Part shown: positions 1-64,000 of the stretch, in pieces | Numbering within the stretch: position 1 is the stretch's first letter | Layout of the letters: every line of letters starts with the position of its first letter | Origin: Lentisphaerota bacterium | GTDB taxonomy: Bacteria > Verrucomicrobiota > Lentisphaeria > Victivallales > Victivallaceae | Direction of reading: 5' to 3' | Length of the DNA: 64,000 nt | Assembly (NCBI GenBank): GCA_015061605.1 | Contig: SUWH01000001.1 | Span: 1 to 64,000 of the forward strand | Notes under the pieces: generated by a model | What the model saw: only the letters and a program-made list of their open reading frames with translations | Told to the model about the DNA's origin: nothing | The model's database searches: none | Translations under genes and position numbers: made by a program

Positions 1-95
1 GGCTGATAAAACAGGCTTACGGTTTCAGAGATCGTGAGTATTTCAAATTGAAAATCTATCAACTGCCGGAAATTTCGAGCGAGAAATTATTATGA
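1..95 (+). pseudogene. ISL3-family transposase, C-terminal end (cut by window edge)
   Basis: The first complete codon starts at base 3 and the frame stops with TGA at 93-95. The 30 residues include AYGFRDREYFKLKIYQLP, which I recognise as the extreme C-terminus of ISL3-type DDE transposases. The same C-terminus recurs, degraded, on the minus strand at 26222-26356, which supports the reading. Whether the element is intact cannot be seen, because its body lies left of the window. The right terminal repeat follows at 100-122. Confidence 0.7.
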
Positions 96-99
96 CTTC

Positions 100-122
100 T
101 GTCACAAACCGTCGAAGAGGCA
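100..122 (+). repeat. Right terminal repeat of ISL3-type element
   Basis: The core TGTCACAAACCGTCGAAGAG is also found at 1230-1252 and, inverted, at 26194-26216. Each time it lies just downstream of transposase 3' sequence. A related left-end version ending TCGATGAACCA sits at 15569-15591 and 26453-26475. This marks the right boundary of the insertion sequence that enters from the left. Confidence 0.65.
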
Positions 123-127
123 AAAAA

Positions 128-757
128 TCTACGGATAGCAAGGCGGGATTTTAGATCACTTGTACTGCCGATATAACGCTGTTCCGGCTGGGAAATACTG
201 CGTAAAATGTATGTGTAGAACATGTTTTTCTCCTGTTCTGTGCCGTATAGCCCTCCGTCGCCAAGGCTTTGGAGGGCATCCTTCGCTCGCTCCATTGCAC
301 TCCGCTTATTTTTGCAAGCAAAAAAAAAAATCTACGGATAGCAAGACTGGCTTTTAGATCACTTGTACTGCCGATATAACGCTGTTCCGGGTGGGAGATG
401 CTGCGTAAAATGTATGTGTAGAACATGTTTTTCTTCTGTTCTGTGCCGTATAGCCCTCCGTTGCTCTGCGAGCTATGGAGGGCATCCTTCGCTCGCTCCG
501 TTGCACTCCGCTTATTTTTGCAAGCAAAAAAAATCTACGGATGGCAAGGCGGGATTTTAGATCACTTGTACTGCCGATATAACGCTGTTCCGGGTGGGAG
601 ATGCTGCGTAAAATGTATGTGTAGAACATGTTTTTCTCCTGTTCTGTGCCGTATAGCCCTCCGTCGCTCTGCGAGCTATGGAGGGCATCCTTCGCTCGCT
701 CCGTTGCACTCCGCTTATTTTTGCAAGCAAAAAAAATCTACGGATAGCAAGACTGGC
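128..757. repeat. 203-bp direct tandem repeat, three copies plus a partial fourth
   Basis: Units begin at 128, 331, 534 and 737 with TCTACGG, exactly 203 bp apart. Each contains, on the minus strand, a start codon (223, 426, 629) followed by about 25 codons beginning MFYTYILRSIS and ending in YIGSTSDLK, the N-terminal signature of small GIY-YIG nucleases. Each frame then runs into a GC-rich block and a T-rich hairpin, so none can encode a complete domain of about 80-90 residues. The array directly follows the 3' end of the minus-strand tRNA-Ala. The ends of the units form half of that tRNA's terminator stem. Confidence 0.85.
149..629 (-). pseudogene. Three truncated GIY-YIG endonuclease gene starts
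   Basis: Three frames start at 629, 426 and 223. They encode MFYTYILRSIS followed by PEQRYIGSTSDLKSRL, the GIY and YIG halves of a UPF0213-type GIY-YIG domain. The catalytic Arg/Glu region that should follow is absent; the frame instead reads repeat DNA. The copies differ by a few substitutions (SHPEQ or SQPEQ), consistent with duplication of one broken gene start along with the 203-bp unit. A functional enzyme is not expected. Confidence 0.6.
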
Positions 758-776
758 TTGCCATCCGTAGCTTTAG
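739..776 (-). terminator. Rho-independent terminator of tRNA-Ala
   Basis: Read on the minus strand, CTACGGAT and ATCCGTAG pair around an inner GGCAAG/CTTGC stem. A run of eight T residues follows, just downstream of the tRNA-Ala CCA end. The lower half of this stem is the sequence that opens each 203-bp repeat unit. Confidence 0.7.
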
Positions 777-783
777 CGAAGGA

Positions 784-860
784 TGGTGGAGCAGAAGAGA
801 CTCGAACTCTCGACCCTCACACTGCCAGTGTGATGCTCTAGCCAACTGAGCTACTGCCCC
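784..860 (-). tRNA. tRNA-Ala (anticodon GGC)
   Basis: A complete cloverleaf can be drawn on the minus strand. The acceptor GGGGCAG pairs with CTGCTCC and gives the G3:U70 pair that identifies alanine tRNAs. The anticodon stem TCACA/TGTGA closes the loop CTGGCAG, so the anticodon is GGC. The T-arm contains GTTCGAG and CCA is encoded. A promoter with TTGCAC and TATATT lies upstream on the minus strand (about 877-905). Confidence 0.95.
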
Positions 861-972
861 GGGTGTATGCTACATAATATAACACATTTTTTCGATTGTG
901 CAAGTGCTTTTTTTGATTTTTTTGATTTTTATCATAGATATTTTGTAAAAAAATCGCAGCTTTCCAACTTCC

Positions 973-1027
973 CACAGATATCCAAAAACATCAGTTTTTC
1001 TGATTTTATGGGATATCTGTGTTTTTT
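973..1027 (+). terminator. Nested hairpin followed by T-run
   Basis: CACAGATATCC at 973-983 pairs perfectly with GGATATCTGTG at 1011-1021. An inner ATCAG/CTGAT stem lies inside it, and TTTTTT follows at 1022-1027. It looks like a strong + strand terminator, yet no + strand gene precedes it. It sits between two divergent tRNA genes and just upstream of the tRNA-Pro promoter, so it may insulate that promoter or end an unseen small RNA. Confidence 0.5.
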
Positions 1028-1031
1028 GCAG

Positions 1032-1060
1032 TTGACAAATTCATCTTTTGGCATTATTTT
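1032..1060 (+). promoter_or_regulatory. Sigma-70-type promoter of tRNA-Pro(TGG)
   Basis: TTGACA at 1032-1037, a 17-bp spacer and TATTTT at 1055-1060, placed 15 bp before the mature tRNA 5' end. Confidence 0.6.
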
Positions 1061-1075
1061 ATTAAAATGTTATGA

Positions 1076-1153
1076 CGGGATGTAGCGCAGTCTGGTTAGC
1101 GCGTCTGCTTTGGGAGCAGAAAGTCGGGGGTTCGAATCCCCCCATCCCGACCA
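1076..1153 (+). tRNA. tRNA-Pro (anticodon TGG)
   Basis: The acceptor CGGGATG pairs with CATCCCG. The anticodon stem TCTGC/GCAGA encloses TTTGGGA, giving anticodon TGG. The T-arm GGGGGTTCGAATCCCCC and an encoded CCA are present. A fragment of the ISL3 element begins about 35 bp downstream. Confidence 0.96.
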
Positions 1154-1183
1154 TTTGCAATGTATACGGAATTTTAGACACGA

Positions 1184-1252
1184 CCTATATATTACCGGAA
1201 ATTTCAAGCGGGAAATCTATATAAATTTTTGTCATAAACCGTCGAAGAGGCA
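1184..1252 (+). repeat. Truncated ISL3 right end (solo fragment)
   Basis: About 69 bp match the last transposase codons (reading ISSGKSI-like) and the right terminal repeat at 1230-1252, which differs from the copy at 100-122 by one base. No transposase body is attached. It lies between the tRNA-Pro 3' end and the 3' end of hisB. Confidence 0.6.
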
Positions 1253-1266
1253 AACTCTGCATAAAT

Positions 1267-1854
1267 TTACAGAACACCCTTGGTCGAAAGCACCCCTTTG
1301 ACCCGCGGATCATAAGAGGTCGCCTCATCCAGCGCCTTGGCCAGACCTTTAAACATCGCTTCAAAAAGGTGGTGGGTCTCCGCTGCAGCCAACATCTTGA
1401 AATGCAGATTCAATCCGCTTTTAACGCAGAATCCCTGAAAAAATTCATGAAAAAGACGGGCATCAATGTCTTTTACATACGGTGCCGGCGGTGTCACATC
1501 ATAATAAAGCCCGGGTCTGCCGGAAATATCCAGCGCAACCAACACCAGTGTTTCATCCATCGGCAGCAGGAAGTTGCCGTAACGGCGGATACCGGCTTTA
1601 TCGCCGACCGCTTGAGCGAAAGCCTCCCCCATTGCCAATCCGAGGTCTTCCATGGTATGGTGATAATCCACTTCAATATCACCCTTTGCGCTGATTTCAA
1701 GATCAAAGAATCCATGTTTGGCAAAAAGGTTCAACATGTGATCCATGAAGGGAATACCGGTGGAGATCGTACTTTTGCCTTCTCCGTCCAGATTGATACT
1801 GACCACAATATCAGTTTCACCGGTAATCCGGGAAATTTTTCCGTTCCGCGCCAT
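1267..1854 (-). CDS. hisB: Imidazoleglycerol-phosphate dehydratase
   Basis: This enzyme dehydrates imidazoleglycerol phosphate to imidazole acetol phosphate in histidine biosynthesis. At 195 residues it is the usual length of the monofunctional form. The metal-binding His/Glu signatures are all visible: GIPFMDHM at 33-40, DYHHTMED at 63-70, and ETHHLFEAMFK with DPR near the C-terminus. A GGGAGG ribosome site precedes the ATG at 1854. It lies 18 bp behind the NagA-like gene, so the two are probably cotranscribed. No other his gene is in the window, which is unusual for hisB but common when his genes are scattered. Confidence 0.95.
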   Translation of the reverse strand: MARNGKISRITGETDIVVSINLDGEGKSTISTGIPFMDHMLNLFAKHGFFDLEISAKGDIEVDYHHTMEDLGLAMGEAFAQAVGDKAGIRRYGNFLLPMDETLVLVALDISGRPGLYYDVTPPAPYVKDIDARLFHEFFQGFCVKSGLNLHFKMLAAAETHHLFEAMFKGLAKALDEATSYDPRVKGVLSTKGVL

Positions 1855-1872
1855 AATAAGACCTCCCGATGA

Positions 1873-2793
1873 TTAAAGTTTGCCGAGGAGCTTCAACGCG
1901 TTGTCGCGGCCGAGCATCCTCAACTCATCTTCGGTGAGGAAGTCGAGTGAATCAAGGAAGTTCATGCACATCGCCATAGTGGACGCTGAACCGGCAAGGC
2001 ATTTGCGCTCAGGGATATGAAGTTTGCCGTTGGCTTCCAGGACTGCTTCGACATTCAAAGTCATATAGCGGCCGGGGGGCAATCCGGTCGGACTGGAAGC
2101 ATCACTGGTAACAATGACTCTGTCCACCCCTTTGGTACGTATTATGATGCGGACAAGTTCTCCGGGAAGATGATGTCCGTCAGTGATGATCATGGCAGTC
2201 AGACGTTCTTCAGCAAGTCCCGCCCAGACCGGGTTGTTGTGACGGTCGAGCAGATTGGGGCATCCATTGCCGAGGTGAGTGAGCAGTTCAGCACCGGCAT
2301 CGGCGGCATTTTTTACCTGTTCATAGTTTGCCATGTGGTGACCGACGCTGACGTGAACTCCGCGTTCTTTCAAACAGGCAACCGCTTCGGTGGCATTTTC
2401 GGCATCGGCACCGAGAGTAACGATGGAGACGAAACCGGGTGCGCTGGCGAGAAGTTTATCCACGTTTTCAGCACAGGGATGCAAGGTCCAGTCGGGGTTG
2501 TGGGCTCCGACGGCACCGGGGACATTGGAGATAAAAGGACCTTCAAAATGGAGGCCGGGGATCTTGTCGGCGATGCCGTATTTTTCCACAGTTTTCTGGA
2601 TGATTTCACCGTTGCGGCGAAAAATTTCCAGCGGACTGGTGATAATTACCGGGCAGAAAATTTCAGTACCGTCGGCAAAAAGAGCTTCAGCAGAACGGAT
2701 AAAATCGTCTGCGGTCAAATTGGGATCACTGTAATCCACGCCTTTGTGACCATTTACCTGGAGGTCGACCCAACCGGGATTGTTCATTTTCAT
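1873..2793 (-). CDS. NagA-type amidohydrolase (N-acetylglucosamine-6-phosphate deacetylase family), lacking the N-terminal region
   Basis: The family deacetylates GlcNAc-6-phosphate, feeding amino sugar recycling. Landmarks are VDLQVNG near the start, HFEGPF (metal/substrate loop), SVGHH, THLGNG, DGHHLP and TSDASSPTG. The product is 306 residues against about 380 for typical NagA: the N-terminal part of the beta-sandwich is missing. A good promoter sits directly upstream, so this is not a missed start. Two ATGs compete (2793 and 2787); the AAAGGAT site fits the second better. Substrate specificity is inferred, and another deacylated sugar is possible. Confidence 0.8.
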   Translation of the reverse strand: MKMNNPGWVDLQVNGHKGVDYSDPNLTADDFIRSAEALFADGTEIFCPVIITSPLEIFRRNGEIIQKTVEKYGIADKIPGLHFEGPFISNVPGAVGAHNPDWTLHPCAENVDKLLASAPGFVSIVTLGADAENATEAVACLKERGVHVSVGHHMANYEQVKNAADAGAELLTHLGNGCPNLLDRHNNPVWAGLAEERLTAMIITDGHHLPGELVRIIIRTKGVDRVIVTSDASSPTGLPPGRYMTLNVEAVLEANGKLHIPERKCLAGSASTMAMCMNFLDSLDFLTEDELRMLGRDNALKLLGKL

Positions 2794-2836
2794 ATCCTTT
2801 CATCAAATGAATACAATAAAATCGTTGTCCGTGTGT

Positions 2837-2865
2837 AAAATAGCACATCAATCACAGTTTGTCAA
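2837..2865 (-). promoter_or_regulatory. Promoter of the nagA-like/hisB unit
   Basis: Minus-strand TTGACA (2860-2865), a 17-bp spacer and TATTTT (2837-2842), about 45 bp upstream of the coding start. Confidence 0.6.
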
Positions 2866-3044
2866 GTGAAAATACAAAGAGTTGGCGGTATATCAGCCAA
2901 CCATCCGGTGAATGGTTTGTGCAACCGGACTGCGGACAAGTCTCTGCCGTTGACTGTTTTTTACGAAACATCTGTATCTTTCTTATTGAATTTTCAGTTT
3001 GAGCATATATATTATCGGACATAAGTTTTTGCAGGAGATGAAAT

Positions 3045-4040
3045 ATGAAAATATGCGTTATCGGTGATGGAGCATGGGGAACTGCCCTGGCAGTCAATGC
3101 GTTGAAAAATAAACACCATGTCGTGATTTGGGGCGCCTTTCCGGAATACCTGGATGAGATGCGTAAGATCCGGGAAAACATAAAATTTCTGCCGGGAGTA
3201 AAGCTTCCTGTGGCGCTTGAGTTTGAAGATGATATAAAAAAGGCATTGACCGGATGCAGTATGATCATCTGCGCAACGCCGACTCAATTTTTAAGAAGTG
3301 TCCTCAAAAAAATGGCGGGGAATATTCCGGTGGATGCAGTTATTGTCAACGTTGCCAAAGGAATTGAGCTGGATTCATGGCTGAAGATCAGTGAAATCAT
3401 TGAACAGGAATTAGGCAAGGTCAATTATGTTGATCTTTCAGGTCCGAGTCATGCTGAAGAAGTTGCACGCGGTGTTCCGACCGCAGTTACTGCAGCGGGA
3501 GAGAATATTGAAGACGCAAAATTTGTACAGCAGGCATTGATGAATGATAAATTCCGTATTTATACTTCGACCGATGTGACCGGACTTGAGCTGGGCGGAG
3601 CAATAAAAAATGTCTTTGCCATCGCCGCCGGGATCATCGACGGAATGAAACTCGGCGATAATCCCAAAGCAGCTCTGATGGCCCGGGGCATCGCAGAAAT
3701 GGGAAGACTCGGTGAAGCTCTCGGCGGCAAACGCACCACATTCAGCGGATTGAGCGGTATCGGAGATCTGATAGTCACCTGTTGCAGCGGGTACAGCCGG
3801 AACCGTCATGTCGGCGAAGAGCTCGGACGCGGCAGAAAACTGGCCGATATTCTCAATGATATGGGAATGGTTGTTGCAGAAGGCGTTCCAACCGCCAAAG
3901 GTATCCGGACCCTTGCCAAACAGGTACAGGTCGATATTCCCATTATCGAAGAGGTATACAAGGTTCTTTACGAAGACCGTCCGGCGGGGGATGCTGTTAT
4001 TTCGCTGATGTCACGTTCTGCCAGAAATGAGGAGGAATAA
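3045..4040 (+). CDS. gpsA: Glycerol-3-phosphate dehydrogenase [NAD(P)+]
   Basis: GpsA reduces dihydroxyacetone phosphate to sn-glycerol-3-phosphate for phospholipid synthesis in the cytoplasm. It has 331 residues, normal for the family. The Rossmann loop is GDGAWGTALA at 7-16. LSGPSHAEEVARG follows near 133, ELGGAIKNVFAIAAG carries the catalytic Lys near 187, and the C-terminal half has GRNRHVG-like RNRHVGEELGRG. A GGAGA site lies before the ATG. It is transcribed alone, convergent with alr, with a shared terminator between. Confidence 0.96.
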   Translation: MKICVIGDGAWGTALAVNALKNKHHVVIWGAFPEYLDEMRKIRENIKFLPGVKLPVALEFEDDIKKALTGCSMIICATPTQFLRSVLKKMAGNIPVDAVIVNVAKGIELDSWLKISEIIEQELGKVNYVDLSGPSHAEEVARGVPTAVTAAGENIEDAKFVQQALMNDKFRIYTSTDVTGLELGGAIKNVFAIAAGIIDGMKLGDNPKAALMARGIAEMGRLGEALGGKRTTFSGLSGIGDLIVTCCSGYSRNRHVGEELGRGRKLADILNDMGMVVAEGVPTAKGIRTLAKQVQVDIPIIEEVYKVLYEDRPAGDAVISLMSRSARNEEE

Positions 4041-4054
4041 TTCCGTCAGAGATG

Positions 4055-4100
4055 ATTGCGGAAAATTATCCGGAGACAACTTTCCGCGATTGTTTTCAGT
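4055..4100. terminator. Bidirectional terminator between gpsA and alr
   Basis: ATTGCGGAAA at 4055-4064 pairs with TTTCCGCGAT at 4081-4090 (one G:T), with T-rich sequence on the + side and A-rich flanks. It lies between convergent stops. Confidence 0.6.
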
Positions 4101-5253
4101 TTTGTCTCCGGATGTAAATACGGTTTACTCTGTTGCCGATCGAACAGAGGATATCGCACGGATGTGTATTTTTTAACTCTGCCCATTGAGCAACGGTTAT
4201 TTGACACTGTTTGTCTTCTCCGATAAGAATGACCTCTTCTCCCGGATGAATATCTTCTTTCAAGCCATTCACATCGACTGTCGTATAGTCCATGGAAATA
4301 CGCCCGACGATCGGGCAGCGTTGTCCGCGGATGATCACAGCTCCTTTATTGGACAGAGCCAATGGTATTCCATCGGCATATCCGGCAGCTATTGTCGCAA
4401 TTCTGGCATTTTCTGTCAAACGGTACGTACGATTATATCCGATAGTGTGTCCGGCAGGCAGTTCTCTGACCTGGACCACCCGTGTTTTCAGGGTGACCAC
4501 AGATTTCAATCCCAATTCCGTCTCTCCTATGGGGTTGAATGAACCATAAAGATTGCAGCCGGTCCTGACTTGTGTAAACGGAGCAGCAACAGCAAACCGG
4601 CACGAATTGACGGCATCACTGTTGGCGATGTGGCATTTTCCCAGATAAATTCCATCTTTCTCCAAATCATTTCTGATCTGCAGAATGCGGGAAATCTGTG
4701 CTGAACTCAACTCATCATATACATCAGGAAAATGAGAATAAATACCGCAGAAATTCAAATTAGGCAAACTGAAACACCTCTTTATGGTTGCAACAGCAGA
4801 ATCAGCGGGAATACCGAGACGCCCCATGCCGGAATCTATCTTGAAGTGGACTTCGGTCACAACCCCCTGACGGACAGATTCATCACTGATCTTCTGTGCA
4901 GTCTGCCAGTCTGTGATTCCCAGAATGAAATGGTTTTTTACCGCCTCTTCCAGTTCAAAATCCAACAATCCGCCCAATATTTGAATGGGTTTTCCAAGTG
5001 AACACAATTGTAATGCCTCCCTCAATTCAGCGACACAAAAACCATCTGCTCCGGAGTTGCGCAAACATTCGGCGACCGGCATCGCACCCAGACCATAGGC
5101 ATTTGCTTTTAAAACTGCCATTACTTTCAGTGGCTGAACCGCTTTGCGTATCCGTTCAAAATTATTTTCCAATACGCCCAAATCGACCTCAAGCCAAACC
5201 CGGCTTGTATTGGAAACAGATTTTTCATCCTGTTTATTACTTACATTTTCCAT
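4096..5253 (-). CDS. alr: Alanine racemase
   Basis: A PLP enzyme that makes D-alanine for peptidoglycan. At 385 residues it has a normal length. VLKANAYGLG holds the PLP lysine (Lys49). AAGYADG near 289-295 carries the catalytic tyrosine of the second base, and SMDYTTVDV follows. The C-terminal beta domain is complete. The first 15 residues are polar and not part of the fold. No close operon partner: the upstream MBL gene is on the same strand about 50 bp away. Confidence 0.95.
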   Translation of the reverse strand: MENVSNKQDEKSVSNTSRVWLEVDLGVLENNFERIRKAVQPLKVMAVLKANAYGLGAMPVAECLRNSGADGFCVAELREALQLCSLGKPIQILGGLLDFELEEAVKNHFILGITDWQTAQKISDESVRQGVVTEVHFKIDSGMGRLGIPADSAVATIKRCFSLPNLNFCGIYSHFPDVYDELSSAQISRILQIRNDLEKDGIYLGKCHIANSDAVNSCRFAVAAPFTQVRTGCNLYGSFNPIGETELGLKSVVTLKTRVVQVRELPAGHTIGYNRTYRLTENARIATIAAGYADGIPLALSNKGAVIIRGQRCPIVGRISMDYTTVDVNGLKEDIHPGEEVILIGEDKQCQITVAQWAELKNTHPCDILCSIGNRVNRIYIRRQN

Positions 5254-5301
5254 TTGTCAAAATCTTACTTATAAAAACCATATAATGTCCGGTATTCTGT
5301 T

Positions 5302-6111
5302 TCATTCAACGGGATCTTCGATCATAAGCTGACGAACCAGTTCCGCTCTGCCGGTCAGAAACCGCTTCCATTCAGACGGGTCGACAAACGGATTCGGACC
5401 ATCGGGAGATTCTTCGCGGCGGCATACCTTATTCAAAGCATCATAGTTGCCGAGGTGGTTGCCGACCAGAACTTCCACCGGTTCGTCCATCAACTTTTCC
5501 ACAGCATTGAGAAACTGTTGGCGGCAATCGGTGGGCAGATCGAAGCGGCGCAGAAACTCGCTCCGCATTGAGTTGATACCGGCACCGCCGTGCATTCCAC
5601 ACCGCCGGACGACACCGTTTTCTTCGAGATCAAAAAAGAATGCCATCGTGCCGGGAGTATGCCCCGGAGCAGCTTCACAACGGATCTCAAGCGCGCCGAA
5701 TTTCAACACATCGCCGCCGTTTATCAGCACATCCGGCTCAAATGGTTCATCGTAGCTGTAATCGATAAACTTCGCCCGCGGGAGGTCGCGTGTACCATTC
5801 ACAAAATCACGATCAGGAGTACCGATATAAGTCCTGGCACCGGTCATTTCAACAAATGCACGGGTCATACCGACATGGTCATAATGTCCATGGGAATGGA
5901 GTATCCAGCGGATGTCACGCGGATTGAAGCCGAGTTCATATATGTTGCGGAAAATAAAGTAACCGCACTTGGGAAGTCCGGTGTCCAGCAAAAGCAAACC
6001 GTCTCCGGTATCAAAGAGATAAGAAGGCGAATGTTTACCGCCGATGTGCCAGAGTTTACCGTAGATCTGAAACGGAGCCAGATCCTCTTCCCACGGTTTG
6101 AGAATGCCCAT
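5302..6111 (-). CDS. MBL-fold metallohydrolase
   Basis: A 269-residue metallo-beta-lactamase-fold protein. Motif 1 is HSHGHYDHVG (HxHxDH plus downstream His), motif 2 is APGHTPGTMAF, and GNHLGNYDAL near the C-terminus supplies a late metal ligand. The spacing resembles subclass B3-like hydrolases, but many members are lactonases or thioesterases, so the substrate is unknown. No signal peptide is seen, which argues against a periplasmic beta-lactamase. AAGG precedes the ATG. Confidence 0.8.
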   Translation of the reverse strand: MGILKPWEEDLAPFQIYGKLWHIGGKHSPSYLFDTGDGLLLLDTGLPKCGYFIFRNIYELGFNPRDIRWILHSHGHYDHVGMTRAFVEMTGARTYIGTPDRDFVNGTRDLPRAKFIDYSYDEPFEPDVLINGGDVLKFGALEIRCEAAPGHTPGTMAFFFDLEENGVVRRCGMHGGAGINSMRSEFLRRFDLPTDCRQQFLNAVEKLMDEPVEVLVGNHLGNYDALNKVCRREESPDGPNPFVDPSEWKRFLTGRAELVRQLMIEDPVE

Positions 6112-6140
6112 TTTTTACCTTTCTTATATTCGTTGATTGT

Positions 6141-6308
6141 TCAAATAACCGGGTTATTCAACGTTATTGCCTGCTGCATAAATTTATAAAAATCCTCCAG
6201 TTCCATCATTTCCGGCAATTCGGGATCCGGATAGTTGAACTCTATAAAACAATCAAGTTCTTCCCTGGTGGCAAAGTTCCGCAGCGGTTTTAAAATGGAG
6301 TTTGGCAC
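6141..6308 (-). CDS. Possible 55-aa acidic protein overlapping the rnhC 3' end
   Basis: An alternative frame opens with GTG at 6306-6308, inside the last codons of rnhC, and continues about 110 bp past the rnhC stop to TGA at 6141-6143. The product reads MPNSILKPLRNF at the start and DPELPEMMELEDFYKFM in the middle: acidic, amphipathic and free of rare runs. AGAAG lies a few bases before the GTG. It could be a real overlapping small gene, or the out-of-frame C-terminal extension of an ancestral longer rnhC. I know no homolog. Confidence 0.3.
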   Translation of the reverse strand: MPNSILKPLRNFATREELDCFIEFNYPDPELPEMMELEDFYKFMQQAITLNNPVI

Positions 6309-7179
6309 AGCTTCTCAAAATATCGCGGCCATGTCTGGCAATGAGTTCACTTCCGGTGATTTTTACCTGCGGCCCGGCACCGCGAGGCAATTCGCATTGG
6401 CACAATTCATTCAATTTTTTCATGCCGCGCAGAAAACCGTCCCGCGCCAGAATACTGGCGGCGGCAACGGCGATATCGCGTTCCGCCTTGGTTTCCTGTT
6501 CCAGAATGATCTTTCTGCCGCGCTCCATGAGCGCATTTTTTATCAGATGTTCGCTGCCGAATTTATCCGAAAGCATCCGCGGACAATCCGGAACTGCTTC
6601 CAAAAGATTTTCGATGATCCGCGCATGTCCCCATGCCAGAAGCCGGTTCAAGTTGCCGATCTGCGAATACAGCCGGTTGTAGGTTTCCGGCATCAGGGTG
6701 ACACTGCTGTAACATCCGGCACAAATCGAACGTATTTCCGTTGCCAGTTTGACGATCTTACTGTCACTGTGAATGAGTTTTGAGTCGCATACTCCAAGTT
6801 TGGCAAGGGCATTGCCGGATTTCTCATTTACACATACTCCGGCGATGACCAGCGGCCCGAAAAAATCACCTTTGCCGCTTTCATCAATGCCGCCGTGCGG
6901 GGTGACGATCACCGGTTCTGAAGCGGCGGCTTCAGAACTTTGATAATTGAATGTATGCAGTATTTCCGGTTCAAGGGTATAGAGGACAAATTCTTCTGTG
7001 CCGCGCCCCTGAACGACCAGTTTACCGCTCTCGTACGCAACGACAGTAGTGTGATTACCGCTTGCTTTGAATACGGCGTAAGGAATCTTGGAAAACTCCC
7101 AGCTGCCGTTTTCAAGCCGGAGCTTCAACTCTCCGATCTGTTCAGGACTCAATGTGCATACGAAATTATTATTTGCCAT
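6253..7179 (-). CDS. rnhC: Ribonuclease HIII
   Basis: RNase HIII cleaves the RNA strand of RNA-DNA hybrids. The 308 residues show the N-terminal TBP-like substrate-binding domain (about 1-90), then the RNase H fold with GGIDESGKGDFFGPL (acidic residues around 99-105), a CDSK motif carrying the next acidic ligand, and AAASILARD late in the domain. This domain order separates it from RNase HII. The start ATG at 7179 has a plausible upstream purine stretch. It sits 22 bp downstream of the kinase gene in the same orientation. Confidence 0.93.
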   Translation of the reverse strand: MANNNFVCTLSPEQIGELKLRLENGSWEFSKIPYAVFKASGNHTTVVAYESGKLVVQGRGTEEFVLYTLEPEILHTFNYQSSEAAASEPVIVTPHGGIDESGKGDFFGPLVIAGVCVNEKSGNALAKLGVCDSKLIHSDSKIVKLATEIRSICAGCYSSVTLMPETYNRLYSQIGNLNRLLAWGHARIIENLLEAVPDCPRMLSDKFGSEHLIKNALMERGRKIILEQETKAERDIAVAAASILARDGFLRGMKKLNELCQCELPRGAGPQVKITGSELIARHGRDILRSCAKLHFKTAAELCHQGRT

Positions 7180-7201
7180 AACTTTTTTCTCCGGAAAAAT
7201 T

Positions 7202-8113
7202 TTACCAATGCAGTGTCCGGATTATTTCAGGATAGGACGGACGTGAATTATAATCGAATTCCAGCATCCCATCCACCAGTTGTGAAACCGTTTTTCCGGC
7301 ATCCGGGCGCAGCTTTAAAAGCGGAGTGAACGGCTGTTGACGGCGCAAATACAGTTCTTCCGGCGTTCCATGGACTCCGAAAGGCAGTTGCCCGCTCAAG
7401 AGTTCATAAATGGTTATGCCAAGACTGTAAATATCTCCGCGGTGATCTTCGCCGCCATTTTGCAGGCGTTCCGGAGAAATATATCCCGGACTGCCCCACA
7501 GCGGACACAAGGTGGTTATATCTCCCTGATGCCGGCGGTCGGCAAAATCAAAATCGCCGAGTTTGGCACTGCCGTCACTGGAAAGCATGATATTTCCCGG
7601 TTTTATATCGTGGTGTACGATATTGTGACTGAGAAAGAGGAAATGCAGTCCGACGGCAATATTCCGCAGATGATCGATCAATATTTCAAGATTCGGAAGA
7701 GTCTGTTTTTTCATATGTTTTTCCAGATCACCGCCGTCCATATACTGCATGACCAGAAACGATTCATCACCGATCTCTCCGCAATCATAAACCGGTACAA
7801 CTGTGGTGTGCGAAATGGGTGCCATCAGTTTGGCTTCAGTCAAAAAACGTTCTTTCATATTGCCGAATTCACTGTCGGTTTTGGCGATTTTCACTGCCAC
7901 CCGCCGCAACAATACCGGATCGACCGCCCGGTATACTTTTGCCATACCTCCTTTAGCGCAAAGTTTTTCCAGAAGATAGCGGCCGAATTTTTTCGGAACC
8001 CGCAAAACAGCATTGCACTGCGGACAGTTGAATTTGGTAAACGGCGGAAAATCACTCACGTCATATCTGCCGGAACAATTATGGCAATTTACTTTGACCG
8101 CTTCAACACTCAT
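7202..8113 (-). CDS. Zinc-ribbon Ser/Thr protein kinase
   Basis: A eukaryotic-like kinase of 303 residues. The N-terminus holds two CxxC knuckles (Cys10, 13, 30, 33), a zinc ribbon. The kinase domain has the glycine loop AKGGMAKVYRA, VAVK Lys75, catalytic HHDIKPGN (Asp169) in place of HRD, and DFD instead of DFG at 187-189. PGYISPER and DIYSLGITIYELL mark the activation segment and F helix. There is no membrane segment, so it is cytosolic. I chose the ATG at 8113 because AGGAGAGGTG precedes it; an upstream ATG at 8131 would overlap the neighbour and lacks such a site. Activity is likely but the DFD change deserves testing. Confidence 0.88.
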   Translation of the reverse strand: MSVEAVKVNCHNCSGRYDVSDFPPFTKFNCPQCNAVLRVPKKFGRYLLEKLCAKGGMAKVYRAVDPVLLRRVAVKIAKTDSEFGNMKERFLTEAKLMAPISHTTVVPVYDCGEIGDESFLVMQYMDGGDLEKHMKKQTLPNLEILIDHLRNIAVGLHFLFLSHNIVHHDIKPGNIMLSSDGSAKLGDFDFADRRHQGDITTLCPLWGSPGYISPERLQNGGEDHRGDIYSLGITIYELLSGQLPFGVHGTPEELYLRRQQPFTPLLKLRPDAGKTVSQLVDGMLEFDYNSRPSYPEIIRTLHW

Positions 8114-8115
8114 GA

Positions 8116-8925
8116 TCACCTCTCCTGACATACCGGAAGCATGAAGCGTTCAGACGGAATATCCTGCTGCAAAATATCAAACTTCAGCTTACCGATGAGA
8201 TCCAACTGTTTCAACACATTGCAGCAATTGTTTTTGACCAGTTCCGGAGTATTGCATTCACTGCTGATATGCGCCAGAAGCAGTAATTTGGTATTTTCGC
8301 TGATAAGATCGGGGAGCAATTCACCGCTATCGCTGTTGCCGAGGTGGCCGCGCACGCCGAAAATACGCCGTTTGAGTTCAATGCGGCGGCTGGAATTCAT
8401 CAGCATTTCGCGGTCGTAGTTGCTCTCCAGTACCAGCGCATCGCAACCGCGCAGTTCACGGCGTATATGCTCCGGGGCGTAACCGAAGTCGGTGGCAATA
8501 CCGATGCGGATATTGCCGCAGGAAATATGAAATCCGACCGGATCGACCGCATCGTGGGAAATGGAAAAACTCTTTACGGTAAAACTGCCGTGAGTAAATT
8601 CTGTGCCCGGTTCAAAAGCGCGAACCTGTTTAGGCAGTGTTCCGTGAAGCGAAAGGTAGCGGGCGGTCTTGGAGGTGGTATAAAGCGGCAATTCCAATGC
8701 GTCACAAAAAACCCGCGATCCCCGGCAGTGGTCGCTGTGTTCATGGGTGAGCAGAGCCGCCGAAAGTTTTTCAGCAGCAAAACCGGCACACTCCATGCGT
8801 TTGAGCAGTTCTTTGCGGGAAAATCCCTGATCGATGATGATCGCTTCATCCTGATACTCGATCACAAAAGCGTTTCCGGAACTGCCGCTGCCCAGAGCCC
8901 CGAAAAATACCGCATCGTCAGACAT
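8116..8925 (-). CDS. WalJ/YycJ-like MBL-fold hydrolase
   Basis: It has 269 residues and begins GALGSGSSGNAFVIEY, then LLTHEHSDHCRGS (HxHxDH), SHDAVDPVGF, and LESNYDREML, all hallmarks of the WalJ (YycJ) family of cytosolic metallo-beta-lactamase-fold exonuclease-like proteins. HLGNSDSGELL and LLLLAHISSECNTPEL complete the metal site. It ends 2 bp from the kinase start, so the two are probably translationally linked. Confidence 0.85.
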   Translation of the reverse strand: MSDDAVFFGALGSGSSGNAFVIEYQDEAIIIDQGFSRKELLKRMECAGFAAEKLSAALLTHEHSDHCRGSRVFCDALELPLYTTSKTARYLSLHGTLPKQVRAFEPGTEFTHGSFTVKSFSISHDAVDPVGFHISCGNIRIGIATDFGYAPEHIRRELRGCDALVLESNYDREMLMNSSRRIELKRRIFGVRGHLGNSDSGELLPDLISENTKLLLLAHISSECNTPELVKNNCCNVLKQLDLIGKLKFDILQQDIPSERFMLPVCQER

Positions 8926-9004
8926 AATTCAAAAAAATCCTTAAAAAAATTCATTTTACCACTGGAAAAAAGCATCTGTTAAATATAAATTCTCTTTTGG
9001 ACAA

Positions 9005-9928
9005 ATGCAAATGATTTTTGACACCTTTTTTATGGAAAGATTTCTTAAATATTTTATCGAACATCTGAAAGTTGAACGCGGTTTGAGTTTCAATACCGTC
9101 GAAGCCTACTGCAACGATCTCTGCACCCTCGGCGACTATCTGCGCGACAACGGCATTGCCGACTGGAGCAAAGTAAGCCGGGACGATCTGCTGGATTTTC
9201 TGGATTTCCGGCGGCGGCGCGGTATGGAAGCGGCGACTTTAGCACGGGAACTTGCTGCAATAAAGGTCTTTTACCGCTATCTGGTCAATGAAAAACTTCT
9301 GACATCCGATCCGTCGGCGGTAATGGATTCGCCGCGGTTGTGGCGGATGCTTCCGGATATGCTGAACATTGAGGAAACGGACCGGCTGCTCCGGGCATTT
9401 TCCGACCGGTCAACGGAAGCGTTGACCATCCGCAACCGCGCCATACTGGAAATGATGTACGCTTCCGGATTGCGGGTTTCGGAGACCGCCGATTTGAAAC
9501 TGGGCGATGTCAACTTTGAAACCGGCATGGTGCGGGTCACCGGAAAAGGTTCCAAAGAACGGATCGTACCGGTAGCTTCGCGGGTGCTCAATTTGCTCCG
9601 GCGTTACATCGCTTCCGCCAGAATAGAGCTGACGGAAAAAAATCCTATGTCACCGTATTTATTCGTTTCCCGCACCGGCAGACGGCTCGACCGGGAACGT
9701 ATCTGGGCGATAATCAAAGAGGCAACGCTCATCGCCGGCATCGACAAGGAGATCCATCCCCACACCCTGCGCCACAGTTTCGCCACTCATTTACTGGAAA
9801 ACGGTGCCGATCTGCGCGCCATTCAGGAGATGCTCGGCCACAGCGATATTTCCACGACCGAAATCTATACCCATGTCAACAAAAACCGTCTGTTGGCGGT
9901 ACACCGGCAGTTTCATCCCCGGAAGTGA
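9005..9928 (+). CDS. xerD: Tyrosine recombinase XerD
   Basis: XerD resolves chromosome dimers at dif with XerC. All six catalytic residues are present: Arg157 (ASGLRVSE), Lys181 (TGKGSKERIVP), His253 and Arg256 (HPHTLRHSFATH), His279 (LGHSDISTT) and Tyr288 (IYTHV). The SAM-like N-terminal domain begins at ERFLKYFIEHL. At 307 residues the length is right. The start is uncertain: ATG 9005 or ATG 9032 (MERFLKYF), and neither has a clear ribosome site. It could equally be named XerC; the neighbourhood does not decide. Confidence 0.9.
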   Translation: MQMIFDTFFMERFLKYFIEHLKVERGLSFNTVEAYCNDLCTLGDYLRDNGIADWSKVSRDDLLDFLDFRRRRGMEAATLARELAAIKVFYRYLVNEKLLTSDPSAVMDSPRLWRMLPDMLNIEETDRLLRAFSDRSTEALTIRNRAILEMMYASGLRVSETADLKLGDVNFETGMVRVTGKGSKERIVPVASRVLNLLRRYIASARIELTEKNPMSPYLFVSRTGRRLDRERIWAIIKEATLIAGIDKEIHPHTLRHSFATHLLENGADLRAIQEMLGHSDISTTEIYTHVNKNRLLAVHRQFHPRK

Positions 9929-9935
9929 TGTCTGT

Positions 9936-11501
9936 ATGAACTATATTATTGAAAAACTCATTCTCAACGCGCTCAAACTCCCATGCCGCTGGCAGCAGAA
10001 CCTTGCCGGTTTCGTTGCCCGTGAACTCCGGACAAATGTAAAAAATATTGCCGGTTATGAAATCATTTCATCCAGCATAGATTCCCGGCGCGGCACTCCG
10101 AAACTGCTGCTGAAACTGCAAGTTGAAACATATTCGCCCATTCCCGGTCTGACTCCGGCAACTTCAGAAGAACTTGCCGCTTTGAAAACCCCTTTTCCCG
10201 AACTTCCGGAGACAACCTTGCGCAACCCCATCGTCATCGGCACCGGTCCGGCAGGTATTTCAGCGGCGTATCTGCTCGCCCTCGCCGGATGTGAGCCGAT
10301 CATCCTCGATCGCGGCGAAACGGTGGAAAACCGTCTGGCTGATTATCAGAAATTCCTCTCTTCGCGAAAACTGGATGAAGAAAGCAATCTGCTCATCGGT
10401 GAAGGCGGCGCCGGAACCTTTTCCGACGGCAAACTCTACACCGGCACCAAAGACTGGCGCGGCAGATTTTTAAAGGAATTGTGGGTACAATGCGGTGCAC
10501 CGAAAGAGATTTTGTATCAGAGCCGCCCCCATATCGGTTCAGATATCCTGCCGCAAGTATGCGCAAATTTGCGCAAAAAAGTCATTGAAAAAGGCGGCAT
10601 ATTCCGTTTCAAAGCCAATGTTACGGAGCTTTTGATAAGGTCAAACCGCTGTCACGGAGTGAAGCTTGCTTCCGGAGAAATCATCGAAGCTCCGGCAGTT
10701 ATTTTCGCTCCCGGTCTGGGCGGACGCGAACTGGTGCGCAAGGTGTGCAAAAATGCCGCGTGGGAATTAAAGTTTTTCCAGACCGGATGCCGCATAGAAC
10801 ACCCGCAAAGCATCATTGACCGTGCCATGTATCACCTGCCGCAACGCCCCGCCGCTCTCGGTGCGGCAGAGTATCATATCGTTTCCCGCGCCGAAATCGG
10901 AAATGTCAGCTCATTCTGCATGTGTCCGGGCGGCACAGTAGTCAATGCTTCGGCATGGGAAAACCGCAGCATAACCAACGGGATGAGCTGTTTTGAACGC
11001 GCCGGTGAGTTTGCCAACAGTTGCCTCATCACCACCGTTGATCCGGCACAATACGGCAGTGCCGCAGAACTTTTCAACCAGGTTGAAGCATTGGAAAAAG
11101 CGATCTTTGAACACGGCGGCAGAGACTACACTTTCCCGGCGCAGGATGCCGCCGCCTTTCTCGCCGGTAAAGCCGGGTTGAACAATGTGAAAAATTCCTG
11201 CCATACCGGCATCGTCCCCGGTCGACTCGATCTCATCCTGCCGGATTTTGTAACCGAACCATTGCAAATGGCGGTGAGAAATTTTGACCGTAATATCCCC
11301 GGATTTCTCAAATACGGCAAGCTCATCGGTGCCGAAAGTCTGGTTTCTTCACCTATCCGGATATTGCGGGATAGCATCACTATGGAAAACCCGCAACTGC
11401 CCGGACTCTTTCCGGCAGGCGAAGGATGCGGACTTGCCGGAGGGATCGTCTCCGCCGGATGCGACGGTCTGCGCGTTGCCGAAGCCCTGATCAGAAGATA
11501 A
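9936..11501 (+). CDS. FAD-dependent dehydrogenase of the COG2509 type
   Basis: A 521-residue flavoprotein. VIGTGPAGISAAYLLALAG near residue 90 is the dinucleotide-binding loop, GEGGAGTFSDGKLYTG is the FAD-contacting stretch typical of this uncharacterised family, and PAGEGCGLAGGIVSAGCDG near the C-terminus is the second FAD site. An N-terminal domain of about 80 residues precedes the Rossmann fold. The ATG at 9936 lies 8 bp after xerD. The family is widespread in anaerobes and its substrate is not established. Confidence 0.85.
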   Translation: MNYIIEKLILNALKLPCRWQQNLAGFVARELRTNVKNIAGYEIISSSIDSRRGTPKLLLKLQVETYSPIPGLTPATSEELAALKTPFPELPETTLRNPIVIGTGPAGISAAYLLALAGCEPIILDRGETVENRLADYQKFLSSRKLDEESNLLIGEGGAGTFSDGKLYTGTKDWRGRFLKELWVQCGAPKEILYQSRPHIGSDILPQVCANLRKKVIEKGGIFRFKANVTELLIRSNRCHGVKLASGEIIEAPAVIFAPGLGGRELVRKVCKNAAWELKFFQTGCRIEHPQSIIDRAMYHLPQRPAALGAAEYHIVSRAEIGNVSSFCMCPGGTVVNASAWENRSITNGMSCFERAGEFANSCLITTVDPAQYGSAAELFNQVEALEKAIFEHGGRDYTFPAQDAAAFLAGKAGLNNVKNSCHTGIVPGRLDLILPDFVTEPLQMAVRNFDRNIPGFLKYGKLIGAESLVSSPIRILRDSITMENPQLPGLFPAGEGCGLAGGIVSAGCDGLRVAEALIRR

Positions 11502-11946
11502 TGGTGAGGGAGGAAAGATGACGTCAGTATCGTCCGGATAATTTCGATTTATGCTTGACTTTGAGAGATAACGGAGTTATATTAAGCGGGATAAATATCT
11601 TATTTTTTGTTATTGTCTCAAATTTTGTGAAACTTTTATGTTAATTTGTAATGATAATCGTTATTGTACAAAAAATATACTGCAAAAACAGTAATTTGTC
11701 AAACAATAAAACGGTTTGATTGCAGTCGGCGGATGCATCCGTCTTCGCACGAGGCTACGCCGGGACAAGGTGTGATGCAAGGTCGATGGTAAATCGAGGC
11801 GATGGTGAGGGAGTGTACTCAGGTACTCGACCGAACCGGAGTCCGAAGATTTGCCAAGAGATTGCGCGCAATGCGCCGCCGCAGGTTATATTTTTCACAA
11901 AAAATGAGACAAAACCTATTTTTTAAAAATACATGGAGTTACTGTA
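11502..11946. other. Hairpin-rich 445-bp intergenic region before trpS
   Basis: The first 200 bp are AT-rich and featureless. From about 11720 a GC-rich stretch follows, dense in palindromes: CGGATGCATCCG at 11730-11741, TCGAT/ATCGA at 11783-11797, GTAC repeats around 11815-11826 and ATTGCGCGCAAT at 11861-11872. No convincing gene is seen on either strand. It may be a leader for trpS or a copy of an intergenic repeat family. Confidence 0.4.
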
Positions 11947-12909
11947 ATGCGTATTTTAACCGGAATCCAGCCGTCGGGCACTCCGCATCTCGGAAACTAT
12001 TTCGGAGCCATGCGGCAGGTCTGCGAACTTCAGGATCGCGGTGAAAGTTTCCTTTTCATCGCCGACTACCACTCTCTTACCACCAATCCCAAGGCTCAGG
12101 ATCTGCGTGACCGCGTCACCAATCTGGCTCTGGATTTCATCGCCTGCGGTGTTGATCTGGACAAAACTTTCTTTTTTCGTCAGTCCGCCGTCCCCGAAGT
12201 CTGTGAGCTTTCCTGGATCCTCAACACCGTTACTCCGGTCGGTCTGCTTGAACGCGCCCACAGCTACAAGGACAAGATCGCCAAAGGTTTTGCTCCCAAT
12301 AACGGACTTTTTTCCTACCCGGTTCTGATGGCGGCGGATATTCTGCTTTACAGCGCCAATCTCGTCCCGGTGGGCAAAGATCAGAAACAGCATTTGGAAA
12401 TCACCCGCGACATCGCCATCAAATTCAATAATGAATACGGTGACATCCTCACCATTCCAGAAGGCTACATCCCCGATCAGGTGGCGATCGTCCCCGGCGT
12501 CGATGGTCAGAAAATGTCCAAAAGCTACAACAACATCATTCCGCTTTTCGGTAAGGAAAAAGAGATCAAAAAACAGGTGATGAGCATTGTCACCGACTGC
12601 AAAGGACTTGAAGAACCCAAAGACCCGGAAAACTGCAATGTCGTGGCACTTTTCAAACTCTTTGCCTCCGATGCCGAAGTAGAAGAGATGAAAGCCAAAT
12701 ACCGTGCCGGCAATTACGGTTACGGTCACGCCAAAAAAGAACTTTTTGACAAGATGTGGGCATATTTTGAACCCATGCGCAAGAAACGTGAAGAACTTGC
12801 CGCCAACTTGGACTATGTCGAAGAGATCCTCCGCAAAAACGGCGAACGCGCCCGCGAAGAGGCCGAAAAACTCCTCGGCAAAGTCCGCCGTGCCGTTGGC
12901 CTGCGCTGA
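11947..12909 (+). CDS. trpS: Tryptophanyl-tRNA synthetase
   Basis: A class Ic aminoacyl-tRNA synthetase charging tRNA-Trp. The HIGH-like motif is HLGN at 14-17 inside GIQPSGTPHLGNYFGA, and the KMSKS loop is intact (GQKMSKSYNN, near 195). YPVLMAADILLY and PVGKDQKQHLE are family signatures. At 320 residues the length is normal. GGAG lies before the ATG. A strong terminator follows, so it is probably a single-gene unit. Confidence 0.97.
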   Translation: MRILTGIQPSGTPHLGNYFGAMRQVCELQDRGESFLFIADYHSLTTNPKAQDLRDRVTNLALDFIACGVDLDKTFFFRQSAVPEVCELSWILNTVTPVGLLERAHSYKDKIAKGFAPNNGLFSYPVLMAADILLYSANLVPVGKDQKQHLEITRDIAIKFNNEYGDILTIPEGYIPDQVAIVPGVDGQKMSKSYNNIIPLFGKEKEIKKQVMSIVTDCKGLEEPKDPENCNVVALFKLFASDAEVEEMKAKYRAGNYGYGHAKKELFDKMWAYFEPMRKKREELAANLDYVEEILRKNGERAREEAEKLLGKVRRAVGLR

Positions 12910-12926
12910 AAATTTCTGCCATATCC

Positions 12927-12962
12927 GCAACGTTATCTTTTGACAGAAAACGTTGCTTTTTT
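12927..12962 (+). terminator. Terminator of trpS
   Basis: GCAACGTT (12927-12934) and AACGTTGC (12949-12956) form a perfect 8-bp stem followed by a run of six T. Confidence 0.85.
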
Positions 12963-13086
12963 GTGTTTATGATTTTTTGAAATAAAACAGCTGTGGTGAA
13001 AATTGCAAAAAAATCCGGTACTGTACTTGAAAAAACGCAAAAGTATGGTATATTAATAAAACAGTACGAAAAATTTGTACACCTGT

Positions 13087-13164
13087 CGGGGTGTGGCTCA
13101 GTCTGGCTAGAGCGCTGCGTTCGGGACGCAGAGGCCGGAGGTTCAAATCCTCTCACCCCGACCA
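13087..13164 (+). tRNA. tRNA-Pro (anticodon CGG)
   Basis: The acceptor CGGGGTG pairs with CACCCCG, the anticodon stem CTGCG/CGCAG encloses TTCGGGA (anticodon CGG), the T-arm contains GGTTCAAATCC, and CCA is encoded. A TTGAAA/TATATT promoter precedes it. Its 3' end is the left attachment-like site of the island that follows. Confidence 0.96.
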
Positions 13165-13166
13165 TT
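13149..13166 (+). other. attL-like site in the tRNA-Pro 3' end
   Basis: CCTCTCACCCCGACCATT recurs with a single C/T difference at 15486-15503. An integrase remnant sits just inside the first copy, the classic arrangement of an element integrated into a tRNA gene. Confidence 0.55.
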
Positions 13167-13330
13167 TTTTTTGCAAAAAAATGGTCAACGAAGCCGTCAG
13201 GCTTCACTTCGTGCGGCGACAGCCGCTCTTCTCTTAAAAAACGAAGTTTTTTCTTCACATCTTCACCTGTCTTGAATTCTGCCTTGAAGTGGACCACAAA
13301 CTGGACCACACCCAAAGGAAAATGTGTTTC

Positions 13331-13855
13331 ATGGCAGCAGAAATCCTGAATCTCGTCAAGCGTAATGGCATCTATTACTTCCGGTGTCGTATTCCCTCAA
13401 TTTTGACCAATGGTCGTGCCCGTGAGATAAAAATCTCACTCAAAACAAGCAATTTGACTTCTGACCTCCTTGATGTTATACTTAAAGTGACAGATTACTC
13501 ACGGAGAGTAATCGCAGAAACAGTTAAATCACATAACCAAGGAGGTGCAACCGACATGAATATTGTCACCGAAATCCGAAATCGAATAACTCAATACATC
13601 AATACCAGTCTTATTGACCAGGAAGTTTACGATTGCGAATACGGAGCCACTTGCAACGCATCCAAAGCTGAAGGCAGAAAAATGATGCTGAATGTGTGCA
13701 ACAGTGTGGAAAACGCTCTGAAAGACAATACTATCCCCAGTGGGCAACAGCTACAGCAGATGATAATAATACAATGTCTAAAAAAAGAATACCTCGGTCC
13801 CTGGCACCGAATAAATCGGGAGAAGGAATTCCGAGGCTTACATCCTACAAGATAA
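13331..13855 (+). pseudogene. Tyrosine-recombinase (integrase) N-terminal remnant
   Basis: The frame starts ATG-GCA at 13331. It reads LVKRNGIYYFRCRIPS near the start and REIKISLKTSN, resembling the DUF6538-type N-terminal domain of tRNA-targeting phage or island integrases. Only about 175 residues remain and no catalytic Arg/His/Tyr domain is seen. A frameshift is visible near 13735: the sequence has four C where the related copy at 27196-27250 has five. Restoring one C opens QWATATADDNN and then MSKKRIPRSLAPNK to a stop near 13864. The gene is inactive. Confidence 0.6.
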
Positions 13856-14006
13856 TAGGTTTTTGAGAAAAATCAAGTTTTTTTGATTCAAAAAGGGAAA
13901 AAAATGGAAAATTGTGGTAATTTAAGAAAAATTATTAGTTTTCAGCAAGGAACAAAATAGAATATGGTGCAAGCTTTTATTTTCATATACTATTTGTATT
14001 CCATTT

Positions 14007-15152
14007 TTATAACTCATTGAGTGATTTTATGTACCGATTATAACAGAATAGTCTATTCCGCTTGTTGCCGGTGGTTTCTTCGATGATGTTGAAATCCAGC
14101 AAGTAGTTCAGCATCTTGCCGATGGTGGCGTTGGTAAGACCGGTCAATTCTTTCAGTTTAGCGATGTCGGCTATTGGATGACGGAGCATTGCCTGATGTA
14201 CTGTCAATGCTGATGTCGCAGCTCTGCCAAGCGTGGCAATCTTTGCTCTGTCACTTTCGATTTGATTGTGCAGATTCAGGATGATTTCGTTGCTCTCTTT
14301 GGCTGTTTCGATGACCGCATCCAAAAAGAAATCCAGCCAACGTTCCCAGTCTCCGTTTTCACGGATGCCATTCAGCAAATCGTAGTAGTATTGACGGTGA
14401 CTCTTGAAATAGTAGCTCAAGTACAAAAGCGGCTGTTTCAACATTCCTCCGTTGCACAACAGCAAAGTAATCAGCAAACGCCCGACTCTACCGTTACCGT
14501 CAAGGAACGGATGTATCGTTTCAAACTGAACATGACTCAATGCTGCCTTAACAAGAAGCGGAGTGTTTTCATCGTGCAGAAACTTTTCCAGTTCGCCCAT
14601 GCATCTTGCCGCTTCTTCCGGCGGTGGAGGCACAAAAAACGCATTCCCCGGACGGGTTCCTCCTATCCAGTTCTGGCTGTGACGGAATTCTCCCGGATTT
14701 TTGCCGCTGCCCCGACCTTTGGCAAGCAATTCAGCGTGAATTTCCCGAAGCAAACGCAATGAAAGCGGGAATCCCTCTTCCAAACGCTTCAAGCCGTAAG
14801 TCATTGCTGCAACATAATTGCTGACTTCCTGAACATCATCAATCGGAACGCCCGGTTTCTCTTTGAGTTCAAACAAAAGCAAGTCAGAAAGCGAAGACTG
14901 CGTGCCTTCGATTTGCGAAGACAACACCGCTTCTTTACGAATGAACATATAGAGGAATATTCCGACATCCGGGAGCAGATTCGCTGAACCATCAAGTTTG
15001 CCCAAGAGGAAAGCTGCTTCATCCAGCTTTTTCTGCAACTCACCCGTAATTTCCAACGCCTGAAACGGCGGCAACGGATTGGGAATAAAGGCTTTTACCG
15101 TTTCCCCGACCGTACTGACTGTTTCATAACGTCCTTGCAGACCCCGTTTCAT
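14007..15152 (-). CDS. Fic-domain adenylyltransferase (class II, N-terminal inhibitory helix)
   Basis: Fic enzymes transfer AMP from ATP to hydroxyl groups of target proteins. The active-site motif HPFLDGNGRVGR (His214-Arg225) is intact. The ATP-competing inhibitory motif (S/T)xxxE(G/N) is present as SSQIEG at 78-83, which places it in class II. The region after 300 looks like a winged-helix domain (LKELTGLTNATIGKMLNYL). GGAGAGG precedes ATG 15152, preferred over an upstream ATG at 15179. The gene is a cargo gene of the tRNA-Pro island and has no obvious antitoxin partner. Confidence 0.92.
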   Translation of the reverse strand: MKRGLQGRYETVSTVGETVKAFIPNPLPPFQALEITGELQKKLDEAAFLLGKLDGSANLLPDVGIFLYMFIRKEAVLSSQIEGTQSSLSDLLLFELKEKPGVPIDDVQEVSNYVAAMTYGLKRLEEGFPLSLRLLREIHAELLAKGRGSGKNPGEFRHSQNWIGGTRPGNAFFVPPPPEEAARCMGELEKFLHDENTPLLVKAALSHVQFETIHPFLDGNGRVGRLLITLLLCNGGMLKQPLLYLSYYFKSHRQYYYDLLNGIRENGDWERWLDFFLDAVIETAKESNEIILNLHNQIESDRAKIATLGRAATSALTVHQAMLRHPIADIAKLKELTGLTNATIGKMLNYLLDFNIIEETTGNKRNRLFCYNRYIKSLNEL

Positions 15153-15485
15153 AATCCTCTCCAAATTAAAATAGCACATCGTTTTGTTTTAAGATAATGC
15201 AATATCGTAAAATATGCAAGTCATTTATTTCAACTTTTCAGAAAAAAATTGGATTTTTATGATATGGCTCGCCCAATTTGTGACTCACTGCGTCACAAAT
15301 TAAGCTTTTCAATTCGCCACGCAGTGAGTGACCAATTTACCACAATTTGACTTTTGCCGAAAGTGCGCTATATTTGGCAAGTCGCAATAACAATAACTGG
15401 ACCACAGAGTGGACCACAAATAAAAGGCATGTTTCAGCGGGTAAATCTGTTGGAATAAAGAGATTACAGAAGAAGGCTCGGCGCT

Positions 15486-15503
15486 CCTCTTACCCCGACC
15501 ATT
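15486..15503 (+). other. attR-like copy of the tRNA-Pro 3' end
   Basis: CCTCTTACCCCGACCATT matches the end of tRNA-Pro(CGG), including discriminator base and CCA, at 17 of 18 positions. It closes the 2.3-kb segment that carries the integrase remnant and fic. Confidence 0.55.
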
Positions 15504-15591
15504 CTATTTTAAACTCCTTTATTTCAATTCCTTACACTGATTTTTCCTGCACTTTTTCTGCCTGTTTCTGTCACAAAACGTCGATGAACCA
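15504..15591 (-). repeat. Solo left end of ISL3-type element
   Basis: The terminal repeat TGTCACAAAACGTCGATGAA begins at 15569 and matches the left-end version at 26453-26475. Inward of it lies a leader with AAAGGAG and then the tRNA-Pro copy instead of a transposase gene. The rest of the element is gone. Confidence 0.5.
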
Positions 15592-15695
15592 AGCTTTTGC
15601 TGACTGTGTTGAACGCTTCAAGCATACGGGAGGCTGCAAGCTCAATGGTAAATCAGGTGTTGACTTTGCAAAGAAAAACTCTTTTGAAAGAGCGT

Positions 15696-15880
15696 GATTT
15701 AAATTTACGCTGTTTCAAAACATTCGTTTTGACAGCGTTTTTTTATTTGTCTTGCGCTTCGCGCTCCCCCATCTTGCGATGGGTGTGGATTCCTTATGGG
15801 GGGTTGCCTTGCGCTTCCCGACCAAAGGTCTGCGATGCTCATGCCCGTCGGCACTGCGTGCCGACGGCGCAACATCGGAA
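15696..15880 (+). repeat. Dispersed inverted copy of the tRNA-Tyr tail repeat
   Basis: It carries the same terminator hairpin (CGCTGTTTCAAAAC then GTTTTGACAGCG and T7) and the same GC-rich block, including GGTTGCCTTGCGCTTC, as the tandem units at 27581-27986, in opposite orientation. No tRNA lies next to it. It abuts the 3' end of dsbD. Confidence 0.7.
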
Positions 15881-15916
15881 CAGTAAAATACTTCGCTTTT
15901 CTTGTATCAGATAAAA

Positions 15917-17359
15917 CTACGGCTGCGCGATGACAAAGGCGGGGAAACCTGGTATCTGCCATGCGGAAAGTAATTTTTTTATCTCCGGTTCATTCGGATT
16001 CTCTGCCGGAAACGGTACTGCAACAAAGTTTTCGTTTATGAAAGAAGCCACTTCCGGATCTTTCAATGTTGTCCGTTCCATTTCGTGACAGTTTTTGCAC
16101 CATGAAGCACCGAACTTGATCAGCAGCGGTTTATTTTGAGCGCGGGCAGATTCAGCCGCCTTTTCCAATGCGGCAAATGGATCGTTCACCGCAACCGCAT
16201 CCGGATCACCCTGCCGGTTCTGCAGCAGTTTCCAGCCGAGAGAAAAGTAATAAACGCCCATTGCAAAAACCACCAGTGCCAGAATATACTTCACAGCTAT
16301 CATAAATTTTCCCGGCTTGGGCAGTACCGACATTCCCATCCCGGCAAAAGGCCACGGCAATGCCATACCGGCACCGAGCAGAAACGGCAGAAGCAGTGCC
16401 CAATGGTTCCCGGAATTATATTCTCTTGCCACAAAAATAAGTACACTTATCACCACCGGAGCAACGCACGCTCCTGCCAGCAATGCCGCCATCGCCCCCA
16501 TGATAAAAGCAACAAACCATGCCGCCCCCTTGAGTTTCTGCGGCGAAATGCGCAATGAACTTCCGAAATTGAAGTTTAATACTCCAACCATACACAACGC
16601 AAGCACCGTAAACACTCCGGCGATAACAAAGTTGAATACCGGCATACTGTTGATACTGCCGAAACCGATTCCCAGCAGTGCCGCCCCCAGACCGAGCACT
16701 CCATAGGCGGCCGCCATACCGCAACCGTAAGCAAGTCCTCTGGCAAAACCTGATCTGCCGCCGCCTTTTGCTCCGATAACGATCAATGTCACCGGAACCA
16801 TCGGCAGTATGCATGGAGTAAGATTGAGTCCGAGCCCGCCCAGCAAGGTCAGAAGCAGAATGCCGATGATCCCGGCATCTCCGAAAAATCCCTTATCTTC
16901 ACCGCCTTTGAGGAAGTTCATAAACTGACTTTTATTCATCAATCCTTCGGCTTTGCGGACAAGTTTATATTTTGCGGCATCCGAAATCACCGGGGCAGTT
17001 TGCGTCTTTCCGACAGACTTGAATTCAGTTTCCACCGGCATCAGACACATTCCGTCATCACTGCACGCCTGACAGGAAACCGTACCGGAAAAACCGCGTC
17101 CGGAAAGTTTCCACACCCATTTGCCGGAAATAAATTTCTGCGGCATTACGCCCTGAAACTGCGGCACGGCCTTTTTCCCTGAAGCATCTTTAAGGTCAAA
17201 ATTCACTGCGTCCCGATCGACATAGTGTCCTTTACTGACGGTCAAAATCAAACTGGCTGTGCTGTTGTTATCATCAGTATAAAAGTCCCATTTGAATGGT
17301 TCCAGAGCGAACAACAGCAGCGGCAGAAACAAAAATGAGGAGAGAAGAAATTTTTTCAT
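15917..17359 (-). CDS. dsbD: Thiol:disulfide interchange protein DsbD, C-terminus shortened
   Basis: DsbD carries electrons across the inner membrane to periplasmic thiol proteins. In order: signal peptide (1-18), an N-terminal alpha-like domain with Cys pairs (VSCQACSDDGMCLMP), an eight-helix membrane domain with NLTPCILP and GACVAPVV cysteines, and a thioredoxin domain with CKNC. The protein stops after GFPAFVIAQP, about 20-25 residues before a thioredoxin fold normally ends. The stop lies beside a repeat, suggesting the tail was lost when the repeat arrived. The start overlaps the stop of the thioredoxin-like gene by 4 bp. Confidence 0.88.
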   Translation of the reverse strand: MKKFLLSSFLFLPLLLFALEPFKWDFYTDDNNSTASLILTVSKGHYVDRDAVNFDLKDASGKKAVPQFQGVMPQKFISGKWVWKLSGRGFSGTVSCQACSDDGMCLMPVETEFKSVGKTQTAPVISDAAKYKLVRKAEGLMNKSQFMNFLKGGEDKGFFGDAGIIGILLLTLLGGLGLNLTPCILPMVPVTLIVIGAKGGGRSGFARGLAYGCGMAAAYGVLGLGAALLGIGFGSINSMPVFNFVIAGVFTVLALCMVGVLNFNFGSSLRISPQKLKGAAWFVAFIMGAMAALLAGACVAPVVISVLIFVAREYNSGNHWALLLPFLLGAGMALPWPFAGMGMSVLPKPGKFMIAVKYILALVVFAMGVYYFSLGWKLLQNRQGDPDAVAVNDPFAALEKAAESARAQNKPLLIKFGASWCKNCHEMERTTLKDPEVASFINENFVAVPFPAENPNEPEIKKLLSAWQIPGFPAFVIAQP

Positions 17360-17793
17360 TTTATCACCGCCTGAATCTTTTTGATATATTCATCCGCAGG
17401 GTAAGCACCGACGATCCGTCCCAGAATACGTCCGTCACTGCTGACGATCACCGTTGCCGGGATGTAGGGGCCGGGATCAAGTTTGCGGCTCAATTTGGCA
17501 ACTTCGGCGCGCTCTTTTGCACTTTGAGGGGCGCGGCGCGGCGAATCCATATAGACCAGAACCAGATGTTTTTTGGCAAACTCCATGAATTCCGGTTTGC
17601 TCAAAGCATTTTTATTGAGCGCGATACATCCCGGACACCAATCGGAACCGGTAAAAAGTACCAGCAACGTTTTTTTCTCTTTCTGCGCCAGTTTCACGGC
17701 GGCATCATAATCGGTGAGCCAGTTTTCAGGCGCGGCACAAAGGGTGAATGCACAGGCAAACACGATGGACAATGCAACAATAAATTTTTTCAT
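17356..17793 (-). CDS. Secreted thioredoxin-like protein
   Basis: It has 145 residues with a signal peptide (MKKFIVALSIVFACAFTLCA) and a thioredoxin-like fold with SDWCPGC as the redox motif. PATVIVSSDGRILGRIVG is the cis-Pro region. It is likely periplasmic and overlaps dsbD by ATGA, so it is probably a partner reduced by DsbD. The closest type is the DUF255/thioredoxin_7 group. Confidence 0.85.
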   Translation of the reverse strand: MKKFIVALSIVFACAFTLCAAPENWLTDYDAAVKLAQKEKKTLLVLFTGSDWCPGCIALNKNALSKPEFMEFAKKHLVLVYMDSPRRAPQSAKERAEVAKLSRKLDPGPYIPATVIVSSDGRILGRIVGAYPADEYIKKIQAVIK

Positions 17794-18677
17794 TTCAAAA
17801 CCTCCTTGAATTCTTTGGTGTTAAAATATTTATTGCAGAAAAAATTGTATTCACAAAACGGACAGTGTTCAACGTTGGCAGGAATATTTTCCAGCGGCAC
17901 GGCCATAAGTTCCTGCCATTTTGCACCGTCTTCGGAAATTTTATGCAACGTGGAAGAGACTTCCAGATTCAATCCGGCTTCATAAAAACCGCCGCTTTCC
18001 CGCCGGTATCCGAATGAACGCACCAGATGCGGTTCCCTTCCGAGAGAATTCACTGCATAAAACTTGTGCAGCAGTGCGATAAAGTTGTCACAATTGCATT
18101 CAACGATCCAGAGTATCCCATGATTTTCCAATGCTGCCAGCGGGGCACAGTAGCAGCACAATTCATTGATCTGGACCCGGAGCGGGATCATTATCTCCCG
18201 GCGCTGCAGTACCGGAGTCGAACTCAAAAGCGGCCACAACTCTTTCTTGACCGCTTCACAACGCAAACGGATACCCTGCCGGACGAGATCGACCAGATTG
18301 GAGATGTGGCAATGGCTGTTCTCCAACTCTTTGAGATACAATTTCCGGTGATCGGAAGCGGCGCTGCCGCAAAGCATGGATTCCAGATCCCGGTCGAAAC
18401 GCGAAACGAGCATTGTTTCCAACTGTTCCGGAGAAATATCCTGTTCACCCATACCGTAAAATATCCGGCGCACCGTTTCATCGAATGTCCGGTTCAAATA
18501 CTGTTCCATCGGGATCCGGCGGCGCAAATCATGGATCAAACGGTGCTTCCGGTCACTTCCCGGTTCCGCCCCCAGACGTGCCTCGCGGTAACAAAGTACC
18601 GCCTTGCGCGGGCAAATGCCGCGCATCAGATGCCGCGAACGCGACCAGGCATGAATGGGATAATCACAATATTCCAT
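17790..18677 (-). CDS. Cas4-like Fe-S PD-(D/E)XK nuclease-family protein, unassigned
   Basis: About 295 residues. One cysteine motif is near the N-terminus (GICPRKAVLCYRE) and a cluster of three is at the C-terminus (CPFCEYNFFC), the spacing of the 4Fe-4S site in Cas4/AddB-type nucleases. SRSRHLMRGICPR resembles the family opening. I cannot find a clean D...ExK active site; ILWIVECNCDN is the best candidate region, so activity may be lost. No cas genes are nearby. Start ATG 18677 overlaps the Bat gene by 14 bp; a further ATG at 18731 is possible. It lies between the bat and dsbD genes in one apparent operon. Confidence 0.5.
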   Translation of the reverse strand: MEYCDYPIHAWSRSRHLMRGICPRKAVLCYREARLGAEPGSDRKHRLIHDLRRRIPMEQYLNRTFDETVRRIFYGMGEQDISPEQLETMLVSRFDRDLESMLCGSAASDHRKLYLKELENSHCHISNLVDLVRQGIRLRCEAVKKELWPLLSSTPVLQRREIMIPLRVQINELCCYCAPLAALENHGILWIVECNCDNFIALLHKFYAVNSLGREPHLVRSFGYRRESGGFYEAGLNLEVSSTLHKISEDGAKWQELMAVPLENIPANVEHCPFCEYNFFCNKYFNTKEFKEVLK

Positions 18678-21165
18678 AGGGAAAAACCTGTGCAGCTTGA
18701 GCTTCGGGTATCCAGCCTTCGGTATCATCACAGATGATGCGCAACCACGAACCGCGCTTTTCGATCAGAACCGCATTGCCGCCGGGAGCGACCCTTTTAA
18801 GCACAGAGCCGGAGTTCTCCACCGGGAGCGAACGGAGCTCCACCGTCTTACCGACCAGAATAAGTTTATCCTGCGAATAGGTCGATCCCATCTGTCCCCA
18901 TCCGGCAAGCAGTGCCAGCACCATGATAAACAGCACTGCTGCCGCGCTGCTCCAGCGCAATGCGCTGCTGCCGAACTTCCGCAATACAACGATCAGACAG
19001 AGGATGAAAAAACAGATTGCCGCCAGCGCAAAATATTGATCCGGACGGAAAAGAGAATCCCGCAACGCTACGAGATGGGCAGTAAAACTCCGGTTGTTTT
19101 CGGACGGAGCCAACTGCAGCTTTTCTTCAGTAAGTTTCAAATTGGTGCGGACTTCCAAATCTCCGGGAGCAAGCAGTCCGGCTCTGGTGAACCAGACCCG
19201 CGCCTCCGGATAATTCCCCAGCTTGAATTCAGTACAGCCGAGGTTGTAAAGCAGCGGTACTGAAATATCTTCACTGCTCAAAGCTCTGCGGTACTCTTCG
19301 GCGGCAAGTTGATAATTGCCCTGATTGTATGCATCGTTGGCGGCGGTGAAGTTTTTACCGTACAGAGCCGGAACGGCACACAACAGCAGAAAAACAGCAA
19401 GATGTTTGAGATATTTCAACAATTTTTTCCGCAATCCGGGAGAGTTACTCTGCCGATTCGCACCGGGAGCAAAACTGTTTTGAGCGATGTTGGAAAAAAA
19501 TTCTTTCAACTCCGGATCACCAACGCTATCAGCAATATCCTGTGCCGTAGCTCCGGCATCCAGTCCGGAAAGTTCTGCGATTTCAGCAAGTCCGTACTTT
19601 TCCACGACTCCCGCCATATCAGAGGAGTTTTCCAGCTCCCGGCGCAACGCGGCGATTTTTTCCTGCAGCTCTTTACGGTGCCGGCGGTCTGCGGCAGAAC
19701 CGGGTTTATAAAATCTGCGGCAGAACCAGTCGCTGAGCAACAGCAGGAGACCTCCGCCGAGAGTCAGGAACAAAATAAATTTCTGATTGGCAATAAGCGG
19801 CAGTTTGACCTTTTCAGCATTATCAGCTTTTAAATAGTGTAATCCGTCCGGCACGATGTTTTGAGCTGCCGGAGTGATATTTTTCACCGTTTCTTCCGGA
19901 GTTGCGGCAGGAGCCGGTGCCGGAGTGATCTGATTTACCGTGCCGGGGGTGACAACTATTTCCGGAGAAAGTTCATTTATCTGCCAGATATTTTTCACCG
20001 TATCGAATACGGCGAGTTTAAGATGGAGCTTTTTTTCTCCCGGAGACAACGGAATAAGCGCATAACGGATGGAAATACGGTTGTTTTTGCGGACAGTTTC
20101 CGGTGGATAGACCCGGAATCCGGAGAATTGCAGCGTTGGCACTTTCAGAGGGACTTCCTCAATATTGCCGGACAAGTTGCGGGGGACAAGCAGAATTTCC
20201 AGTTCAGCGACCTCTCCGCTCCGGCAGGAAGCGGTGCTGAAGCGCGCGCTGCAATTCCAAAGACCGGTCAAACCGGTATCAACGACGCCCTCCGGCAACG
20301 GCGGCAGGGGAACGACTTTGAATCCGGTCTGATCTTTGAGCTGAAGCCGGATATTTTCCGGTCTGCCGTAACTGTTCCGGTTTCCGAAAAAGCTGTTGAA
20401 TATATCATCGCCGAAGTCATCGCGGGAAACCTGACGCCGTTCCCGCACCGTAAGCACCATTTCCATCTCCGGGAAAAATTCGCCGCTCAAAGTCGTCACT
20501 GCAGTTGCGCTGAAAGGTACTGCGGTGTACTCATGTCCATTCTCGCTTTTTATTACGGGGTTGTATTGTCTGAACATATTTCCGGTACGGGGATCTTTCT
20601 GTAAAACAGCGTTCCCCAGACCGCTGAAAGCGGGGTTGGAAATATTGAGCAATTCATAATTTTCCGGTATAAAAAGTTCCAGATGCAAATTGAACTTTTC
20701 CCCCGGACGCAGCGGACGGGACGGAGTGGTGAATAATTTACCGAAAGGTTTTACCGATTTTTCCTCCGTTTGCGGACGGCTTCCGGCAGGAAGGACCTCC
20801 AGAGTAACCGGTCCACTCTGAATTTCCCCGGAAGCGGAACGTACCTTGAATGGCGGGATTTCCAGTTTCCCCGGAGCGGTTACGGTCAACTGCCGGACAA
20901 AGGTGTGAGTCACCTGCGGCTGCCCGGAACCGGTCATACTCATCCGGGTCCCATCAGAACGCATATTGTAATTCCATCTGGCACTGCCCGGCAATGCGGG
21001 CAGAATAAGTTCGGCCCCATTGCGGCTGCCGGTCGAAGCTGAAACCGTTACCCTGACCGCTTCTCCGGCTTCCGGACGGACGGGACGGAAAGAAACATTG
21101 ACCTGAGCCGCCTGAAGTGCAAACACTCCACAAAATATTGAAACTGCGATACTGATTATTTTCAT
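18664..21165 (-). CDS. BatD-BatE fusion protein (oxygen tolerance family)
   Basis: 833 residues: signal peptide, a BatD-type N-terminal region of immunoglobulin-like beta domains (QVNVSFRPVRPEAGE onward), a transmembrane helix near 475 (FILFLTLGGGLLLLLSDWF), a second membrane segment, then a TPR block (NDAYNQGNYQLAAEEYRRAL, LYNLGCTEFKLGNYPEAR) and, at the C-terminus, two helices followed by an SH3-like domain (VGKTVELRSLPVENSG to GWIPE). BatD and BatE are usually separate proteins. I used ATG 21165 with AAAGGA upstream rather than TTG 21174. It overlaps the VWA gene by a few bases. Confidence 0.82.
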   Translation of the reverse strand: MKIISIAVSIFCGVFALQAAQVNVSFRPVRPEAGEAVRVTVSASTGSRNGAELILPALPGSARWNYNMRSDGTRMSMTGSGQPQVTHTFVRQLTVTAPGKLEIPPFKVRSASGEIQSGPVTLEVLPAGSRPQTEEKSVKPFGKLFTTPSRPLRPGEKFNLHLELFIPENYELLNISNPAFSGLGNAVLQKDPRTGNMFRQYNPVIKSENGHEYTAVPFSATAVTTLSGEFFPEMEMVLTVRERRQVSRDDFGDDIFNSFFGNRNSYGRPENIRLQLKDQTGFKVVPLPPLPEGVVDTGLTGLWNCSARFSTASCRSGEVAELEILLVPRNLSGNIEEVPLKVPTLQFSGFRVYPPETVRKNNRISIRYALIPLSPGEKKLHLKLAVFDTVKNIWQINELSPEIVVTPGTVNQITPAPAPAATPEETVKNITPAAQNIVPDGLHYLKADNAEKVKLPLIANQKFILFLTLGGGLLLLLSDWFCRRFYKPGSAADRRHRKELQEKIAALRRELENSSDMAGVVEKYGLAEIAELSGLDAGATAQDIADSVGDPELKEFFSNIAQNSFAPGANRQSNSPGLRKKLLKYLKHLAVFLLLCAVPALYGKNFTAANDAYNQGNYQLAAEEYRRALSSEDISVPLLYNLGCTEFKLGNYPEARVWFTRAGLLAPGDLEVRTNLKLTEEKLQLAPSENNRSFTAHLVALRDSLFRPDQYFALAAICFFILCLIVVLRKFGSSALRWSSAAAVLFIMVLALLAGWGQMGSTYSQDKLILVGKTVELRSLPVENSGSVLKRVAPGGNAVLIEKRGSWLRIICDDTEGWIPEAQAAQVFPYGIL

Positions 21166-21167
21166 TT

Positions 21168-23225
21168 TTACCAATCCTTTTCAACGCGGGCGGGCATCCG
21201 TCCGGGGTTATTGCGGCTGCGGAGGAGCTGACGCATTTTATCTGCTTCATCATTAAGCATTTGAAGCTGTTGTTCTCCCGCCTGTTTCTTCTCTTTTTCC
21301 CGGCGTTCGGCTTCAGCGCGTTCAGCGGCCTGACGATCAGCGGCATTATCCTTTTTGTCATCGGCTTTTTTGTCCTGTTTACCGCCTTTTCTGCCGTCAT
21401 CTTTTTTCTTATCATCCTGCGGTTTGCCCAGAGCTTCGACCGCTTTATCCAGATGTTTCTGGATCTCATCTTTATTTGCTCCGGCAGATTGTTTTTTTGC
21501 CGCCTCTTCCAACTCTTTACGGGCGGTATTGGCATCCTGCCGGAGTTTTTCCTGATTCATTTGAGCGGATTTATCGGCGAGTTCTTTTGCCGCCTGTGCC
21601 GCATTACGGATCTGCTGCTGTTGATTTTGCTGTGAGTTCTGCCGGCTATCCTGCGATGGCTTCTGTTGCTGATTTTGCTGATTTTGTTTATTCTGTTGAG
21701 CGGCATTTTGAGCCTGCTGTTGAGCTTTCTGCTGTTGAGCTTTCAACTCTTCGATCTGTTTTTTAAGTTTTTCCAACTGCTGACGGTCAAGCTCCAACTG
21801 GCGCATATTGACTGCGGCACGGCGGTTTTCTCCGGAATCCAGAGCGAGCACCTGCGAGTAAAACTCATTTCCGGTATCCAGCTCTTTCTTTGCCTTGTCC
21901 AACTCCTGCAAAGCGTTATCCAACTGCTGTTGAGCTACCTTCTGCTGTGCGACGGAGATCATCGTACGTCCCTGCCGGTGGAAACCAACGCCGGAATTAT
22001 GCATGGCACGACTCTGCAATTCACTGTTGTTTGCGGATTTCCGGATCACCTCTTCATAAAGTTTCAATGCCGAAGGATCATTATTCTCCTGCCGTTTCAA
22101 GGCGAGGTTGTAGAGCTGCAGAGCATCCTGCGGCAAAACCGGTTCATCAGTACTGCTTTTTTCAGCCCCCGGCACTGTCAATGCGGCGAACAAAGCACAT
22201 GCAATAAATATTGAGGAGTTGATACGCCGGGAGTTCCGTCCGGGAGCTTCAGAAATCATACCGGCAATAAATATCAGTATAAATCCGGCGGCAAAAAACC
22301 ATTGAAACTCCTCCCGGCGCTGCCAGCGCTTCTCCGAATTGCGTTCTTTACTGTCCAAGCGCCGTAAAGCGGCTTCGACAGCGGCGCTTCCGGTATCGCC
22401 GATGGTACTGCGGATATAGACACCGCCGGTATCTTCTGCAAGTTTTTTCAGCGAAACTTCGTTAAGTTTGCTCGATGCCGGAGTTCCGTCACTCTGCCGC
22501 ATGAAACCGCCCTTTCCGTCCGGCACGGGAGCGGCGGCGGCGGGATCTCCAAATCCGGCGATTATCAGCGGAATATCACGCTCTTTGAAATCGTTGATCA
22601 ACCGCTGCGAATTACCGGTCAGTTCATCACCATCGGTGAGCATCAGTACAGCACAATGTCCGCTTTCAGCAGCACTGAAAGCACGTTCAGCGGTACGCAG
22701 CGCGCGTTCAATATTGGTTCCGCCAAGCGGTACTGTATCGGTATTGAGTTCTTTTATATACTCTTCCAGTGCAGTATGATCAGAGGTCAATGGACAACTT
22801 AAAAATGCATTCCCGGCAAAAGCGATCAGACCGAAACGGTCTCCCGGCAAAGCGGAGATGACTTCCCGCAGCAGAAATTTTGCCTGTTCCATGCGCGAAG
22901 GCGGCAGATCCGTCGCCCGCATACTTTTAGATACATCAAACAGGATCATTATATCACGGCCGGAGTTGTGAAACGGCAGCGGAACCGTTTTCAACCATGG
23001 TCTTGCGGCTCCGCACATGATAAGCACGATTGCCGCCAGATAAAGAAAATATTTCCAGCGGCGGGCAGTATACGACATTTGCAATGCTCCCGGATCAGAA
23101 GCATTGACACCCAGAATCCGGTTCAACAGCCGTTTGCGCTTTCCGGAAGCACTGATGCAAAAAAATACCACGGCGATAACAACCGCCGGGATCAGCAGCA
23201 ATATGTATGGTTCAGCATATTTCAT
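21168..23225 (-). CDS. BatB-BatC fusion: von Willebrand A membrane protein with TPR and coiled-coil tail
   Basis: 685 residues. Two N-terminal membrane helices flank the start of a VWA domain with an intact MIDAS (DVSKS, then TDGDE). A third helix lies near 310. After it come a second hydrophobic segment, TPR-like repeats (QLYNLALKRQENNDPSALKLYEE) and a long Gln/Lys/Asp-rich coiled coil. This is the BatA/B architecture joined to a BatC tail. With the BatDE gene it makes a compact two-gene Bat operon. Bat proteins were named for aerotolerance in Bacteroides; the mechanism is still unclear. Confidence 0.83.
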   Translation of the reverse strand: MKYAEPYILLLIPAVVIAVVFFCISASGKRKRLLNRILGVNASDPGALQMSYTARRWKYFLYLAAIVLIMCGAARPWLKTVPLPFHNSGRDIMILFDVSKSMRATDLPPSRMEQAKFLLREVISALPGDRFGLIAFAGNAFLSCPLTSDHTALEEYIKELNTDTVPLGGTNIERALRTAERAFSAAESGHCAVLMLTDGDELTGNSQRLINDFKERDIPLIIAGFGDPAAAAPVPDGKGGFMRQSDGTPASSKLNEVSLKKLAEDTGGVYIRSTIGDTGSAAVEAALRRLDSKERNSEKRWQRREEFQWFFAAGFILIFIAGMISEAPGRNSRRINSSIFIACALFAALTVPGAEKSSTDEPVLPQDALQLYNLALKRQENNDPSALKLYEEVIRKSANNSELQSRAMHNSGVGFHRQGRTMISVAQQKVAQQQLDNALQELDKAKKELDTGNEFYSQVLALDSGENRRAAVNMRQLELDRQQLEKLKKQIEELKAQQQKAQQQAQNAAQQNKQNQQNQQQKPSQDSRQNSQQNQQQQIRNAAQAAKELADKSAQMNQEKLRQDANTARKELEEAAKKQSAGANKDEIQKHLDKAVEALGKPQDDKKKDDGRKGGKQDKKADDKKDNAADRQAAERAEAERREKEKKQAGEQQLQMLNDEADKMRQLLRSRNNPGRMPARVEKDW

Positions 23226-23430
23226 TTACAAAACTCTCCTCTCCGATTTCCATTCAAAAGAATATAATCATAAATGGTCAAAAATCAAGCACGACACAGC
23301 ATGTTAACAGAGAAAAAGAAAAAAAATCCGCTATTTTCAGAAAAAAACTTGCAAAAAATGTTTTGAGCATGTAGTTTATATAGATGTGTATTATAGTGTA
23401 TCGAAACAGAAAGAAAACAAACGGAAATTT
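23226..23430. promoter_or_regulatory. Divergent promoter region, bat operon and TPR gene
   Basis: This AT-rich interval separates the divergent bat and TPR genes. On the + strand, TTGCAA near 23350 and TATATA near 23380 are candidate elements with a wide spacer. No hairpin or gene is seen. Confidence 0.35.
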
Positions 23431-24834
23431 ATGGAACGCAAAACAATAAGTCAGGCACAAATATATGTACGTGATGCGGTAAACCGGGCGAATCAACAAG
23501 CTTTGAAACGGGATTTTGACGGTGCAGTAAAAACACTTTTACCGGTACTCAAACGTAATCTGGATATTCCGGTACTGTTTGAAAAAATCCGGGAATATGA
23601 GTTGAATAAATTGAAAAAACAGAGTTCTTCTGAAAAATCAATGGCGCTTTTTGCCGCAATATTTCAGGCGCCCATCATCAAAATCATCAGTCTGTTCGAT
23701 CCGTTGAAAGCAATGCAAATGTGCGAAATCAGCCTCGCCGGATATGTTGACAATCCATTGATACTCAATACTATGGCAAGTGTTTCTGAAAGTGCCGATG
23801 CTCCATGGGGGGTCGTCAGCGCACTCAAAGTCCTGGTTCAGCTCCATCCGGGCAATCAGCAGAGAATGCGCCGTCTTGCAGAAGCAATGCAACGGAATAA
23901 TCAGGCTCTTGATGCCTTGAAGATCCATCAGGAACTGGTGAAAAACACTGCCACCACCATGGCTCAACAGGCTGAGTTGCGTTCAGCAATGGCTCTGGCA
24001 AGTATCGAACGGGGAAACTTCAACGATAAGCGCAACTCCAATGCCAATACCGCCGATGCCGAAGATGCCCTGATCGCCCAGCTTCTGGAAGGAACCATCC
24101 ACGATGCAGAACAGGCACAGCTGCTCATCAACCGTTTCACCGCAGAACTCAAAAAAAACGATTCTCTCGACATGCGGCGTAAACTCGCCGAAGCGTACAT
24201 GGTGGCAGAGCGCTTTGAAGAAGCCTTGCAGGAGTACCGCAATGTAGCCGATAAACTCGGAGTCATGGACCCGGTACTGGATAAACATATCGAAAAAGCC
24301 TATACTTCACAGCTCAGGCAGAATATCAAAATCCTGCAGGCTGATCCGGATGCGTATGAAAATGCAGCAGAACAGATCGTCCAATTTGAAAAAGAGATCA
24401 AAGATTACCGCTGGCGGCATACCGTGGAAAGAGCGGAGAAATTCGCCGGAGACATGCAGTTGCAGTTCGATCTTGGTGTACTTCAATTTGAAAACAATAT
24501 GTTCGCTGAAGCCGTGGAAACCTTTACCCGCGTCTCCGATAACCCGCAGAAACGGCGCGCAAGTCTGGTTTATCTCGGCCGGTGCGCTCTGGCGGAGAAT
24601 GATCCGGCAAAAGCAGTCGGATTCATCGAAGATGCAGTTAAAGAAATGTTCCGTATGGATATTCAGAAGCGTGAAGCGCTTTATTACCTCGGCAATGCCT
24701 ATGAAGCACTCGGCAACAGCGAAAAAGCACTTGAAGCTTACCGGAAAATCAGTGCCAATATGCATAATTACCGGGACATTCAGGAACGTATGGCGGCGTT
24801 GACTGATAAAGGCAATGCCGAAACAGGTGAATAA
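23431..24834 (+). CDS. TPR-repeat protein
   Basis: 467 residues, almost entirely helical repeats. Recognisable TPRs include YMVAERFEEALQEYRNVADK and LYYLGNAYEALGNSEKALEAY near the C-terminus. A short hydrophobic stretch near 70-85 (ALFAAIFQAPIIKIISLF) may associate with the membrane. The ATG at 23431 begins MERKTISQAQIYV; an upstream frame extension is non-typical. The next gene starts 29 bp downstream, so the pair is probably an operon. No enzymatic motif is visible; a scaffold role is inferred. Confidence 0.75.
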   Translation: MERKTISQAQIYVRDAVNRANQQALKRDFDGAVKTLLPVLKRNLDIPVLFEKIREYELNKLKKQSSSEKSMALFAAIFQAPIIKIISLFDPLKAMQMCEISLAGYVDNPLILNTMASVSESADAPWGVVSALKVLVQLHPGNQQRMRRLAEAMQRNNQALDALKIHQELVKNTATTMAQQAELRSAMALASIERGNFNDKRNSNANTADAEDALIAQLLEGTIHDAEQAQLLINRFTAELKKNDSLDMRRKLAEAYMVAERFEEALQEYRNVADKLGVMDPVLDKHIEKAYTSQLRQNIKILQADPDAYENAAEQIVQFEKEIKDYRWRHTVERAEKFAGDMQLQFDLGVLQFENNMFAEAVETFTRVSDNPQKRRASLVYLGRCALAENDPAKAVGFIEDAVKEMFRMDIQKREALYYLGNAYEALGNSEKALEAYRKISANMHNYRDIQERMAALTDKGNAETGE

Positions 24835-24863
24835 TTTATACTTTTTGAGGAAAGGATTTCAAT

Positions 24864-26048
24864 ATGGCAGACCAAGACAACATTTCCTCCATGCCCGAGG
24901 ATATCACTGCACGTAAAACTGTGCGTCTCACTGCGATCCAGGCGGCTCCGGCAGCAGAAAATACTGATACCGGCAGCATGGATGTGGTCAGCGATACCCA
25001 AACCCGCCGGACAGTCAAACTCAAACCGCTGGCAGTTACTCCCGAAGCTCCGGCTCCGGCAGAACCGATCCCGGCGGAACCCTCCGCAGATGATACCAGC
25101 ACCCGCAAAGCGCCGGTACTCAAGCCCAGGACTCCGGCAGGACAGATCCCCGGAATGAATACTCCCGCATCGGCTTCTACTATGAAACTCACTCCGCCGG
25201 TACCTCCGATTGCAGCAGAACCATCGGCAGATGACACCAGCACCCGCAAAGCGCCGGTACTCAAGCCCAAAACTCCGGCAGGACAGATCCCCGGAATGAA
25301 TACTCCCGCATCGGCTTCTACTATGAAACTCACTCCGCCGGTACCTCCGATTGCAGCAGAACCATCGGCAGATGACACCAGTACCCGCAAAGCGCCGGTT
25401 TTAAAACCGGGTGCTCCGGCTCCCGCCCCGGCAGAGAGTGAAAACGATAATGGCGACCGTACCGTACGAATTCAGCGTCCTTCCCGTCCGGCTGCGGCAG
25501 TTGCTCCCGCCAGTGCTTCGACATTGAAATTGACTCCTCCGGCTGCCGCGCCCGCGGCAGTTCCCGCGCCCGGAAAACCAACGGCTCCGGCTCCCGCTCC
25601 CACGGCAGTTCCCACGCCCGCGCCCGGAAAACCGGCGGCTCCGGCTCCCGGAAAACCGGCAGTTCCCGCTTCGGCTCCGGCTCCCGGAAAACCGGCAGTT
25701 CCGGCTCCCGCTCCCGGGAAACCGGCAGTTCCCGCTTCGGCTCCGGCTCCCGGAAAACCGGCAGTTCCGGCAGCAGCCAAGAAAGCTCCGGCAGATAATA
25801 TTGAAGTCAAAGTGAATCAGGCTCCGGCCGCTGCAACGCCGGCTCCGGCAAAGAAAGCTCCTCCTAAAAAGGGAGGAAAAAACGCCGCAGATGATGCACC
25901 GAAAGCATCCGGATTCTATACTGTATTGGCAGTGTTGACATTGATTATCGTACTTGCAGGTACGATCATGACCGCACTGCACTATGTCAAGTTTGAACAT
26001 AAACTTGATTATTCACATCTGATTCCCGGCTTGCCTCAACCAAAGTGA
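24864..26048 (+). CDS. Pro/Ala-rich repeat protein with C-terminal membrane anchor
   Basis: 394 residues. The N-terminal 160 residues hold a 47-residue unit in tandem (141-bp DNA period, from about 25078), containing DDTSTRKAPVLKP and ASTMKLTPP. Short motifs of the form T-R/M-K-x-V/L recur throughout. The middle is (A)PGKPA(V/A)PA low complexity; a single helix near 355-377 (FYTVLAVLTLIIVLAGTIMT) is followed by a short tail. The long N-terminal part would therefore be cytosolic, like a type II anchored protein. Function is unknown; the repeated threonines could be kinase sites, but that is only inference. Confidence 0.7.
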   Translation: MADQDNISSMPEDITARKTVRLTAIQAAPAAENTDTGSMDVVSDTQTRRTVKLKPLAVTPEAPAPAEPIPAEPSADDTSTRKAPVLKPRTPAGQIPGMNTPASASTMKLTPPVPPIAAEPSADDTSTRKAPVLKPKTPAGQIPGMNTPASASTMKLTPPVPPIAAEPSADDTSTRKAPVLKPGAPAPAPAESENDNGDRTVRIQRPSRPAAAVAPASASTLKLTPPAAAPAAVPAPGKPTAPAPAPTAVPTPAPGKPAAPAPGKPAVPASAPAPGKPAVPAPAPGKPAVPASAPAPGKPAVPAAAKKAPADNIEVKVNQAPAAATPAPAKKAPPKKGGKNAADDAPKASGFYTVLAVLTLIIVLAGTIMTALHYVKFEHKLDYSHLIPGLPQPK

Positions 26049-26061
26049 TCAAACAGACCGA

Positions 26062-26138
26062 ATCGAGTAGGAGGCTGCTCATTTTGAGCAGCCTCCTCAC
26101 ACACCACCGTACGTGCCGTTCGGCATACGACGGTTCAG
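26062..26138 (-). mobile_element. Group II intron 3' end (domains V and VI), remnant
   Basis: On the minus strand, a domain V-like hairpin (CCGTCGTATGCC, loop GAAC, GGCACGTACGG) is followed by GGTGGTGTGTGAGG, then a perfect domain VI-type hairpin (AGGAGGCTGCTCA/TGAGCAGCCTCCT) and the typical 3' terminus CTACTCGAT. No reverse transcriptase or upstream intron domains exist on the minus strand beyond it, so only the catalytic tail survives. Confidence 0.65.
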
Positions 26139-26193
26139 TCGCTTGAGTGCAGTTCATTATAACGGATGAATATATCGTCATATCCCATCTGAA

Positions 26194-26475
26194 TGCCTTT
26201 TCGACGGTTTGTGACAAAGGTTCATATAGATTTCCCGCTTGAAATATCCGGAAGCTGATATATTTTTAATTTGAAGTACTCACGATCCCGGAAGCCGTAT
26301 GCCTGTTTTGTCAGTCATCTGATCTTGTTGTTAAAGCCTTCCATCTTGGCATTGCTTACCCCCTACTGTTTTGATAAACTACTTAACAATAGGTGCAATT
26401 CCAGTCTTTTTCAATTCCGTCTTTCAGATTTTTATATTTCTCTGCCTATTCCTGTCATAAACCATCGATGAACCA
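26194..26475 (-). mobile_element. Internally deleted ISL3-type element (282 bp)
   Basis: Both terminal repeats are kept: TGCCTTTTCGACGGTTTGTG from 26194, and TGTCATAAACCATCGATGAA from 26453, inverted with about 17 of 23 matches. Between them lie about 135 bp of transposase 3' end (26222-26356) and about 100 bp of left-end leader. This MITE-like structure could have been mobilised in trans by a complete copy. Confidence 0.6.
26222..26356 (-). pseudogene. ISL3 transposase C-terminal fragment
   Basis: The minus-strand reading gives SNAKMEGFNNKIR, a stop codon (TGA), then QAYGFRDREYFKLKIYQLP and DISSGKSI, the same C-terminus as at the left edge of the window. The premature stop shows decay beyond the large internal deletion. 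Confidence 0.65.
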
Positions 26476-26787
26476 AAAACAGTTGCAAAAAGAAAAAATC
26501 ATGACGGGACAAATACAATTTGCCAAAGTCAGTATTTGCTTTTTGCGGAGGAGTACCTCACACAAAAAGTGGTACCAGGGACGGGACTCGACGGAGGGCG
26601 CAGCCCGACGAGCCTGAACGCAGTGAAGGCAACCCGAATTAAGTGAGCAGTCCCATTTTTTTGCGGTGCAAAAAAATATTTGCAAAAAGAAAAAATCCTG
26701 AATATCAAAAAAATTTGATTAATTCAGGATTTGCTTTTTGCGGGGACTGCCTGACGGCAAAAAAGTGGTACCAGGGACGGGACTCGA
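26476..26787 (-). repeat. tRNA-Leu tail repeat: 196-bp unit, one complete and one partial
   Basis: The last 22 nt of tRNA-Leu (TCGAGTCCCG to CCA on the minus strand) are repeated exactly at 26570-26591, 196 bp from the genuine copy at 26766-26787. Both copies are followed, in transcription order, by similar sequence (CTTTTTG..., CCGCAAAAAGCAAAT, GATTTTTTCTTTTTGCAA). The first unit also holds a terminator and a GC-rich block; the second is cut by the ISL3 left end at 26475. Confidence 0.8.
26688..26732 (-). terminator. Terminator of tRNA-Leu
   Basis: AATCCTGAAT and ATTCAGGATT form a perfect 10-bp stem about 40 bp after the tRNA on the minus strand, followed by TTTTTTCTTTTT. Confidence 0.75.
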
Positions 26788-26851
26788 ACCCGCACACTGT
26801 ATAAGTGACTGATTTTAAGTCAGTTGCGTCTGCCTATTCCGCCACCCTGGC
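26766..26851 (-). tRNA. tRNA-Leu (anticodon TAA)
   Basis: A class II tRNA with a long variable arm (CACTTATACAGTG). The acceptor GCCAGGG pairs with CCCTGGT, anticodon stem ACTGA/TCAGT encloses CTTAAAA (anticodon TAA), the T-arm is GCGGGTTCGAGTCCCGT and CCA is encoded. A promoter with TTGTAA, a 17-bp spacer and TATATT lies upstream on the minus strand. Confidence 0.95.
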
Positions 26852-26903
26852 ATTTTTTGTTTCACCATTTTATTAATATACCACATTCAAGGTGATTTTA
26901 CAA

Positions 26904-27196
26904 CTGGTATTGGGTGTTTTTCTGAATCGGAAACCGCAGAAAACCGTAACCAGTAAAAATTATCTTTTTTACACTGCAGTCCGGCAGATCAAGGATTTTT
27001 TTTAATAATGCCTTGAAAATTTCCGGATGGCGGCTGTTCATCACTTCAGAAAGCGTGGATTTTGCCACGCTTCTATGCCGAGGTGATAAAGGCGTTTGTG
27101 GTTGGCAAGCAGAGTGTTTTCAATTTCACGCAAAGAATCCTTACCGGAAATTTGAGCAAACAGCAAGGTCAGAAATTGTTTCCATGCGGTGAAATT
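26904..27196 (-). pseudogene. IS4-family (DUF4372-type) transposase N-terminal fragment, frameshifted
   Basis: On the minus strand from 27196 the frame reads NFTAWKQFLTLLFAQISG, then KDSLREIENTLLANHKRLYH, the N-terminal helix signature of IS4-type transposases. After LGIEA it must shift frame to continue VAKSTLSEVMNSRHPEIF. No DDE catalytic region follows; the fragment runs into the tRNA-Leu promoter. Confidence 0.6.
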
Positions 27197-27250
27197 GGGG
27201 GATAGTATTGTCTTTCAAAGCGTTTTCCACACTGTTGCACACATTCAGTT
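27196..27250 (-). repeat. 51-bp segment shared with the integrase remnant at 13690-13740
   Basis: The minus strand encodes LNVCNSVENALKDNTIP exactly as at 13690-13740; the DNA differs at one base plus one extra C. Flanking sequences on both sides are unrelated, so this short piece was joined here by recombination. Confidence 0.7.
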
Positions 27251-27518
27251 CGCCATTATCGGAGACAAACTGCGTAAAGTTGGCAAAAGCGTTGCCGCCA
27301 GTCAGAATATCGTGTATGGCAAGTTTTTTCGCCCTTACTATCGGGTTTATTTGGATAATAAGCTGATTTGGGGAACCAGAAAAACATTTTTCGGAGGACA
27401 CTTTGAATTGCATTACCAAAGCAATGCACCGTTGAAAATCAACCGCATTTCCATTTACGACACAGGATTTGTTCAACCGGGAGAAAAACGTAAATCCCGC
27501 TTACAACTGCCACAATAA
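27246..27518 (+). pseudogene. C-terminal fragment of an unknown protein
   Basis: An open + strand frame reads GDKLRKVGKSVAASQNIVYG, then FFRPYYRVYLDNKLIWGT and ends KRKSRLQLPQ. Its aromatic- and glycine-rich composition looks like real protein rather than chance, but it lacks its own start: the frame opens inside the 51-bp shared segment. I do not recognise it. Confidence 0.35.
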
Positions 27519-27580
27519 AAAAATCTGACGGTATCTGCTGTATCTACTGTACTTATCCAACTGCGACAGTAGAAAACGTT

Positions 27581-27986
27581 GTCAAAACGAATGTTTTGAA
27601 CCAGCGTAAATTTATATGTTTGGAGGTGGATTCGACGGCGGCACGCAGTGCCGACGAGCGTGAGCATCGCAGACCTCCGGTCGAGAAGCGCAAGGCAACC
27701 ACAAACAAGGAATCCACACCCATCGTAAGATGGGTAGCGCGCAGCGCAAGACAAATAAAAAACGCTGTCAAAACGAATGTTTTGAAACAGCGCAAATTTA
27801 TATGTTTGGAGGTGGATTCGACGGCGGCACGCAGTGCCGACGAGCATGAGCATCGCAGACCTCCGGTCGAGAAGCGCAAGGCAACCACAAACAAGGAATC
27901 CACGCCCATCGAAAGATGGGTAGCGCGCAGCGCAAGACAAATAAAAAACGCTGTCAAAACGAATGTTTTGAACCAGCGTGAATTTA
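27581..27986 (-). repeat. tRNA-Tyr tail repeat: 186-bp tandem units
   Basis: GTCAAAACGAATG recurs at 27581, 27767 and 27953, exactly 186 bp apart. Each unit contains, in transcription order on the minus strand: a 14-nt match to the tRNA-Tyr T-arm/acceptor (TCGAATCCACCTCC, at 27622-27635 and 27808-27821), a terminator hairpin with T6 and a GC-rich block ending at the next tRNA piece. A degenerate third tail lies near 27993-28007, just before the real tRNA. The full units differ by only a few bases. Confidence 0.85.
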
Positions 27987-28023
27987 TTTGTCGGAAAGTG
28001 GATTCCGGACATATCTTTTTAAA

Positions 28024-28108
28024 TGGTGGTGGGAGGTGGATTCGAACCACCGAAAGCGATGCTAGCAGATTTACAGTCTGCCCCCTTTAGCCACTCGGGA
28101 ATCCCACC
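28024..28108 (-). tRNA. tRNA-Tyr (anticodon GTA)
   Basis: A class II tRNA. The acceptor GGTGGGA pairs with TCCCACC, anticodon stem GCAGA/TCTGC encloses CTGTAAA (anticodon GTA), the variable arm and T-arm (GGTGGTTCGAATCCACC) are normal and CCA is encoded. A TTGTAA/17 bp/TATATT promoter precedes it on the minus strand. Confidence 0.95.
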
Positions 28109-28212
28109 GGTATCTTTGTTTAATATACTTCCGGAACTACGATTTTACAACCGGCAGACAATATTTTTCAGTATAATTTTCTGTTAATGCCGCAGAATCC
28201 GTAAAATTATAA

Positions 28213-28240
28213 AACAAAAAAGCACCGGTCGAACCGGTGC
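28213..28240 (-). terminator. Terminator after the 34-aa gene
   Basis: GCACCGGT/ACCGGTGC with a 3-nt loop, followed on the minus strand by TTTTTTG. It ends the uxs-containing transcript. Confidence 0.85.
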
Positions 28241-28253
28241 ATATATATTTTTT

Positions 28254-28358
28254 TCAGGCGACAAAGGTGTAGTAAACCATTACTCCACCGACGACCATCA
28301 GGGCGCAGAAGCCGTAGATGATAATGTCTTCCCAGTGTTTTTTCAGAAAATTGCTCAT
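28254..28358 (-). CDS. 34-residue single-pass membrane protein
   Basis: An ATG at 28356-28358 opens a frame of 34 codons. It starts MSNFLKKHWEDIIIYG, continues with a hydrophobic helix (FCALMVVGGVMVYYTF) and stops just before a strong terminator. A GGAGAAAAG ribosome site sits at proper distance. A basic N-terminus followed by one helix suggests an inner membrane peptide with its N-terminus inside. It is the last gene of the pfkA-uxs unit. No function is known to me; size resembles small regulators of membrane complexes. Confidence 0.65.
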   Translation of the reverse strand: MSNFLKKHWEDIIIYGFCALMVVGGVMVYYTFVA

Positions 28359-28422
28359 TTTCTTTTCTCCGTTGTTTGATCAAATTACACTGCATGCGGG
28401 ATGTTTCCCGTACCGTAAAAGG

Positions 28423-28857
28423 TCAAACAACAGCCGGTCCGGCACGCGGCGGCAGCGAATGCTGAAGAAAAGTATGGAATTCAAGTATCGGAGCAACAGC
28501 TCTCTGTTTGAAAAATGCAACCGGAATATGAAGTGATACCGGACGGGCAATATCAGTATTACTGTCCCGTAACAGACGACAGTTGATCCGCTCTCCCGAA
28601 CGCCGGGTGACCAGTGCCGGGGGCAAAGTTCCCGGCAGCAGGCCGCGCAATATGCCGTTGGAATCAGAATTTTCCTCCTGAACCGGGGCGAGCGGCGGCA
28701 GACCGGGATTATCGGCGAACTGCCATGAAATTGTTGAAGATATCGCCGGTTCCGGAGTTGAAACCGTATGCAAAAAAAACATCGCCCCTATCATTGCCAA
28801 TGGCAGTGACAGGAACCGGGGCAAAAATTTGATATGTGTTTGCAACAGTTTCATCAT
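28423..28857 (-). CDS. Hypothetical protein with N-terminal signal/anchor
   Basis: 144 residues beginning MMKLLQTHIKFLPRFLS, with a hydrophobic segment (LPLAMIGAMFFLHTV) at about 18-32 and then a polar, proline-rich region without recognisable motifs. It lies 14 bp after the uxs gene and upstream of the 34-aa gene, in the same orientation. A second ATG follows directly, so the start is uncertain by one codon. Export or membrane anchoring is inferred from the hydrophobic segment. Confidence 0.5.
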   Translation of the reverse strand: MMKLLQTHIKFLPRFLSLPLAMIGAMFFLHTVSTPEPAISSTISWQFADNPGLPPLAPVQEENSDSNGILRGLLPGTLPPALVTRRSGERINCRLLRDSNTDIARPVSLHIPVAFFKQRAVAPILEFHTFLQHSLPPRAGPAVV

Positions 28858-28871
28858 GCGGTCAATTACAA

Positions 28872-29831
28872 TTATTTTGCGCAGAAATCCGGAGCAGTCT
28901 TCAATAATTCCTCAAAATAGCCTATGGTGTGGGTCAATCCTTCACGCAAAGTGATTTCCGGTTCCCAGTCAAGCAACGCTTTTGCCTTGGAAATATCCGG
29001 TTTCCGCTGTTTGGGGTCATCGGACGGCAATGGTTCAAATATGAGCTTGGAATTGGAATTGGTCAATTCAATGACCGCTTCGGCAAGCTGTTTGATGGTA
29101 AATTCGCCGGGGTTGCCCAGGTTCACCGGGCCGCAGACATCGTCCGGAGTATCCATCATTTTCATCAAACCTGAAACCAGATCGGAAACGAAACAGAAAC
29201 TTCTGGTTTGTGATCCGTCACCGTAAATGGTGATATTTTCATTGCGTAACGCCTGCAAAATGAAGTTGCTTACCACGCGTCCGTCATTGGGGTGCATCCG
29301 GGGACCGTAGGTGTTGAAAATGCGGACGATCTTGGTGCGCAGATTGCACTGCATACGGTAGCAGTTGAAAAGGGTTTCGGCACAGCGTTTTCCCTCATCA
29401 TAGCAGGAGCGGATACCGATCGGGTTGACGTGTCCCCAGTATTCTTCGACCTGCGGATGGACCAATGGATCACCGTATACTTCGCTGGTGGAACTCTGCA
29501 GAATTTTTGCGTTGAGCCGCTTGGCAAGTCCAAGCATATTGATAGCGCCGTGGACACAGGTTTTGACCGTCTGCACCGGATCGCGCTGATAATGTATCGG
29601 GCTTGCCGGGCAGGCGAGGTTGTAAATTTCATCGCATTCGATGTACAACGGGAATGTCACATCGTGCCGGATGAATTCAAATTTCGGATTATCCAGAAAC
29701 TGATAAATATTGCGTTTGGCACCGGTAAAGAGATTGTCAACGCAAATGACTTCATCGCCCCGGTTCAAAAGGGCTTCGCACAAATGGGAACCGAGAAAAC
29801 CGCTGCCTCCGGTAACTAAAATACGTTTCAT
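28872..29831 (-). CDS. uxs: UDP-glucuronate decarboxylase (UDP-xylose synthase type)
   Basis: A short-chain dehydrogenase-fold enzyme converting UDP-glucuronate to UDP-xylose. 319 residues with the NAD loop [10 protein letters not shown] at 8-17, [10 protein letters not shown], the catalytic Ser/Tyr/Lys set (SSTSEVYG, and YDEGKRCAE with Tyr and Lys), and [20 protein letters not shown], which distinguishes UXS from dTDP-glucose dehydratases. GGAGAG precedes the ATG. Product sugars may enter surface polysaccharide. Confidence 0.9.
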
Positions 29832-29851
29832 AATTCATTCTCTCCGGTCGT

Positions 29852-31144
29852 TCAGAAGCAGATAAGCGATTTGACACATGACCACAGCGGAGTGTGCAGA
29901 TCGATTTTTTTGCGCTGACGGGTCGCAAGAGCGATTGGTACATGGGTGAACTCTCCCCCCCAGTGTCCGACCATGACATCGGTTTTTCCCGCCATGGCGG
30001 CGTGAGCAGCAGACTGGGCGAGCATGGCGCAGAAAACGGCATCGTCACCTTCAGCGGAAACACTGCGGATGGTGTAACCGGGATCAAAATATTTGATATT
30101 GAGTTCGGTGTTGTTCCTCTTGAAATAATCAGCGATCTCCTGTTTGAGCAGCAATCCGATGTCTTCGTGGAGAATATTGCCGGAAGCATCTTTTTTGCGG
30201 TCGGAATTTTTAAAGAGGTTCTGTCCGGCACCTTCGGCAACGATAATGACCGCATGATGTTTGCGGTTCATGCGTTCAAGCAGATGCGGAAGCAGAGCTT
30301 TCAAGCCATCCGAACCATCCAGCGAAAAGGGATCTTCCGGGATCAGACAGTAATTGATAAAGGGATTGGCAAGCGCTGTATAGGCGGCGATGAATCCGCT
30401 GTCGCGTCCCATGACCTTGATCAAACCGAGGCCGTTGTAAGCTCCTTTGGCCTCATTGTGGGCGCAGCTGACGAAACGTCCGGCTTCGCGCACAGCGGTG
30501 GCAAAACCGAAAGTGCGGTCGATGAAGTTTATATCGTTGTCAATGGTTTTGGGAATCGCGACGACGCTGATGGAAAGCTGACGTTTTTTGATCTCTTCAG
30601 CGATTTCATGAGCACAGCGGGAAGTTCCGTCACCGCCGATACAAAAGAGCAGATTTATTCCCAGCTGTTTCAATGAATCGACAATGGTTCCGACATCCTC
30701 CTGACCGCGGGATGATCCGAGAATGGAGCCGCCGGCTTCATGGATGGCATCGACCATATCTTCGGTAAGTTTTATCGGGCGCAGATTGCGGGCCGGGTTC
30801 AATCCCCGGTATCCGTAGGGAATACCGTATATATCCCGTACTCCGTAGTTGCGGATAAGACATAAAGTAAGAAACTTTATGACCTCATTCAATCCCGGGC
30901 AGAGACCTCCGGCAGTGAGGATGGCGGCGCGGCACCATGCGGGATTGTGATAGATCATCTCTCTGGCACCGGCGCGTTCAAAGGCGGGAACTGCTTCGCC
31001 GCGTCCGATATAACCGTTTATCTCTGCCGGATCCATAAAATAGGTGACGCTTTCATCATCGCGGACGAACTTCTGTCCGGTGACGGGTGAGGGTATCGCA
31101 CACTTGCCGAGTGACGATACGATAAAATCATCTTTGGTCAACAT
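29852..31144 (-). CDS. pfkA: 6-phosphofructokinase, long form
   Basis: 430 residues. AILTAGGLCPGLNEVI is the nucleotide-binding start, CIGGDGTSRCA the donor site, AIPKTIDNDINFIDRTFGF the sugar-binding catalytic stretch, and KVMGRDSGFIA follows. GGDGT (not GGDDS) favours ATP over pyrophosphate as donor, and the long N-terminus matches the plant/spirochaete-like long clade. It lies 20 bp upstream of uxs. Donor choice is inferred from one motif only. Confidence 0.88.
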   Translation of the reverse strand: MLTKDDFIVSSLGKCAIPSPVTGQKFVRDDESVTYFMDPAEINGYIGRGEAVPAFERAGAREMIYHNPAWCRAAILTAGGLCPGLNEVIKFLTLCLIRNYGVRDIYGIPYGYRGLNPARNLRPIKLTEDMVDAIHEAGGSILGSSRGQEDVGTIVDSLKQLGINLLFCIGGDGTSRCAHEIAEEIKKRQLSISVVAIPKTIDNDINFIDRTFGFATAVREAGRFVSCAHNEAKGAYNGLGLIKVMGRDSGFIAAYTALANPFINYCLIPEDPFSLDGSDGLKALLPHLLERMNRKHHAVIIVAEGAGQNLFKNSDRKKDASGNILHEDIGLLLKQEIADYFKRNNTELNIKYFDPGYTIRSVSAEGDDAVFCAMLAQSAAHAAMAGKTDVMVGHWGGEFTHVPIALATRQRKKIDLHTPLWSCVKSLICF

Positions 31145-31202
31145 AGTTGTTTTCCTGTAAGTATATGTGGGTTGAACTTATATCCTCACGATAAATATAT
31201 CA

Positions 31203-32408
31203 TTATTCTTTTGAAAAATCAAGCGGAGAAGTTTCAAAAGTATCTAAAATCAGTTTTGCTTCGGAGCGGGCGCGCTGGAAGAATTCCGGAGTAATGCTGT
31301 TTCCCGCATAAGTTTCAGCATTTTTGCGGAAAGCTGGCAGGTTAGTCAACATTTTCTGCAACGTGTCAACTGCCGGAGAAAGTTCAAACGGTTCAGGAAG
31401 AAATGCTCCGGCATTTGCTTCCCGAATAAAGCTGTTGTAGCCGCAGATGCTTGAAGACAGTACCGGTACTCCCGATGCCAATGCTTCAATAAGCACGCCT
31501 CCCGTTGCTTCCGCCCGGGCGGGATGGAGCATCAGATCGGCACCGCAGAGCAGACGGCGGACATCCTGCCTTGGGCCGGTGAAAATGACCTCATTTTCAT
31601 TTAAACCGCATTTTACGGCAAGAAGTTTCATCTCATTTCTTGCCTTATCGGAAGTTCCGCCGACGACGAGAAATTTGAATTTTTGTAAAATACCGCGTTT
31701 TTTTGCTTCTCCCAGAATGGCAAGCGAACGGTCGACCCCTTTGGTGTGGAATGCCGCTGCGATCTGGATAAAAAGCAATGTATCATCAGAAAGTGCAAAT
31801 TCAGCTCTTGCTTCGGCGCGCAGTTGAGCTGTGTTGCCGCGTTCAAAATATTCATCGGCAAGGAGCGGCGGCATCATGATGAGGCGGTCAGGCGAACACC
31901 TCGGATAATAGCGCATAAAGGCTTCCTGCTGGGGGCCGGTTATGGTAAAAATCTTTCCCGCCCCTCCGGAATTGACCGGTGAAAAAACCAGCTTTTCCAG
32001 AGCGAGAAAAGTTCTGCCCCGGGGAAGAAGTGAAGCAAGTTTGGATCGTTTGAGATACTTTTCTTTCAGACAATCATCCCCGGCAAAGTAGAAATCAAGA
32101 CTGCCGGTGCGGTTGAAGCCGACCAGAAGATCGAAACGTTTTTCTTTTTTGATCCGGGCAAGCTGATCACTGAACCACTTTGCCCGGCGATGGTTGGAAA
32201 TGATGTACCATGGCGGAGCAAGGAGTTGCAATTCATCGCACCACGCCGGGAGTGTTTCTGCACGATTGTGCATACAAAGCAGTGTGAGTTTCAATGGTAC
32301 ACCGCGTTCGCCGGAGCGGAGACGGAGCATTTTACCCAGCGCGTCCAAATCTTTCTGAACACCACCGTATTCAAAATAGTCAAAAATCACGAGCGCGATA
32401 TTTTTCAT
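31203..32408 (-). CDS. WaaG-like family 4 glycosyltransferase
   Basis: 401 residues. The N-terminus has the YGGVQKDL loop; RTFLALEKLVFSP followed by IFTITGPQQEAFMRYYP resembles LPS core glucosyltransferase WaaG. The donor site reads GPRQDVRRLL, HPARAEATGGVLIEALASGVPV with the EX7E pattern. AAGGAAA precedes ATG 32408. A lipopolysaccharide or surface glycan role is likely but the acceptor is unknown. Confidence 0.82.
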   Translation of the reverse strand: MKNIALVIFDYFEYGGVQKDLDALGKMLRLRSGERGVPLKLTLLCMHNRAETLPAWCDELQLLAPPWYIISNHRRAKWFSDQLARIKKEKRFDLLVGFNRTGSLDFYFAGDDCLKEKYLKRSKLASLLPRGRTFLALEKLVFSPVNSGGAGKIFTITGPQQEAFMRYYPRCSPDRLIMMPPLLADEYFERGNTAQLRAEARAEFALSDDTLLFIQIAAAFHTKGVDRSLAILGEAKKRGILQKFKFLVVGGTSDKARNEMKLLAVKCGLNENEVIFTGPRQDVRRLLCGADLMLHPARAEATGGVLIEALASGVPVLSSSICGYNSFIREANAGAFLPEPFELSPAVDTLQKMLTNLPAFRKNAETYAGNSITPEFFQRARSEAKLILDTFETSPLDFSKE

Positions 32409-32421
32409 GATAAAATTTCCT

Positions 32422-33390
32422 TTACGGCATGACCAGCTTGAAGCCGAAGCTGAAAAAACGTACCGGAGTTGCTGCGCTGTCCAGATACTCTTCACTCCCT
32501 CCGGCCGCATTGGCTCCGGCGACAATGCCGGTATTGCGGGCATCGTTGTACAAGCCGAAACATTTTCCATCCAGTTCAATGGCATCTCCGGCGGCAAAGA
32601 TATTTTTGCAGCTGGTCTGCATTTTGCGGTCGACAACGATACCGCGTTCAACTTTGAGTGAAGCGGGGAACTTCTCCGGCAGAACCGGACGGCTGCCTGC
32701 GGAAAAGATCACAATTTCTCCGGAAACCGTATCTCCATTTTCCAGGGTTACTCCGTCTGCGGTGATGGCGGAAACCTTTACTCCCAGCCGCAGATCGAAG
32801 TTTTCCGTTTCCCGGAGTTTGGCTTCCACTTCTGCCGCCGCTTCCGGAGTCAATTTGTTAGCAAAGAGCTGTTGATTCATCTCCAATACGGTGACATGGA
32901 TACTGCGTTTGAGCAAACTTTCGGCAAGTTCCAGACCTAACACGCCGCCGCCGATGACTACGGCACTTCTGATATTGGCAACGGCGGCATTCAATTTTTC
33001 CAGATCGGCAAAATTGCGGAAAGTGCAGACATTGGGCAAATCGCTTCCGGGTATCGGCGGACGGCGGGCGGCACCGCCGGTGGCGATGATCAATTTATCA
33101 AAAGCCGCTTGGGAACCGTCGGCAAAAAGCAGAGAGTCCTCTTTTATTTCCATACAGGATTTATTTAAATGAAGTCCGATATTGTTTTCGGCATAGAAAC
33201 TTTCCGGCTTGATAAAGAACATCTTTTCGTTGATGGTGAAATTTGCCAGCATCCCGGAGAGAGCCGGACGGCGGTAAGGCGGCAGAGCTTCGCTGCTGTA
33301 AATATCTATTTCCACTTCTGCAGAAAATTTCCTTGCCGCATTGGCAGCTTCAAATGCGGCAACGCCGCCGCCTAAAATCGCGATTTTCAT
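32422..33390 (-). CDS. NAD(P)/FAD-dependent oxidoreductase (nitrite reductase/rubredoxin reductase-like)
   Basis: 322 residues with two Rossmann loops: GGGVAAFEAANAAR (FAD, 7-20) and IGGGVLGLELAESL (NAD(P)H, near 147). IIATGGAARRPPIPG lies between, and IFAAGDAIELDG near 270 is the second FAD site. It lacks the C-terminal dimerisation domain of full-size members and carries no extra metal centre. It overlaps the ROK gene by ATGA. The electron partner is not in the window. Confidence 0.83.
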   Translation of the reverse strand: MKIAILGGGVAAFEAANAARKFSAEVEIDIYSSEALPPYRRPALSGMLANFTINEKMFFIKPESFYAENNIGLHLNKSCMEIKEDSLLFADGSQAAFDKLIIATGGAARRPPIPGSDLPNVCTFRNFADLEKLNAAVANIRSAVVIGGGVLGLELAESLLKRSIHVTVLEMNQQLFANKLTPEAAAEVEAKLRETENFDLRLGVKVSAITADGVTLENGDTVSGEIVIFSAGSRPVLPEKFPASLKVERGIVVDRKMQTSCKNIFAAGDAIELDGKCFGLYNDARNTGIVAGANAAGGSEEYLDSAATPVRFFSFGFKLVMP

Positions 33391-34361
33391 ATTTCGCCTT
33401 TCTCCTTGAGAAAATTCAATGCGGCGGCGATACCGGCATAACTGGATATTTCCCGCTTCAATTCACTGGTGACGATTTCGCACGCCTTACGGGGTTCCTC
33501 CCAGCAGAAACGCGGCAGTTCTTTCAAGATCGGCCGGATGTAGAGATCGCCGACCGCCCAGGCAAGGGTTCCGAGAACGATCTTCTGCGGATTGAAAGCA
33601 TTGATGAATGCGCCGATCGCCTGGGCGTTACGCAAACTCATTTCATCCCACAACGCGACCGCATAGGGATCGTTGGCACGGACAGCGGCTTCAAGGGTAC
33701 GCATATCGGGCCTGCCGGGTTCGGCGGCAAGTTTCATTATCATTGAATCCGGTTTATCCGCCAGTTCCTCCGCCATGCGCGCCGCCAAAGCTCTGCCGCC
33801 GCAGTAGGCTTCGTAACAGCCGCGCATACCGCAGGAACATTGTCTGCCGTCCAGCTGGATGCAGATATGACCGAGTTCTCCGGCACTCAAAGCTTTTCCG
33901 CCACGCACCAGTTTATTGGCGGCGATGATGCCGCCGCCGATACCGGTACTCATGGTGAGATAGATGAAATCGGAACAGTTGCGTCCGGCTCCGAAAAACC
34001 ATTCTGCCAAAGCTCCGCAGTTGGCATCGTTTTCAAAACAGCCGTCAATACCGAGATTGGTTTTGAGGTAGTCCAATACCGCCACATTGCGCCATTTGGG
34101 GTTGTTGGGCGGACGGAGCATGATGCCTCGTGCGGCGTCAGCAGGGAACGGAGCTGAAATACCGAATGCGGCAATATCTTTTATTCCGACTCCGGCAGCA
34201 GCTGCGAGGCGTTCTGCTTCCGCAACGATCCACGGCAGAACTTCTGCCGGATCGGTGTCGCGGTTGTCCTTGTAGCTTGAACCGTATAATTTACCTTTTT
34301 CATCTCCGAGACCGATACCGATCTTGGTTCCGCCGATGTCGATACCTAAAAGCAGTTTCAT
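33387..34361 (-). CDS. ROK-family sugar kinase (glucokinase-like)
   Basis: 324 residues. The phosphate loop GIDIGGTKIGIGLGD opens the protein, ENDANCGALAEW is the sugar-binding/catalytic Asp region, STGIGGGII the adenosine motif, and GELGHICIQLDGRQCSCGMRGCYEAYCGG is the ROK zinc motif region with its His and Cys ligands. All catalytic features are present, so it is not a NagC-type repressor; no HTH is present. Glucose or an N-acyl hexosamine are likely substrates. Confidence 0.88.
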   Translation of the reverse strand: MKLLLGIDIGGTKIGIGLGDEKGKLYGSSYKDNRDTDPAEVLPWIVAEAERLAAAAGVGIKDIAAFGISAPFPADAARGIMLRPPNNPKWRNVAVLDYLKTNLGIDGCFENDANCGALAEWFFGAGRNCSDFIYLTMSTGIGGGIIAANKLVRGGKALSAGELGHICIQLDGRQCSCGMRGCYEAYCGGRALAARMAEELADKPDSMIMKLAAEPGRPDMRTLEAAVRANDPYAVALWDEMSLRNAQAIGAFINAFNPQKIVLGTLAWAVGDLYIRPILKELPRFCWEEPRKACEIVTSELKREISSYAGIAAALNFLKEKGEI

Positions 34362-34496
34362 TTTTGAATGTTCTTCCTTTTTTCCTGAAAAAAATTTTTT
34401 TGTACTTGTTAAATATAATACATGGATTATATTTTATAAAGAGCAGTTCGCGCTTTTTATCCAAAAAAAATTCACCAGAGGGGGAAATCAGGTCAA

Positions 34497-35276
34497 ATGA
34501 TGTCGTTTTTATTGATGGCGGCGGAAACGCCGGGAGTTTATTACGCCTATCAGCACAGTGATGCAGTCGGTAAGGCGATCGTAATTTTTCTGGTATTGGT
34601 CGGCAGTGTTGTGACCTGGACGGTGATGATCGATAAAGCGTGGCAGGTTTTCCGGGCGAAACGGCTTTCGTCCCGTTTTGATGTTCTTTTCCGGGAGTTC
34701 GGAGAGGAGAATATGATGTCGATACAGCTTTTGAAAGAGGCGCAGAACAACTCAGGTCCGCTGGCTTCGATCTACTCCGCCGGGATGGAGAAACTGCTCG
34801 ATTTTTACGCCGTTGAAGCCGAGAAAAACGGTACTGTTTCCCCGCGCGGCATACCTAAAGTGTGTAAAATTTCCGATGCCCAGTACAACGCTGTCGAAGC
34901 GGTTCTGGAGCGTGAAGTATCTTCCCAGATAAGTGAATTGGAAACCCGCATCGGGATGTTGGCTACTTTGGTAAGCTTAAGTCCTTTCTGCGGCCTTTTC
35001 GGCACGGTCTGGGGCGTTATGATGGCGTTTTGCGGTATCGCCGCTGCCGGAAAAGCTGATTTCACCGCTCTGGCTCCCGGGGTGGCAGGTGCACTGCTTA
35101 CCACCGTTGCCGGTCTGGTGGTCGCCATTCCCGCGCTGGTCGGTTACAATCTTTTGACTTCAGCGATCCGTCAGCAGACGGTGCAGATGGACAACTTTAC
35201 CGAACAGTTCCTGGTGGCAGTAAAACTTTCCCAGCTCAAAGTATCTTCTGAAAACAGCTTTGCTGAAAGGGATTGA
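34497..35276 (+). CDS. exbB: ExbB/TolQ-family proton channel
   Basis: 259 residues, three membrane helices (about 27-47, 155-175, 200-220) with the family GLFGTVWGVMMAF and APGVAGALLTTVAGLVVAIPA signatures. With ExbD it converts proton flow to work for a TonB-like protein at the outer membrane. It is first of a three-gene operon: 3 bp to exbD, then tonB. Assignment between ExbB and TolQ rests on the neighbour being TonB-like and on the absence of tolB/pal. Confidence 0.88.
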   Translation: MMSFLLMAAETPGVYYAYQHSDAVGKAIVIFLVLVGSVVTWTVMIDKAWQVFRAKRLSSRFDVLFREFGEENMMSIQLLKEAQNNSGPLASIYSAGMEKLLDFYAVEAEKNGTVSPRGIPKVCKISDAQYNAVEAVLEREVSSQISELETRIGMLATLVSLSPFCGLFGTVWGVMMAFCGIAAAGKADFTALAPGVAGALLTTVAGLVVAIPALVGYNLLTSAIRQQTVQMDNFTEQFLVAVKLSQLKVSSENSFAERD

Positions 35277-35279
35277 ACC

Positions 35280-35693
35280 ATGCGCCGCCGCCGGAACCGC
35301 ACCCAGATGGCAGCGATGGATCAAATCAATGTGACCCCGCTGCTTGACCTGACATTTCTGCTGCTGATCGCCTTTATGATCACCATGCCGCTGATGGAAT
35401 ACGGAACCAATGCCGCCCAGCCGCCGGAAATGAACAGTGAAAAACTTCCTGAAGAAAACTTTATCAGCGTCAGTTTGACCAAAAGCGGTACGATCATGCT
35501 GGATAACGATGCTGTTTCCAAAGAGGATTTGAAGAAAAAACTGCTTGAATTGAGCGACAGAAAACCCAAACCGCAACTGCTTTTACGCGGTGACGGCAGT
35601 CAGAGTTACAAAGCGGTGATCGAATTGCTCGCTCTGGTGCGTTCATCCGGATTCAACGATGCCACTTTGGTCACCCAGGCAGAAAGAAATTAA
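35280..35693 (+). CDS. exbD: ExbD/TolR-family protein
   Basis: 137 residues: basic N-terminus, one helix with the essential Asp (INVTPLLDLTFLLLIAFMIT), and a periplasmic domain ending SSGFNDATLVTQ. The Asp near residue 23 is the proton-bearing residue of the family. It overlaps in function and position with exbB and tonB. Confidence 0.9.
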   Translation: MRRRRNRTQMAAMDQINVTPLLDLTFLLLIAFMITMPLMEYGTNAAQPPEMNSEKLPEENFISVSLTKSGTIMLDNDAVSKEDLKKKLLELSDRKPKPQLLLRGDGSQSYKAVIELLALVRSSGFNDATLVTQAERN

Positions 35694-35697
35694 AGCA

Positions 35698-36660
35698 ATG
35701 TTCAACGGGCAGAAAAAATCATCATTCAGATTTACCACCCTTATCGTGGTGGTATCTGTTCATGTCGGTGTGATATTCATCCCGCTGGGCATGATGCTTC
35801 TTATGCCCGCCAAACCAAAACCGATCGCATTCCGGGTCAAACTCGGCGGTGCTGAACCCTCCCATGCTCCGGAACTCGGTCCGCCTGAACGCATCCGTCC
35901 CACCGGTACTTCCGGCGGCGGTGCGCCGCCTCCCCCGAAAGAACCGTTGCCGCCGCCCCCCCCGAAAGCGGTGACTCCAACTCCGCCGCCCAAGAAGACA
36001 ACGGTCAAACCGAAAGTCAAACCGAAGGTGAAACCCAAAGTCAAGCCAAAGGTGAAACCCAAGGTCAAACCGAAAACCGACCGTAAAAAAATTGAACGGG
36101 AACGGCAGAAAAAACTTCAGCAGCAGCGCGAGAGACGGAAACGTTTGCAGCAGCAGCGGGAAAAGCAGAAAAAACTTCAGCAGCAGCGGGAACGGTTGAA
36201 ACGTCTTGAAGCAGAACGCCGCCGTCGGCAGCAGCAGGAGGTTTTTCACGATAACCGGGGCGACAACTGGGATCCCAACAAGCCTTTCGGTGGAACCAAT
36301 CACAACATTGCCGTTCCCATCGGTTCACGCGATCGCGGACAGGCGATCGGCAAGGTCGACGGCCGTACCCCCGCCGGCGGGGCTTCGATAAAAGAAGAGG
36401 AATACTGGAAAAAGTTTACTGAATTCTTTTATGAACGCTGGCAGGCTCCTGCCGGTATCTTTGTTACCGCTGAAACGGCTGTTCTGATCGAAGTCGTCTG
36501 GGACAGCCGGGGCAGAGTTTTGAGCAAGCGGATAATTCAGAACAGCCCCAATAAGGCGGTTACACAGTCGGTCAGATCAATGCTCGACAATCTGGATTAT
36601 GTGCCGACACCCCCGCCCGGGATCGCGACAACTGTCAAGTTCCGTTTGATTTCGCAGTGA
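35698..36660 (+). CDS. tonB: TonB-like energy transducer
   Basis: 320 residues: N-terminal helix (about 10-35), a proline-rich section, a run of seven KVKP-type repeats (about 105-130), an Arg/Gln/Lys-rich coiled coil (130-195) and a C-terminal domain ending VQ-like VRSMLDNLDYVPTPPPG, typical of TonB/TolA C-terminal folds. The coiled coil is TolA-like, so a TolA role is an alternative. ATG 35698 follows exbD by 4 bp. Confidence 0.83.
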   Translation: MFNGQKKSSFRFTTLIVVVSVHVGVIFIPLGMMLLMPAKPKPIAFRVKLGGAEPSHAPELGPPERIRPTGTSGGGAPPPPKEPLPPPPPKAVTPTPPPKKTTVKPKVKPKVKPKVKPKVKPKVKPKTDRKKIERERQKKLQQQRERRKRLQQQREKQKKLQQQRERLKRLEAERRRRQQQEVFHDNRGDNWDPNKPFGGTNHNIAVPIGSRDRGQAIGKVDGRTPAGGASIKEEEYWKKFTEFFYERWQAPAGIFVTAETAVLIEVVWDSRGRVLSKRIIQNSPNKAVTQSVRSMLDNLDYVPTPPPGIATTVKFRLISQ

Positions 36661-36662
36661 AG

Positions 36663-37568
36663 TTATTTGATCACGGTCATGATCAAGCCGCTGACGATGA
36701 GCAGACTGCCGATTATTTTCGGAGCTGAACAACGTTCTTTGAGGATGAGTATGCCACCGGCAACGCCGACCAGCAGCCCCAGTTGACGGAATACCTGCAC
36801 ATAGGAAACATTGGAAACATAGTTCATTGCAATCAGCACCAGACTGTAAGCGCAAGTTGCAAAAAGTCCGGCAAAAACCGGATTGAAGTTGTGTTCCCTG
36901 AAAAAGGTGCGGATATTTTCCCGTTCCTGTTTCCGGCAGAATACTATCGTCAGCAAGGTCGCCGAAAGTACGATCCCCCGGCTGGAATAGTAGGTGAGCG
37001 ACAGTACCGGTTTGCTTACATTCGTCACTGCATCGCGCAGTATTGCCTGTGCCTGACTGTCAAATACGGTATATCCGGTAGTTCCGCAGGCAACCAGAAA
37101 AATAAAGAACAACTGCCAGTTTATGTAGTTGCTTATCCGGAAACTTTTAAAATCTTTCAACGGCATGAATAAGCATCCGAAAAAGACCACTCCCATTCCG
37201 AACAGTGCCATCGGAGTCAACGGTTTACCCCAACCGAAAGCCGTTGTCACTGCCGCTGTCAGCAATAACGGCAGTGACCGCATCATCGGATAAGCAGTCG
37301 ACATTTCCATCGTCCGGTAGGCTCGCACCAGTCCGAGGCAGTACAGCACATCTGCCGCCACGGAGCAGAACATGAAAATGTAGTATTTCCCCGGAAGTCC
37401 CAAAACATCCACCGGCGTCCAGAACTGCATATGCACCCAGCACAGCGCCGAGGTAAGACAGATTATGGTATAACAGGCAATGGACATCGCCGATTTTTTA
37501 GCAAGCAGATTCCATGAAGCATGAAAAGTTACTGACAACAGCAGCAGAATAAAGGCGGTAAATGTCAT
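36663..37568 (-). CDS. EamA/DMT-family transporter
   Basis: 301 residues with ten predicted helices in two EamA halves; FHASWNLLAKKS in the first helix and VFRQLGLLVGVAGGILILKE in the second half are family-like. The start ATG 37568 overlaps the histidine kinase stop. The substrate is unknown. It is the last gene of the RR-HK unit, so it may be a target or passenger of that system. Confidence 0.78.
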   Translation of the reverse strand: MTFTAFILLLLSVTFHASWNLLAKKSAMSIACYTIICLTSALCWVHMQFWTPVDVLGLPGKYYIFMFCSVAADVLYCLGLVRAYRTMEMSTAYPMMRSLPLLLTAAVTTAFGWGKPLTPMALFGMGVVFFGCLFMPLKDFKSFRISNYINWQLFFIFLVACGTTGYTVFDSQAQAILRDAVTNVSKPVLSLTYYSSRGIVLSATLLTIVFCRKQERENIRTFFREHNFNPVFAGLFATCAYSLVLIAMNYVSNVSYVQVFRQLGLLVGVAGGILILKERCSAPKIIGSLLIVSGLIMTVIK

Positions 37569-39259
37569 TTTTTGTTCCCCGTATGATTTGATAATGGCAT
37601 GGTTACAGTAAATATCGTCCCTTTTCCGGGAGTGGATTCCACATCGATTTTCCATTTGTGGGCATCTGTTACTGCTTTGACCAGCGGCAGTCCCAGACCG
37701 TTGCCGGAGAGGTGACGGCTGGCATCGGCACGGTAAAACCGGTCAAAAATGTGAGGCAGATCTTCCGGAGAAATACCGCATCCGGAATCTTTTATCTGCA
37801 GTATGGCATTGCGTGAGTTACTGCTTAAAGTCAGTTCAACTCCTCCTGAAGCGGTGAATTTCAACGCATTTTCGATCAAATTGGCAAGCATCCGCTGTAC
37901 CATGGTAAGATCAGCTTCCAGATAAAGCGGTGTATCCGGAATCTCTGTTTTGAACGATAAATCCTGCTCTTCAAATGCCGGCAGCATGAAGTCACAGAAT
38001 TTTGTGACCAGTGCCGTCAGATCGACCTGCTCTTTTTTCAATGAATCCGGATGGGCATTGGTACGGGAAATATCCATGATGGTATTGACCAGAGCTTTCA
38101 ATCTCAATGTCTCTTCCAGAACCGAAACACATACTTCACGTACTTCCTGAGAAAGTTCCCTTTGGGTAAGAAGCAGTTCCACCGTGCCGGTGATCCGGGT
38201 AAGCGGAGTGCGCAGATCATGGGCGACATTATCGGACATCATGCGTATTTCTTTGAGCAGATTTTCGGTGCGCTCATTCATGGTGTTGAAGTTTTCCATC
38301 AATGTGACGATCTCTTCATCGTTATAAGGTATCTTGATGCGGTAGCTGTAATCTCCTCCGGAAATACTCTGCATTGCCAGTGTCGTCTGTTTGATACCCC
38401 GGATGAAACGGCGGGCGATCAGCCATGCTACGACGATGCCGATGCCGGTGCCGACCAGAAGAATACCGAAAAATATCACCATACACTGCTGGATCATGGT
38501 GTCGCGGTTGGCTATGGAGTGTCCGGCGATCAGATAACCTAAACCGGGCAGTTCATCATAGATACAGCGGAATCTGTCAATTTCAAATCCGGTACGCGGA
38601 GCTTCCGCCTGTGTGATAACTCTGGATGATTTTTTAAAATTTGCACCGGTTTTAAACAGATTTTTCAGATTGTTTTTGTCCCGGATAACTACAAAAAAGT
38701 CATTTTGACCGTAGGTGCGTCCGAGCTGGTTGAAGTGGCGTTTCAACGCTTTGTCTGCTGCGACTTCGGGAGTGTCCGGTGGAGTGTTGAATTTTTTGTG
38801 CAGCTGCTTCAAATTGGCAATATGTTTCAATTGCTTGGAGTAAACCGTCCCGTCCGGACGTACCCGGCATTCATAGAATTGTCCTTTGTGAAATATGGTT
38901 GCGGTAAAATAATGCCTGGGCTGCCGGGAACCGGGATCGGGAAGAGAATCCTGTTTCCGGGTTTCCAGAAGCTCCATTCCGGGGAAACGCTGTTCAAGGA
39001 TACGGCGTTCATTTTCCGGATAATCGTTGCGGGTATCTTCTGTTTCCTCTTTCGGAGGCGGATTCAGGGCATTGGCATATATTTCCTGAATATTATCGGC
39101 AATGCGCAGCAGCTCATCATCTCCCATCCGGTTCACTTCGCGGTAAATTCGCAGCGATGCCACCACGAATATCATTGAACAGGAGATGAAAAACAGCAGC
39201 GTGTAAAGCAGTGCCAGACGGATCTTTAATGATATCCGTAACGCTTTATTCGAGGACAT
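37565..39259 (-). CDS. Sensor histidine kinase
   Basis: 564 residues: membrane helix at about 14-36, a large periplasmic domain (about 37-255) without recognised fold, a second helix (about 258-282), HAMP, then the HisKA domain with NVAHDLRTPLTR and the HATPase domain with NLIENALKF, DSGCGISPEDL and GNGLGLPLV. It is a CusS/QseC-type orthodox kinase that overlaps the response regulator gene by 14 bp. The ligand is unknown. Confidence 0.92.
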   Translation of the reverse strand: MSSNKALRISLKIRLALLYTLLFFISCSMIFVVASLRIYREVNRMGDDELLRIADNIQEIYANALNPPPKEETEDTRNDYPENERRILEQRFPGMELLETRKQDSLPDPGSRQPRHYFTATIFHKGQFYECRVRPDGTVYSKQLKHIANLKQLHKKFNTPPDTPEVAADKALKRHFNQLGRTYGQNDFFVVIRDKNNLKNLFKTGANFKKSSRVITQAEAPRTGFEIDRFRCIYDELPGLGYLIAGHSIANRDTMIQQCMVIFFGILLVGTGIGIVVAWLIARRFIRGIKQTTLAMQSISGGDYSYRIKIPYNDEEIVTLMENFNTMNERTENLLKEIRMMSDNVAHDLRTPLTRITGTVELLLTQRELSQEVREVCVSVLEETLRLKALVNTIMDISRTNAHPDSLKKEQVDLTALVTKFCDFMLPAFEEQDLSFKTEIPDTPLYLEADLTMVQRMLANLIENALKFTASGGVELTLSSNSRNAILQIKDSGCGISPEDLPHIFDRFYRADASRHLSGNGLGLPLVKAVTDAHKWKIDVESTPGKGTIFTVTMPLSNHTGNKK

Positions 39260-39914
39260 AGCCGATCCCGCGTACAGTATGGATCAGTTCCCGGTCAAAG
39301 GGTTTGTCGATTTTTTCCCGGAGTTTGCAGACTCTGGTTTCCACGATATTGGTTGCCGGATCAAAATTGTATTCCCAGACATTTTCCATAAGCATGCTGC
39401 GGGTGACCACCCGTCCGGTATTGCGGACAAGATATTCCAGAAGGTCAAACTCCAGCGGCGGCAGGTCGATCAGTTTGCCGCCCCGGCTGACTTTTCGGGA
39501 AATGATGTCGAGTTCCAGATCACCCACCGAAAAATGGGTGGGTTCCGCGCTCATATTCCGCCGGCGGAGCTGCGCCTGGATATTGGCAAGGAGTTCGGCA
39601 ACTGAAAACGGTTTGGCAAGGTAGCAGTCGGCTCCGGTGTACAGTCCGTGGACTTTGTCATCCGGAGAATTTTTGGCACTGAGGACGATAATCGGAGTGG
39701 TTTTCCCGGCTTCGCGGAGTCTTCCGATCACGGCAAAGCCGTCCATTTGCGGCAGCATTATATCCACGATGGCACAATCAAAGTTATTTTGCATGGCGTA
39801 ATTCAGTCCGGTAACTCCGTCTGCGGCGTGTTCGGTTTCGTATCCGGCATCATTCAGGGCACGGAGAATAAACTCGGCGGTCTTCTGATCGTCTTCAATG
39901 AGCAATATTTTCAT
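39246..39914 (-). CDS. OmpR-type response regulator
   Basis: 222 residues. The receiver has acidic IEDD at 6-9, phosphoacceptor Asp51 in CAIVDIMLPQMDG and Lys in LAKPF near 101. The winged-helix DNA-binding domain begins near 125 (LPPLEFDLLEYLV, then ENVWEYNFDPATNIVETRV). I prefer ATG 39914 (AAGG 8 nt upstream) over ATG 39920 or an unlikely start at 39968. It pairs with the kinase that follows. Confidence 0.93.
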   Translation of the reverse strand: MKILLIEDDQKTAEFILRALNDAGYETEHAADGVTGLNYAMQNNFDCAIVDIMLPQMDGFAVIGRLREAGKTTPIIVLSAKNSPDDKVHGLYTGADCYLAKPFSVAELLANIQAQLRRRNMSAEPTHFSVGDLELDIISRKVSRGGKLIDLPPLEFDLLEYLVRNTGRVVTRSMLMENVWEYNFDPATNIVETRVCKLREKIDKPFDRELIHTVRGIGYVLE

Positions 39915-40053
39915 CGTCATACCTTTTCTTTTGTTTTCAAATATTACATTTTTTATAAGATAGCGCAAAAATACTTTTTTTACAAATTTTTAATGAAAAA
40001 AGGTTTGTATTTTTTTTAATCCGGATTATAGTAAACTCATGGAGGATCGATTT

Positions 40054-40602
40054 ATGGAATTTGCTTACACGGTGATCGACTGCTTTTATACCGGGTTTCC
40101 GGAGTTGCGTAATTTATTGCTCAAGCACAGCATCCAGGTGAAAGACAAAGCATTGCAGATCGCAGCGGACTGCCGGATGAAACTTGATCTTGATGTGGTT
40201 GTCAACGGCGCATTGCTTCACGACATCGGTATTGTCAGGTGTTCTGCACCGGATATTTTCTGTCCGGGAGAGCTGCCCTATATCGCGCACGGCTGTGCCG
40301 GAAGTGCCATGCTGCGGGAGTTGGGGAAAGAGTTTGAACCTTATGCCCGGATCTGTGAACGGCACACCGGAAGCGGTCTGACTGCCGGAGAGATCATTGC
40401 CGGAAATCTGCCACTGCCGCATATTGACCTGCTTCCGGAGACCCCGGAGGAGAAACTTATTTGTCTTGCCGACAAGTTTTTTTCCAAATCGGGAAAAATG
40501 GAGGAAAAACCGTTGGCAAAGATCCGCCGTCAGATGGCGAAATTCGGCGTTCCGTCGGCAGAACGTTTTGAAGAACTGCTGGCGTTTTTCAACATCCGCT
40601 GA
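40054..40602 (+). CDS. HD-domain protein
   Basis: 182 residues. KHSIQVKDKALQIA begins the HD fold, LLHDIGIVR is the HD pair and HTGSGLTAGE the later metal His. This matches predicted HD phosphohydrolases of the HDIG type (TIGR00277-like). GGAGGA precedes ATG 40054; a nearer-upstream ATG (40039) overlaps the site itself. Substrate not known, probably a nucleotide. Confidence 0.85.
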   Translation: MEFAYTVIDCFYTGFPELRNLLLKHSIQVKDKALQIAADCRMKLDLDVVVNGALLHDIGIVRCSAPDIFCPGELPYIAHGCAGSAMLRELGKEFEPYARICERHTGSGLTAGEIIAGNLPLPHIDLLPETPEEKLICLADKFFSKSGKMEEKPLAKIRRQMAKFGVPSAERFEELLAFFNIR

Positions 40603-40629
40603 ATTGACCGTCCGGCTGCCGTTGCTTCC

Positions 40630-41973
40630 TTATATTCCGAGGTCGATCATCGCATCGGCAACTTTGCGGAAACCGGCGATATTGGCACCCATGACATAGT
40701 TGTCAGGTTCACCGAATTCGGCGGCGGCTTTCCTTGCGGCATCATGGATATTGACCATGATCGACTGCAAGCGGGAATCGACTTCTGCACTGTGCCAGTT
40801 GAGCCGGATGGCATTCTGGCTCATTTCCAGACCGCTGGTGGCGACACCGCCGGCATTGGAAGCTTTGCCGGGGGCAAAAAGTATTCCGTTTTTCTGGAAA
40901 AATGCGGTCGCATCCAGCGTGGTGGGCATATTGGCTCCTTCGCAGACGGCGATACAGCCGTTCTTGACCAGAGCTTCAGCATCGGCGAGGTCGAGTTCAT
41001 TCTGGGTTGCGCAGGGCAATGCGATGTCGCAGGGGATAAGCTGCCACGGGCGGCAATCCCGGTGAAATTCCACATTGGGAACCATGGAAGCATACTCTTC
41101 GATACGGCCGCGGCGGACATTTTTCAATTCTTTGATCATTTCGAGTTTTTCCAGCGTGATGCCGTCATGGTCGATGATACTGCCGTTGGAGTCGGAAAGT
41201 GAAAGTACCGTCGCTCCCAGCTGGATCGCTTTCTGGGCGGCGTACTGGGCGACATTACCGGCACCGGAGATCAGCACCCGTTTGCCGACCAGATCGATCT
41301 TGCGGGTCTTGAGCATTTCGCTGGCAAAATAGACACAGCCGTAACCGGTTGCTTCCGGACGGATCTTGCTGCCGCCCCAGTTGATGCCTTTACCGGTCAG
41401 AACGCTGTCATAGGAGTTGACGATACTCTTGTACTGACCGAAAAGATAGCCGATCTCGCGGCTGCCGACACCGATATCACCGGCGGGAACGTCGACGTGG
41501 GCACCGATATGGCGGTAGAGTTCGCGCATGAAGTTCTGGCAGAATCCCATCACCTCTCTGGCACTTTTGCCTTTGGGATCGAAGTCACTGCCGCCTTTGG
41601 CTCCGCCGAGCGGTAAAGTGGTAAGGCTGTTTTTGAATATCTGTTCAAAACCGAGGAACTTCAAAATACCGAGGTTGACCGATGGGTGGAAACGCAATCC
41701 GCCTTTGTACGGACCGATCGCACTGTTGAATTGCACGCGGTATCCGATATTGATCTGGATCTCGCCTTTATCGTCGATCCATGGCACTTTGAACATAATG
41801 ACCCGTTCCGGGATGACGATGCGTTCAAGGATTTTGAATTTTTTGTATTTCGGCTCGGATTCAATGAGTTTATCGAGAGAGCCGAGTACTTCTGTGACAC
41901 TCTGAATATACTCTTTTTCGTGGCCGTATTTTGCATTAAGATCGGATAAAACCGAATTGATATAGCTGTTCAT
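40630..41973 (-). CDS. gdhA: Glutamate dehydrogenase (NADP-type)
   Basis: It aminates 2-oxoglutarate to glutamate. The 447 residues show the small hexameric GDH pattern: KGGLRFHPSV, LPLGGAKGGSDFDPKGKS with the catalytic Lys, PAGDIGVGSREIGYLFGQY, and the Rossmann loop GAGNVAQYAAQK. The NADP preference is inferred from the overall match to the GdhA type. It stands alone, convergent with the HD gene. Confidence 0.95.
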   Translation of the reverse strand: MNSYINSVLSDLNAKYGHEKEYIQSVTEVLGSLDKLIESEPKYKKFKILERIVIPERVIMFKVPWIDDKGEIQINIGYRVQFNSAIGPYKGGLRFHPSVNLGILKFLGFEQIFKNSLTTLPLGGAKGGSDFDPKGKSAREVMGFCQNFMRELYRHIGAHVDVPAGDIGVGSREIGYLFGQYKSIVNSYDSVLTGKGINWGGSKIRPEATGYGCVYFASEMLKTRKIDLVGKRVLISGAGNVAQYAAQKAIQLGATVLSLSDSNGSIIDHDGITLEKLEMIKELKNVRRGRIEEYASMVPNVEFHRDCRPWQLIPCDIALPCATQNELDLADAEALVKNGCIAVCEGANMPTTLDATAFFQKNGILFAPGKASNAGGVATSGLEMSQNAIRLNWHSAEVDSRLQSIMVNIHDAARKAAAEFGEPDNYVMGANIAGFRKVADAMIDLGI

Positions 41974-42128
41974 ATTGTTTGAACCTTTCTGTTTTTAAGT
42001 TGACACATTTTCCTAATATAGCATTTGAAACAATATTTTTCAATAGAAGAAATTTTGCTAAAAAGCACTTTTTAATAAAAATGTTCTGCACAAAAAACAG
42101 TATAATGGTGCAAATGCAGGTTGAAGCA

Positions 42129-42173
42129 GTAAAAAATAAAACGGCAGATATTGAAAAAATTCCAATATCTGCC
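42129..42173 (-). terminator. Terminator of the ceramidase-like operon
   Basis: GGCAGATATTG (42143-42153) pairs with CAATATCTGCC (42163-42173); on the minus strand it is followed by GTTTTATTTTTT. It lies about 30 bp past the last stop of the four-gene operon. Confidence 0.75.
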
Positions 42174-42203
42174 GAAGATATTTTTGATAACGCAGTGCGC
42201 GTA

Positions 42204-43676
42204 TCAGAACAGCTTGTTTATCGCATCGACCGTGATATCGCAGAGCTTGTAACCGCCGTCAGAGCCGACCTGACCGTTGATGATCAAACCGCCGTAGCCG
42301 CCGAATTTTTCAGCATCGGGGCTGGGGAGATATCCGGCATGGTAGTTGCCGTTGCCGGACAACTGCACAAGGAAGGTCTGGAACGCTTTGGAACGCGCCT
42401 TGATATTCTGCCCGTAGTACAGATACAATTCAAAGGGGTTGTTCGCAATGGCAATATCGCCCAGACGGACAACGTTCATCTGGAAAATATAGTTGGGATT
42501 GGCATCCTGATCTTCATAACGGCGGATGACCGCTTGAGCATTCTTGATCTGCACAAAGTGATGAAGTTTGCTGTCGTAGGGGCCGGGACCGTCGATTTTT
42601 TCGTTGGCATGGACTTCGGCGCAGAACTCTTCAAACGCCTTATCTTCAGGCATGATCGCGGTCAGACGCGCCACTTCAGCCTGCGCTTCTTTATAATCGA
42701 CATAGGAGGCGCGGCGGCGGGGAATGACCACTTCGACGACTTCACTTTTCATAACCGGAGCGTAATTGATTTCGCCCGGAGTTGCGGACTTGACCGCCGT
42801 CAACAGACGATTGGCAAGCACGGGAACGCCGTCAGCGTGCCAGAAATCAGGTTCGGTGGTGTAGTGACGCACCAGATCGCGCGGCGACTGGCATCCGGCA
42901 GGGGAAATCTGATAGATGGTGTGGAAATCTTCACCATATTCGGCTTTCAGCAGTTCACGGGTGGCACCGGCAAAGTCGGAGGAGACCATGTAGGTCGATT
43001 CCATATTCTGGGAAGGACAGGCGACATTGAGCAGCATACCGGTCTTTTTACCGTTGGCATCATAGGTAAAGAGCATTTCCACGCCGGTATCTTCACCGGC
43101 TTCCATGCCGATGAAATCCTGACGGGTGGTGTCGCCGTACATTTCAGCTTTGCCATTGGCAAAAACGGCACGGCGGCAGTGACCGATACGGGCTTCCCCG
43201 AAACCGGTGGCGATACCGCCTTCGGCGCGCTTCTGCCACGCATTTACGATATTCTGCGCGATGATGGGAATGGCAAAATCAGCGTACTCTTCCGGGGTAA
43301 GCATCTGATCGCGGAGTTTTTCCCAGGCGCTGGCACCGACTCCAGTTGCCGGCGCACCGACCTTGAATGCCAGACTCGGGGCGCTGTGGGTGTGGATGGC
43401 GTTGACAAAGATCCTGGAAGTGTCAATGGAGCTGTCCAGTTTTGCCACATCCTCCCGAAGCCGGTCAACAAACTGACGCGGGCATCCGGCAGTATCAATG
43501 GAGAGGTTGATAAAAGACTGGTCACCGGAACTCATCGCACAGGCGACAGTTTTGAGCCGGGAATGGATACCGGTGGCAAGACGGGTGTAGTACTGACCGT
43601 ACAGCGGAATTTTTTTGTCTGTGTAATCCGGAGTGATGTCAGCTTCACTCCAACCGATCATAAGTTTTTCATTCAT
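42204..43676 (-). CDS. Neutral/alkaline ceramidase-like N-terminal domain protein
   Basis: 490 residues. WSEADITPD near the start, NAIHTHSAPS (zinc His pair), and a long single domain match the neutral non-lysosomal ceramidase N-terminal family. Unlike true ceramidases no signal peptide is present and the C-terminal Ig-like domain is missing, so the enzyme is probably cytosolic and hydrolyses another amide or ester. It is last in an operon with a Gfo/Idh oxidoreductase, an MBL hydrolase and an aminotransferase. Confidence 0.8.
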   Translation of the reverse strand: MNEKLMIGWSEADITPDYTDKKIPLYGQYYTRLATGIHSRLKTVACAMSSGDQSFINLSIDTAGCPRQFVDRLREDVAKLDSSIDTSRIFVNAIHTHSAPSLAFKVGAPATGVGASAWEKLRDQMLTPEEYADFAIPIIAQNIVNAWQKRAEGGIATGFGEARIGHCRRAVFANGKAEMYGDTTRQDFIGMEAGEDTGVEMLFTYDANGKKTGMLLNVACPSQNMESTYMVSSDFAGATRELLKAEYGEDFHTIYQISPAGCQSPRDLVRHYTTEPDFWHADGVPVLANRLLTAVKSATPGEINYAPVMKSEVVEVVIPRRRASYVDYKEAQAEVARLTAIMPEDKAFEEFCAEVHANEKIDGPGPYDSKLHHFVQIKNAQAVIRRYEDQDANPNYIFQMNVVRLGDIAIANNPFELYLYYGQNIKARSKAFQTFLVQLSGNGNYHAGYLPSPDAEKFGGYGGLIINGQVGSDGGYKLCDITVDAINKLF

Positions 43677-43694
43677 AATATCACCTCGTTAAAA

Positions 43695-44837
43695 TTAAAG
43701 AGTTTCAAGAGTACCGTTTTTCCAGCTCTTCAAGGCGGCGGTGAAGAGCTTGTGGCTCAACGCCGCTTCATCCGGAGTCACGCAGGAGACAAATTTGCCT
43801 TTGGGTTTGCCTTCGGTGATCTCGGTGATGAACGATGCCCACATCTGGAGGATGCTGTCGGTGAAACCGAATTCAAAGATGCCGCCGGTGATGGTTTTGA
43901 ATGCGGTTTCATAGCCCATGTCGATCTGCTGGAGAGCCTGATCGCCGCCCTTGTATTCCAGAAGTTCCAGACGGCGGGGGTTCTTGCTCGTCCATTTGGC
44001 GCAGCCGTGCATACCTTTGATTTCAAAATACCAGGTATCGGTTTCGCCCGGAGCGATGCGCTGGGTCTTGATGGTCAGCGGGAAAATGCTGCCGGTTTTG
44101 GGATCGGCGGATTCGCAGAGCAGCGTGGCGTTGTCCCAGGTGACACAGGGAACCATCGCACCATCTTTGCCCGGGCGTTCCTTGACCAGCTTGGAGAGGA
44201 TGGCGCGGACATTTTTTGGGATGAATCCGGCGCGGAACGGGAAGTGGCAGGCGTGCATACCCAGGTCGCCCATACAGCCGTATTCGCCGTTGAATTCGAT
44301 CATGCGTTTCCAGTTGATCGGCTTCATCGGGTTGAGGTCGGAGGAGTGGAGGAAGCCGGAGTTGACTTCGATGATTGGACCGAAGAAGTCGGTTTCAAGG
44401 AGTTGTCCGATGCGCTGCATGGGAGGATAGAAGGGGAATTCAGAGCTGCAGCGGACGGTCACTTCCGGATGAGCTTTGATGCATTCCATAATGGTATCGT
44501 TGGCTTTTTTGTCGATACCGAAAGGTTTTTCACCCAGCAGATGACGGCCGGATTTGATGATGTCGCAGTAGATCTGCTCGTGAAGGTTGTGCGGAACGGC
44601 GCAGTAGACCGCTTCGACTTCCGGATTGGCAAGGAGCTGATGATAGTCGTCAGTCACCTGCTTAATGGAGGGGAAGTTGTCCTGATACCAGGGATAGAGG
44701 GCCGGATTTTTGTCGCAGACGGCGACCAGTTCCGGTTTTGCATTGATTTCAGTCAGATGGCACCAGCGGGCGCAGGCGCTGGCGAATTCCCGGCCCATAA
44801 GACCGGCGCCGATGATTCCGAATTTCACAGTTTTCAT
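43695..44837 (-). CDS. Gfo/Idh/MocA-family oxidoreductase
   Basis: 380 residues. FGIIGAGLMGREFASA is the NAD(P) loop, GEKPFGID carries the catalytic Lys, and GEYGCMGDLGMHACHFP supplies the DxxxH motif typical of inositol and amino sugar dehydrogenases. The second alpha/beta domain is complete. It acts on a polyol or sugar; the operon suggests a cyclitol or amino sugar. Confidence 0.88.
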   Translation of the reverse strand: MKTVKFGIIGAGLMGREFASACARWCHLTEINAKPELVAVCDKNPALYPWYQDNFPSIKQVTDDYHQLLANPEVEAVYCAVPHNLHEQIYCDIIKSGRHLLGEKPFGIDKKANDTIMECIKAHPEVTVRCSSEFPFYPPMQRIGQLLETDFFGPIIEVNSGFLHSSDLNPMKPINWKRMIEFNGEYGCMGDLGMHACHFPFRAGFIPKNVRAILSKLVKERPGKDGAMVPCVTWDNATLLCESADPKTGSIFPLTIKTQRIAPGETDTWYFEIKGMHGCAKWTSKNPRRLELLEYKGGDQALQQIDMGYETAFKTITGGIFEFGFTDSILQMWASFITEITEGKPKGKFVSCVTPDEAALSHKLFTAALKSWKNGTLETL

Positions 44838-44864
44838 AATATCATACCTCTTATTACATTGGTT

Positions 44865-45629
44865 TTATTGCGGTAAATCGGTCCATTGCAGAACCGGGAT
44901 CTCAAAATATTTCAAATCGGGCAGTTCGGCGGTGAGCCGCTGCATATCGTCACGCAGATAAAATTTATCCAGCGGCAGAGTGAATTCATCGTGATGAGTG
45001 GGAATGAGATAACGGAAAGAGAGATTCTGGGTCAGCAGTTCCGGGAACCCGGGTTTGTAACGGCTGATCCCGCAGACCAGATAATCACATTCAACTCCGT
45101 GCATGGTATCTTTGCAGAGATTGGCGGAACCGCAGTTGAGGATGGTTTTTCCGTCAACTTCGATCAGAAAGGCGAAGGTTTCGCCGCATTTCCAACCGGG
45201 ACGGGCGTCAAGGAGTTCGCGCGGGGGGATCTCTTTGTAGCCTTCGGCTTCAACTTCAGTTCCCATGTGGCGGGATTCCAGCGCGGTGACTTTGACATTT
45301 CCGGGGAGATGGAGTGTTTCACCGTAGGAAAGCTCATAAAGCTGCTTTTCCGGTACTCCGCAGGCACGCATCATATTGCACGCCGTACGCGAAGCGTAAA
45401 GCGTGGTGCCGGTTTTTTTCAAAATATGCGGCATATCCGGCAGATGATCCCAGTGGGCGTGGGTCATTAAAACAAAATCCGGCTTGGAGGTGATATACTT
45501 ATCCACTTCAGTCGGGACGTAAAGTTTTTCCCGATCCCGGCTTACATAGGGGTCGATCATAAAAGACCCGCTGCTGTGTCGGAATTCCAAAGCGTTGATG
45601 CCGTACCATTTTACAGAAATCTTATCCAT
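44865..45629 (-). CDS. UlaG-like MBL-fold hydrolase
   Basis: 254 residues. Motif 1 is THAHWDHLPD (HxHxDH), ESRHMG the next metal ligand and PTHHDEFTLP the C-terminal His. The pattern fits the UlaG/L-ascorbate-6-phosphate lactonase-like group. In this operon a lactonase step after the Gfo/Idh dehydrogenase is a sensible inference. Confidence 0.8.
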   Translation of the reverse strand: MDKISVKWYGINALEFRHSSGSFMIDPYVSRDREKLYVPTEVDKYITSKPDFVLMTHAHWDHLPDMPHILKKTGTTLYASRTACNMMRACGVPEKQLYELSYGETLHLPGNVKVTALESRHMGTEVEAEGYKEIPPRELLDARPGWKCGETFAFLIEVDGKTILNCGSANLCKDTMHGVECDYLVCGISRYKPGFPELLTQNLSFRYLIPTHHDEFTLPLDKFYLRDDMQRLTAELPDLKYFEIPVLQWTDLPQ

Positions 45630-45654
45630 ATTTCACCTCCGGAGCGCGAATATT

Positions 45655-45682
45655 CTTCCGGGGAGGAGGTCCTCCCCGGAAG
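45655..45682. promoter_or_regulatory. Perfect intercistronic hairpin
   Basis: CTTCCGGGGAGGA and TCCTCCCCGGAAG form a 13-bp perfect stem with a 2-nt core, with no T-run on the minus strand. It sits between the aminotransferase and the MBL gene. It could stabilise the upstream mRNA or reduce read-through. Confidence 0.5.
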
Positions 45683-45697
45683 CAGAAGTCATCACGG

Positions 45698-47065
45698 TCA
45701 GCCGAGCAGTTCTTTTTCAGTTTCTGCGATGGCTTCTTCGATGATGTCCATACCTTTGAGAGCGACCTCGTTGGGCATGACGATCGGCGGGCTCATGCGC
45801 AGGATGTGACCGGCGGGAACCCATGCCAGACCTTTGGCGAATGCTTTCTGATATACCATCTTACCGGCTTCGTCGAAGGGAGTTTTAAGGGCTTTGTCTT
45901 TGACCAGTTCGATACCGAGCAGACAGCCTTTGCAGCGGGTGTCGCCGACGATTTTGTATTTGGTGGTCCAGTCAGCCATGCGGTTCTTGAAGAGCTGTTC
46001 AAGTTCCTGGGCGTGTTCGAGGAGGCCTTCTTCTTCGATGACTTCGAAGCAGGCCAGAGCCGCGGCGCAAGCCATCGGGTTGCCGCCGTAGCTGGTGGAA
46101 GCGGAAATTTTATCGACCGCGTCAGCGTAGGGGGTACGGACCGCCATACAGGTGACCGGGAAGCCGTTGCCGAAACCTTTACCGAGAGTGACCACGTCGG
46201 GGGTGACGCCCCAGTGTTCGCAGCAGAGGATCTTGCCGGTACGGCCCATGCTGGTCAGAACTTCGTCGGCAAAGAGCAGGATGCCGCGTTCATCGAGGAA
46301 CTTGCGGAGTTTCGGGAAGAAGTCATCCGGCGGCATGATGGAACCGCCCCAGCCCTGAATGGGTTCGAGGACGAAAGCCGCGACCTGTCCGGTGGTGGAT
46401 TCTTTGATAAAGGTGTCGTAGAATTCCAGATAGCGTTCGGTATCCAGAGTGCCGTCGGAACGGGTCCACCAGGGACGGTAGGTGTCCGGACGCGGAACCA
46501 TGTAGAATCCGCCGGGACGGGTGGAGCCGCTGAATTTGGTCATACGGGCGCAACCGATGGAGTGACCGCTCTTGCCGTGGAAATCCATAAAGCAGCTGAT
46601 GAATTCATGTTTGCCGGTGGCGGCACGGCAGGTGCGCAGACCGGCCTCAACAGCGGCGGTGCCGCAGTCATAGAGCTGGAAGCACTTCAAGTCAGCCGGC
46701 AGAGTCGCCGCCATTTTTTCAAGCAGACGGACTTTGATTTCGGTGGTGAAGTCGTGGCAGTTCATCAACTGTTTGGCGTAGTAGGCGACCTGTTCGGAAA
46801 TTTTGGGGTGGCAGTGGCCGAGGGTGGTCACGTAGATACCGCTGGAAAAGTCGATGTACTGGTTGCCGTCGACGTCTTCGAGCATACATCCCTGACCGCG
46901 TTCAAAGGCGACCGGGAAGAGCTTGACCTGACCGGAGAGACCGCGGTAATACTTGGCGGCGCGGCCGTGGAGCGCGTTACTCTTGGGGCCGGGGATGGTG
47001 CTGCTTACCAGTTTGGGTACAGCATTGAGATCGAGTTGATAGGGAGCTGGATTGTACTTGCCCAT
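45698..47065 (-). CDS. Class III PLP aminotransferase (GabT/ArgD-like)
   Basis: 455 residues. GHCHPKISEQV, FVLEPIQGWGGSIMPPDDFF, LLFADEVLTSMGRTG (PLP Asp) and VTLGKGFGNGFPVTCMA (PLP Lys) are the class III signatures. The first gene of a minus-strand operon, it lies divergent from the DeoR gene across a region with two palindromic operators. The amino donor or acceptor is unknown; it may act on an amino sugar or inosamine rather than GABA. Confidence 0.87.
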   Translation of the reverse strand: MGKYNPAPYQLDLNAVPKLVSSTIPGPKSNALHGRAAKYYRGLSGQVKLFPVAFERGQGCMLEDVDGNQYIDFSSGIYVTTLGHCHPKISEQVAYYAKQLMNCHDFTTEIKVRLLEKMAATLPADLKCFQLYDCGTAAVEAGLRTCRAATGKHEFISCFMDFHGKSGHSIGCARMTKFSGSTRPGGFYMVPRPDTYRPWWTRSDGTLDTERYLEFYDTFIKESTTGQVAAFVLEPIQGWGGSIMPPDDFFPKLRKFLDERGILLFADEVLTSMGRTGKILCCEHWGVTPDVVTLGKGFGNGFPVTCMAVRTPYADAVDKISASTSYGGNPMACAAALACFEVIEEEGLLEHAQELEQLFKNRMADWTTKYKIVGDTRCKGCLLGIELVKDKALKTPFDEAGKMVYQKAFAKGLAWVPAGHILRMSPPIVMPNEVALKGMDIIEEAIAETEKELLG

Positions 47066-47185
47066 TTTTCGATTCCTTTAAGTTTTGGTTGAATTACACA
47101 ATACGGGTTTCGGTAATAAGATAGCGCATTGTCATGTTATTCGCAAGTGCTTTTTTGCAAAAAAACGGCTTTTGAAGAAAAGAAA

Positions 47186-47202
47186 ATGTTATTTTTTAAC
47201 AT
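47186..47202. promoter_or_regulatory. Candidate DeoR operator 1
   Basis: ATGTTA-TTTTT-TAACAT, a perfect 6-bp palindrome with a 5-bp spacer in the divergent promoter region. Confidence 0.5.
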
Positions 47203-47276
47203 CCGCTTCCCCGCTGCGGGGGAGATGATTTTTCTGAAAAAAAACGGTAAAAAGTCTTGCGTTCCGGCAAAAGTTA

Positions 47277-47291
47277 TGTTATTTTATAACA
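47277..47291. promoter_or_regulatory. Candidate DeoR operator 2
   Basis: TGTTA-TTTTA-TAACA, the same half-sites and spacer as operator 1, 90 bp away and just upstream of the regulator's ribosome site. This suggests autoregulation. Confidence 0.5.
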
Positions 47292-47305
47292 CGGAGAAAA
47301 TAAAA

Positions 47306-48067
47306 ATGTACCAGCGACAGAGAAAAATTCTTGACATACTTCAGAAAGGCAGGCTCTCCATTCGCGAAACGGCGAGAGAGCTTGGCGTTACCGAAATGAC
47401 TTTGCGCCGCGACCTTAAAAGTCTGGAGGAACGCAAACTTATTCTGATGGTCAAAGGCGGTGCAGTTCTTCATCCGGCTCGCTATGAACCGGAAAATGAT
47501 GATCCGTCAGACAGCAGTATGGATTGTAAATTTGCCATCGGCAATGCGCTTTATGAACGCATCATGCCGGCAAATTCGATTTTTATCAGCGCCGGGACGA
47601 CCAGTCTTGCCTTTGCCAAAGTAATCGCCAGAAGAAATCATCTGCCGATGACGGTGATAACCAATTCGCTTCCGGTGGCTTCGACGCTTTTCCGTTCCTG
47701 CTGTAAAGTGATATTGCTCGGAGGGGAACTGCGTACCCATTCGCTCGATCTCACCGGGCCGATCGCTGAAAAAAATCTGGAGGAATATCAGGTCGACTGG
47801 CTCATTTCCGGTTGTGATGCGGCTTTGAGCGATTACGGTTTTTACACCTCCGATGTGAGTGTATCCAATTTGGAAAAGAGATCTCTGCAAATCGCTTCCA
47901 AGGCGGCGATAATCACCACCAGCAGTAAATTCGGCCGCCGTGCGCTGACCCGTTTCGCCACTCTGGATGACATTGATCTGCTGGTGACCGATGAACAACT
48001 TACTGCTGATGATGAAGCTGTTATGATACGTTCCGGAGTTGAGATAATCAAAGTTGCTTTGCTGTAA
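47306..48067 (+). CDS. DeoR-family transcriptional regulator
   Basis: 253 residues from ATG 47306 (GGAG upstream). The N-terminal helix-turn-helix reads RQRKILDILQKGRLSIRET, then ARELGVTEMTLRRDLKSLE, the DeoR signature. The C-terminal sugar-phosphate sensor domain has SAGTTSLAFAK, ITNSLPVAS, LLGGELR and ISGCDAALSDYGFYT. It probably represses the divergent aminotransferase-Gfo-MBL-ceramidase operon until a phosphorylated sugar is present. Confidence 0.9.
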   Translation: MYQRQRKILDILQKGRLSIRETARELGVTEMTLRRDLKSLEERKLILMVKGGAVLHPARYEPENDDPSDSSMDCKFAIGNALYERIMPANSIFISAGTTSLAFAKVIARRNHLPMTVITNSLPVASTLFRSCCKVILLGGELRTHSLDLTGPIAEKNLEEYQVDWLISGCDAALSDYGFYTSDVSVSNLEKRSLQIASKAAIITTSSKFGRRALTRFATLDDIDLLVTDEQLTADDEAVMIRSGVEIIKVALL

Positions 48068-48087
48068 ATTATTGAAAGGATATATCC

Positions 48088-49458
48088 ATGCTGTATTTGA
48101 TCTCATTTTTTGCGCTCTTTGCCGGGATGGCGGCGGGGGCATTCATCGTCCGTACGCTTTTGGTGAAACGCCAGCAGAGTGTTGCCGGTGAATTGGAAAC
48201 TCTGCGTTTGAAGAATGTGGAAATGCAGGCCGCACTCTGTTCAAATAAGCAGCAGTACGAGGCGGAAAAACAGCTCCTCAAAGACTCTTTTGAACGTGAA
48301 AAAAAGATTTTGAATGAAAACCATGAGCAGAAACTGGCGATGCTTCAACAGCATTCCGACCGCAGTTTTGCCGAATTGGAAAAGACCCATCAGGCGCGCC
48401 ACGCCCAGTTGAAAGAGGAGTTCAAAGTACTTTCAGACAAAATTCTGGAAGAAAAATCCGGCAAACTCCAAACTGCCAACAAACTCCAGCTCGAAGCTAT
48501 CCTCAATCCGCTCAAAGAGAAGATGACCGAATTCAAAACCGCCGTCGAAGATTCCAAAAACAAAGGCATCGAACTTGCCGCTTCTCTCACCGCCCAGCTC
48601 GGCAAAATGATGGAGGAGACCGGTCGCATCGGCGGCGAAGCCCGCAACCTCGCCAACGCGCTCAAAGGTGAACAGAAAACTCAAGGAGACTGGGGCGAAC
48701 TCATTCTCGAAGATATCTTACAGCGCTCCGGTCTGATCAACGGTGTCCATTATGAGTGTCAGGAAACCATCCGCGATGCCGACGGTAAAGCTGTCACCGG
48801 TGAAAAAGATAAGAAAATGCGCCCGGATGTGATCGTTCATTATCCGGACGATAAAGATGTTATCATCGACAGCAAAGTCAGTTTGTCCGCTTACGTCGAT
48901 TACATGAATTCAACCGATGAGGAAGTGCGTAAAAACGCTCTTGACCGCCATTTGCGCAGCGTTAAAGCTCATGTCGCGGAGCTGGTGAAAAAAGATTATT
49001 CAGCTCATCACAGCAAGTCCGGCCGCAATACGGTCGATTTTGTCATTATGTTCATCCCCAATGAAGCACCGTTCCAGCTGGCGATGATCTCCGATCCCAA
49101 TTTGTGGCACGAAGCATTCAAAAACAAGGTGATGATCATCAGTCCGCTCAACTTGATGGCTCTGCTCAAAATCATCCACATCGCCTGGACCAGAGAAGAG
49201 CAGACCCGCAACCAGCAGGCGATCCTCGATACCGCCGCCGAACTTATGGAACGGCTTCACAGCTTTTATGATGACTTCGACATGATCGGCAGCGAATTGA
49301 ATAAACTGCAGTCCACCTACGAAAAGGCAACCAACCGTCTCAAACAGGGTGAACGCAATCACAGTATCGTCAATTCCGGAGAGAAGTTGAAAAAACTCGG
49401 CGTCCGCATGGCAAAACAGCGGCAGCTGCCGATCCGTCTGCAAATTACGGAAGAGTGA
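48088..49458 (+). CDS. rmuC: DNA recombination protein RmuC
   Basis: 456 residues: N-terminal membrane helix (3-23), a long coiled coil (about 30-190), then the RmuC nuclease-like domain with GDWGELILEDILQRSGL, DSKVSLSAYVDYMN and FVIMFIPNEAPFQLA. RmuC limits inversions at short repeats. Whether its presence relates to the many repeats here is only speculation. Confidence 0.93.
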   Translation: MLYLISFFALFAGMAAGAFIVRTLLVKRQQSVAGELETLRLKNVEMQAALCSNKQQYEAEKQLLKDSFEREKKILNENHEQKLAMLQQHSDRSFAELEKTHQARHAQLKEEFKVLSDKILEEKSGKLQTANKLQLEAILNPLKEKMTEFKTAVEDSKNKGIELAASLTAQLGKMMEETGRIGGEARNLANALKGEQKTQGDWGELILEDILQRSGLINGVHYECQETIRDADGKAVTGEKDKKMRPDVIVHYPDDKDVIIDSKVSLSAYVDYMNSTDEEVRKNALDRHLRSVKAHVAELVKKDYSAHHSKSGRNTVDFVIMFIPNEAPFQLAMISDPNLWHEAFKNKVMIISPLNLMALLKIIHIAWTREEQTRNQQAILDTAAELMERLHSFYDDFDMIGSELNKLQSTYEKATNRLKQGERNHSIVNSGEKLKKLGVRMAKQRQLPIRLQITEE

Positions 49459-49467
49459 TTGCTGTTT

Positions 49468-49776
49468 TTATGAATCCAGAAGCGTGAGTATTTCGGCTTT
49501 TTTGAGCATTCCGTGGCGGCTGATTTCCACTCCGTCTTTGAACAGGATCAAAGTCGGCAAAGTGGTGATGCCGTATTTTGCCGAAACTTCTGTGTTGTCA
49601 TCAACATTTACTTTGGCAATTACTGCCTCTGCCGGAGCGGAAACTGCACACTGTTCCAATACCGCTCCGATAACCTTGCAATAACTGCACCACGGCGCCC
49701 AGAAATCCACCAGTACGGTTCCGGATGCGACGATTTCAGCAAAATCTTTTTCATTAATATCACGAATCATAGCCAT
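49468..49776 (-). CDS. trxA: Thioredoxin with atypical CSYC active site
   Basis: 102 residues, a single thioredoxin domain without signal peptide. The active site is WAPWCSYC (Cys30, Cys33) in place of WCGPC, while the cis-Pro loop ITTLPTLILFKDG is normal. Substituting GP by SY should change redox potential and partner choice. GGAGGA precedes the ATG. Convergent with rmuC. Confidence 0.9.
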   Translation of the reverse strand: MAMIRDINEKDFAEIVASGTVLVDFWAPWCSYCKVIGAVLEQCAVSAPAEAVIAKVNVDDNTEVSAKYGITTLPTLILFKDGVEISRHGMLKKAEILTLLDS

Positions 49777-49834
49777 AAAAAATTCCTCCGGTTAAAGTTT
49801 CCACTAATACAATATAAGCCGCCTTCCGTAAAAA

Positions 49835-50680
49835 TCAATGCAGGCAACACTCCATTGAATCAAGAAACAACAGCATCGGGATATAGAAAATTATTCCGTT
49901 GAAGATAAAGCTGTCCAGCACGTCAAAGGCTCCACCCATGCCGGGGACCCAGTGTCCGGAATCTTTGATATTGCACATCCGCTTGACCGCAGATTCCGCC
50001 AAGTCGCCGAAGAAACTGCCCAGACTCAGCATAAACGCCGTTCCCAGATACCACCACAAGGGAGCGTATCCGGCAAATTTGAAAAACAACCAGCCGACAG
50101 TAAGCGAAAGTGCAATGCCGCCGAAAAGTCCCTCCCATGATTTTTTCGGGCTGAGCGATGGAGCGATCTTGTGGTTTCCTTTGGGAAGTTTTGAAGTAAG
50201 TGTCCCGACGATGTAGCCGCCGGAGTCGGTCGCTTTGGTCGCCAGACACAAAAACAGCAGCCATGCTCCGGCAGGGGCTCCGGCAAGCGGCAGATAGAAA
50301 CTTTTGAGCAGCCCCAGAAGCGGCGGTGTGAGGAAAAAGAGTATACCGCAGGAGTTGAAGTATTTTCCGGTCAATTCTTCGTTTTTGCACAGCATGACCA
50401 CGCCGCCGGCAAGTGAAATGATGCACATTGCCACAAGGATCGACGTATTCACGGCACCCATGCAGCTTGCCAGAATAAAAATGTAAAAGACAAGCGCCGT
50501 GATACCGGGAAAATTCTTTCTCCCGGCATCGTTGAACATCTTTGCACATTCATAAACTGCCAGAGCCGCCATCAGCGGCGCGGCGATGAGAAAAAGCACT
50601 TCACCCCACGGCCGCCAGAAAAATATTCCGCCCAGCAGTCCCATAAGCAAAGTGAAACCGATAACTCTGTACTTGAACAT
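49835..50680 (-). CDS. cdsA: Phosphatidate cytidylyltransferase
   Basis: It makes CDP-diacylglycerol. 281 residues with about eight membrane helices. SPKKSWEGLFGG and FGDLAESAVKRMCNIKDSGHWVPGMGGAFDVLDS carry the family signature, but PGHGG-x-DR is here PGMGGAFDV: the usual His and Arg are replaced. The catalytic Asp residues remain. It lies 11 bp downstream of gmhA. Confidence 0.87.
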   Translation of the reverse strand: MFKYRVIGFTLLMGLLGGIFFWRPWGEVLFLIAAPLMAALAVYECAKMFNDAGRKNFPGITALVFYIFILASCMGAVNTSILVAMCIISLAGGVVMLCKNEELTGKYFNSCGILFFLTPPLLGLLKSFYLPLAGAPAGAWLLFLCLATKATDSGGYIVGTLTSKLPKGNHKIAPSLSPKKSWEGLFGGIALSLTVGWLFFKFAGYAPLWWYLGTAFMLSLGSFFGDLAESAVKRMCNIKDSGHWVPGMGGAFDVLDSFIFNGIIFYIPMLLFLDSMECCLH

Positions 50681-50691
50681 AATACAACACC

Positions 50692-51321
50692 TTATTCGTT
50701 GAAAAATGCCGCTTCGACCGCCAGACAGACGGTGTGATAGATCGGCAGATGCAATTCCTGTATCTTAAAAGTTTCCTTTTCCGGAACCGCGATGACCAGA
50801 TCAGCATAATTTTCGCAGATGCCGTGACGGTTGCCGGTCAGCAGGACGGTTTTCATATTTTTGGCGCGGGCGGCGATGAACGCCTTGCGGATGTTGGAAG
50901 CGTTGCCGCCGGTGGAAATGCCCAGCATCACATCGCCCGCTTTCCCCAACGCCCACACTTGCTGGGCAAAGGCGAGATCAGGGTCGACATCGTTGCCGAA
51001 TGCGGTGGTAAGTGCCGGATGGGAGAGCAGTGAAACCGCACGCAAACCGTTTTGCAGTTGAGTTCCGAAATTTTCTTCATCGCCGCAGGATTTGAGCTTT
51101 TCCAAATCAGCTTTATCAAGCGGGCGTTTCCGGCAGAAGCCTTTAAGCAATTCACCGCAGATGTGCTCGGCATCGGCACCGCTGCCGCCGTTGCCGGCAA
51201 CGAAAAAGGTTCCGTTTGTACGGTAAAGTGAAATCATCATTTCAATAAGTTTCCCGATCGCCGGAGCGGTTTCAGCAAGCACCGGATAACGGGCGGTCAA
51301 TTCATCAAGATATTTTTCCAT
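50692..51321 (-). CDS. gmhA: SIS-domain phosphosugar isomerase (phosphoheptose isomerase type)
   Basis: 209 residues. GNGGSGADAEHICGELLKGF is the phosphate-binding and catalytic start of GmhA, ISTGGNASNIRKAFIAAR the second phosphate loop, and LTGNRHGICENYAD the third. An insertion after GFCRKR (about 20 residues) is typical of DiaA/GmhA relatives. It probably supplies heptose for LPS. Confidence 0.83.
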   Translation of the reverse strand: MEKYLDELTARYPVLAETAPAIGKLIEMMISLYRTNGTFFVAGNGGSGADAEHICGELLKGFCRKRPLDKADLEKLKSCGDEENFGTQLQNGLRAVSLLSHPALTTAFGNDVDPDLAFAQQVWALGKAGDVMLGISTGGNASNIRKAFIAARAKNMKTVLLTGNRHGICENYADLVIAVPEKETFKIQELHLPIYHTVCLAVEAAFFNE

Positions 51322-51439
51322 AACTGCACTTCAGTTGGTTATTCATTTGTTATCTGTATTAATTTAGCTGTGTTTTGAGCAAATACAAGTGCTGCAGGGC
51401 GCTTTTCTGTTTTTTTTGTGAAACGGTTTGCAATTTTGC

Positions 51440-51454
51440 TGTACAGGATGTACA
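51440..51454. promoter_or_regulatory. Palindromic element upstream of ppdK
   Basis: TGTACA-GGA-TGTACA: two identical self-complementary hexamers. A TATATT box lies at 51464-51469, so a protein bound here would block or aid the promoter. Confidence 0.4.
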
Positions 51455-51516
51455 TTAATAGATTATATTATTCGTAACCGCAGCAAGATAAAGTAACAAA
51501 GAAAAGAAGGTGTTTT

Positions 51517-53190
51517 ATGACTGCTGAAAAAAAATTCGTCTATTTCTTCGGGGCCGGAGCCTCCGAAGGAACCGCCCAAATGCGGGATCTCCTGGGCGGT
51601 AAAGGAGCCAACCTCGCTGATATGGCTTCACTCGGTCTCCCTGTTCCTCCGGGCTTCACTATCACTACCGAAGCCTGCGCCGAATACGGCGTGATCGGTA
51701 AAGCCGCACTCTTTGAGAAGATCTCTCCGCAGGTCAACGCCGCGCTGAAGCGGCTTGAAGAGGCTACCGGTAAAACTTTCGGCAAAGGCCCCCATCCGCT
51801 TCTGGTTTCCGTCCGTTCCGGTGCCGCCGCCAGTATGCCCGGCATGATGGATACCATCCTCAACCTCGGTCTCAATGAAGAAACCTGCGAAGCGATGATC
51901 GCACTTACCGGTAATGAACGCTTTGTTCTTGACTCCTACCGCCGCTTTATCCAGATGTTCTCCGATGTGGTGCTTCATGTCAACTTCGATGAATTTGAAC
52001 ACGCCCTTGAAGCTGCCAAAAAAGCCAAAAATGTCAAACTCGACACCGAACTTGATGCCAATGACCTCCGCGCTTTGATCGTTGAATACAAGAAGATCGT
52101 CAAGAACGCCACCGGAAATGATTTCCCCTCTGATCCGATGGAACAGCTTTATCGCGGCGCACAGGCGGTTTTCGATTCCTGGGACAATCCCCGCGCCATC
52201 CGCTACCGCCAGCTCAACGATATCCGCGGTCTGCTCGGTACGGCAGTCAATATTCAGGCGATGGTTTTCGGCAACTCCGGAAACAATTCCGCTACCGGTG
52301 TCGCTTTCACCCGCGACCCCTCCACCGGTGATAATGAATTCTTCTACGGCGAATTTCTCATCAACGCCCAGGGCGAAGATGTGGTCGCCGGTATCCGCAC
52401 CCCCCAGCAGATCACCATCAAAGGTTCCCGCAAATGGGCAGAGGCACAGGGCGTTTCAGAAGCTGACCGCGCTGCGAAATATCCCTCTCTCGAAGAGGCG
52501 ATGCCCGAATGTTTCAAACAGCTCGACGCCATCCGCATCAAACTGGAAAACCACTACAAAGATATGCAGGATCTTGAGTTCACCATCGAAAACGGTAAAC
52601 TCTATATGCTCCAGACCCGTAACGGCAAGCGCACTGCCGCCGCCGCAGTCAAAGGTTCCAAGCCGGAAATCATGATCCCACTGGTCGGTAATGTCAAGGA
52701 ACTTTCCGCCCAGAAAGCGGTCGTCCTTAAAGCCATCGCCGCTGTCGAAGCCGAAAAAGGGGTAAAACTCGACATCAAGATCGGTACTATGATCGAAGTT
52801 CCCCGCGCCGCTGTCACTGCTGACAAAATCGCGGAAGAAGCAGAATTTTTCTCCTTCGGTACCAATGACCTCACCCAGATGGGATGCGGTTTCTCCCGCG
52901 ACGATGCCGGTAAGTTCCTCGGTGATTATGTCAAGTGGGGCATCTACGACTACGATCCGTTCCAGGTGCTGGATACCGAAGGCGTGGGCGAACTCGTCCG
53001 TATCGCGGTCGGCAAGGGGCGCTCCGTCCGCAGCGATATCACTCTGGGTATCTGCGGCGAACACGGCGGTGAACCCCGCACTATCGCTTTCTGTCACGAA
53101 GTCGGCTTGAATTACGTTTCCTGCAGTCCGTTCCGCGTGCCCATCGCCCGTCTGGCGGCTGCCCAGGCGGCGATCAAGGCGGCAATGTGA
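51517..53190 (+). CDS. ppdK: Pyruvate phosphate dikinase with large in-frame internal deletion
   Basis: PPDK interconverts pyruvate + ATP + Pi and PEP + AMP + PPi. This protein has 557 residues against about 870-900. Residues 1-379 match the ATP-grasp domain (GGKGANLADMASLGLPVPPGF, SVRSGAAASMPGMMDTILNLG, TRNGKRTAAAAVK). The next residues (GSKPEIMIPLVG, from 380) already belong to the last third of the C-terminal barrel, which then runs to a normal end (GTNDLTQMG, ICGEHGGE, CSPFRVPIARLAAAQA). Missing are the phosphohistidine swivel domain with TSHAAVVAR and about half the PEP barrel. As read, it cannot carry out the full reaction. Either a genuine deletion or an assembly error near 52654. Confidence 0.85.
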   Translation: MTAEKKFVYFFGAGASEGTAQMRDLLGGKGANLADMASLGLPVPPGFTITTEACAEYGVIGKAALFEKISPQVNAALKRLEEATGKTFGKGPHPLLVSVRSGAAASMPGMMDTILNLGLNEETCEAMIALTGNERFVLDSYRRFIQMFSDVVLHVNFDEFEHALEAAKKAKNVKLDTELDANDLRALIVEYKKIVKNATGNDFPSDPMEQLYRGAQAVFDSWDNPRAIRYRQLNDIRGLLGTAVNIQAMVFGNSGNNSATGVAFTRDPSTGDNEFFYGEFLINAQGEDVVAGIRTPQQITIKGSRKWAEAQGVSEADRAAKYPSLEEAMPECFKQLDAIRIKLENHYKDMQDLEFTIENGKLYMLQTRNGKRTAAAAVKGSKPEIMIPLVGNVKELSAQKAVVLKAIAAVEAEKGVKLDIKIGTMIEVPRAAVTADKIAEEAEFFSFGTNDLTQMGCGFSRDDAGKFLGDYVKWGIYDYDPFQVLDTEGVGELVRIAVGKGRSVRSDITLGICGEHGGEPRTIAFCHEVGLNYVSCSPFRVPIARLAAAQAAIKAAM

Positions 53191-53288
53191 AGCTGCAAGG
53201 CAATTGAATCAGCGGCAGGTGTCGTGATATATGTTGCGCTGCCTGCCGCTTTTTACCATTCTGTGAAAATTTGTTTCGGGGAAATCTT

Positions 53289-54191
53289 ATGAAAAAACTT
53301 ATCGGTTCAGCATCGATGATAATTGCAACAGTGCTTTGGGGAGTGGCATTTTCCGCCCAGAGTTCCGGAATGAAGTTTGTTGAACCGATGCTGTTTACGG
53401 CATTGCGTTCACTGGTGGGAGTTATTTCACTGATCGCAGTTATCATGGTGATCGATCTTTTCCGGGAAAAACGTATTTCTCTGTGGGGAAGTGCCGGAAC
53501 TGCCGCAGAACGGCGCGAACTTGTCACCGGCGGGTTTTACTGCGGTGTGGTCATCGCGGCAGCTTCGGTGTGCCAGCAGACCGGGTTGAAATTCACTTCG
53601 GCGGGAAAGACCGGATTTTTGACTGCGCTGTACATCGTGATCGTTCCGGTACTCGGAATATTTTTCAAACGCAAAACATCTCCGCTGCTCTGCATCGCTG
53701 TCGCATTGAGCCTTTTCGGCTCTTATCTGCTCTGCGGCGGAGTCGGTTCCATCGGCAAAGGTGAATGGTTCGTCATCGCGTGCGCATTCATATATTCAAT
53801 ACATATCATGGTCATCGACCGCTATGCGGCAAAGTGCGATTGCGTGAGGTTGTCCTGTATACAATTTATGGTTGCCACGGTACTGACTTCGGCGGCATCT
53901 CTGTTTGCCGGAGAACCGTGGGTGGCAAAAAATATCCATTCAGCGATGCCGTTCTGGATATTTTGCGGTATCGGTTCCAGCGCGATCGCATTCACTTTGC
54001 AGATGGTCGCCCAGAAATATCTGCATCCGGTGACGGCAACGCTGCTGATGAGTCTTGAATCGGTCTTTGCGGTGCTGGGCGGATGGATCTTTCTTAAAGA
54101 AATTCTTTCTCCCCGGGAACTTGCCGGATGCGCGATAATATTTGCCGCAGTCATTATCACTCAGATACCATTGAAAAAGAAAGAAAACTGA
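53289..54191 (+). CDS. EamA/DMT-family transporter
   Basis: 300 residues, ten helices in two EamA repeats: MIIATVLWGVAFSAQSSGM in helix 1 and ATLLMSLESVFAVLGGWIFLKE near the end are typical of RhaT/YdcZ-like drug/metabolite exporters. GGGGAAA precedes ATG 53289; an upstream TTG is unlikely. Substrate unknown. Confidence 0.82.
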   Translation: MKKLIGSASMIIATVLWGVAFSAQSSGMKFVEPMLFTALRSLVGVISLIAVIMVIDLFREKRISLWGSAGTAAERRELVTGGFYCGVVIAAASVCQQTGLKFTSAGKTGFLTALYIVIVPVLGIFFKRKTSPLLCIAVALSLFGSYLLCGGVGSIGKGEWFVIACAFIYSIHIMVIDRYAAKCDCVRLSCIQFMVATVLTSAASLFAGEPWVAKNIHSAMPFWIFCGIGSSAIAFTLQMVAQKYLHPVTATLLMSLESVFAVLGGWIFLKEILSPRELAGCAIIFAAVIITQIPLKKKEN

Positions 54192-54208
54192 AAAATTTTT
54201 TATATGCT

Positions 54209-54237
54209 TGACAATGTGGCAAAGGTGTGCTATATTA
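54209..54237 (+). promoter_or_regulatory. Consensus-like promoter of prs
   Basis: TTGACA (54209-54214), 17-bp spacer, TATATT (54232-54237): the best promoter in the window. It drives the structured leader, then prs. Confidence 0.75.
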
Positions 54238-54244
54238 AGAAGTT

Positions 54245-54427
54245 GTCAAGTGATGACGTGAAACCTTGAACTGTGCCGAATGGCAGTTCAAGACGGAAAA
54301 AGTTCCGTCGTTCCCGTAAGGTTTCAGCGCGAGGCGGCTGTTGTGATGTCGCGTTCGGCGTTGTTTTTCCTTAATCGGGTTCACGGACGAAAACAAAAAA
54401 GAGAGTGAACAACAGAGGTCTGGGAAA
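54245..54427 (+). ncRNA. Structured prs leader RNA (candidate riboswitch or attenuator)
   Basis: A 9-bp stem P1 (TGAAACCTT 54259-54267 with AAGGTTTCA 54318-54326) closes a three-way junction with hairpins GAACTG/CAGTTC (54268-54289) and GACGGA/TCCGTC (54292-54309). A further stem CGCGA/TCGCG (about 54329-54352) precedes a T-rich run at 54361-54368. The architecture suits a ligand-sensing leader with a terminator-like tail. I cannot match it to a known riboswitch class by motif. Confidence 0.5.
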
Positions 54428-55384
54428 ATGGCAGAATTGAACGAAGCGAAACACATCAGTGTCTATTCAGGCAGTGCTCATCCTGAGCTTTCGCAGAAAA
54501 TTGCAGATTATATCGGCATCAGTCTTGGCAAGGTGCATATCACCCATTTCCCCGACAGTGAAATATTTGTACAGTTCGATGAAACTGTCCGCCGTTCCGA
54601 TGCGTTTCTTATTCAGCCGACCTGCACCCCGAGTAACGACAATCTGATGGAAATGCTCATCATGATCGATGCTGCCCGCCGTGCCAGCGCCGCCCGCATC
54701 ACCGCTGTTCTTCCTTATTTCGGCTATGCCCGTCAGGACCGCAAGGATAAACCCCGTGTCCCCATCACCGCCAAACTGGTTGCAAATCTGCTTACCTGTG
54801 CCGGTGCCGACCGGGTGTTGACCATGGACTTGCATGCCCAGCAGATCCAGGGATTCTTTGATATTCCGGTGGATCACCTGTATGCCCGTCCGGTTCTCGT
54901 TCCCTACCTCAAAACTCTGCTCGGCGATAATGGCGTGGTCGTCGCTCCCGATTCAGGCAGTACCAAAATGGCGATGTACTACGGCGATCTGCTCGGTGCC
55001 GGATTCGCGGTCGTTACCAAACGCCGCATCAATGCCACCACAGTTGCTTCCAGCCATCTGGTCGGTGATGTTAAAGACCGTGTCTGCGTTATCACCGATG
55101 ATATGACCAGTACCGCCGGAACTCTCTGCGCCGCCGCCAAAATTCTTAAAGAACACGGTGCCGCCAAGGTTTATGCTGCCGTTTCCCACTGCCTGATGAG
55201 CAAGATCGGTCAGGATAAACTGCTTGCCACTCCGGAGATCGAACAGCTCGTCACCACCGATGCCGTTCCCAATATCGACACCATGAACGGCCGGATCAAA
55301 GTGGTGAGCGTCGCTCCGCTTTTCGGTGAAGCAATCAAACGTATCCACGACGGAAAATCGGTTTCGTCGCTCTTTTATCTGTAA
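54428..55384 (+). CDS. prs: Ribose-phosphate pyrophosphokinase
   Basis: It makes PRPP from ribose-5-phosphate and ATP. 318 residues, class I. HFPDSEIFVQFDE (flexible loop region), RRASAARITAVLPYFGYARQDRKD (ATP loop), VDHLYARPVL, VVAPDSGSTKMA, and the PRPP signature VCVITDDMTSTAGTL are all intact. It is the first gene of the prs-rplY-pth-rpsF-ssb-rpsR-rplI-dnaB run and has its own structured leader. Confidence 0.96.
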   Translation: MAELNEAKHISVYSGSAHPELSQKIADYIGISLGKVHITHFPDSEIFVQFDETVRRSDAFLIQPTCTPSNDNLMEMLIMIDAARRASAARITAVLPYFGYARQDRKDKPRVPITAKLVANLLTCAGADRVLTMDLHAQQIQGFFDIPVDHLYARPVLVPYLKTLLGDNGVVVAPDSGSTKMAMYYGDLLGAGFAVVTKRRINATTVASSHLVGDVKDRVCVITDDMTSTAGTLCAAAKILKEHGAAKVYAAVSHCLMSKIGQDKLLATPEIEQLVTTDAVPNIDTMNGRIKVVSVAPLFGEAIKRIHDGKSVSSLFYL

Positions 55385-55428
55385 AAAGAAATAGTCAATC
55401 CCAAAAAAATAACAACGAAAGGGTATCC

Positions 55429-55716
55429 ATGAGTAAAGCAGAAAATGTAATCGCAGCACAGCTGCGGAACGAGTTCGGCGACAATGCTTCCCGCCGTCTC
55501 CGTAAGTCCGGTTTCATTCCGGCGGTCATCTACGGAAAAGGCGAAGCTGCGACGGCCATCTCCGTCAAAGCTGAAGAGTGGCAGGTCGCTTCCGCCCGCA
55601 AGCTGGATCAGTATGTCATTGCTCTCGATGGCAAAGAGATCGCGGTCAAGGTTCAGGAAGTCCAGTACAACCACCTGAAAGACTATGTCTATCACGTGGA
55701 TTTTGTGTTGGCGTAA
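55429..55716 (+). CDS. rplY: Ribosomal protein bL25, short form
   Basis: 95 residues: the 5S rRNA-binding L25 domain only (NASRRLRKSGFIPAVIYGKGE, VKVQEVQYNHLKDYVYHVDF). The C-terminal TL5/CTC domain common in other bacteria is missing, as in E. coli. AAAGG precedes the ATG. It usually sits between prs and pth, as here. Confidence 0.92.
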   Translation: MSKAENVIAAQLRNEFGDNASRRLRKSGFIPAVIYGKGEAATAISVKAEEWQVASARKLDQYVIALDGKEIAVKVQEVQYNHLKDYVYHVDFVLA

Positions 55717-55778
55717 GTTCCTGAAAAGAGTTTGATTTCATCTGTCGCACTGGCAGTAATGCCGGAAAGGTCTTTCAA

Positions 55779-56405
55779 ATGGCGTTGCGCAGCGAAAGCG
55801 GAATAAAACTTATCGTCGGACTGGGTAATCCCGGTTCTGAATATGAGAATACCCGCCACAACGCCGGTTTTATGACGGTGGAGAAAATTCTTCAGGTGAT
55901 GCCTGCTGGAAGTTTCACTCCCGCTCATACTGCGGAAAGTACGGTTTACTCCGGACGGTACCGCGGAAAGAATCTGGTTCTCCAGAAACCGCTGACCTTT
56001 ATGAATTGCAGCGGAAGTGCCGTGAGAGTTTTGAGCCGCCGGCTCGGGATCGCTCCGGAGGAGATACTGGTGATATCCGATGATCTGGATTTGCCGGTCG
56101 GTCGCATCAGAATGCGCCGCGGCGGTTCGGATGGCGGACACAATGGTCTGAAATCGATCATTGCCGAGTTGGAAAGCGCAAGTTTTCTCCGGTTGAGGAT
56201 CGGTATCGGACGTCCGCAACCGGGAAAGACCGTGGATTATGTGCTGACCGGTTTTGAAGGTACGGAAGCTGAAGAGTTTAAAAGTTCGCTGGATACGGCG
56301 GTTGAAGCGGTGAAAACTGCGTTGAGTGCCGGAATTTCAACTGCGATGAATAAATTCAACGCTGCCGGAGCTGTTGCGAAGGTGAAAGAAGTAAAAGAAA
56401 ATTAA
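55779..56405 (+). CDS. pth: Peptidyl-tRNA hydrolase
   Basis: 208 residues. GLGNPGSEYENTRHNAGF (catalytic His), KPLTFMNCSGSAVR, VISDDLDLPVGRIRMRRGGSDGGHNGLKS are the Pth signatures. It releases tRNA from stalled peptidyl-tRNA. The conserved order with rplY is kept. Confidence 0.95.
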   Translation: MALRSESGIKLIVGLGNPGSEYENTRHNAGFMTVEKILQVMPAGSFTPAHTAESTVYSGRYRGKNLVLQKPLTFMNCSGSAVRVLSRRLGIAPEEILVISDDLDLPVGRIRMRRGGSDGGHNGLKSIIAELESASFLRLRIGIGRPQPGKTVDYVLTGFEGTEAEEFKSSLDTAVEAVKTALSAGISTAMNKFNAAGAVAKVKEVKEN

Positions 56406-56435
56406 AACTTTCAAAGTAAAGCAAAGAGGTATATT

Positions 56436-56759
56436 TTGAAAAAGTACGAAGCTGTATTCATTCTGGACATCCGTCGCACGGATGACGAGGGTGCGGCATT
56501 CTGCCGTGGTTTTGAAGAGCTCATCAAGTCGCTCGGCGGCGAACTGGAAAAGACCGTCCCCATGGGACGCAAACAGTTCACCTACGAAATCGACAAACGT
56601 CGGGCCGGTCTCTATTTCGATTTTGTTTTCAGCGTTGATGCTGACAAGATCCTGGCGATCAAAGAGCGTTACAAACTTGATGCCCAGATCCTGCGTAACA
56701 TGATCCTCATCTATGACCGCCCCGAAGGTGTCAGCGATGAGCCGATCAATCTCGACTGA
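56436..56759 (+). CDS. rpsF: Ribosomal protein bS6
   Basis: 107 residues starting with TTG (AGAGG upstream). MKKYEAVFILDI is the standard bS6 start, and IDKRRAGLYFDFVF plus RNMILIYDRPEG complete the ferredoxin-like fold. First of the classic rpsF-ssb-rpsR-rplI-dnaB cluster. Confidence 0.93.
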   Translation: MKKYEAVFILDIRRTDDEGAAFCRGFEELIKSLGGELEKTVPMGRKQFTYEIDKRRAGLYFDFVFSVDADKILAIKERYKLDAQILRNMILIYDRPEGVSDEPINLD

Positions 56760-56819
56760 ACTTCCGGTATCAGGTAACTGAAATCAATTGTTTCACTGTA
56801 AAATTCGAGGATAAAAAAG

Positions 56820-57386
56820 ATGGCTTCTCTGAATAAAGTTTTCCTTCTGGGCAATCTTACCCGCGATCCTGATTTCCGCGGTCTGCCCAGCGGTCAGAGT
56901 GTCTGTACTCTGGGACTGGCGGTCAACCGCCGGTTTATGAACAGCAACGGTCAGGAACAGGAAGAACCCTGTTTTGTCGATGTTTCGGTCTGGGGTAAAA
57001 CTGCCCAGAATTGCCGTCAGTATTTGTCCAAAGGTTCCCAGGTCATGGTCGAAGGCCGCTTGCGGCTGGAGTCATGGGAGGACCGCAACGGCGGCGGACG
57101 CCGTTCCCGTCTGGTCGTGGTCGCTGAAAATGTTCAGTTTATGAGCCGTCGCCGCGAAGACAACAACAGTGATAATGGTGGCTATTCCGCACCTGCGCAG
57201 GATAATTTCTCCGGAAACAATCCTTATCAGGGCGGTTATCAGCAGAACAATGGATTCCAGTCCAATAATCAGAACAGCTTTATGCCCCAGGATAATTACC
57301 GCCAGTCCGCGCCTCCGATGCCGGAAGCCAACTACGGCAATCCCGGAAGCAATCCTCCGATGCCGGAAGATGATATCCCGTTCTGA
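56820..57386 (+). CDS. ssb: Single-stranded DNA-binding protein
   Basis: 188 residues. OB fold (LNKVFLLGNLTRDPDFRG, FVDVSVWGKTAQNCRQYLSKG) followed by a Gly/Asn/Gln-rich linker and the acidic tip PEDDIPF that recruits partners. Position between rpsF and rpsR is conserved. Confidence 0.95.
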   Translation: MASLNKVFLLGNLTRDPDFRGLPSGQSVCTLGLAVNRRFMNSNGQEQEEPCFVDVSVWGKTAQNCRQYLSKGSQVMVEGRLRLESWEDRNGGGRRSRLVVVAENVQFMSRRREDNNSDNGGYSAPAQDNFSGNNPYQGGYQQNNGFQSNNQNSFMPQDNYRQSAPPMPEANYGNPGSNPPMPEDDIPF

Positions 57387-57449
57387 TTTTAAAAGTTGCA
57401 AACAAAAATAATCAACAATAAACAGTAATCATTATTTGAAAGGATTCTC

Positions 57450-57686
57450 ATGCAGGGTCAAAAGAGACAGGGTGGTCGCCGCCGCGCGGCCGCAAAGCCC
57501 AAAGTTTGTCGTTTCTGCGAGGCCAAGGTTCGTTACATCGATTTCAAAGATGCTGAAACCTTGATGAAGTTCCAGACCGAAAAAGGCAAGATCATGCCGC
57601 GTCGTATCACCGGCAACTGCCTTGATCATCAGAAAATGCTCGCCACCGCCATCAAGCGTGCCCGCATTGTCGCTCTGGTCTACTGA
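57450..57686 (+). CDS. rpsR: Ribosomal protein bS18
   Basis: 78 residues. CRFCEAKVRYIDFKD (CxxC) and PRRITGNCLDHQKMLATAIKRAR define bS18. The CxxC suggests the zinc-binding form. GAAAGGA precedes the ATG. Confidence 0.95.
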   Translation: MQGQKRQGGRRRAAAKPKVCRFCEAKVRYIDFKDAETLMKFQTEKGKIMPRRITGNCLDHQKMLATAIKRARIVALVY

Positions 57687-57718
57687 AGTTTCACCGGAAT
57701 ATACAGGAGTTTTTTACT

Positions 57719-58171
57719 ATGGCTCAAGTCCGTCTTATTCTGTTGGATGACATCGAAAATCTCGGTCTCGCCGGTGATGAAGTCAGTGTCGCCCCCGGCT
57801 ATGCCCGTAACTTCCTGCTGCCGCGCAAGCTGGCTGCCAAAGCCACTCCCGGCGCTCTGCGTCTGGTTGAGTCCCGCAAGGCTGCCATTGCCGCCCGCCG
57901 CGCCCAGGAACTCGAAAATGCCAAAGCTCTCGCCGCCAAGATCGGCGAAGTTGAACTCTCGATCGCCATGCAGGCTACTGAAGACGATCAGCTGTTCGGT
58001 TCTGTGACCACCCGTATGGTCGCCGATGAACTGGCTGCCAAAGAGATCAAAATCGAACATTCACGCATCACCATCGAACCGCCGATCAAATCTCTCGGCA
58101 GCTTCGAAGCTGACGTGAAACTGCACGCCGATGTCACGGCCAAGGTCAAAATCTGGGTCGTTCGCGGATAA
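57719..58171 (+). CDS. rplI: Ribosomal protein bL9
   Basis: 150 residues. The N-terminal domain has VILLDDIENLGLAGDEVSVA-like sequence and GYARNFLLPRKLA, then the long helix and C-terminal domain. ACAGGAG precedes the ATG; 32 bp after rpsR. Confidence 0.95.
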   Translation: MAQVRLILLDDIENLGLAGDEVSVAPGYARNFLLPRKLAAKATPGALRLVESRKAAIAARRAQELENAKALAAKIGEVELSIAMQATEDDQLFGSVTTRMVADELAAKEIKIEHSRITIEPPIKSLGSFEADVKLHADVTAKVKIWVVRG

Positions 58172-58192
58172 CTCCGCGACGGTGCTGTACTT

Positions 58193-59617
58193 ATGTCAGA
58201 AGTGATCAACACTTCTACTCAACGCCCGGCGGGTATTTTACCCGACCGGGCGCAGCCGCATAATCACAAAATCGAACAGGCGGTGCTCGCTGCCATGCTC
58301 CGGGAACCCCAGAGCTGTGTCGATATTGTGGTCAGTTTGATCGGCAATTCTTCCGAAAACTTTTATTCTGCGGCACACCGCGATATTTTTCAGGCCGCAA
58401 TCGAACTCAATGCTGCCGGGACCGCGCCTGATCTGCTCAGCGTCGCCCAGAAACTGCGTTCCATGAATAAACTTGAAGCAGTCGGCGGTGAAATCTATCT
58501 TGCGGAACTCTTTTCCGCGATCGCAACCACGGTTAATATTGAATCGTGGTGCAAAATCCTTTTGAATCTTTCCATGCTCCGGAGAATGATCAATGCCTGT
58601 TCCGGAGCGTTGGTAAAATGTTATGATAATGATGTCGAACCGGTCAAACTCGTTGAGGAGATCGAAACCGACATTTACAATATCCGTAACGTCGGTCAGC
58701 CAGACGTGATAAAAGATCTCAAATTTCTGATAAAAGAGGAGTTCAAAACTCTTATGGAGATCAGAAATCATGAGGTCAAAGTCGGTATCCCCACCGGTTA
58801 TGCCCAGGTGGATGAGTTTACCGGCGGGTTGAAACCGGGTGAAATGTTTGTTCTTGCCGCGCGTCCTTCCATCGGTAAGACCAGTCTGGCACTGAATATC
58901 ATTGCCAATGTCGCTTACCGGGGGGAACAGAATTTTCCGGTGGCGTTTTTCAGTTTGGAAATGACCGACCGGCAGATCACCCGCCGTCTGCTCTGTACCG
59001 AAGCACAGATTTCGGAACGGCTCTTCTGGGATGGCAGTTTCAAGGACAGTGATCTGCCCCGTCTGACCAGTGCCGCCGCCAATATTTCCAAAGCGAAGCT
59101 TTTTATCGACCCGACCGGCGGTATCACCATTTCAGAGTTGCGCGCCAAGGCAAGGCGGTTGAAAAGCGAACATGATATTCAATTGATCGTCATCGACTAT
59201 TTGCAGTTGATGCACGCTGATTCACGGGTGGACGGACGTCAGCAGGAGGTGGCGGAGATTTCCGGCGGTATCAAGAAACTTGCCAAAGATCTGCAGATAC
59301 CGATCCTCGTCCTCGCCCAGCTCAACCGCGAAATCGATAAAAATGCCAGTGCCAATGCCCGGCCGAAACTCGCTCACTTGCGTGAGTCCGGTGCCATTGA
59401 ACAGGACGCTGATATTGTATGCTTCCTGCACCGTAACCGCGACGATTCCAAGAATCTCGCTGACGGTGCCAGTACGGAAGCTGAATGGATCATTGAGAAA
59501 AACCGTAACGGTCAGACCGGTATGGTAAAATTGCTCTTTTACCCGTCCCGCATGGAATTTGTGGCGGCGGCACCGATGAGTGAGCAGTTTGCCCCCGGTT
59601 CGGCCCCGGCACAGTAA
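58193..59617 (+). CDS. dnaB: Replicative DNA helicase DnaB
   Basis: 474 residues. N-terminal helical domain (EQAVLAAMLREPQSC), linker, then the RecA-like domain with Walker A ARPSIGKTSLALN, FSLEM, Walker B LIVIDYLQLM and the DnaB C-terminal signature LNREIDKNASANARPKLAHL. No intein is present. It lies 22 bp after rplI with a weak ribosome site, suggesting coupling. Confidence 0.95.
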   Translation: MSEVINTSTQRPAGILPDRAQPHNHKIEQAVLAAMLREPQSCVDIVVSLIGNSSENFYSAAHRDIFQAAIELNAAGTAPDLLSVAQKLRSMNKLEAVGGEIYLAELFSAIATTVNIESWCKILLNLSMLRRMINACSGALVKCYDNDVEPVKLVEEIETDIYNIRNVGQPDVIKDLKFLIKEEFKTLMEIRNHEVKVGIPTGYAQVDEFTGGLKPGEMFVLAARPSIGKTSLALNIIANVAYRGEQNFPVAFFSLEMTDRQITRRLLCTEAQISERLFWDGSFKDSDLPRLTSAAANISKAKLFIDPTGGITISELRAKARRLKSEHDIQLIVIDYLQLMHADSRVDGRQQEVAEISGGIKKLAKDLQIPILVLAQLNREIDKNASANARPKLAHLRESGAIEQDADIVCFLHRNRDDSKNLADGASTEAEWIIEKNRNGQTGMVKLLFYPSRMEFVAAAPMSEQFAPGSAPAQ

Positions 59618-59641
59618 ATATTTAAACGTGGGGACAGTACC

Positions 59642-61981
59642 ATGAGATTTGAGATAAGTAAATTTTTGAAACTGTTGTTTTTTTCAGTTGCCGCTGTTGC
59701 CGTGCTGCAGCTTGACGCGGCAAAAGTGGAATCATTGGAAATTATTCAGGTCGGAGAAAATAAGATCCCGCAGGAGTTGCTGAATCTTACCATGCGTTTG
59801 CGTCCCGGGAGCGAATATACCCGGGAATATCTGGATCAGGATATAAAAAATCTTTATGCCACCGGTAAAATATCCGATGTGGTCGCCAATGTCGAAACGT
59901 TGAAAAGTGACAAAGTTGCCATCAAACTGCAGGTCAAACCCTCTCCGGTCATCACGGCGATGAATATTGAAGGCAATGTCAAGTTTGAGACCAAAGAACT
60001 TCAGGAGCTGTTCACGGTCAATGAGGGGGAACGCCTCAACAGCCGCAATCTCAATGAAACATTGGAAAAAATCCGCAAGTTTTATATGGACAAAGGTTAT
60101 AACGATGTCCGTATCGCACCGCCGTCGATCGTGCCGGATGGCAAGGGGGGAGTCGCATTGACCATTAAGATCGAAGAAAATCTCCGGCTTAAAGTCAATA
60201 AGGTCACGTTTGAAAATGCAACTGTTTTTGCTGAAAGAGAGCTGCGTGAAGCGCTTTTCAACCGTTACAGTTTCTGGACATGGCTGCCGTTCGTCAATGA
60301 ATATTTCAATTTCGGTTTGCTCAACCGCCGTGAATTGGAATTGGATAAGGCGCGTTTGCGCGATATGTATCACAACCGGGGGTATCTGGATTTCAAAGTG
60401 AGTGAAGTGGTGCTGACTCCGACGGCGGATGATCCGGAGTTCGTCGATATCTCTTTCAAAGTGGAAGAGGGTAAGCCGTATACGGTCGAAAATGTGACCG
60501 TTTCCGGTAATGCTTCGGCAAAATCCGATGAATTGCAGACGCTTATCCCGTTGACTGCCGGAAAGGTTTTTGTCCGCAGTGATGAGCAGAAAGCTGTGCG
60601 CAATATTGCCAATTTGTATGATGGCCGCGGTTTTACCGACGCGGTGGTCAAACCGGTGCGCAATATCAATTATCAGGATAAAAAAGTTTCTGTCGATTTC
60701 AAGATAACCGAAGGCAGAAAATTCAAAGTCAATGAGATCGTCATTATCGGCAATACCGCTACCAAACATAAAGTCCTGCTCCGTGAAATGGCACTTCAGC
60801 CGGGGGATCCGGTGGCAAAACACCGGATCGATATCAGCCGTCAGCGGCTGCTCGGGATGGGATACTTTACCAAAGTCGATGTTGAAGCGGTAAATGCCGA
60901 TGATATGGATTCCAAAGATATCCATGTCAAAGTGGAGGAGAAGCCGGACCGTTTCAATTTCCGTATCGGAGCGGGCGCATCTGATATCAGCAGTTTCTTC
61001 GGTATGGCGGAAATTTCCACGGATAACTTTGATATTGCCAACCCGGGCAACTGGTTCTACGGCGGCGGACAGCGGATGCGTCTTCAAGGGATCTACGGCA
61101 TTGATAATGCCGGATTCAATGTGGACTTTATTGAACCGTGGCTGCTTGATCTGCCGTTGCGGTTTGAGTTGTCCGGATACATGAATACTTCTGAATTTGA
61201 CGATTGGAGCGAAACCCGCATCGGGGGCAGAACATCGATCCAGCGCAAGATATTTGATGATTTCACCACGGTGACTGCCGGATACAAATTTGAGGTTGTC
61301 CGGGTGCATGAGGTAGCCCGGACACTCAAGCAGTATTTCAGAGATGAAAATTTGAGCGGAACTTTCCGGGTCAGTCAGCCGTCATTGATGATCGCCCGGG
61401 ATACCCGTGACAGTCTGGTCGATCCTACTGAAGGTTACAATATCAACCTTTTCGGTGCAGTTGTTCCGGAATTTCTCGGAGCAAGTTCCAGCTATTACCG
61501 TCTTGAAGCCCGCGGCAGTTATTTCATGAACTTCTTTGACCGGGCGATCGTTGCCATGGTCGGTGCGAAATTCGGTGTGGTTTCCGATTTCGACGGTCAT
61601 TCTGACGATGTTCCGGTTTTTGAACGTTATTTTATGGGCGGCAGCAATTCGGTGCGCGGTTTTGAATACCGTTCAATAGGCCCCACGGTCAATGACCGCA
61701 ATGTCGGTGGTCAGACTATGCTGCTGTTGACTGCAGAGGTTTCCCACCCGATCTGGGGACCGTTGCGCGGTGCGGCATTTATTGATGCCGGTAACGCGTG
61801 GAAAGATGCGTATGAATTATCATTTTCAGATATCAATGTCGGTGTCGGTTACGGTATAAGATTGAAACTGCCGATGATCAAGGCGCCGTTGAAACTTGAT
61901 ATTGCTTATCCGGTGGTCAAAAATCAGGATAATGTTTCCCGCAAGTTCCGCATCCACTTCAATGTAGGATTTACCTTCTGA
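59642..61981 (+). CDS. bamA: Outer membrane protein assembly factor BamA
   Basis: 779 residues: signal peptide (1-26), five POTRA domains (about 27-430; e.g. VTFENATVFAERELREAL, VTVSGNASAKSDELQTL, IVIIGNTATKHKVLLREM) and a 16-strand barrel with the conserved VRGF (SNSVRGFEYRSIGP) and a C-terminal aromatic (NVGFTF). This establishes a diderm cell. The periplasmic chaperone skp/ompH, often next, is replaced by mazG. Confidence 0.95.
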   Translation: MRFEISKFLKLLFFSVAAVAVLQLDAAKVESLEIIQVGENKIPQELLNLTMRLRPGSEYTREYLDQDIKNLYATGKISDVVANVETLKSDKVAIKLQVKPSPVITAMNIEGNVKFETKELQELFTVNEGERLNSRNLNETLEKIRKFYMDKGYNDVRIAPPSIVPDGKGGVALTIKIEENLRLKVNKVTFENATVFAERELREALFNRYSFWTWLPFVNEYFNFGLLNRRELELDKARLRDMYHNRGYLDFKVSEVVLTPTADDPEFVDISFKVEEGKPYTVENVTVSGNASAKSDELQTLIPLTAGKVFVRSDEQKAVRNIANLYDGRGFTDAVVKPVRNINYQDKKVSVDFKITEGRKFKVNEIVIIGNTATKHKVLLREMALQPGDPVAKHRIDISRQRLLGMGYFTKVDVEAVNADDMDSKDIHVKVEEKPDRFNFRIGAGASDISSFFGMAEISTDNFDIANPGNWFYGGGQRMRLQGIYGIDNAGFNVDFIEPWLLDLPLRFELSGYMNTSEFDDWSETRIGGRTSIQRKIFDDFTTVTAGYKFEVVRVHEVARTLKQYFRDENLSGTFRVSQPSLMIARDTRDSLVDPTEGYNINLFGAVVPEFLGASSSYYRLEARGSYFMNFFDRAIVAMVGAKFGVVSDFDGHSDDVPVFERYFMGGSNSVRGFEYRSIGPTVNDRNVGGQTMLLLTAEVSHPIWGPLRGAAFIDAGNAWKDAYELSFSDINVGVGYGIRLKLPMIKAPLKLDIAYPVVKNQDNVSRKFRIHFNVGFTF

Positions 61982-61982
61982 T

Positions 61983-62780
61983 ATGGAAAATTATCCTCCG
62001 GAAGCAGAATCGCTGATGCGGGTACTGCGCCGTTTGCGTGCCCCGGACGGTTGTCCGTGGGACCGTAAGCAGACCCGTAACTCTCTGACCCGTCATTTGG
62101 AGTCGGAATGCGGTGAATTGATCGATGCCATTGACCGGAATGATCCGCCGCACATTTGCGAAGAGCTGGGCGATGTATTGATGAATCTGCTGTTTCAGGT
62201 GGTCATCGCTGAAGAGAACGGTGAATTTACCCTTGAAGATGTCTGGAGAGAGATCATTGAAAAAATGATCCGCCGTCACGCCCATGTTTTCGGTTCGGAA
62301 AAAGCAGAAAATGCCGATGAGGTCGTGAAGTTGTGGGAAAAGATCAAAGCTTCCGAAAAACAATCGCGCGGCGAAGAGAGTAAATCGGTACTCGATGGAG
62401 TCAAACACTCGCTTTCCGCATTGACCCGCGCTGAAAAATTGCAGAAAAAAGCTGCTGAAGTCAATTTCGACTGGAGCGATGTTTCCGGGATCGTCAGCAA
62501 GATCAAAGAGGAAATAGCCGAAGTTGAAACTGCTTTGGCATCCGGTGATGAAGCTGATGTTGACAGCGAGCTTGGTGATTTGATGTTTGCGGTGGTGAAT
62601 TTGATCCGTTTCCGGGAGCGGGCTTCGGCAGAGGAGTTGCTTCGCGGAGCCAATCATAAATTTGAACGCCGCTTTAAAATGGTGGAAGAGCTGGCATCTG
62701 CCGTCGGTTGCAAGGTGGAAGAATTGTCTTCTGATCAGCTCAACGGGCTTTGGGAGCAGGTTAAACAGACGGAAAGATGA
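61983..62780 (+). CDS. mazG: Nucleoside triphosphate pyrophosphohydrolase MazG
   Basis: 265 residues, two tandem MazG domains. LRAPDGCPWDRKQTRNSL opens it; ESECGELIDAID with EELGDVLMNLLFQ is the EExx-type metal site of domain 1, and KEEIAEVETAL with SELGDLMFAVVNLIR that of domain 2. It starts 1 bp after the bamA stop and overlaps the following gene by ATGA. Confidence 0.93.
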   Translation: MENYPPEAESLMRVLRRLRAPDGCPWDRKQTRNSLTRHLESECGELIDAIDRNDPPHICEELGDVLMNLLFQVVIAEENGEFTLEDVWREIIEKMIRRHAHVFGSEKAENADEVVKLWEKIKASEKQSRGEESKSVLDGVKHSLSALTRAEKLQKKAAEVNFDWSDVSGIVSKIKEEIAEVETALASGDEADVDSELGDLMFAVVNLIRFRERASAEELLRGANHKFERRFKMVEELASAVGCKVEELSSDQLNGLWEQVKQTER

Positions 62781-64000
62781 ACGATTTTTTTAAATCATTT
62801 TTTATTACCGTACTGCCTGAACAGGGCAAGCGGGCATTACTGCTGCTGTCACTGGTCGCATTGTCGGTTTTGCTGATATTTCCCGGTTGCGGAGAATTTT
62901 CCGGTATTGAGGGTGAATGGGCGGGGTGTTTCCGGCTCGCTTCTGAATCAGCAAAATTTTTTGATGACTGGATGCCGGAACATTACAACAGTGTTGTTTT
63001 CGGACGGCTGCTCCGGGAGCTTTCCCGTTTTCTGCCGGAAGGCGAATGGTTGATCAGGTTTCCTGCCCTGCTGGCTGCCCTTGCTGCTTTAAGCGGTACT
63101 GTTTTGCTGGCACTGGAAATATTTGACCGTAAGAATGCGGTACTTGCCGGTTGGTTGATGTTGAGTTCATACGGTTTTCTCTACTGGGGGCGGATCGGCA
63201 GCAATGCGATGTTTGCTGCGGCAGCACTGGTATGGTGTGCCGCATTGTTTTATGGCAGAAAATGGTATCAGCCGGCGCCGTTCCGCCGCAGTTTTGATTT
63301 TTCCATATTGCTGTTGATAACGTTGATCCTATGCGGGATAACAGCGGTGCTGGGAATAACAGTTTTTCTTATACCGCAATGGATAAGTTTACTGAAAAAA
63401 GAGCGGTTCAAAATTTCTGATGTCAAGTGGAACATTGCGGGGATCGCAAGTGCCGTTGTAGTTGTTGTATTGATGCTTTACATCGGGATATATTCCGGAA
63501 CACCGGAAAAGTCCTGGCTTGAAAACATCGATAGGATGATACTGTTTTGCCGCCGGATAATAATCTCATCATGGCATGAATTTATCACTCCGGACGGCAG
63601 GAACGGAGTGAAACAGTTTTTGCATTTGTTCAGGTTGTTGCTGCCGTGGAGTTTGTTTGTCCCTGCGACCGTATACAGTTTGTGGAAGAAACGTCGTGAA
63701 TTGCCGGAGGAGTTGAAAAATATTATTTACGGTATCGGAGCGTTTATTCTGCTTATCGGTATATTTCCCGCCCGTCGTTGGGGAAGTATGCTGCCGTTGC
63801 TCGGTCCGGCAATGATTGTCGTGTCATCCGGATTGAGTGCACGTTACCGGAATGTTCGTTGGGTTCAGTTTTCCGAATTTATTGTACGCAGTATTTTTAT
63901 GATCATTGCCGCATTGGCGGCGGCATTGCTGTGTACCTGGCCGTTGTGGGGGAAATTGCTGGATCTGCCGGTGCCGGTATTGTTGATGATAATCTCAACA
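62777..64000 (+). CDS. ArnT/PMT-type membrane glycosyltransferase (partial, runs off the end)
   Basis: 408 codons without stop up to the window edge. The start is MNDFFKSFFITVLPEQG; IEGEWAGCFRLASE in the first periplasmic loop is the acidic catalytic loop, RFPALLAALAALSG followed by LMLSSYGFLYWGRIGSNAMF matches dolichyl-phosphate-mannose mannosyltransferase/ArnT (GT39/GT83). Multiple membrane helices follow. Overlap with mazG (ATGA) suggests cotranscription. It probably modifies lipid A or proteins from a lipid-linked donor. Confidence 0.8.
   Translation, partial: MNDFFKSFFITVLPEQGKRALLLLSLVALSVLLIFPGCGEFSGIEGEWAGCFRLASESAKFFDDWMPEHYNSVVFGRLLRELSRFLPEGEWLIRFPALLAALAALSGTVLLALEIFDRKNAVLAGWLMLSSYGFLYWGRIGSNAMFAAAALVWCAALFYGRKWYQPAPFRRSFDFSILLLITLILCGITAVLGITVFLIPQWISLLKKERFKISDVKWNIAGIASAVVVVVLMLYIGIYSGTPEKSWLENIDRMILFCRRIIISSWHEFITPDGRNGVKQFLHLFRLLLPWSLFVPATVYSLWKKRRELPEELKNIIYGIGAFILLIGIFPARRWGSMLPLLGPAMIVVSSGLSARYRNVRWVQFSEFIVRSIFMIIAALAAALLCTWPLWGKLLDLPVPVLLMIIST

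Follow-up and report, generated by a model that had tools for sequence, protein, structure and literature searches.

The window analysed here, i.e., the whole stretch of positions 1-64,000 (64,000 nucleotides) on the forward strand of contig SUWH01000001.1 from a Lentisphaerota bacterium (GCA_015061605.1), carries on its minus strand a tRNA-Tyr(gta) gene with an encoded CCA end (28024..28108; ARAGORN, Rfam tRNA score 54.9 bits), behind which stand two whole 186-bp units, 96% identical to each other, and one partial unit. Tandem repeats with pieces of the tRNA-Tyr tail 3' of the gene had been described in a first-pass annotation and are confirmed by the ARAGORN gene and exact tail matches; the 186-bp spacing claimed there is exact, with starts at 27570, 27756, and 27942 (TRF period 186, 2.3 copies). 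Read in tRNA orientation, unit 1 (27808..28023) is the tRNA-proximal module and comprises an outer stem, inner hairpins, a copy of its own T-arm with an opened T-loop, and a 14-nt tail copy. In the fold, the 5' strand of the outer stem P1, GGAATCCAC, lies at 27998..28006 and the 3' strand, GTGGATTCC, at 27895..27903; seven nucleotides of the latter (GTGGATT) also complement the tail of the unit's own tRNA. Then follow a copy of the own T-stem 5' strand, GTGG plus TT (27883..27888), a GC-rich hairpin insert that opens the T-loop between T55 and C56 (27822..27882), and the tail copy TCGAATCCACCTCC (27808..27821, exact pattern match). Unit 2 (27622..27807) is without the 5' strand of P1, has its T-stem copy at 27697..27702 by the 186-bp register and an exactly matching tail copy at 27622..27635, and the array ends in a partial third hairpin segment at 27570..27621, all on the minus strand. 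Long open frames run across these units.

The exact 14-nt tail occurs at three sites in the whole window, all on the minus strand, i.e., in the gene (28045), at 27821, and at 27635, so that there are two tail copies and not three. The annotation had counted three tail-bearing units, of which both whole ones do carry the tail, whereas the third in plus-strand order (27942-28005) is tail-less: it consists of no more than the hairpin part nearest the tRNA, and the tail that comes after it belongs to the gene itself. With about 0.0005 matches expected in the window under uniform base composition, a chance origin of the tail copies is ruled out. The tRNA-Tyr gene stands alone in its own genome vs clustered in relatives, where 16 of the 17 tRNA-Tyr loci collected (L017-L035) form a Leu(cag)-Gly(tcc)-Tyr(gta) cluster and one a Gly-Tyr pair.

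Two further elements of this kind, additional to the first observation, lie in the window. The tRNA-Leu(taa) gene (26766..26851, minus strand; ARAGORN) is its second module-bearing tRNA, with a module at 26592..26765 that is matched by model R1 at 26580-26638 (68.1 bits), and a full tail copy through CCA at 26570..26591 (19 of 20 letters). On the plus strand, an orphan Tyr-type module in two pieces, 93% and 88% identical to the unit, occupies 15697..15869; it has no tail copy, and no tRNA was found in its 3.1-kb locus. An IS-like end, TCTGTCACAAAACGTCGATGAACC, precedes this orphan by about 100 nt. Directly behind tRNA-Ala(ggc) (784-860), a 203-bp array of 3.1 tandem copies without a tail copy extends over 122-753 on the minus strand, and each of its units has, by eye, an apparent start of a GIY-YIG nuclease frame and a nested palindrome.

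Distribution across tRNA genes and genomes

Parts of the Tyr unit are present at further places in the genome from which the window comes, and of six such loci scanned with ARAGORN, five hold a tRNA gene (Ser, Glu, Glu, Asp, and Arg). Own-tail copies follow 10 of the 40 tRNA genes recovered from this genome (Rfam lists 41), including Leu(taa); the relaxed rule passes 12 of 40, from which Asn, a true tandem pair, and a lone 11-nt Gly match were removed. Such copies lie downstream of Arg(ccg), Asp, Cys, Glu(ttc), His, Leu(taa), Ser(tga), Thr(cgt), and Tyr, and per 20 letters they match 19 in six tRNAs (the mismatch being the first T), 20 in His, 17 in Tyr, and 16 in Ser, while Glu(ctc) has an 11-nt tail copy and passes the relaxed rule by that match only. 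Upstream flanks, taken as a control, reach at most 14 of 20 letters except at the true tandem tRNA-Asn pair. The Asp and Ser copies are interrupted by other palindromes, and the Tyr copy is truncated to 14 nt. At an Asp, a Ser, and a Gly locus (L061, L073, and L138, the last in G010), small palindromes with the pattern CTTGTC..CGCCATAGC or CGGCGTAGC..GCGACGGCGGA sit within tail copies and the module hairpin as nested palindromic elements. The same genome has a second repeat class in the 3' flanks of His, Phe, Pro(cgg), Ser(cga), and Val(cac), which opens with an inverted repeat resembling CCATTTTTTTGC..AAAAAAATGG and AACGAAGxCG, and a third (GCGCGCCTTGC..GCGCTCG) in the flanks of Cys, Thr, Leu(tag), Lys, and, less clearly, Asn.

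Three relatives (G006, G010, and G011) have at least nine tail-copied tRNAs each, of 42-46, their full Rfam tRNA counts being 46, 42, and 42. Under the relaxed rule 10 of 37, 10 of 35, and 9 of 35 tRNAs pass, and nine remain in G006 and in G010 once a true tandem pair (Ala and Asn, respectively) is set aside; three, one, and three of these tRNAs were included only via a module-model match, without which the counts are 6 of 34, 8 of 34, and 6 of 32. A search with the Tyr array brought a few of the relatives' Tyr loci into the sets. A stricter rule gives 10 of 40 for the window's own genome and 5 of 34, 5 of 34, and 4 of 32 for the relatives, true tandem pairs being counted in the first three. 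By the same rule as for the relatives, none of the 45 tRNAs of G156 (same family, other genus, 97% complete) has a tail copy, two that pass being true tandem tRNAs that were set aside. Across the genus and its kin, tail-bearing modules accompany 22 tRNA kinds (23 listed minus Ala, a true tandem tRNA pair). The searches of this genome and the genus rule out a single-locus oddity, and with 22 tRNA kinds here and Tyr, Lys, and Arg in E. coli, a tRNA-Tyr-specific feature is ruled out as well.

Model R1, built from 16 short-form modules, matches 30 of 34 genus genomes at E<=0.01, including all 14 with at least 90% completeness and at most 5% contamination; the genus genomes are drafts of 30-400 contigs and 54-98% completeness (88.7% for the window's own). 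In a class-wide search of 197 genomes with stricter filters (E<=1e-4), 31 genomes were matched, of which 26 belong to the same genus, four to two other genera of the family, and one elsewhere in the order. An exact-pattern scan of named genomes hit 27 stretches; Lentisphaerae/Lentisphaeria MAGs account for 16, several of these from ruminants, and the rest are scattered. It is from these relatives that the placement of the genome in the Lentisphaeria was derived here. The literature searched yielded no paper on such repeats in Lentisphaerae. We examined 75 loci, i.e., 30 fetched with the model searches, five more (L220-L224), and 40 hand-picked among the R1 matches listed, and a tRNA gene lies upstream on the same strand in 66 of them, mostly 100-300 nt away. 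No upstream tRNA was found in the other nine: at L223, L247, L260, and L267 less than 200 nt of upstream sequence is available, and L217, L222, L239, L245, and L257, with at least 300 nt, may be orphans or remnants. Unit number per locus ranges from one to seven, and the spacing is mostly about 80-230 bp.

The tRNA-Tyr genes of five relatives (G013, G016, G027, G029, and G031), each with 1,500 nt of flank, have no tail copy by the rule used, while other relatives carry units there; the absence of the repeat from other strains, which the first-pass annotation had named as evidence against its reading, is thus partly seen, and repeats at a given tRNA evidently come and go. An assembly artefact of short-read genomes could be suspected from the draft state of the assemblies and from a 10-N gap in the Glu array of the window's own genome. 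This is most improbable: R1 matches recur in 30 of 34 separate assemblies with differing unit lengths, and a similar plan exists in the finished chromosome of E. coli K-12.

Module architecture and covariation

In tRNA orientation, a full module leads from CCA and a T-run through P1, which encloses a long helix P2 and a hairpin P3, to the T-stem copy. Its 3' part runs from the copy of the own T-stem 5' strand through a GCC..GGC hairpin, a second hairpin, and TCGA to the own tail, which in complete copies extends through CCA; this 3' domain is a copy of the T-arm in which hairpins open the T-loop between T55 and C56. Where the T-loop of the tRNA is TTCAA (Met, Arg acg), TCAA is found in the module. 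The insert of type A reads TT^[GCC..GT]CGAA, and the tail copies begin in the T-loop, at T55; type B is inserted in the opposite orientation, TTCG[AC..GGC]^AA, with the loop opened after CGA, and occurs at Tyr or Asn in nine relatives. The T-stem copy agrees with the own tRNA at 3.81 of 5 positions vs 2.97 (sd 0.14) when tRNAs are permuted, none of 10,000 permutations being as high (27 distinct cases), a signal that comes mainly from positions 50 and 51. Within the 44 nt before the T-arm copy, runs complementary to the tail average 5.66 for the own tail vs 4.64 (sd 0.11) for permuted tails (0 of 500; 71 modules) and 3.86 in shuffled segments.

The first-pass annotation had also assigned a terminator to each unit. 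In the predicted fold, the Tyr-unit hairpin with its T-run is indeed terminator-like, but a simple terminator scan flags none in the Tyr units. In favour of stacked terminators that insulate tRNA genes, with tail copies as passengers, many modules of one type have an A-tract/hairpin/T-tract helix; however, in the Gln modules of G004 and G008 and in several Thr modules, judged by eye, the helix is retained but a clear T-run is missing. With these modules and the unflagged Tyr units, a terminator stack does not appear to be general, and we consider it an improbable explanation of the arrays.

Covariation was assessed in an alignment of 32 modules of one type (A3), hand-chosen from 71, with the structure drawn from the same alignment. 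Of its cells, 91.9% are paired in the stated structure, and double-change cells number 149 vs 48.1 after shuffling and at most 30 after sliding. Compensatory changes occur in all seven helices tested, with doubly changed pairs amounting to 9 of 10 in inner P2, 3 of 8 in outer P2, 4 of 8 in P1, and only 1 of 6 in P3. RNAalifold recovers 31 pairs from the same 32 modules, 16 of them with double changes; from one MAFFT alignment of all 71 modules it recovers four pairs only, because the module types do not align. An alternative pairing of the P1 3' strand with the tail copy fits 92.7% of cells (2 of 6 pairs doubly changed) vs 95.6% for P1, so that this strand may switch partner. The letters of P1 do not always follow the own tRNA, as in Glu with C59 and in Leu of G003 and G011. 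In minimum-energy folds of 71 single units, the tail copy is unpaired in 32; its partner is the T-stem copy in 14, the anti-tail strand in five, and something else in 20. The 3' domains of the window's own Tyr and Leu modules fold without pairing between tail and T-stem copy.

These patterns bear on whether the modules work as RNA. Against an RNA role, the predicted folds of single units mostly do without pairing between tail and T-stem copy, many tail copies are truncated or interrupted, which would be expected of unselected sequence, and presence at a given tRNA changes between species; the hairpins could instead be maintained at the DNA level. The arrays may be non-functional satellite DNA, in which flanks duplicate by slippage or unequal crossing-over, a mobile palindrome has a preference for the copies' T-loop, TT^CGAA, itself nearly palindromic, and the match to the own tail reflects descent in place. 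Inserts in both orientations (types A and B), palindromes nested within inserts and tail copies, decaying tail copies, and unit numbers of one to seven agree with such an origin. It accounts poorly for the compensatory changes in all seven helices of the 32 modules (P3 being represented by 1 of 6 pairs only), for one architecture across many tRNA kinds and most genus genomes, and for the similar plan in E. coli, for which an RNA is reported (PMC4986893). Satellite DNA remains the main rival because of tail-copy decay, insertions within copies, and turnover between species, and we judge it unlikely, though to be taken seriously.

Comparison with RtT and other known elements

The parallel drawn in the first-pass annotation with the E. 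coli tyrT/rtT locus is supported and extends beyond unit and tail length. RtT RNA is reported from E. coli tRNA operons and Pasteurellaceae with an unclear role; in E. coli it is said to be released from the transcripts of tRNA operons, and in Actinobacillus RtT candidates were seen on Northern blots (PMC4986893). The repeats of RtT (RF00391; rttR, tyrT/tyrV operon) follow tRNA-Tyr in tandem as they do here, with a spacing of 178 bp vs 186, and carry the own tail through CCA. They also share with the modules a copy of the own T-arm opened by hairpins (AAGGTTCGA...AATCC), an anti-tail strand (GGGGAAGGAT, a 10-nt complement of the own tail), and a hairpin-rich body common to several tRNA kinds. 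The modules lie 3' of a tRNA on the same strand (66 of the 75 loci), their units end in the own tail, and they have a tail-complementary upstream strand, which is a criterion of our own for RtT. Unlike in RtT, type A has its insert reversed in orientation and possesses an additional outer stem with two hairpins, and the kinds of tRNA concerned number 22 vs three among the 53 E. coli genes sampled.

That sample covers 13 regions of E. coli K-12 rather than the whole chromosome, and 12 of its 53 tRNA genes (Lys, Arg, Tyr) have own-tail copies, each matching 15 of 15 letters under a rule of at least 13 of 15 within 700 nt and outside tRNA genes; the sole tail copy of argY lies past argZ. Lys and Arg elements have a common body with GATAACGTTGC..GCAACGGCCCG, to which the Tyr hairpins are similar, and, unlike the modules here, no T-stem copy in the 75 nt examined. 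In L319, L321, and L323, one hairpin body is found in the lysT, lysW, lysY, lysZ, argQ, argZ, and argV elements and a second in those of lysQ and lysV. The longest anti-tail runs are 8-10 nt in Tyr, 8 in argV, 5 in argQ, 4 in argZ, and 5 in Lys; when one element each from Lys, Arg, and Tyr is folded, the minimum-energy structure is closed by the tail. The Rfam RtT model calls the Tyr and Lys elements RtT and leaves the Arg ones below the cut-off; the tpr gene (a protamine-like ORF) is present in the E. coli annotation. The same model scores 133-138 bits on E. coli tyrT as a positive control and gives no match at E<=5 in window positions 26500-29000 or at E<=0.5 in 10 loci of relatives, and R1 in turn has no match in the E. 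coli tyrT region. With each model missing the other's elements in this way, the likeness to RtT may reflect either convergence or common descent. The tail-repeat plan was already known in enterics and their kin, and its extent in this genus appears to be without an earlier report that we could find.

Other known elements resemble the modules in single traits. The 3'ETS-leuZ of E. coli, which acts as a sponge RNA, is likewise an annotated RNA directly 3' of a tRNA gene, yet it is a single 67-nt spacer, and leuZ is not among the genes listed when the E. coli sample is scanned for tail copies. REP/BIME repeats, mobilised by RAYT, are dispersed intergenic palindromic hairpins, as are found here; the modules differ from them in their location 3' of tRNA genes, their own-tail matching, and the absence of a detected Y1 transposase from the window's own genome.

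Turnover of bodies and proposed origin

Near-identical bodies occur behind different tRNAs: Ser(gct) and Ser(gga) of G030 (100%), Ser(cga) and Ser(gga) of G031 (96%), Glu(ttc) and Glu(ctc) of G011 (95%), and Arg and Glu(ctc) of the window's own genome (89%). In the G030 Ser pair, the identity starts at the T-arm, and the preceding tRNA bodies differ. The Glu(ctc) array of G011 has its own tail proximally and a distal copy with Glu(ttc) letters, a pattern that fits conversion of the flank rather than T-loop insertion, as far as one case can indicate. The terminator that adjoins tRNA-Tyr in G024 and G027 stands after the last tail in G007.

Integrative elements are much larger than the units here. 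Their remnants result from the integration of a mobile element, vs a tandem spacing of mostly about 80-230 bp here. Partial duplication of the tRNA gene is a trait in common, such elements leaving tRNA gene fragments (PMC9897764). Minimal cassettes could nevertheless recombine site-specifically at the T-loop and supply a new tail, in the manner of phages and islands at tRNA genes. Tail copies that start in the T-loop (T55 in type A) and a last Tyr tail, beside the downstream terminator, that is the degenerate one in G006, G007, and G019 would suit this mechanism. The spacing, however, is too short for a recombinase gene, and the sole informative transfer, the G011 Glu(ctc) array, has its own tail proximal and the Glu(ttc) copy distal, opposite to the prediction; this one case goes against a T-loop integrase cassette, and we hold integration to be improbable. 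Y1 transposases number zero in the window's own genome (88.7% complete) and exceed the cut-off in 10 of 34 genus genomes; reverse transcriptases occur in eight of 34, including a 29.9-bit piece in the window's own, and were not found in the module-rich G010 and G011. Neither shows a presence/absence link with the modules across the 34 genomes, which is weak evidence against either as a driver because the genomes are incomplete.

Modules match the tail and T-stem of their own tRNA, covary within one type, accompany tRNA genes, share bodies, and vary in their arrays. On comparative grounds, we lean slightly towards the reading that the tRNA-Tyr array is one case of an RtT-like family of tRNA 3'-flank RNAs that are transcribed by read-through, processed, and spread by recombination. 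Each unit would most likely be transcribed from the tRNA promoter by read-through; tRNA-maturation enzymes would cut at or near the tail copies, and the small RNAs released might mimic the acceptor/T side of tRNA. Unequal recombination would raise the unit number of a locus, and bodies would travel between tRNA genes by gene conversion or ectopic recombination. More speculatively, and with considerable doubt on our part, RtT and the modules may form one widespread class of tRNA-tied RNAs, in which an own-tail helix closes a hairpin body that ends in CCA. Such minihelix mimics might act on tRNA 3' processing, on CCA repair, or on charging, either as decoys or as timers, and would track the sequence of their tRNA while bodies move from one tRNA gene to another.

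In this gut bacterium, distant from E. coli, an RtT-like plan is found at more tRNA kinds. Tail-bearing modules behind about a quarter of the tRNA genes, in 22 kinds and with strong covariation and own-tail matching, constitute a natural experiment on function and spread, and make it a testable question whether tRNA-tail repeats are RNA mimics or mere satellite DNA, and whether RtT in enterics is a lone curiosity or belongs to a class that spans phyla. As a minor observation, the tRNA-Thr bodies of G016 and G020 (L210 and L212) are 99% identical, and homology downstream is lost shortly past the tail copy, which places the breakpoint right behind the array.
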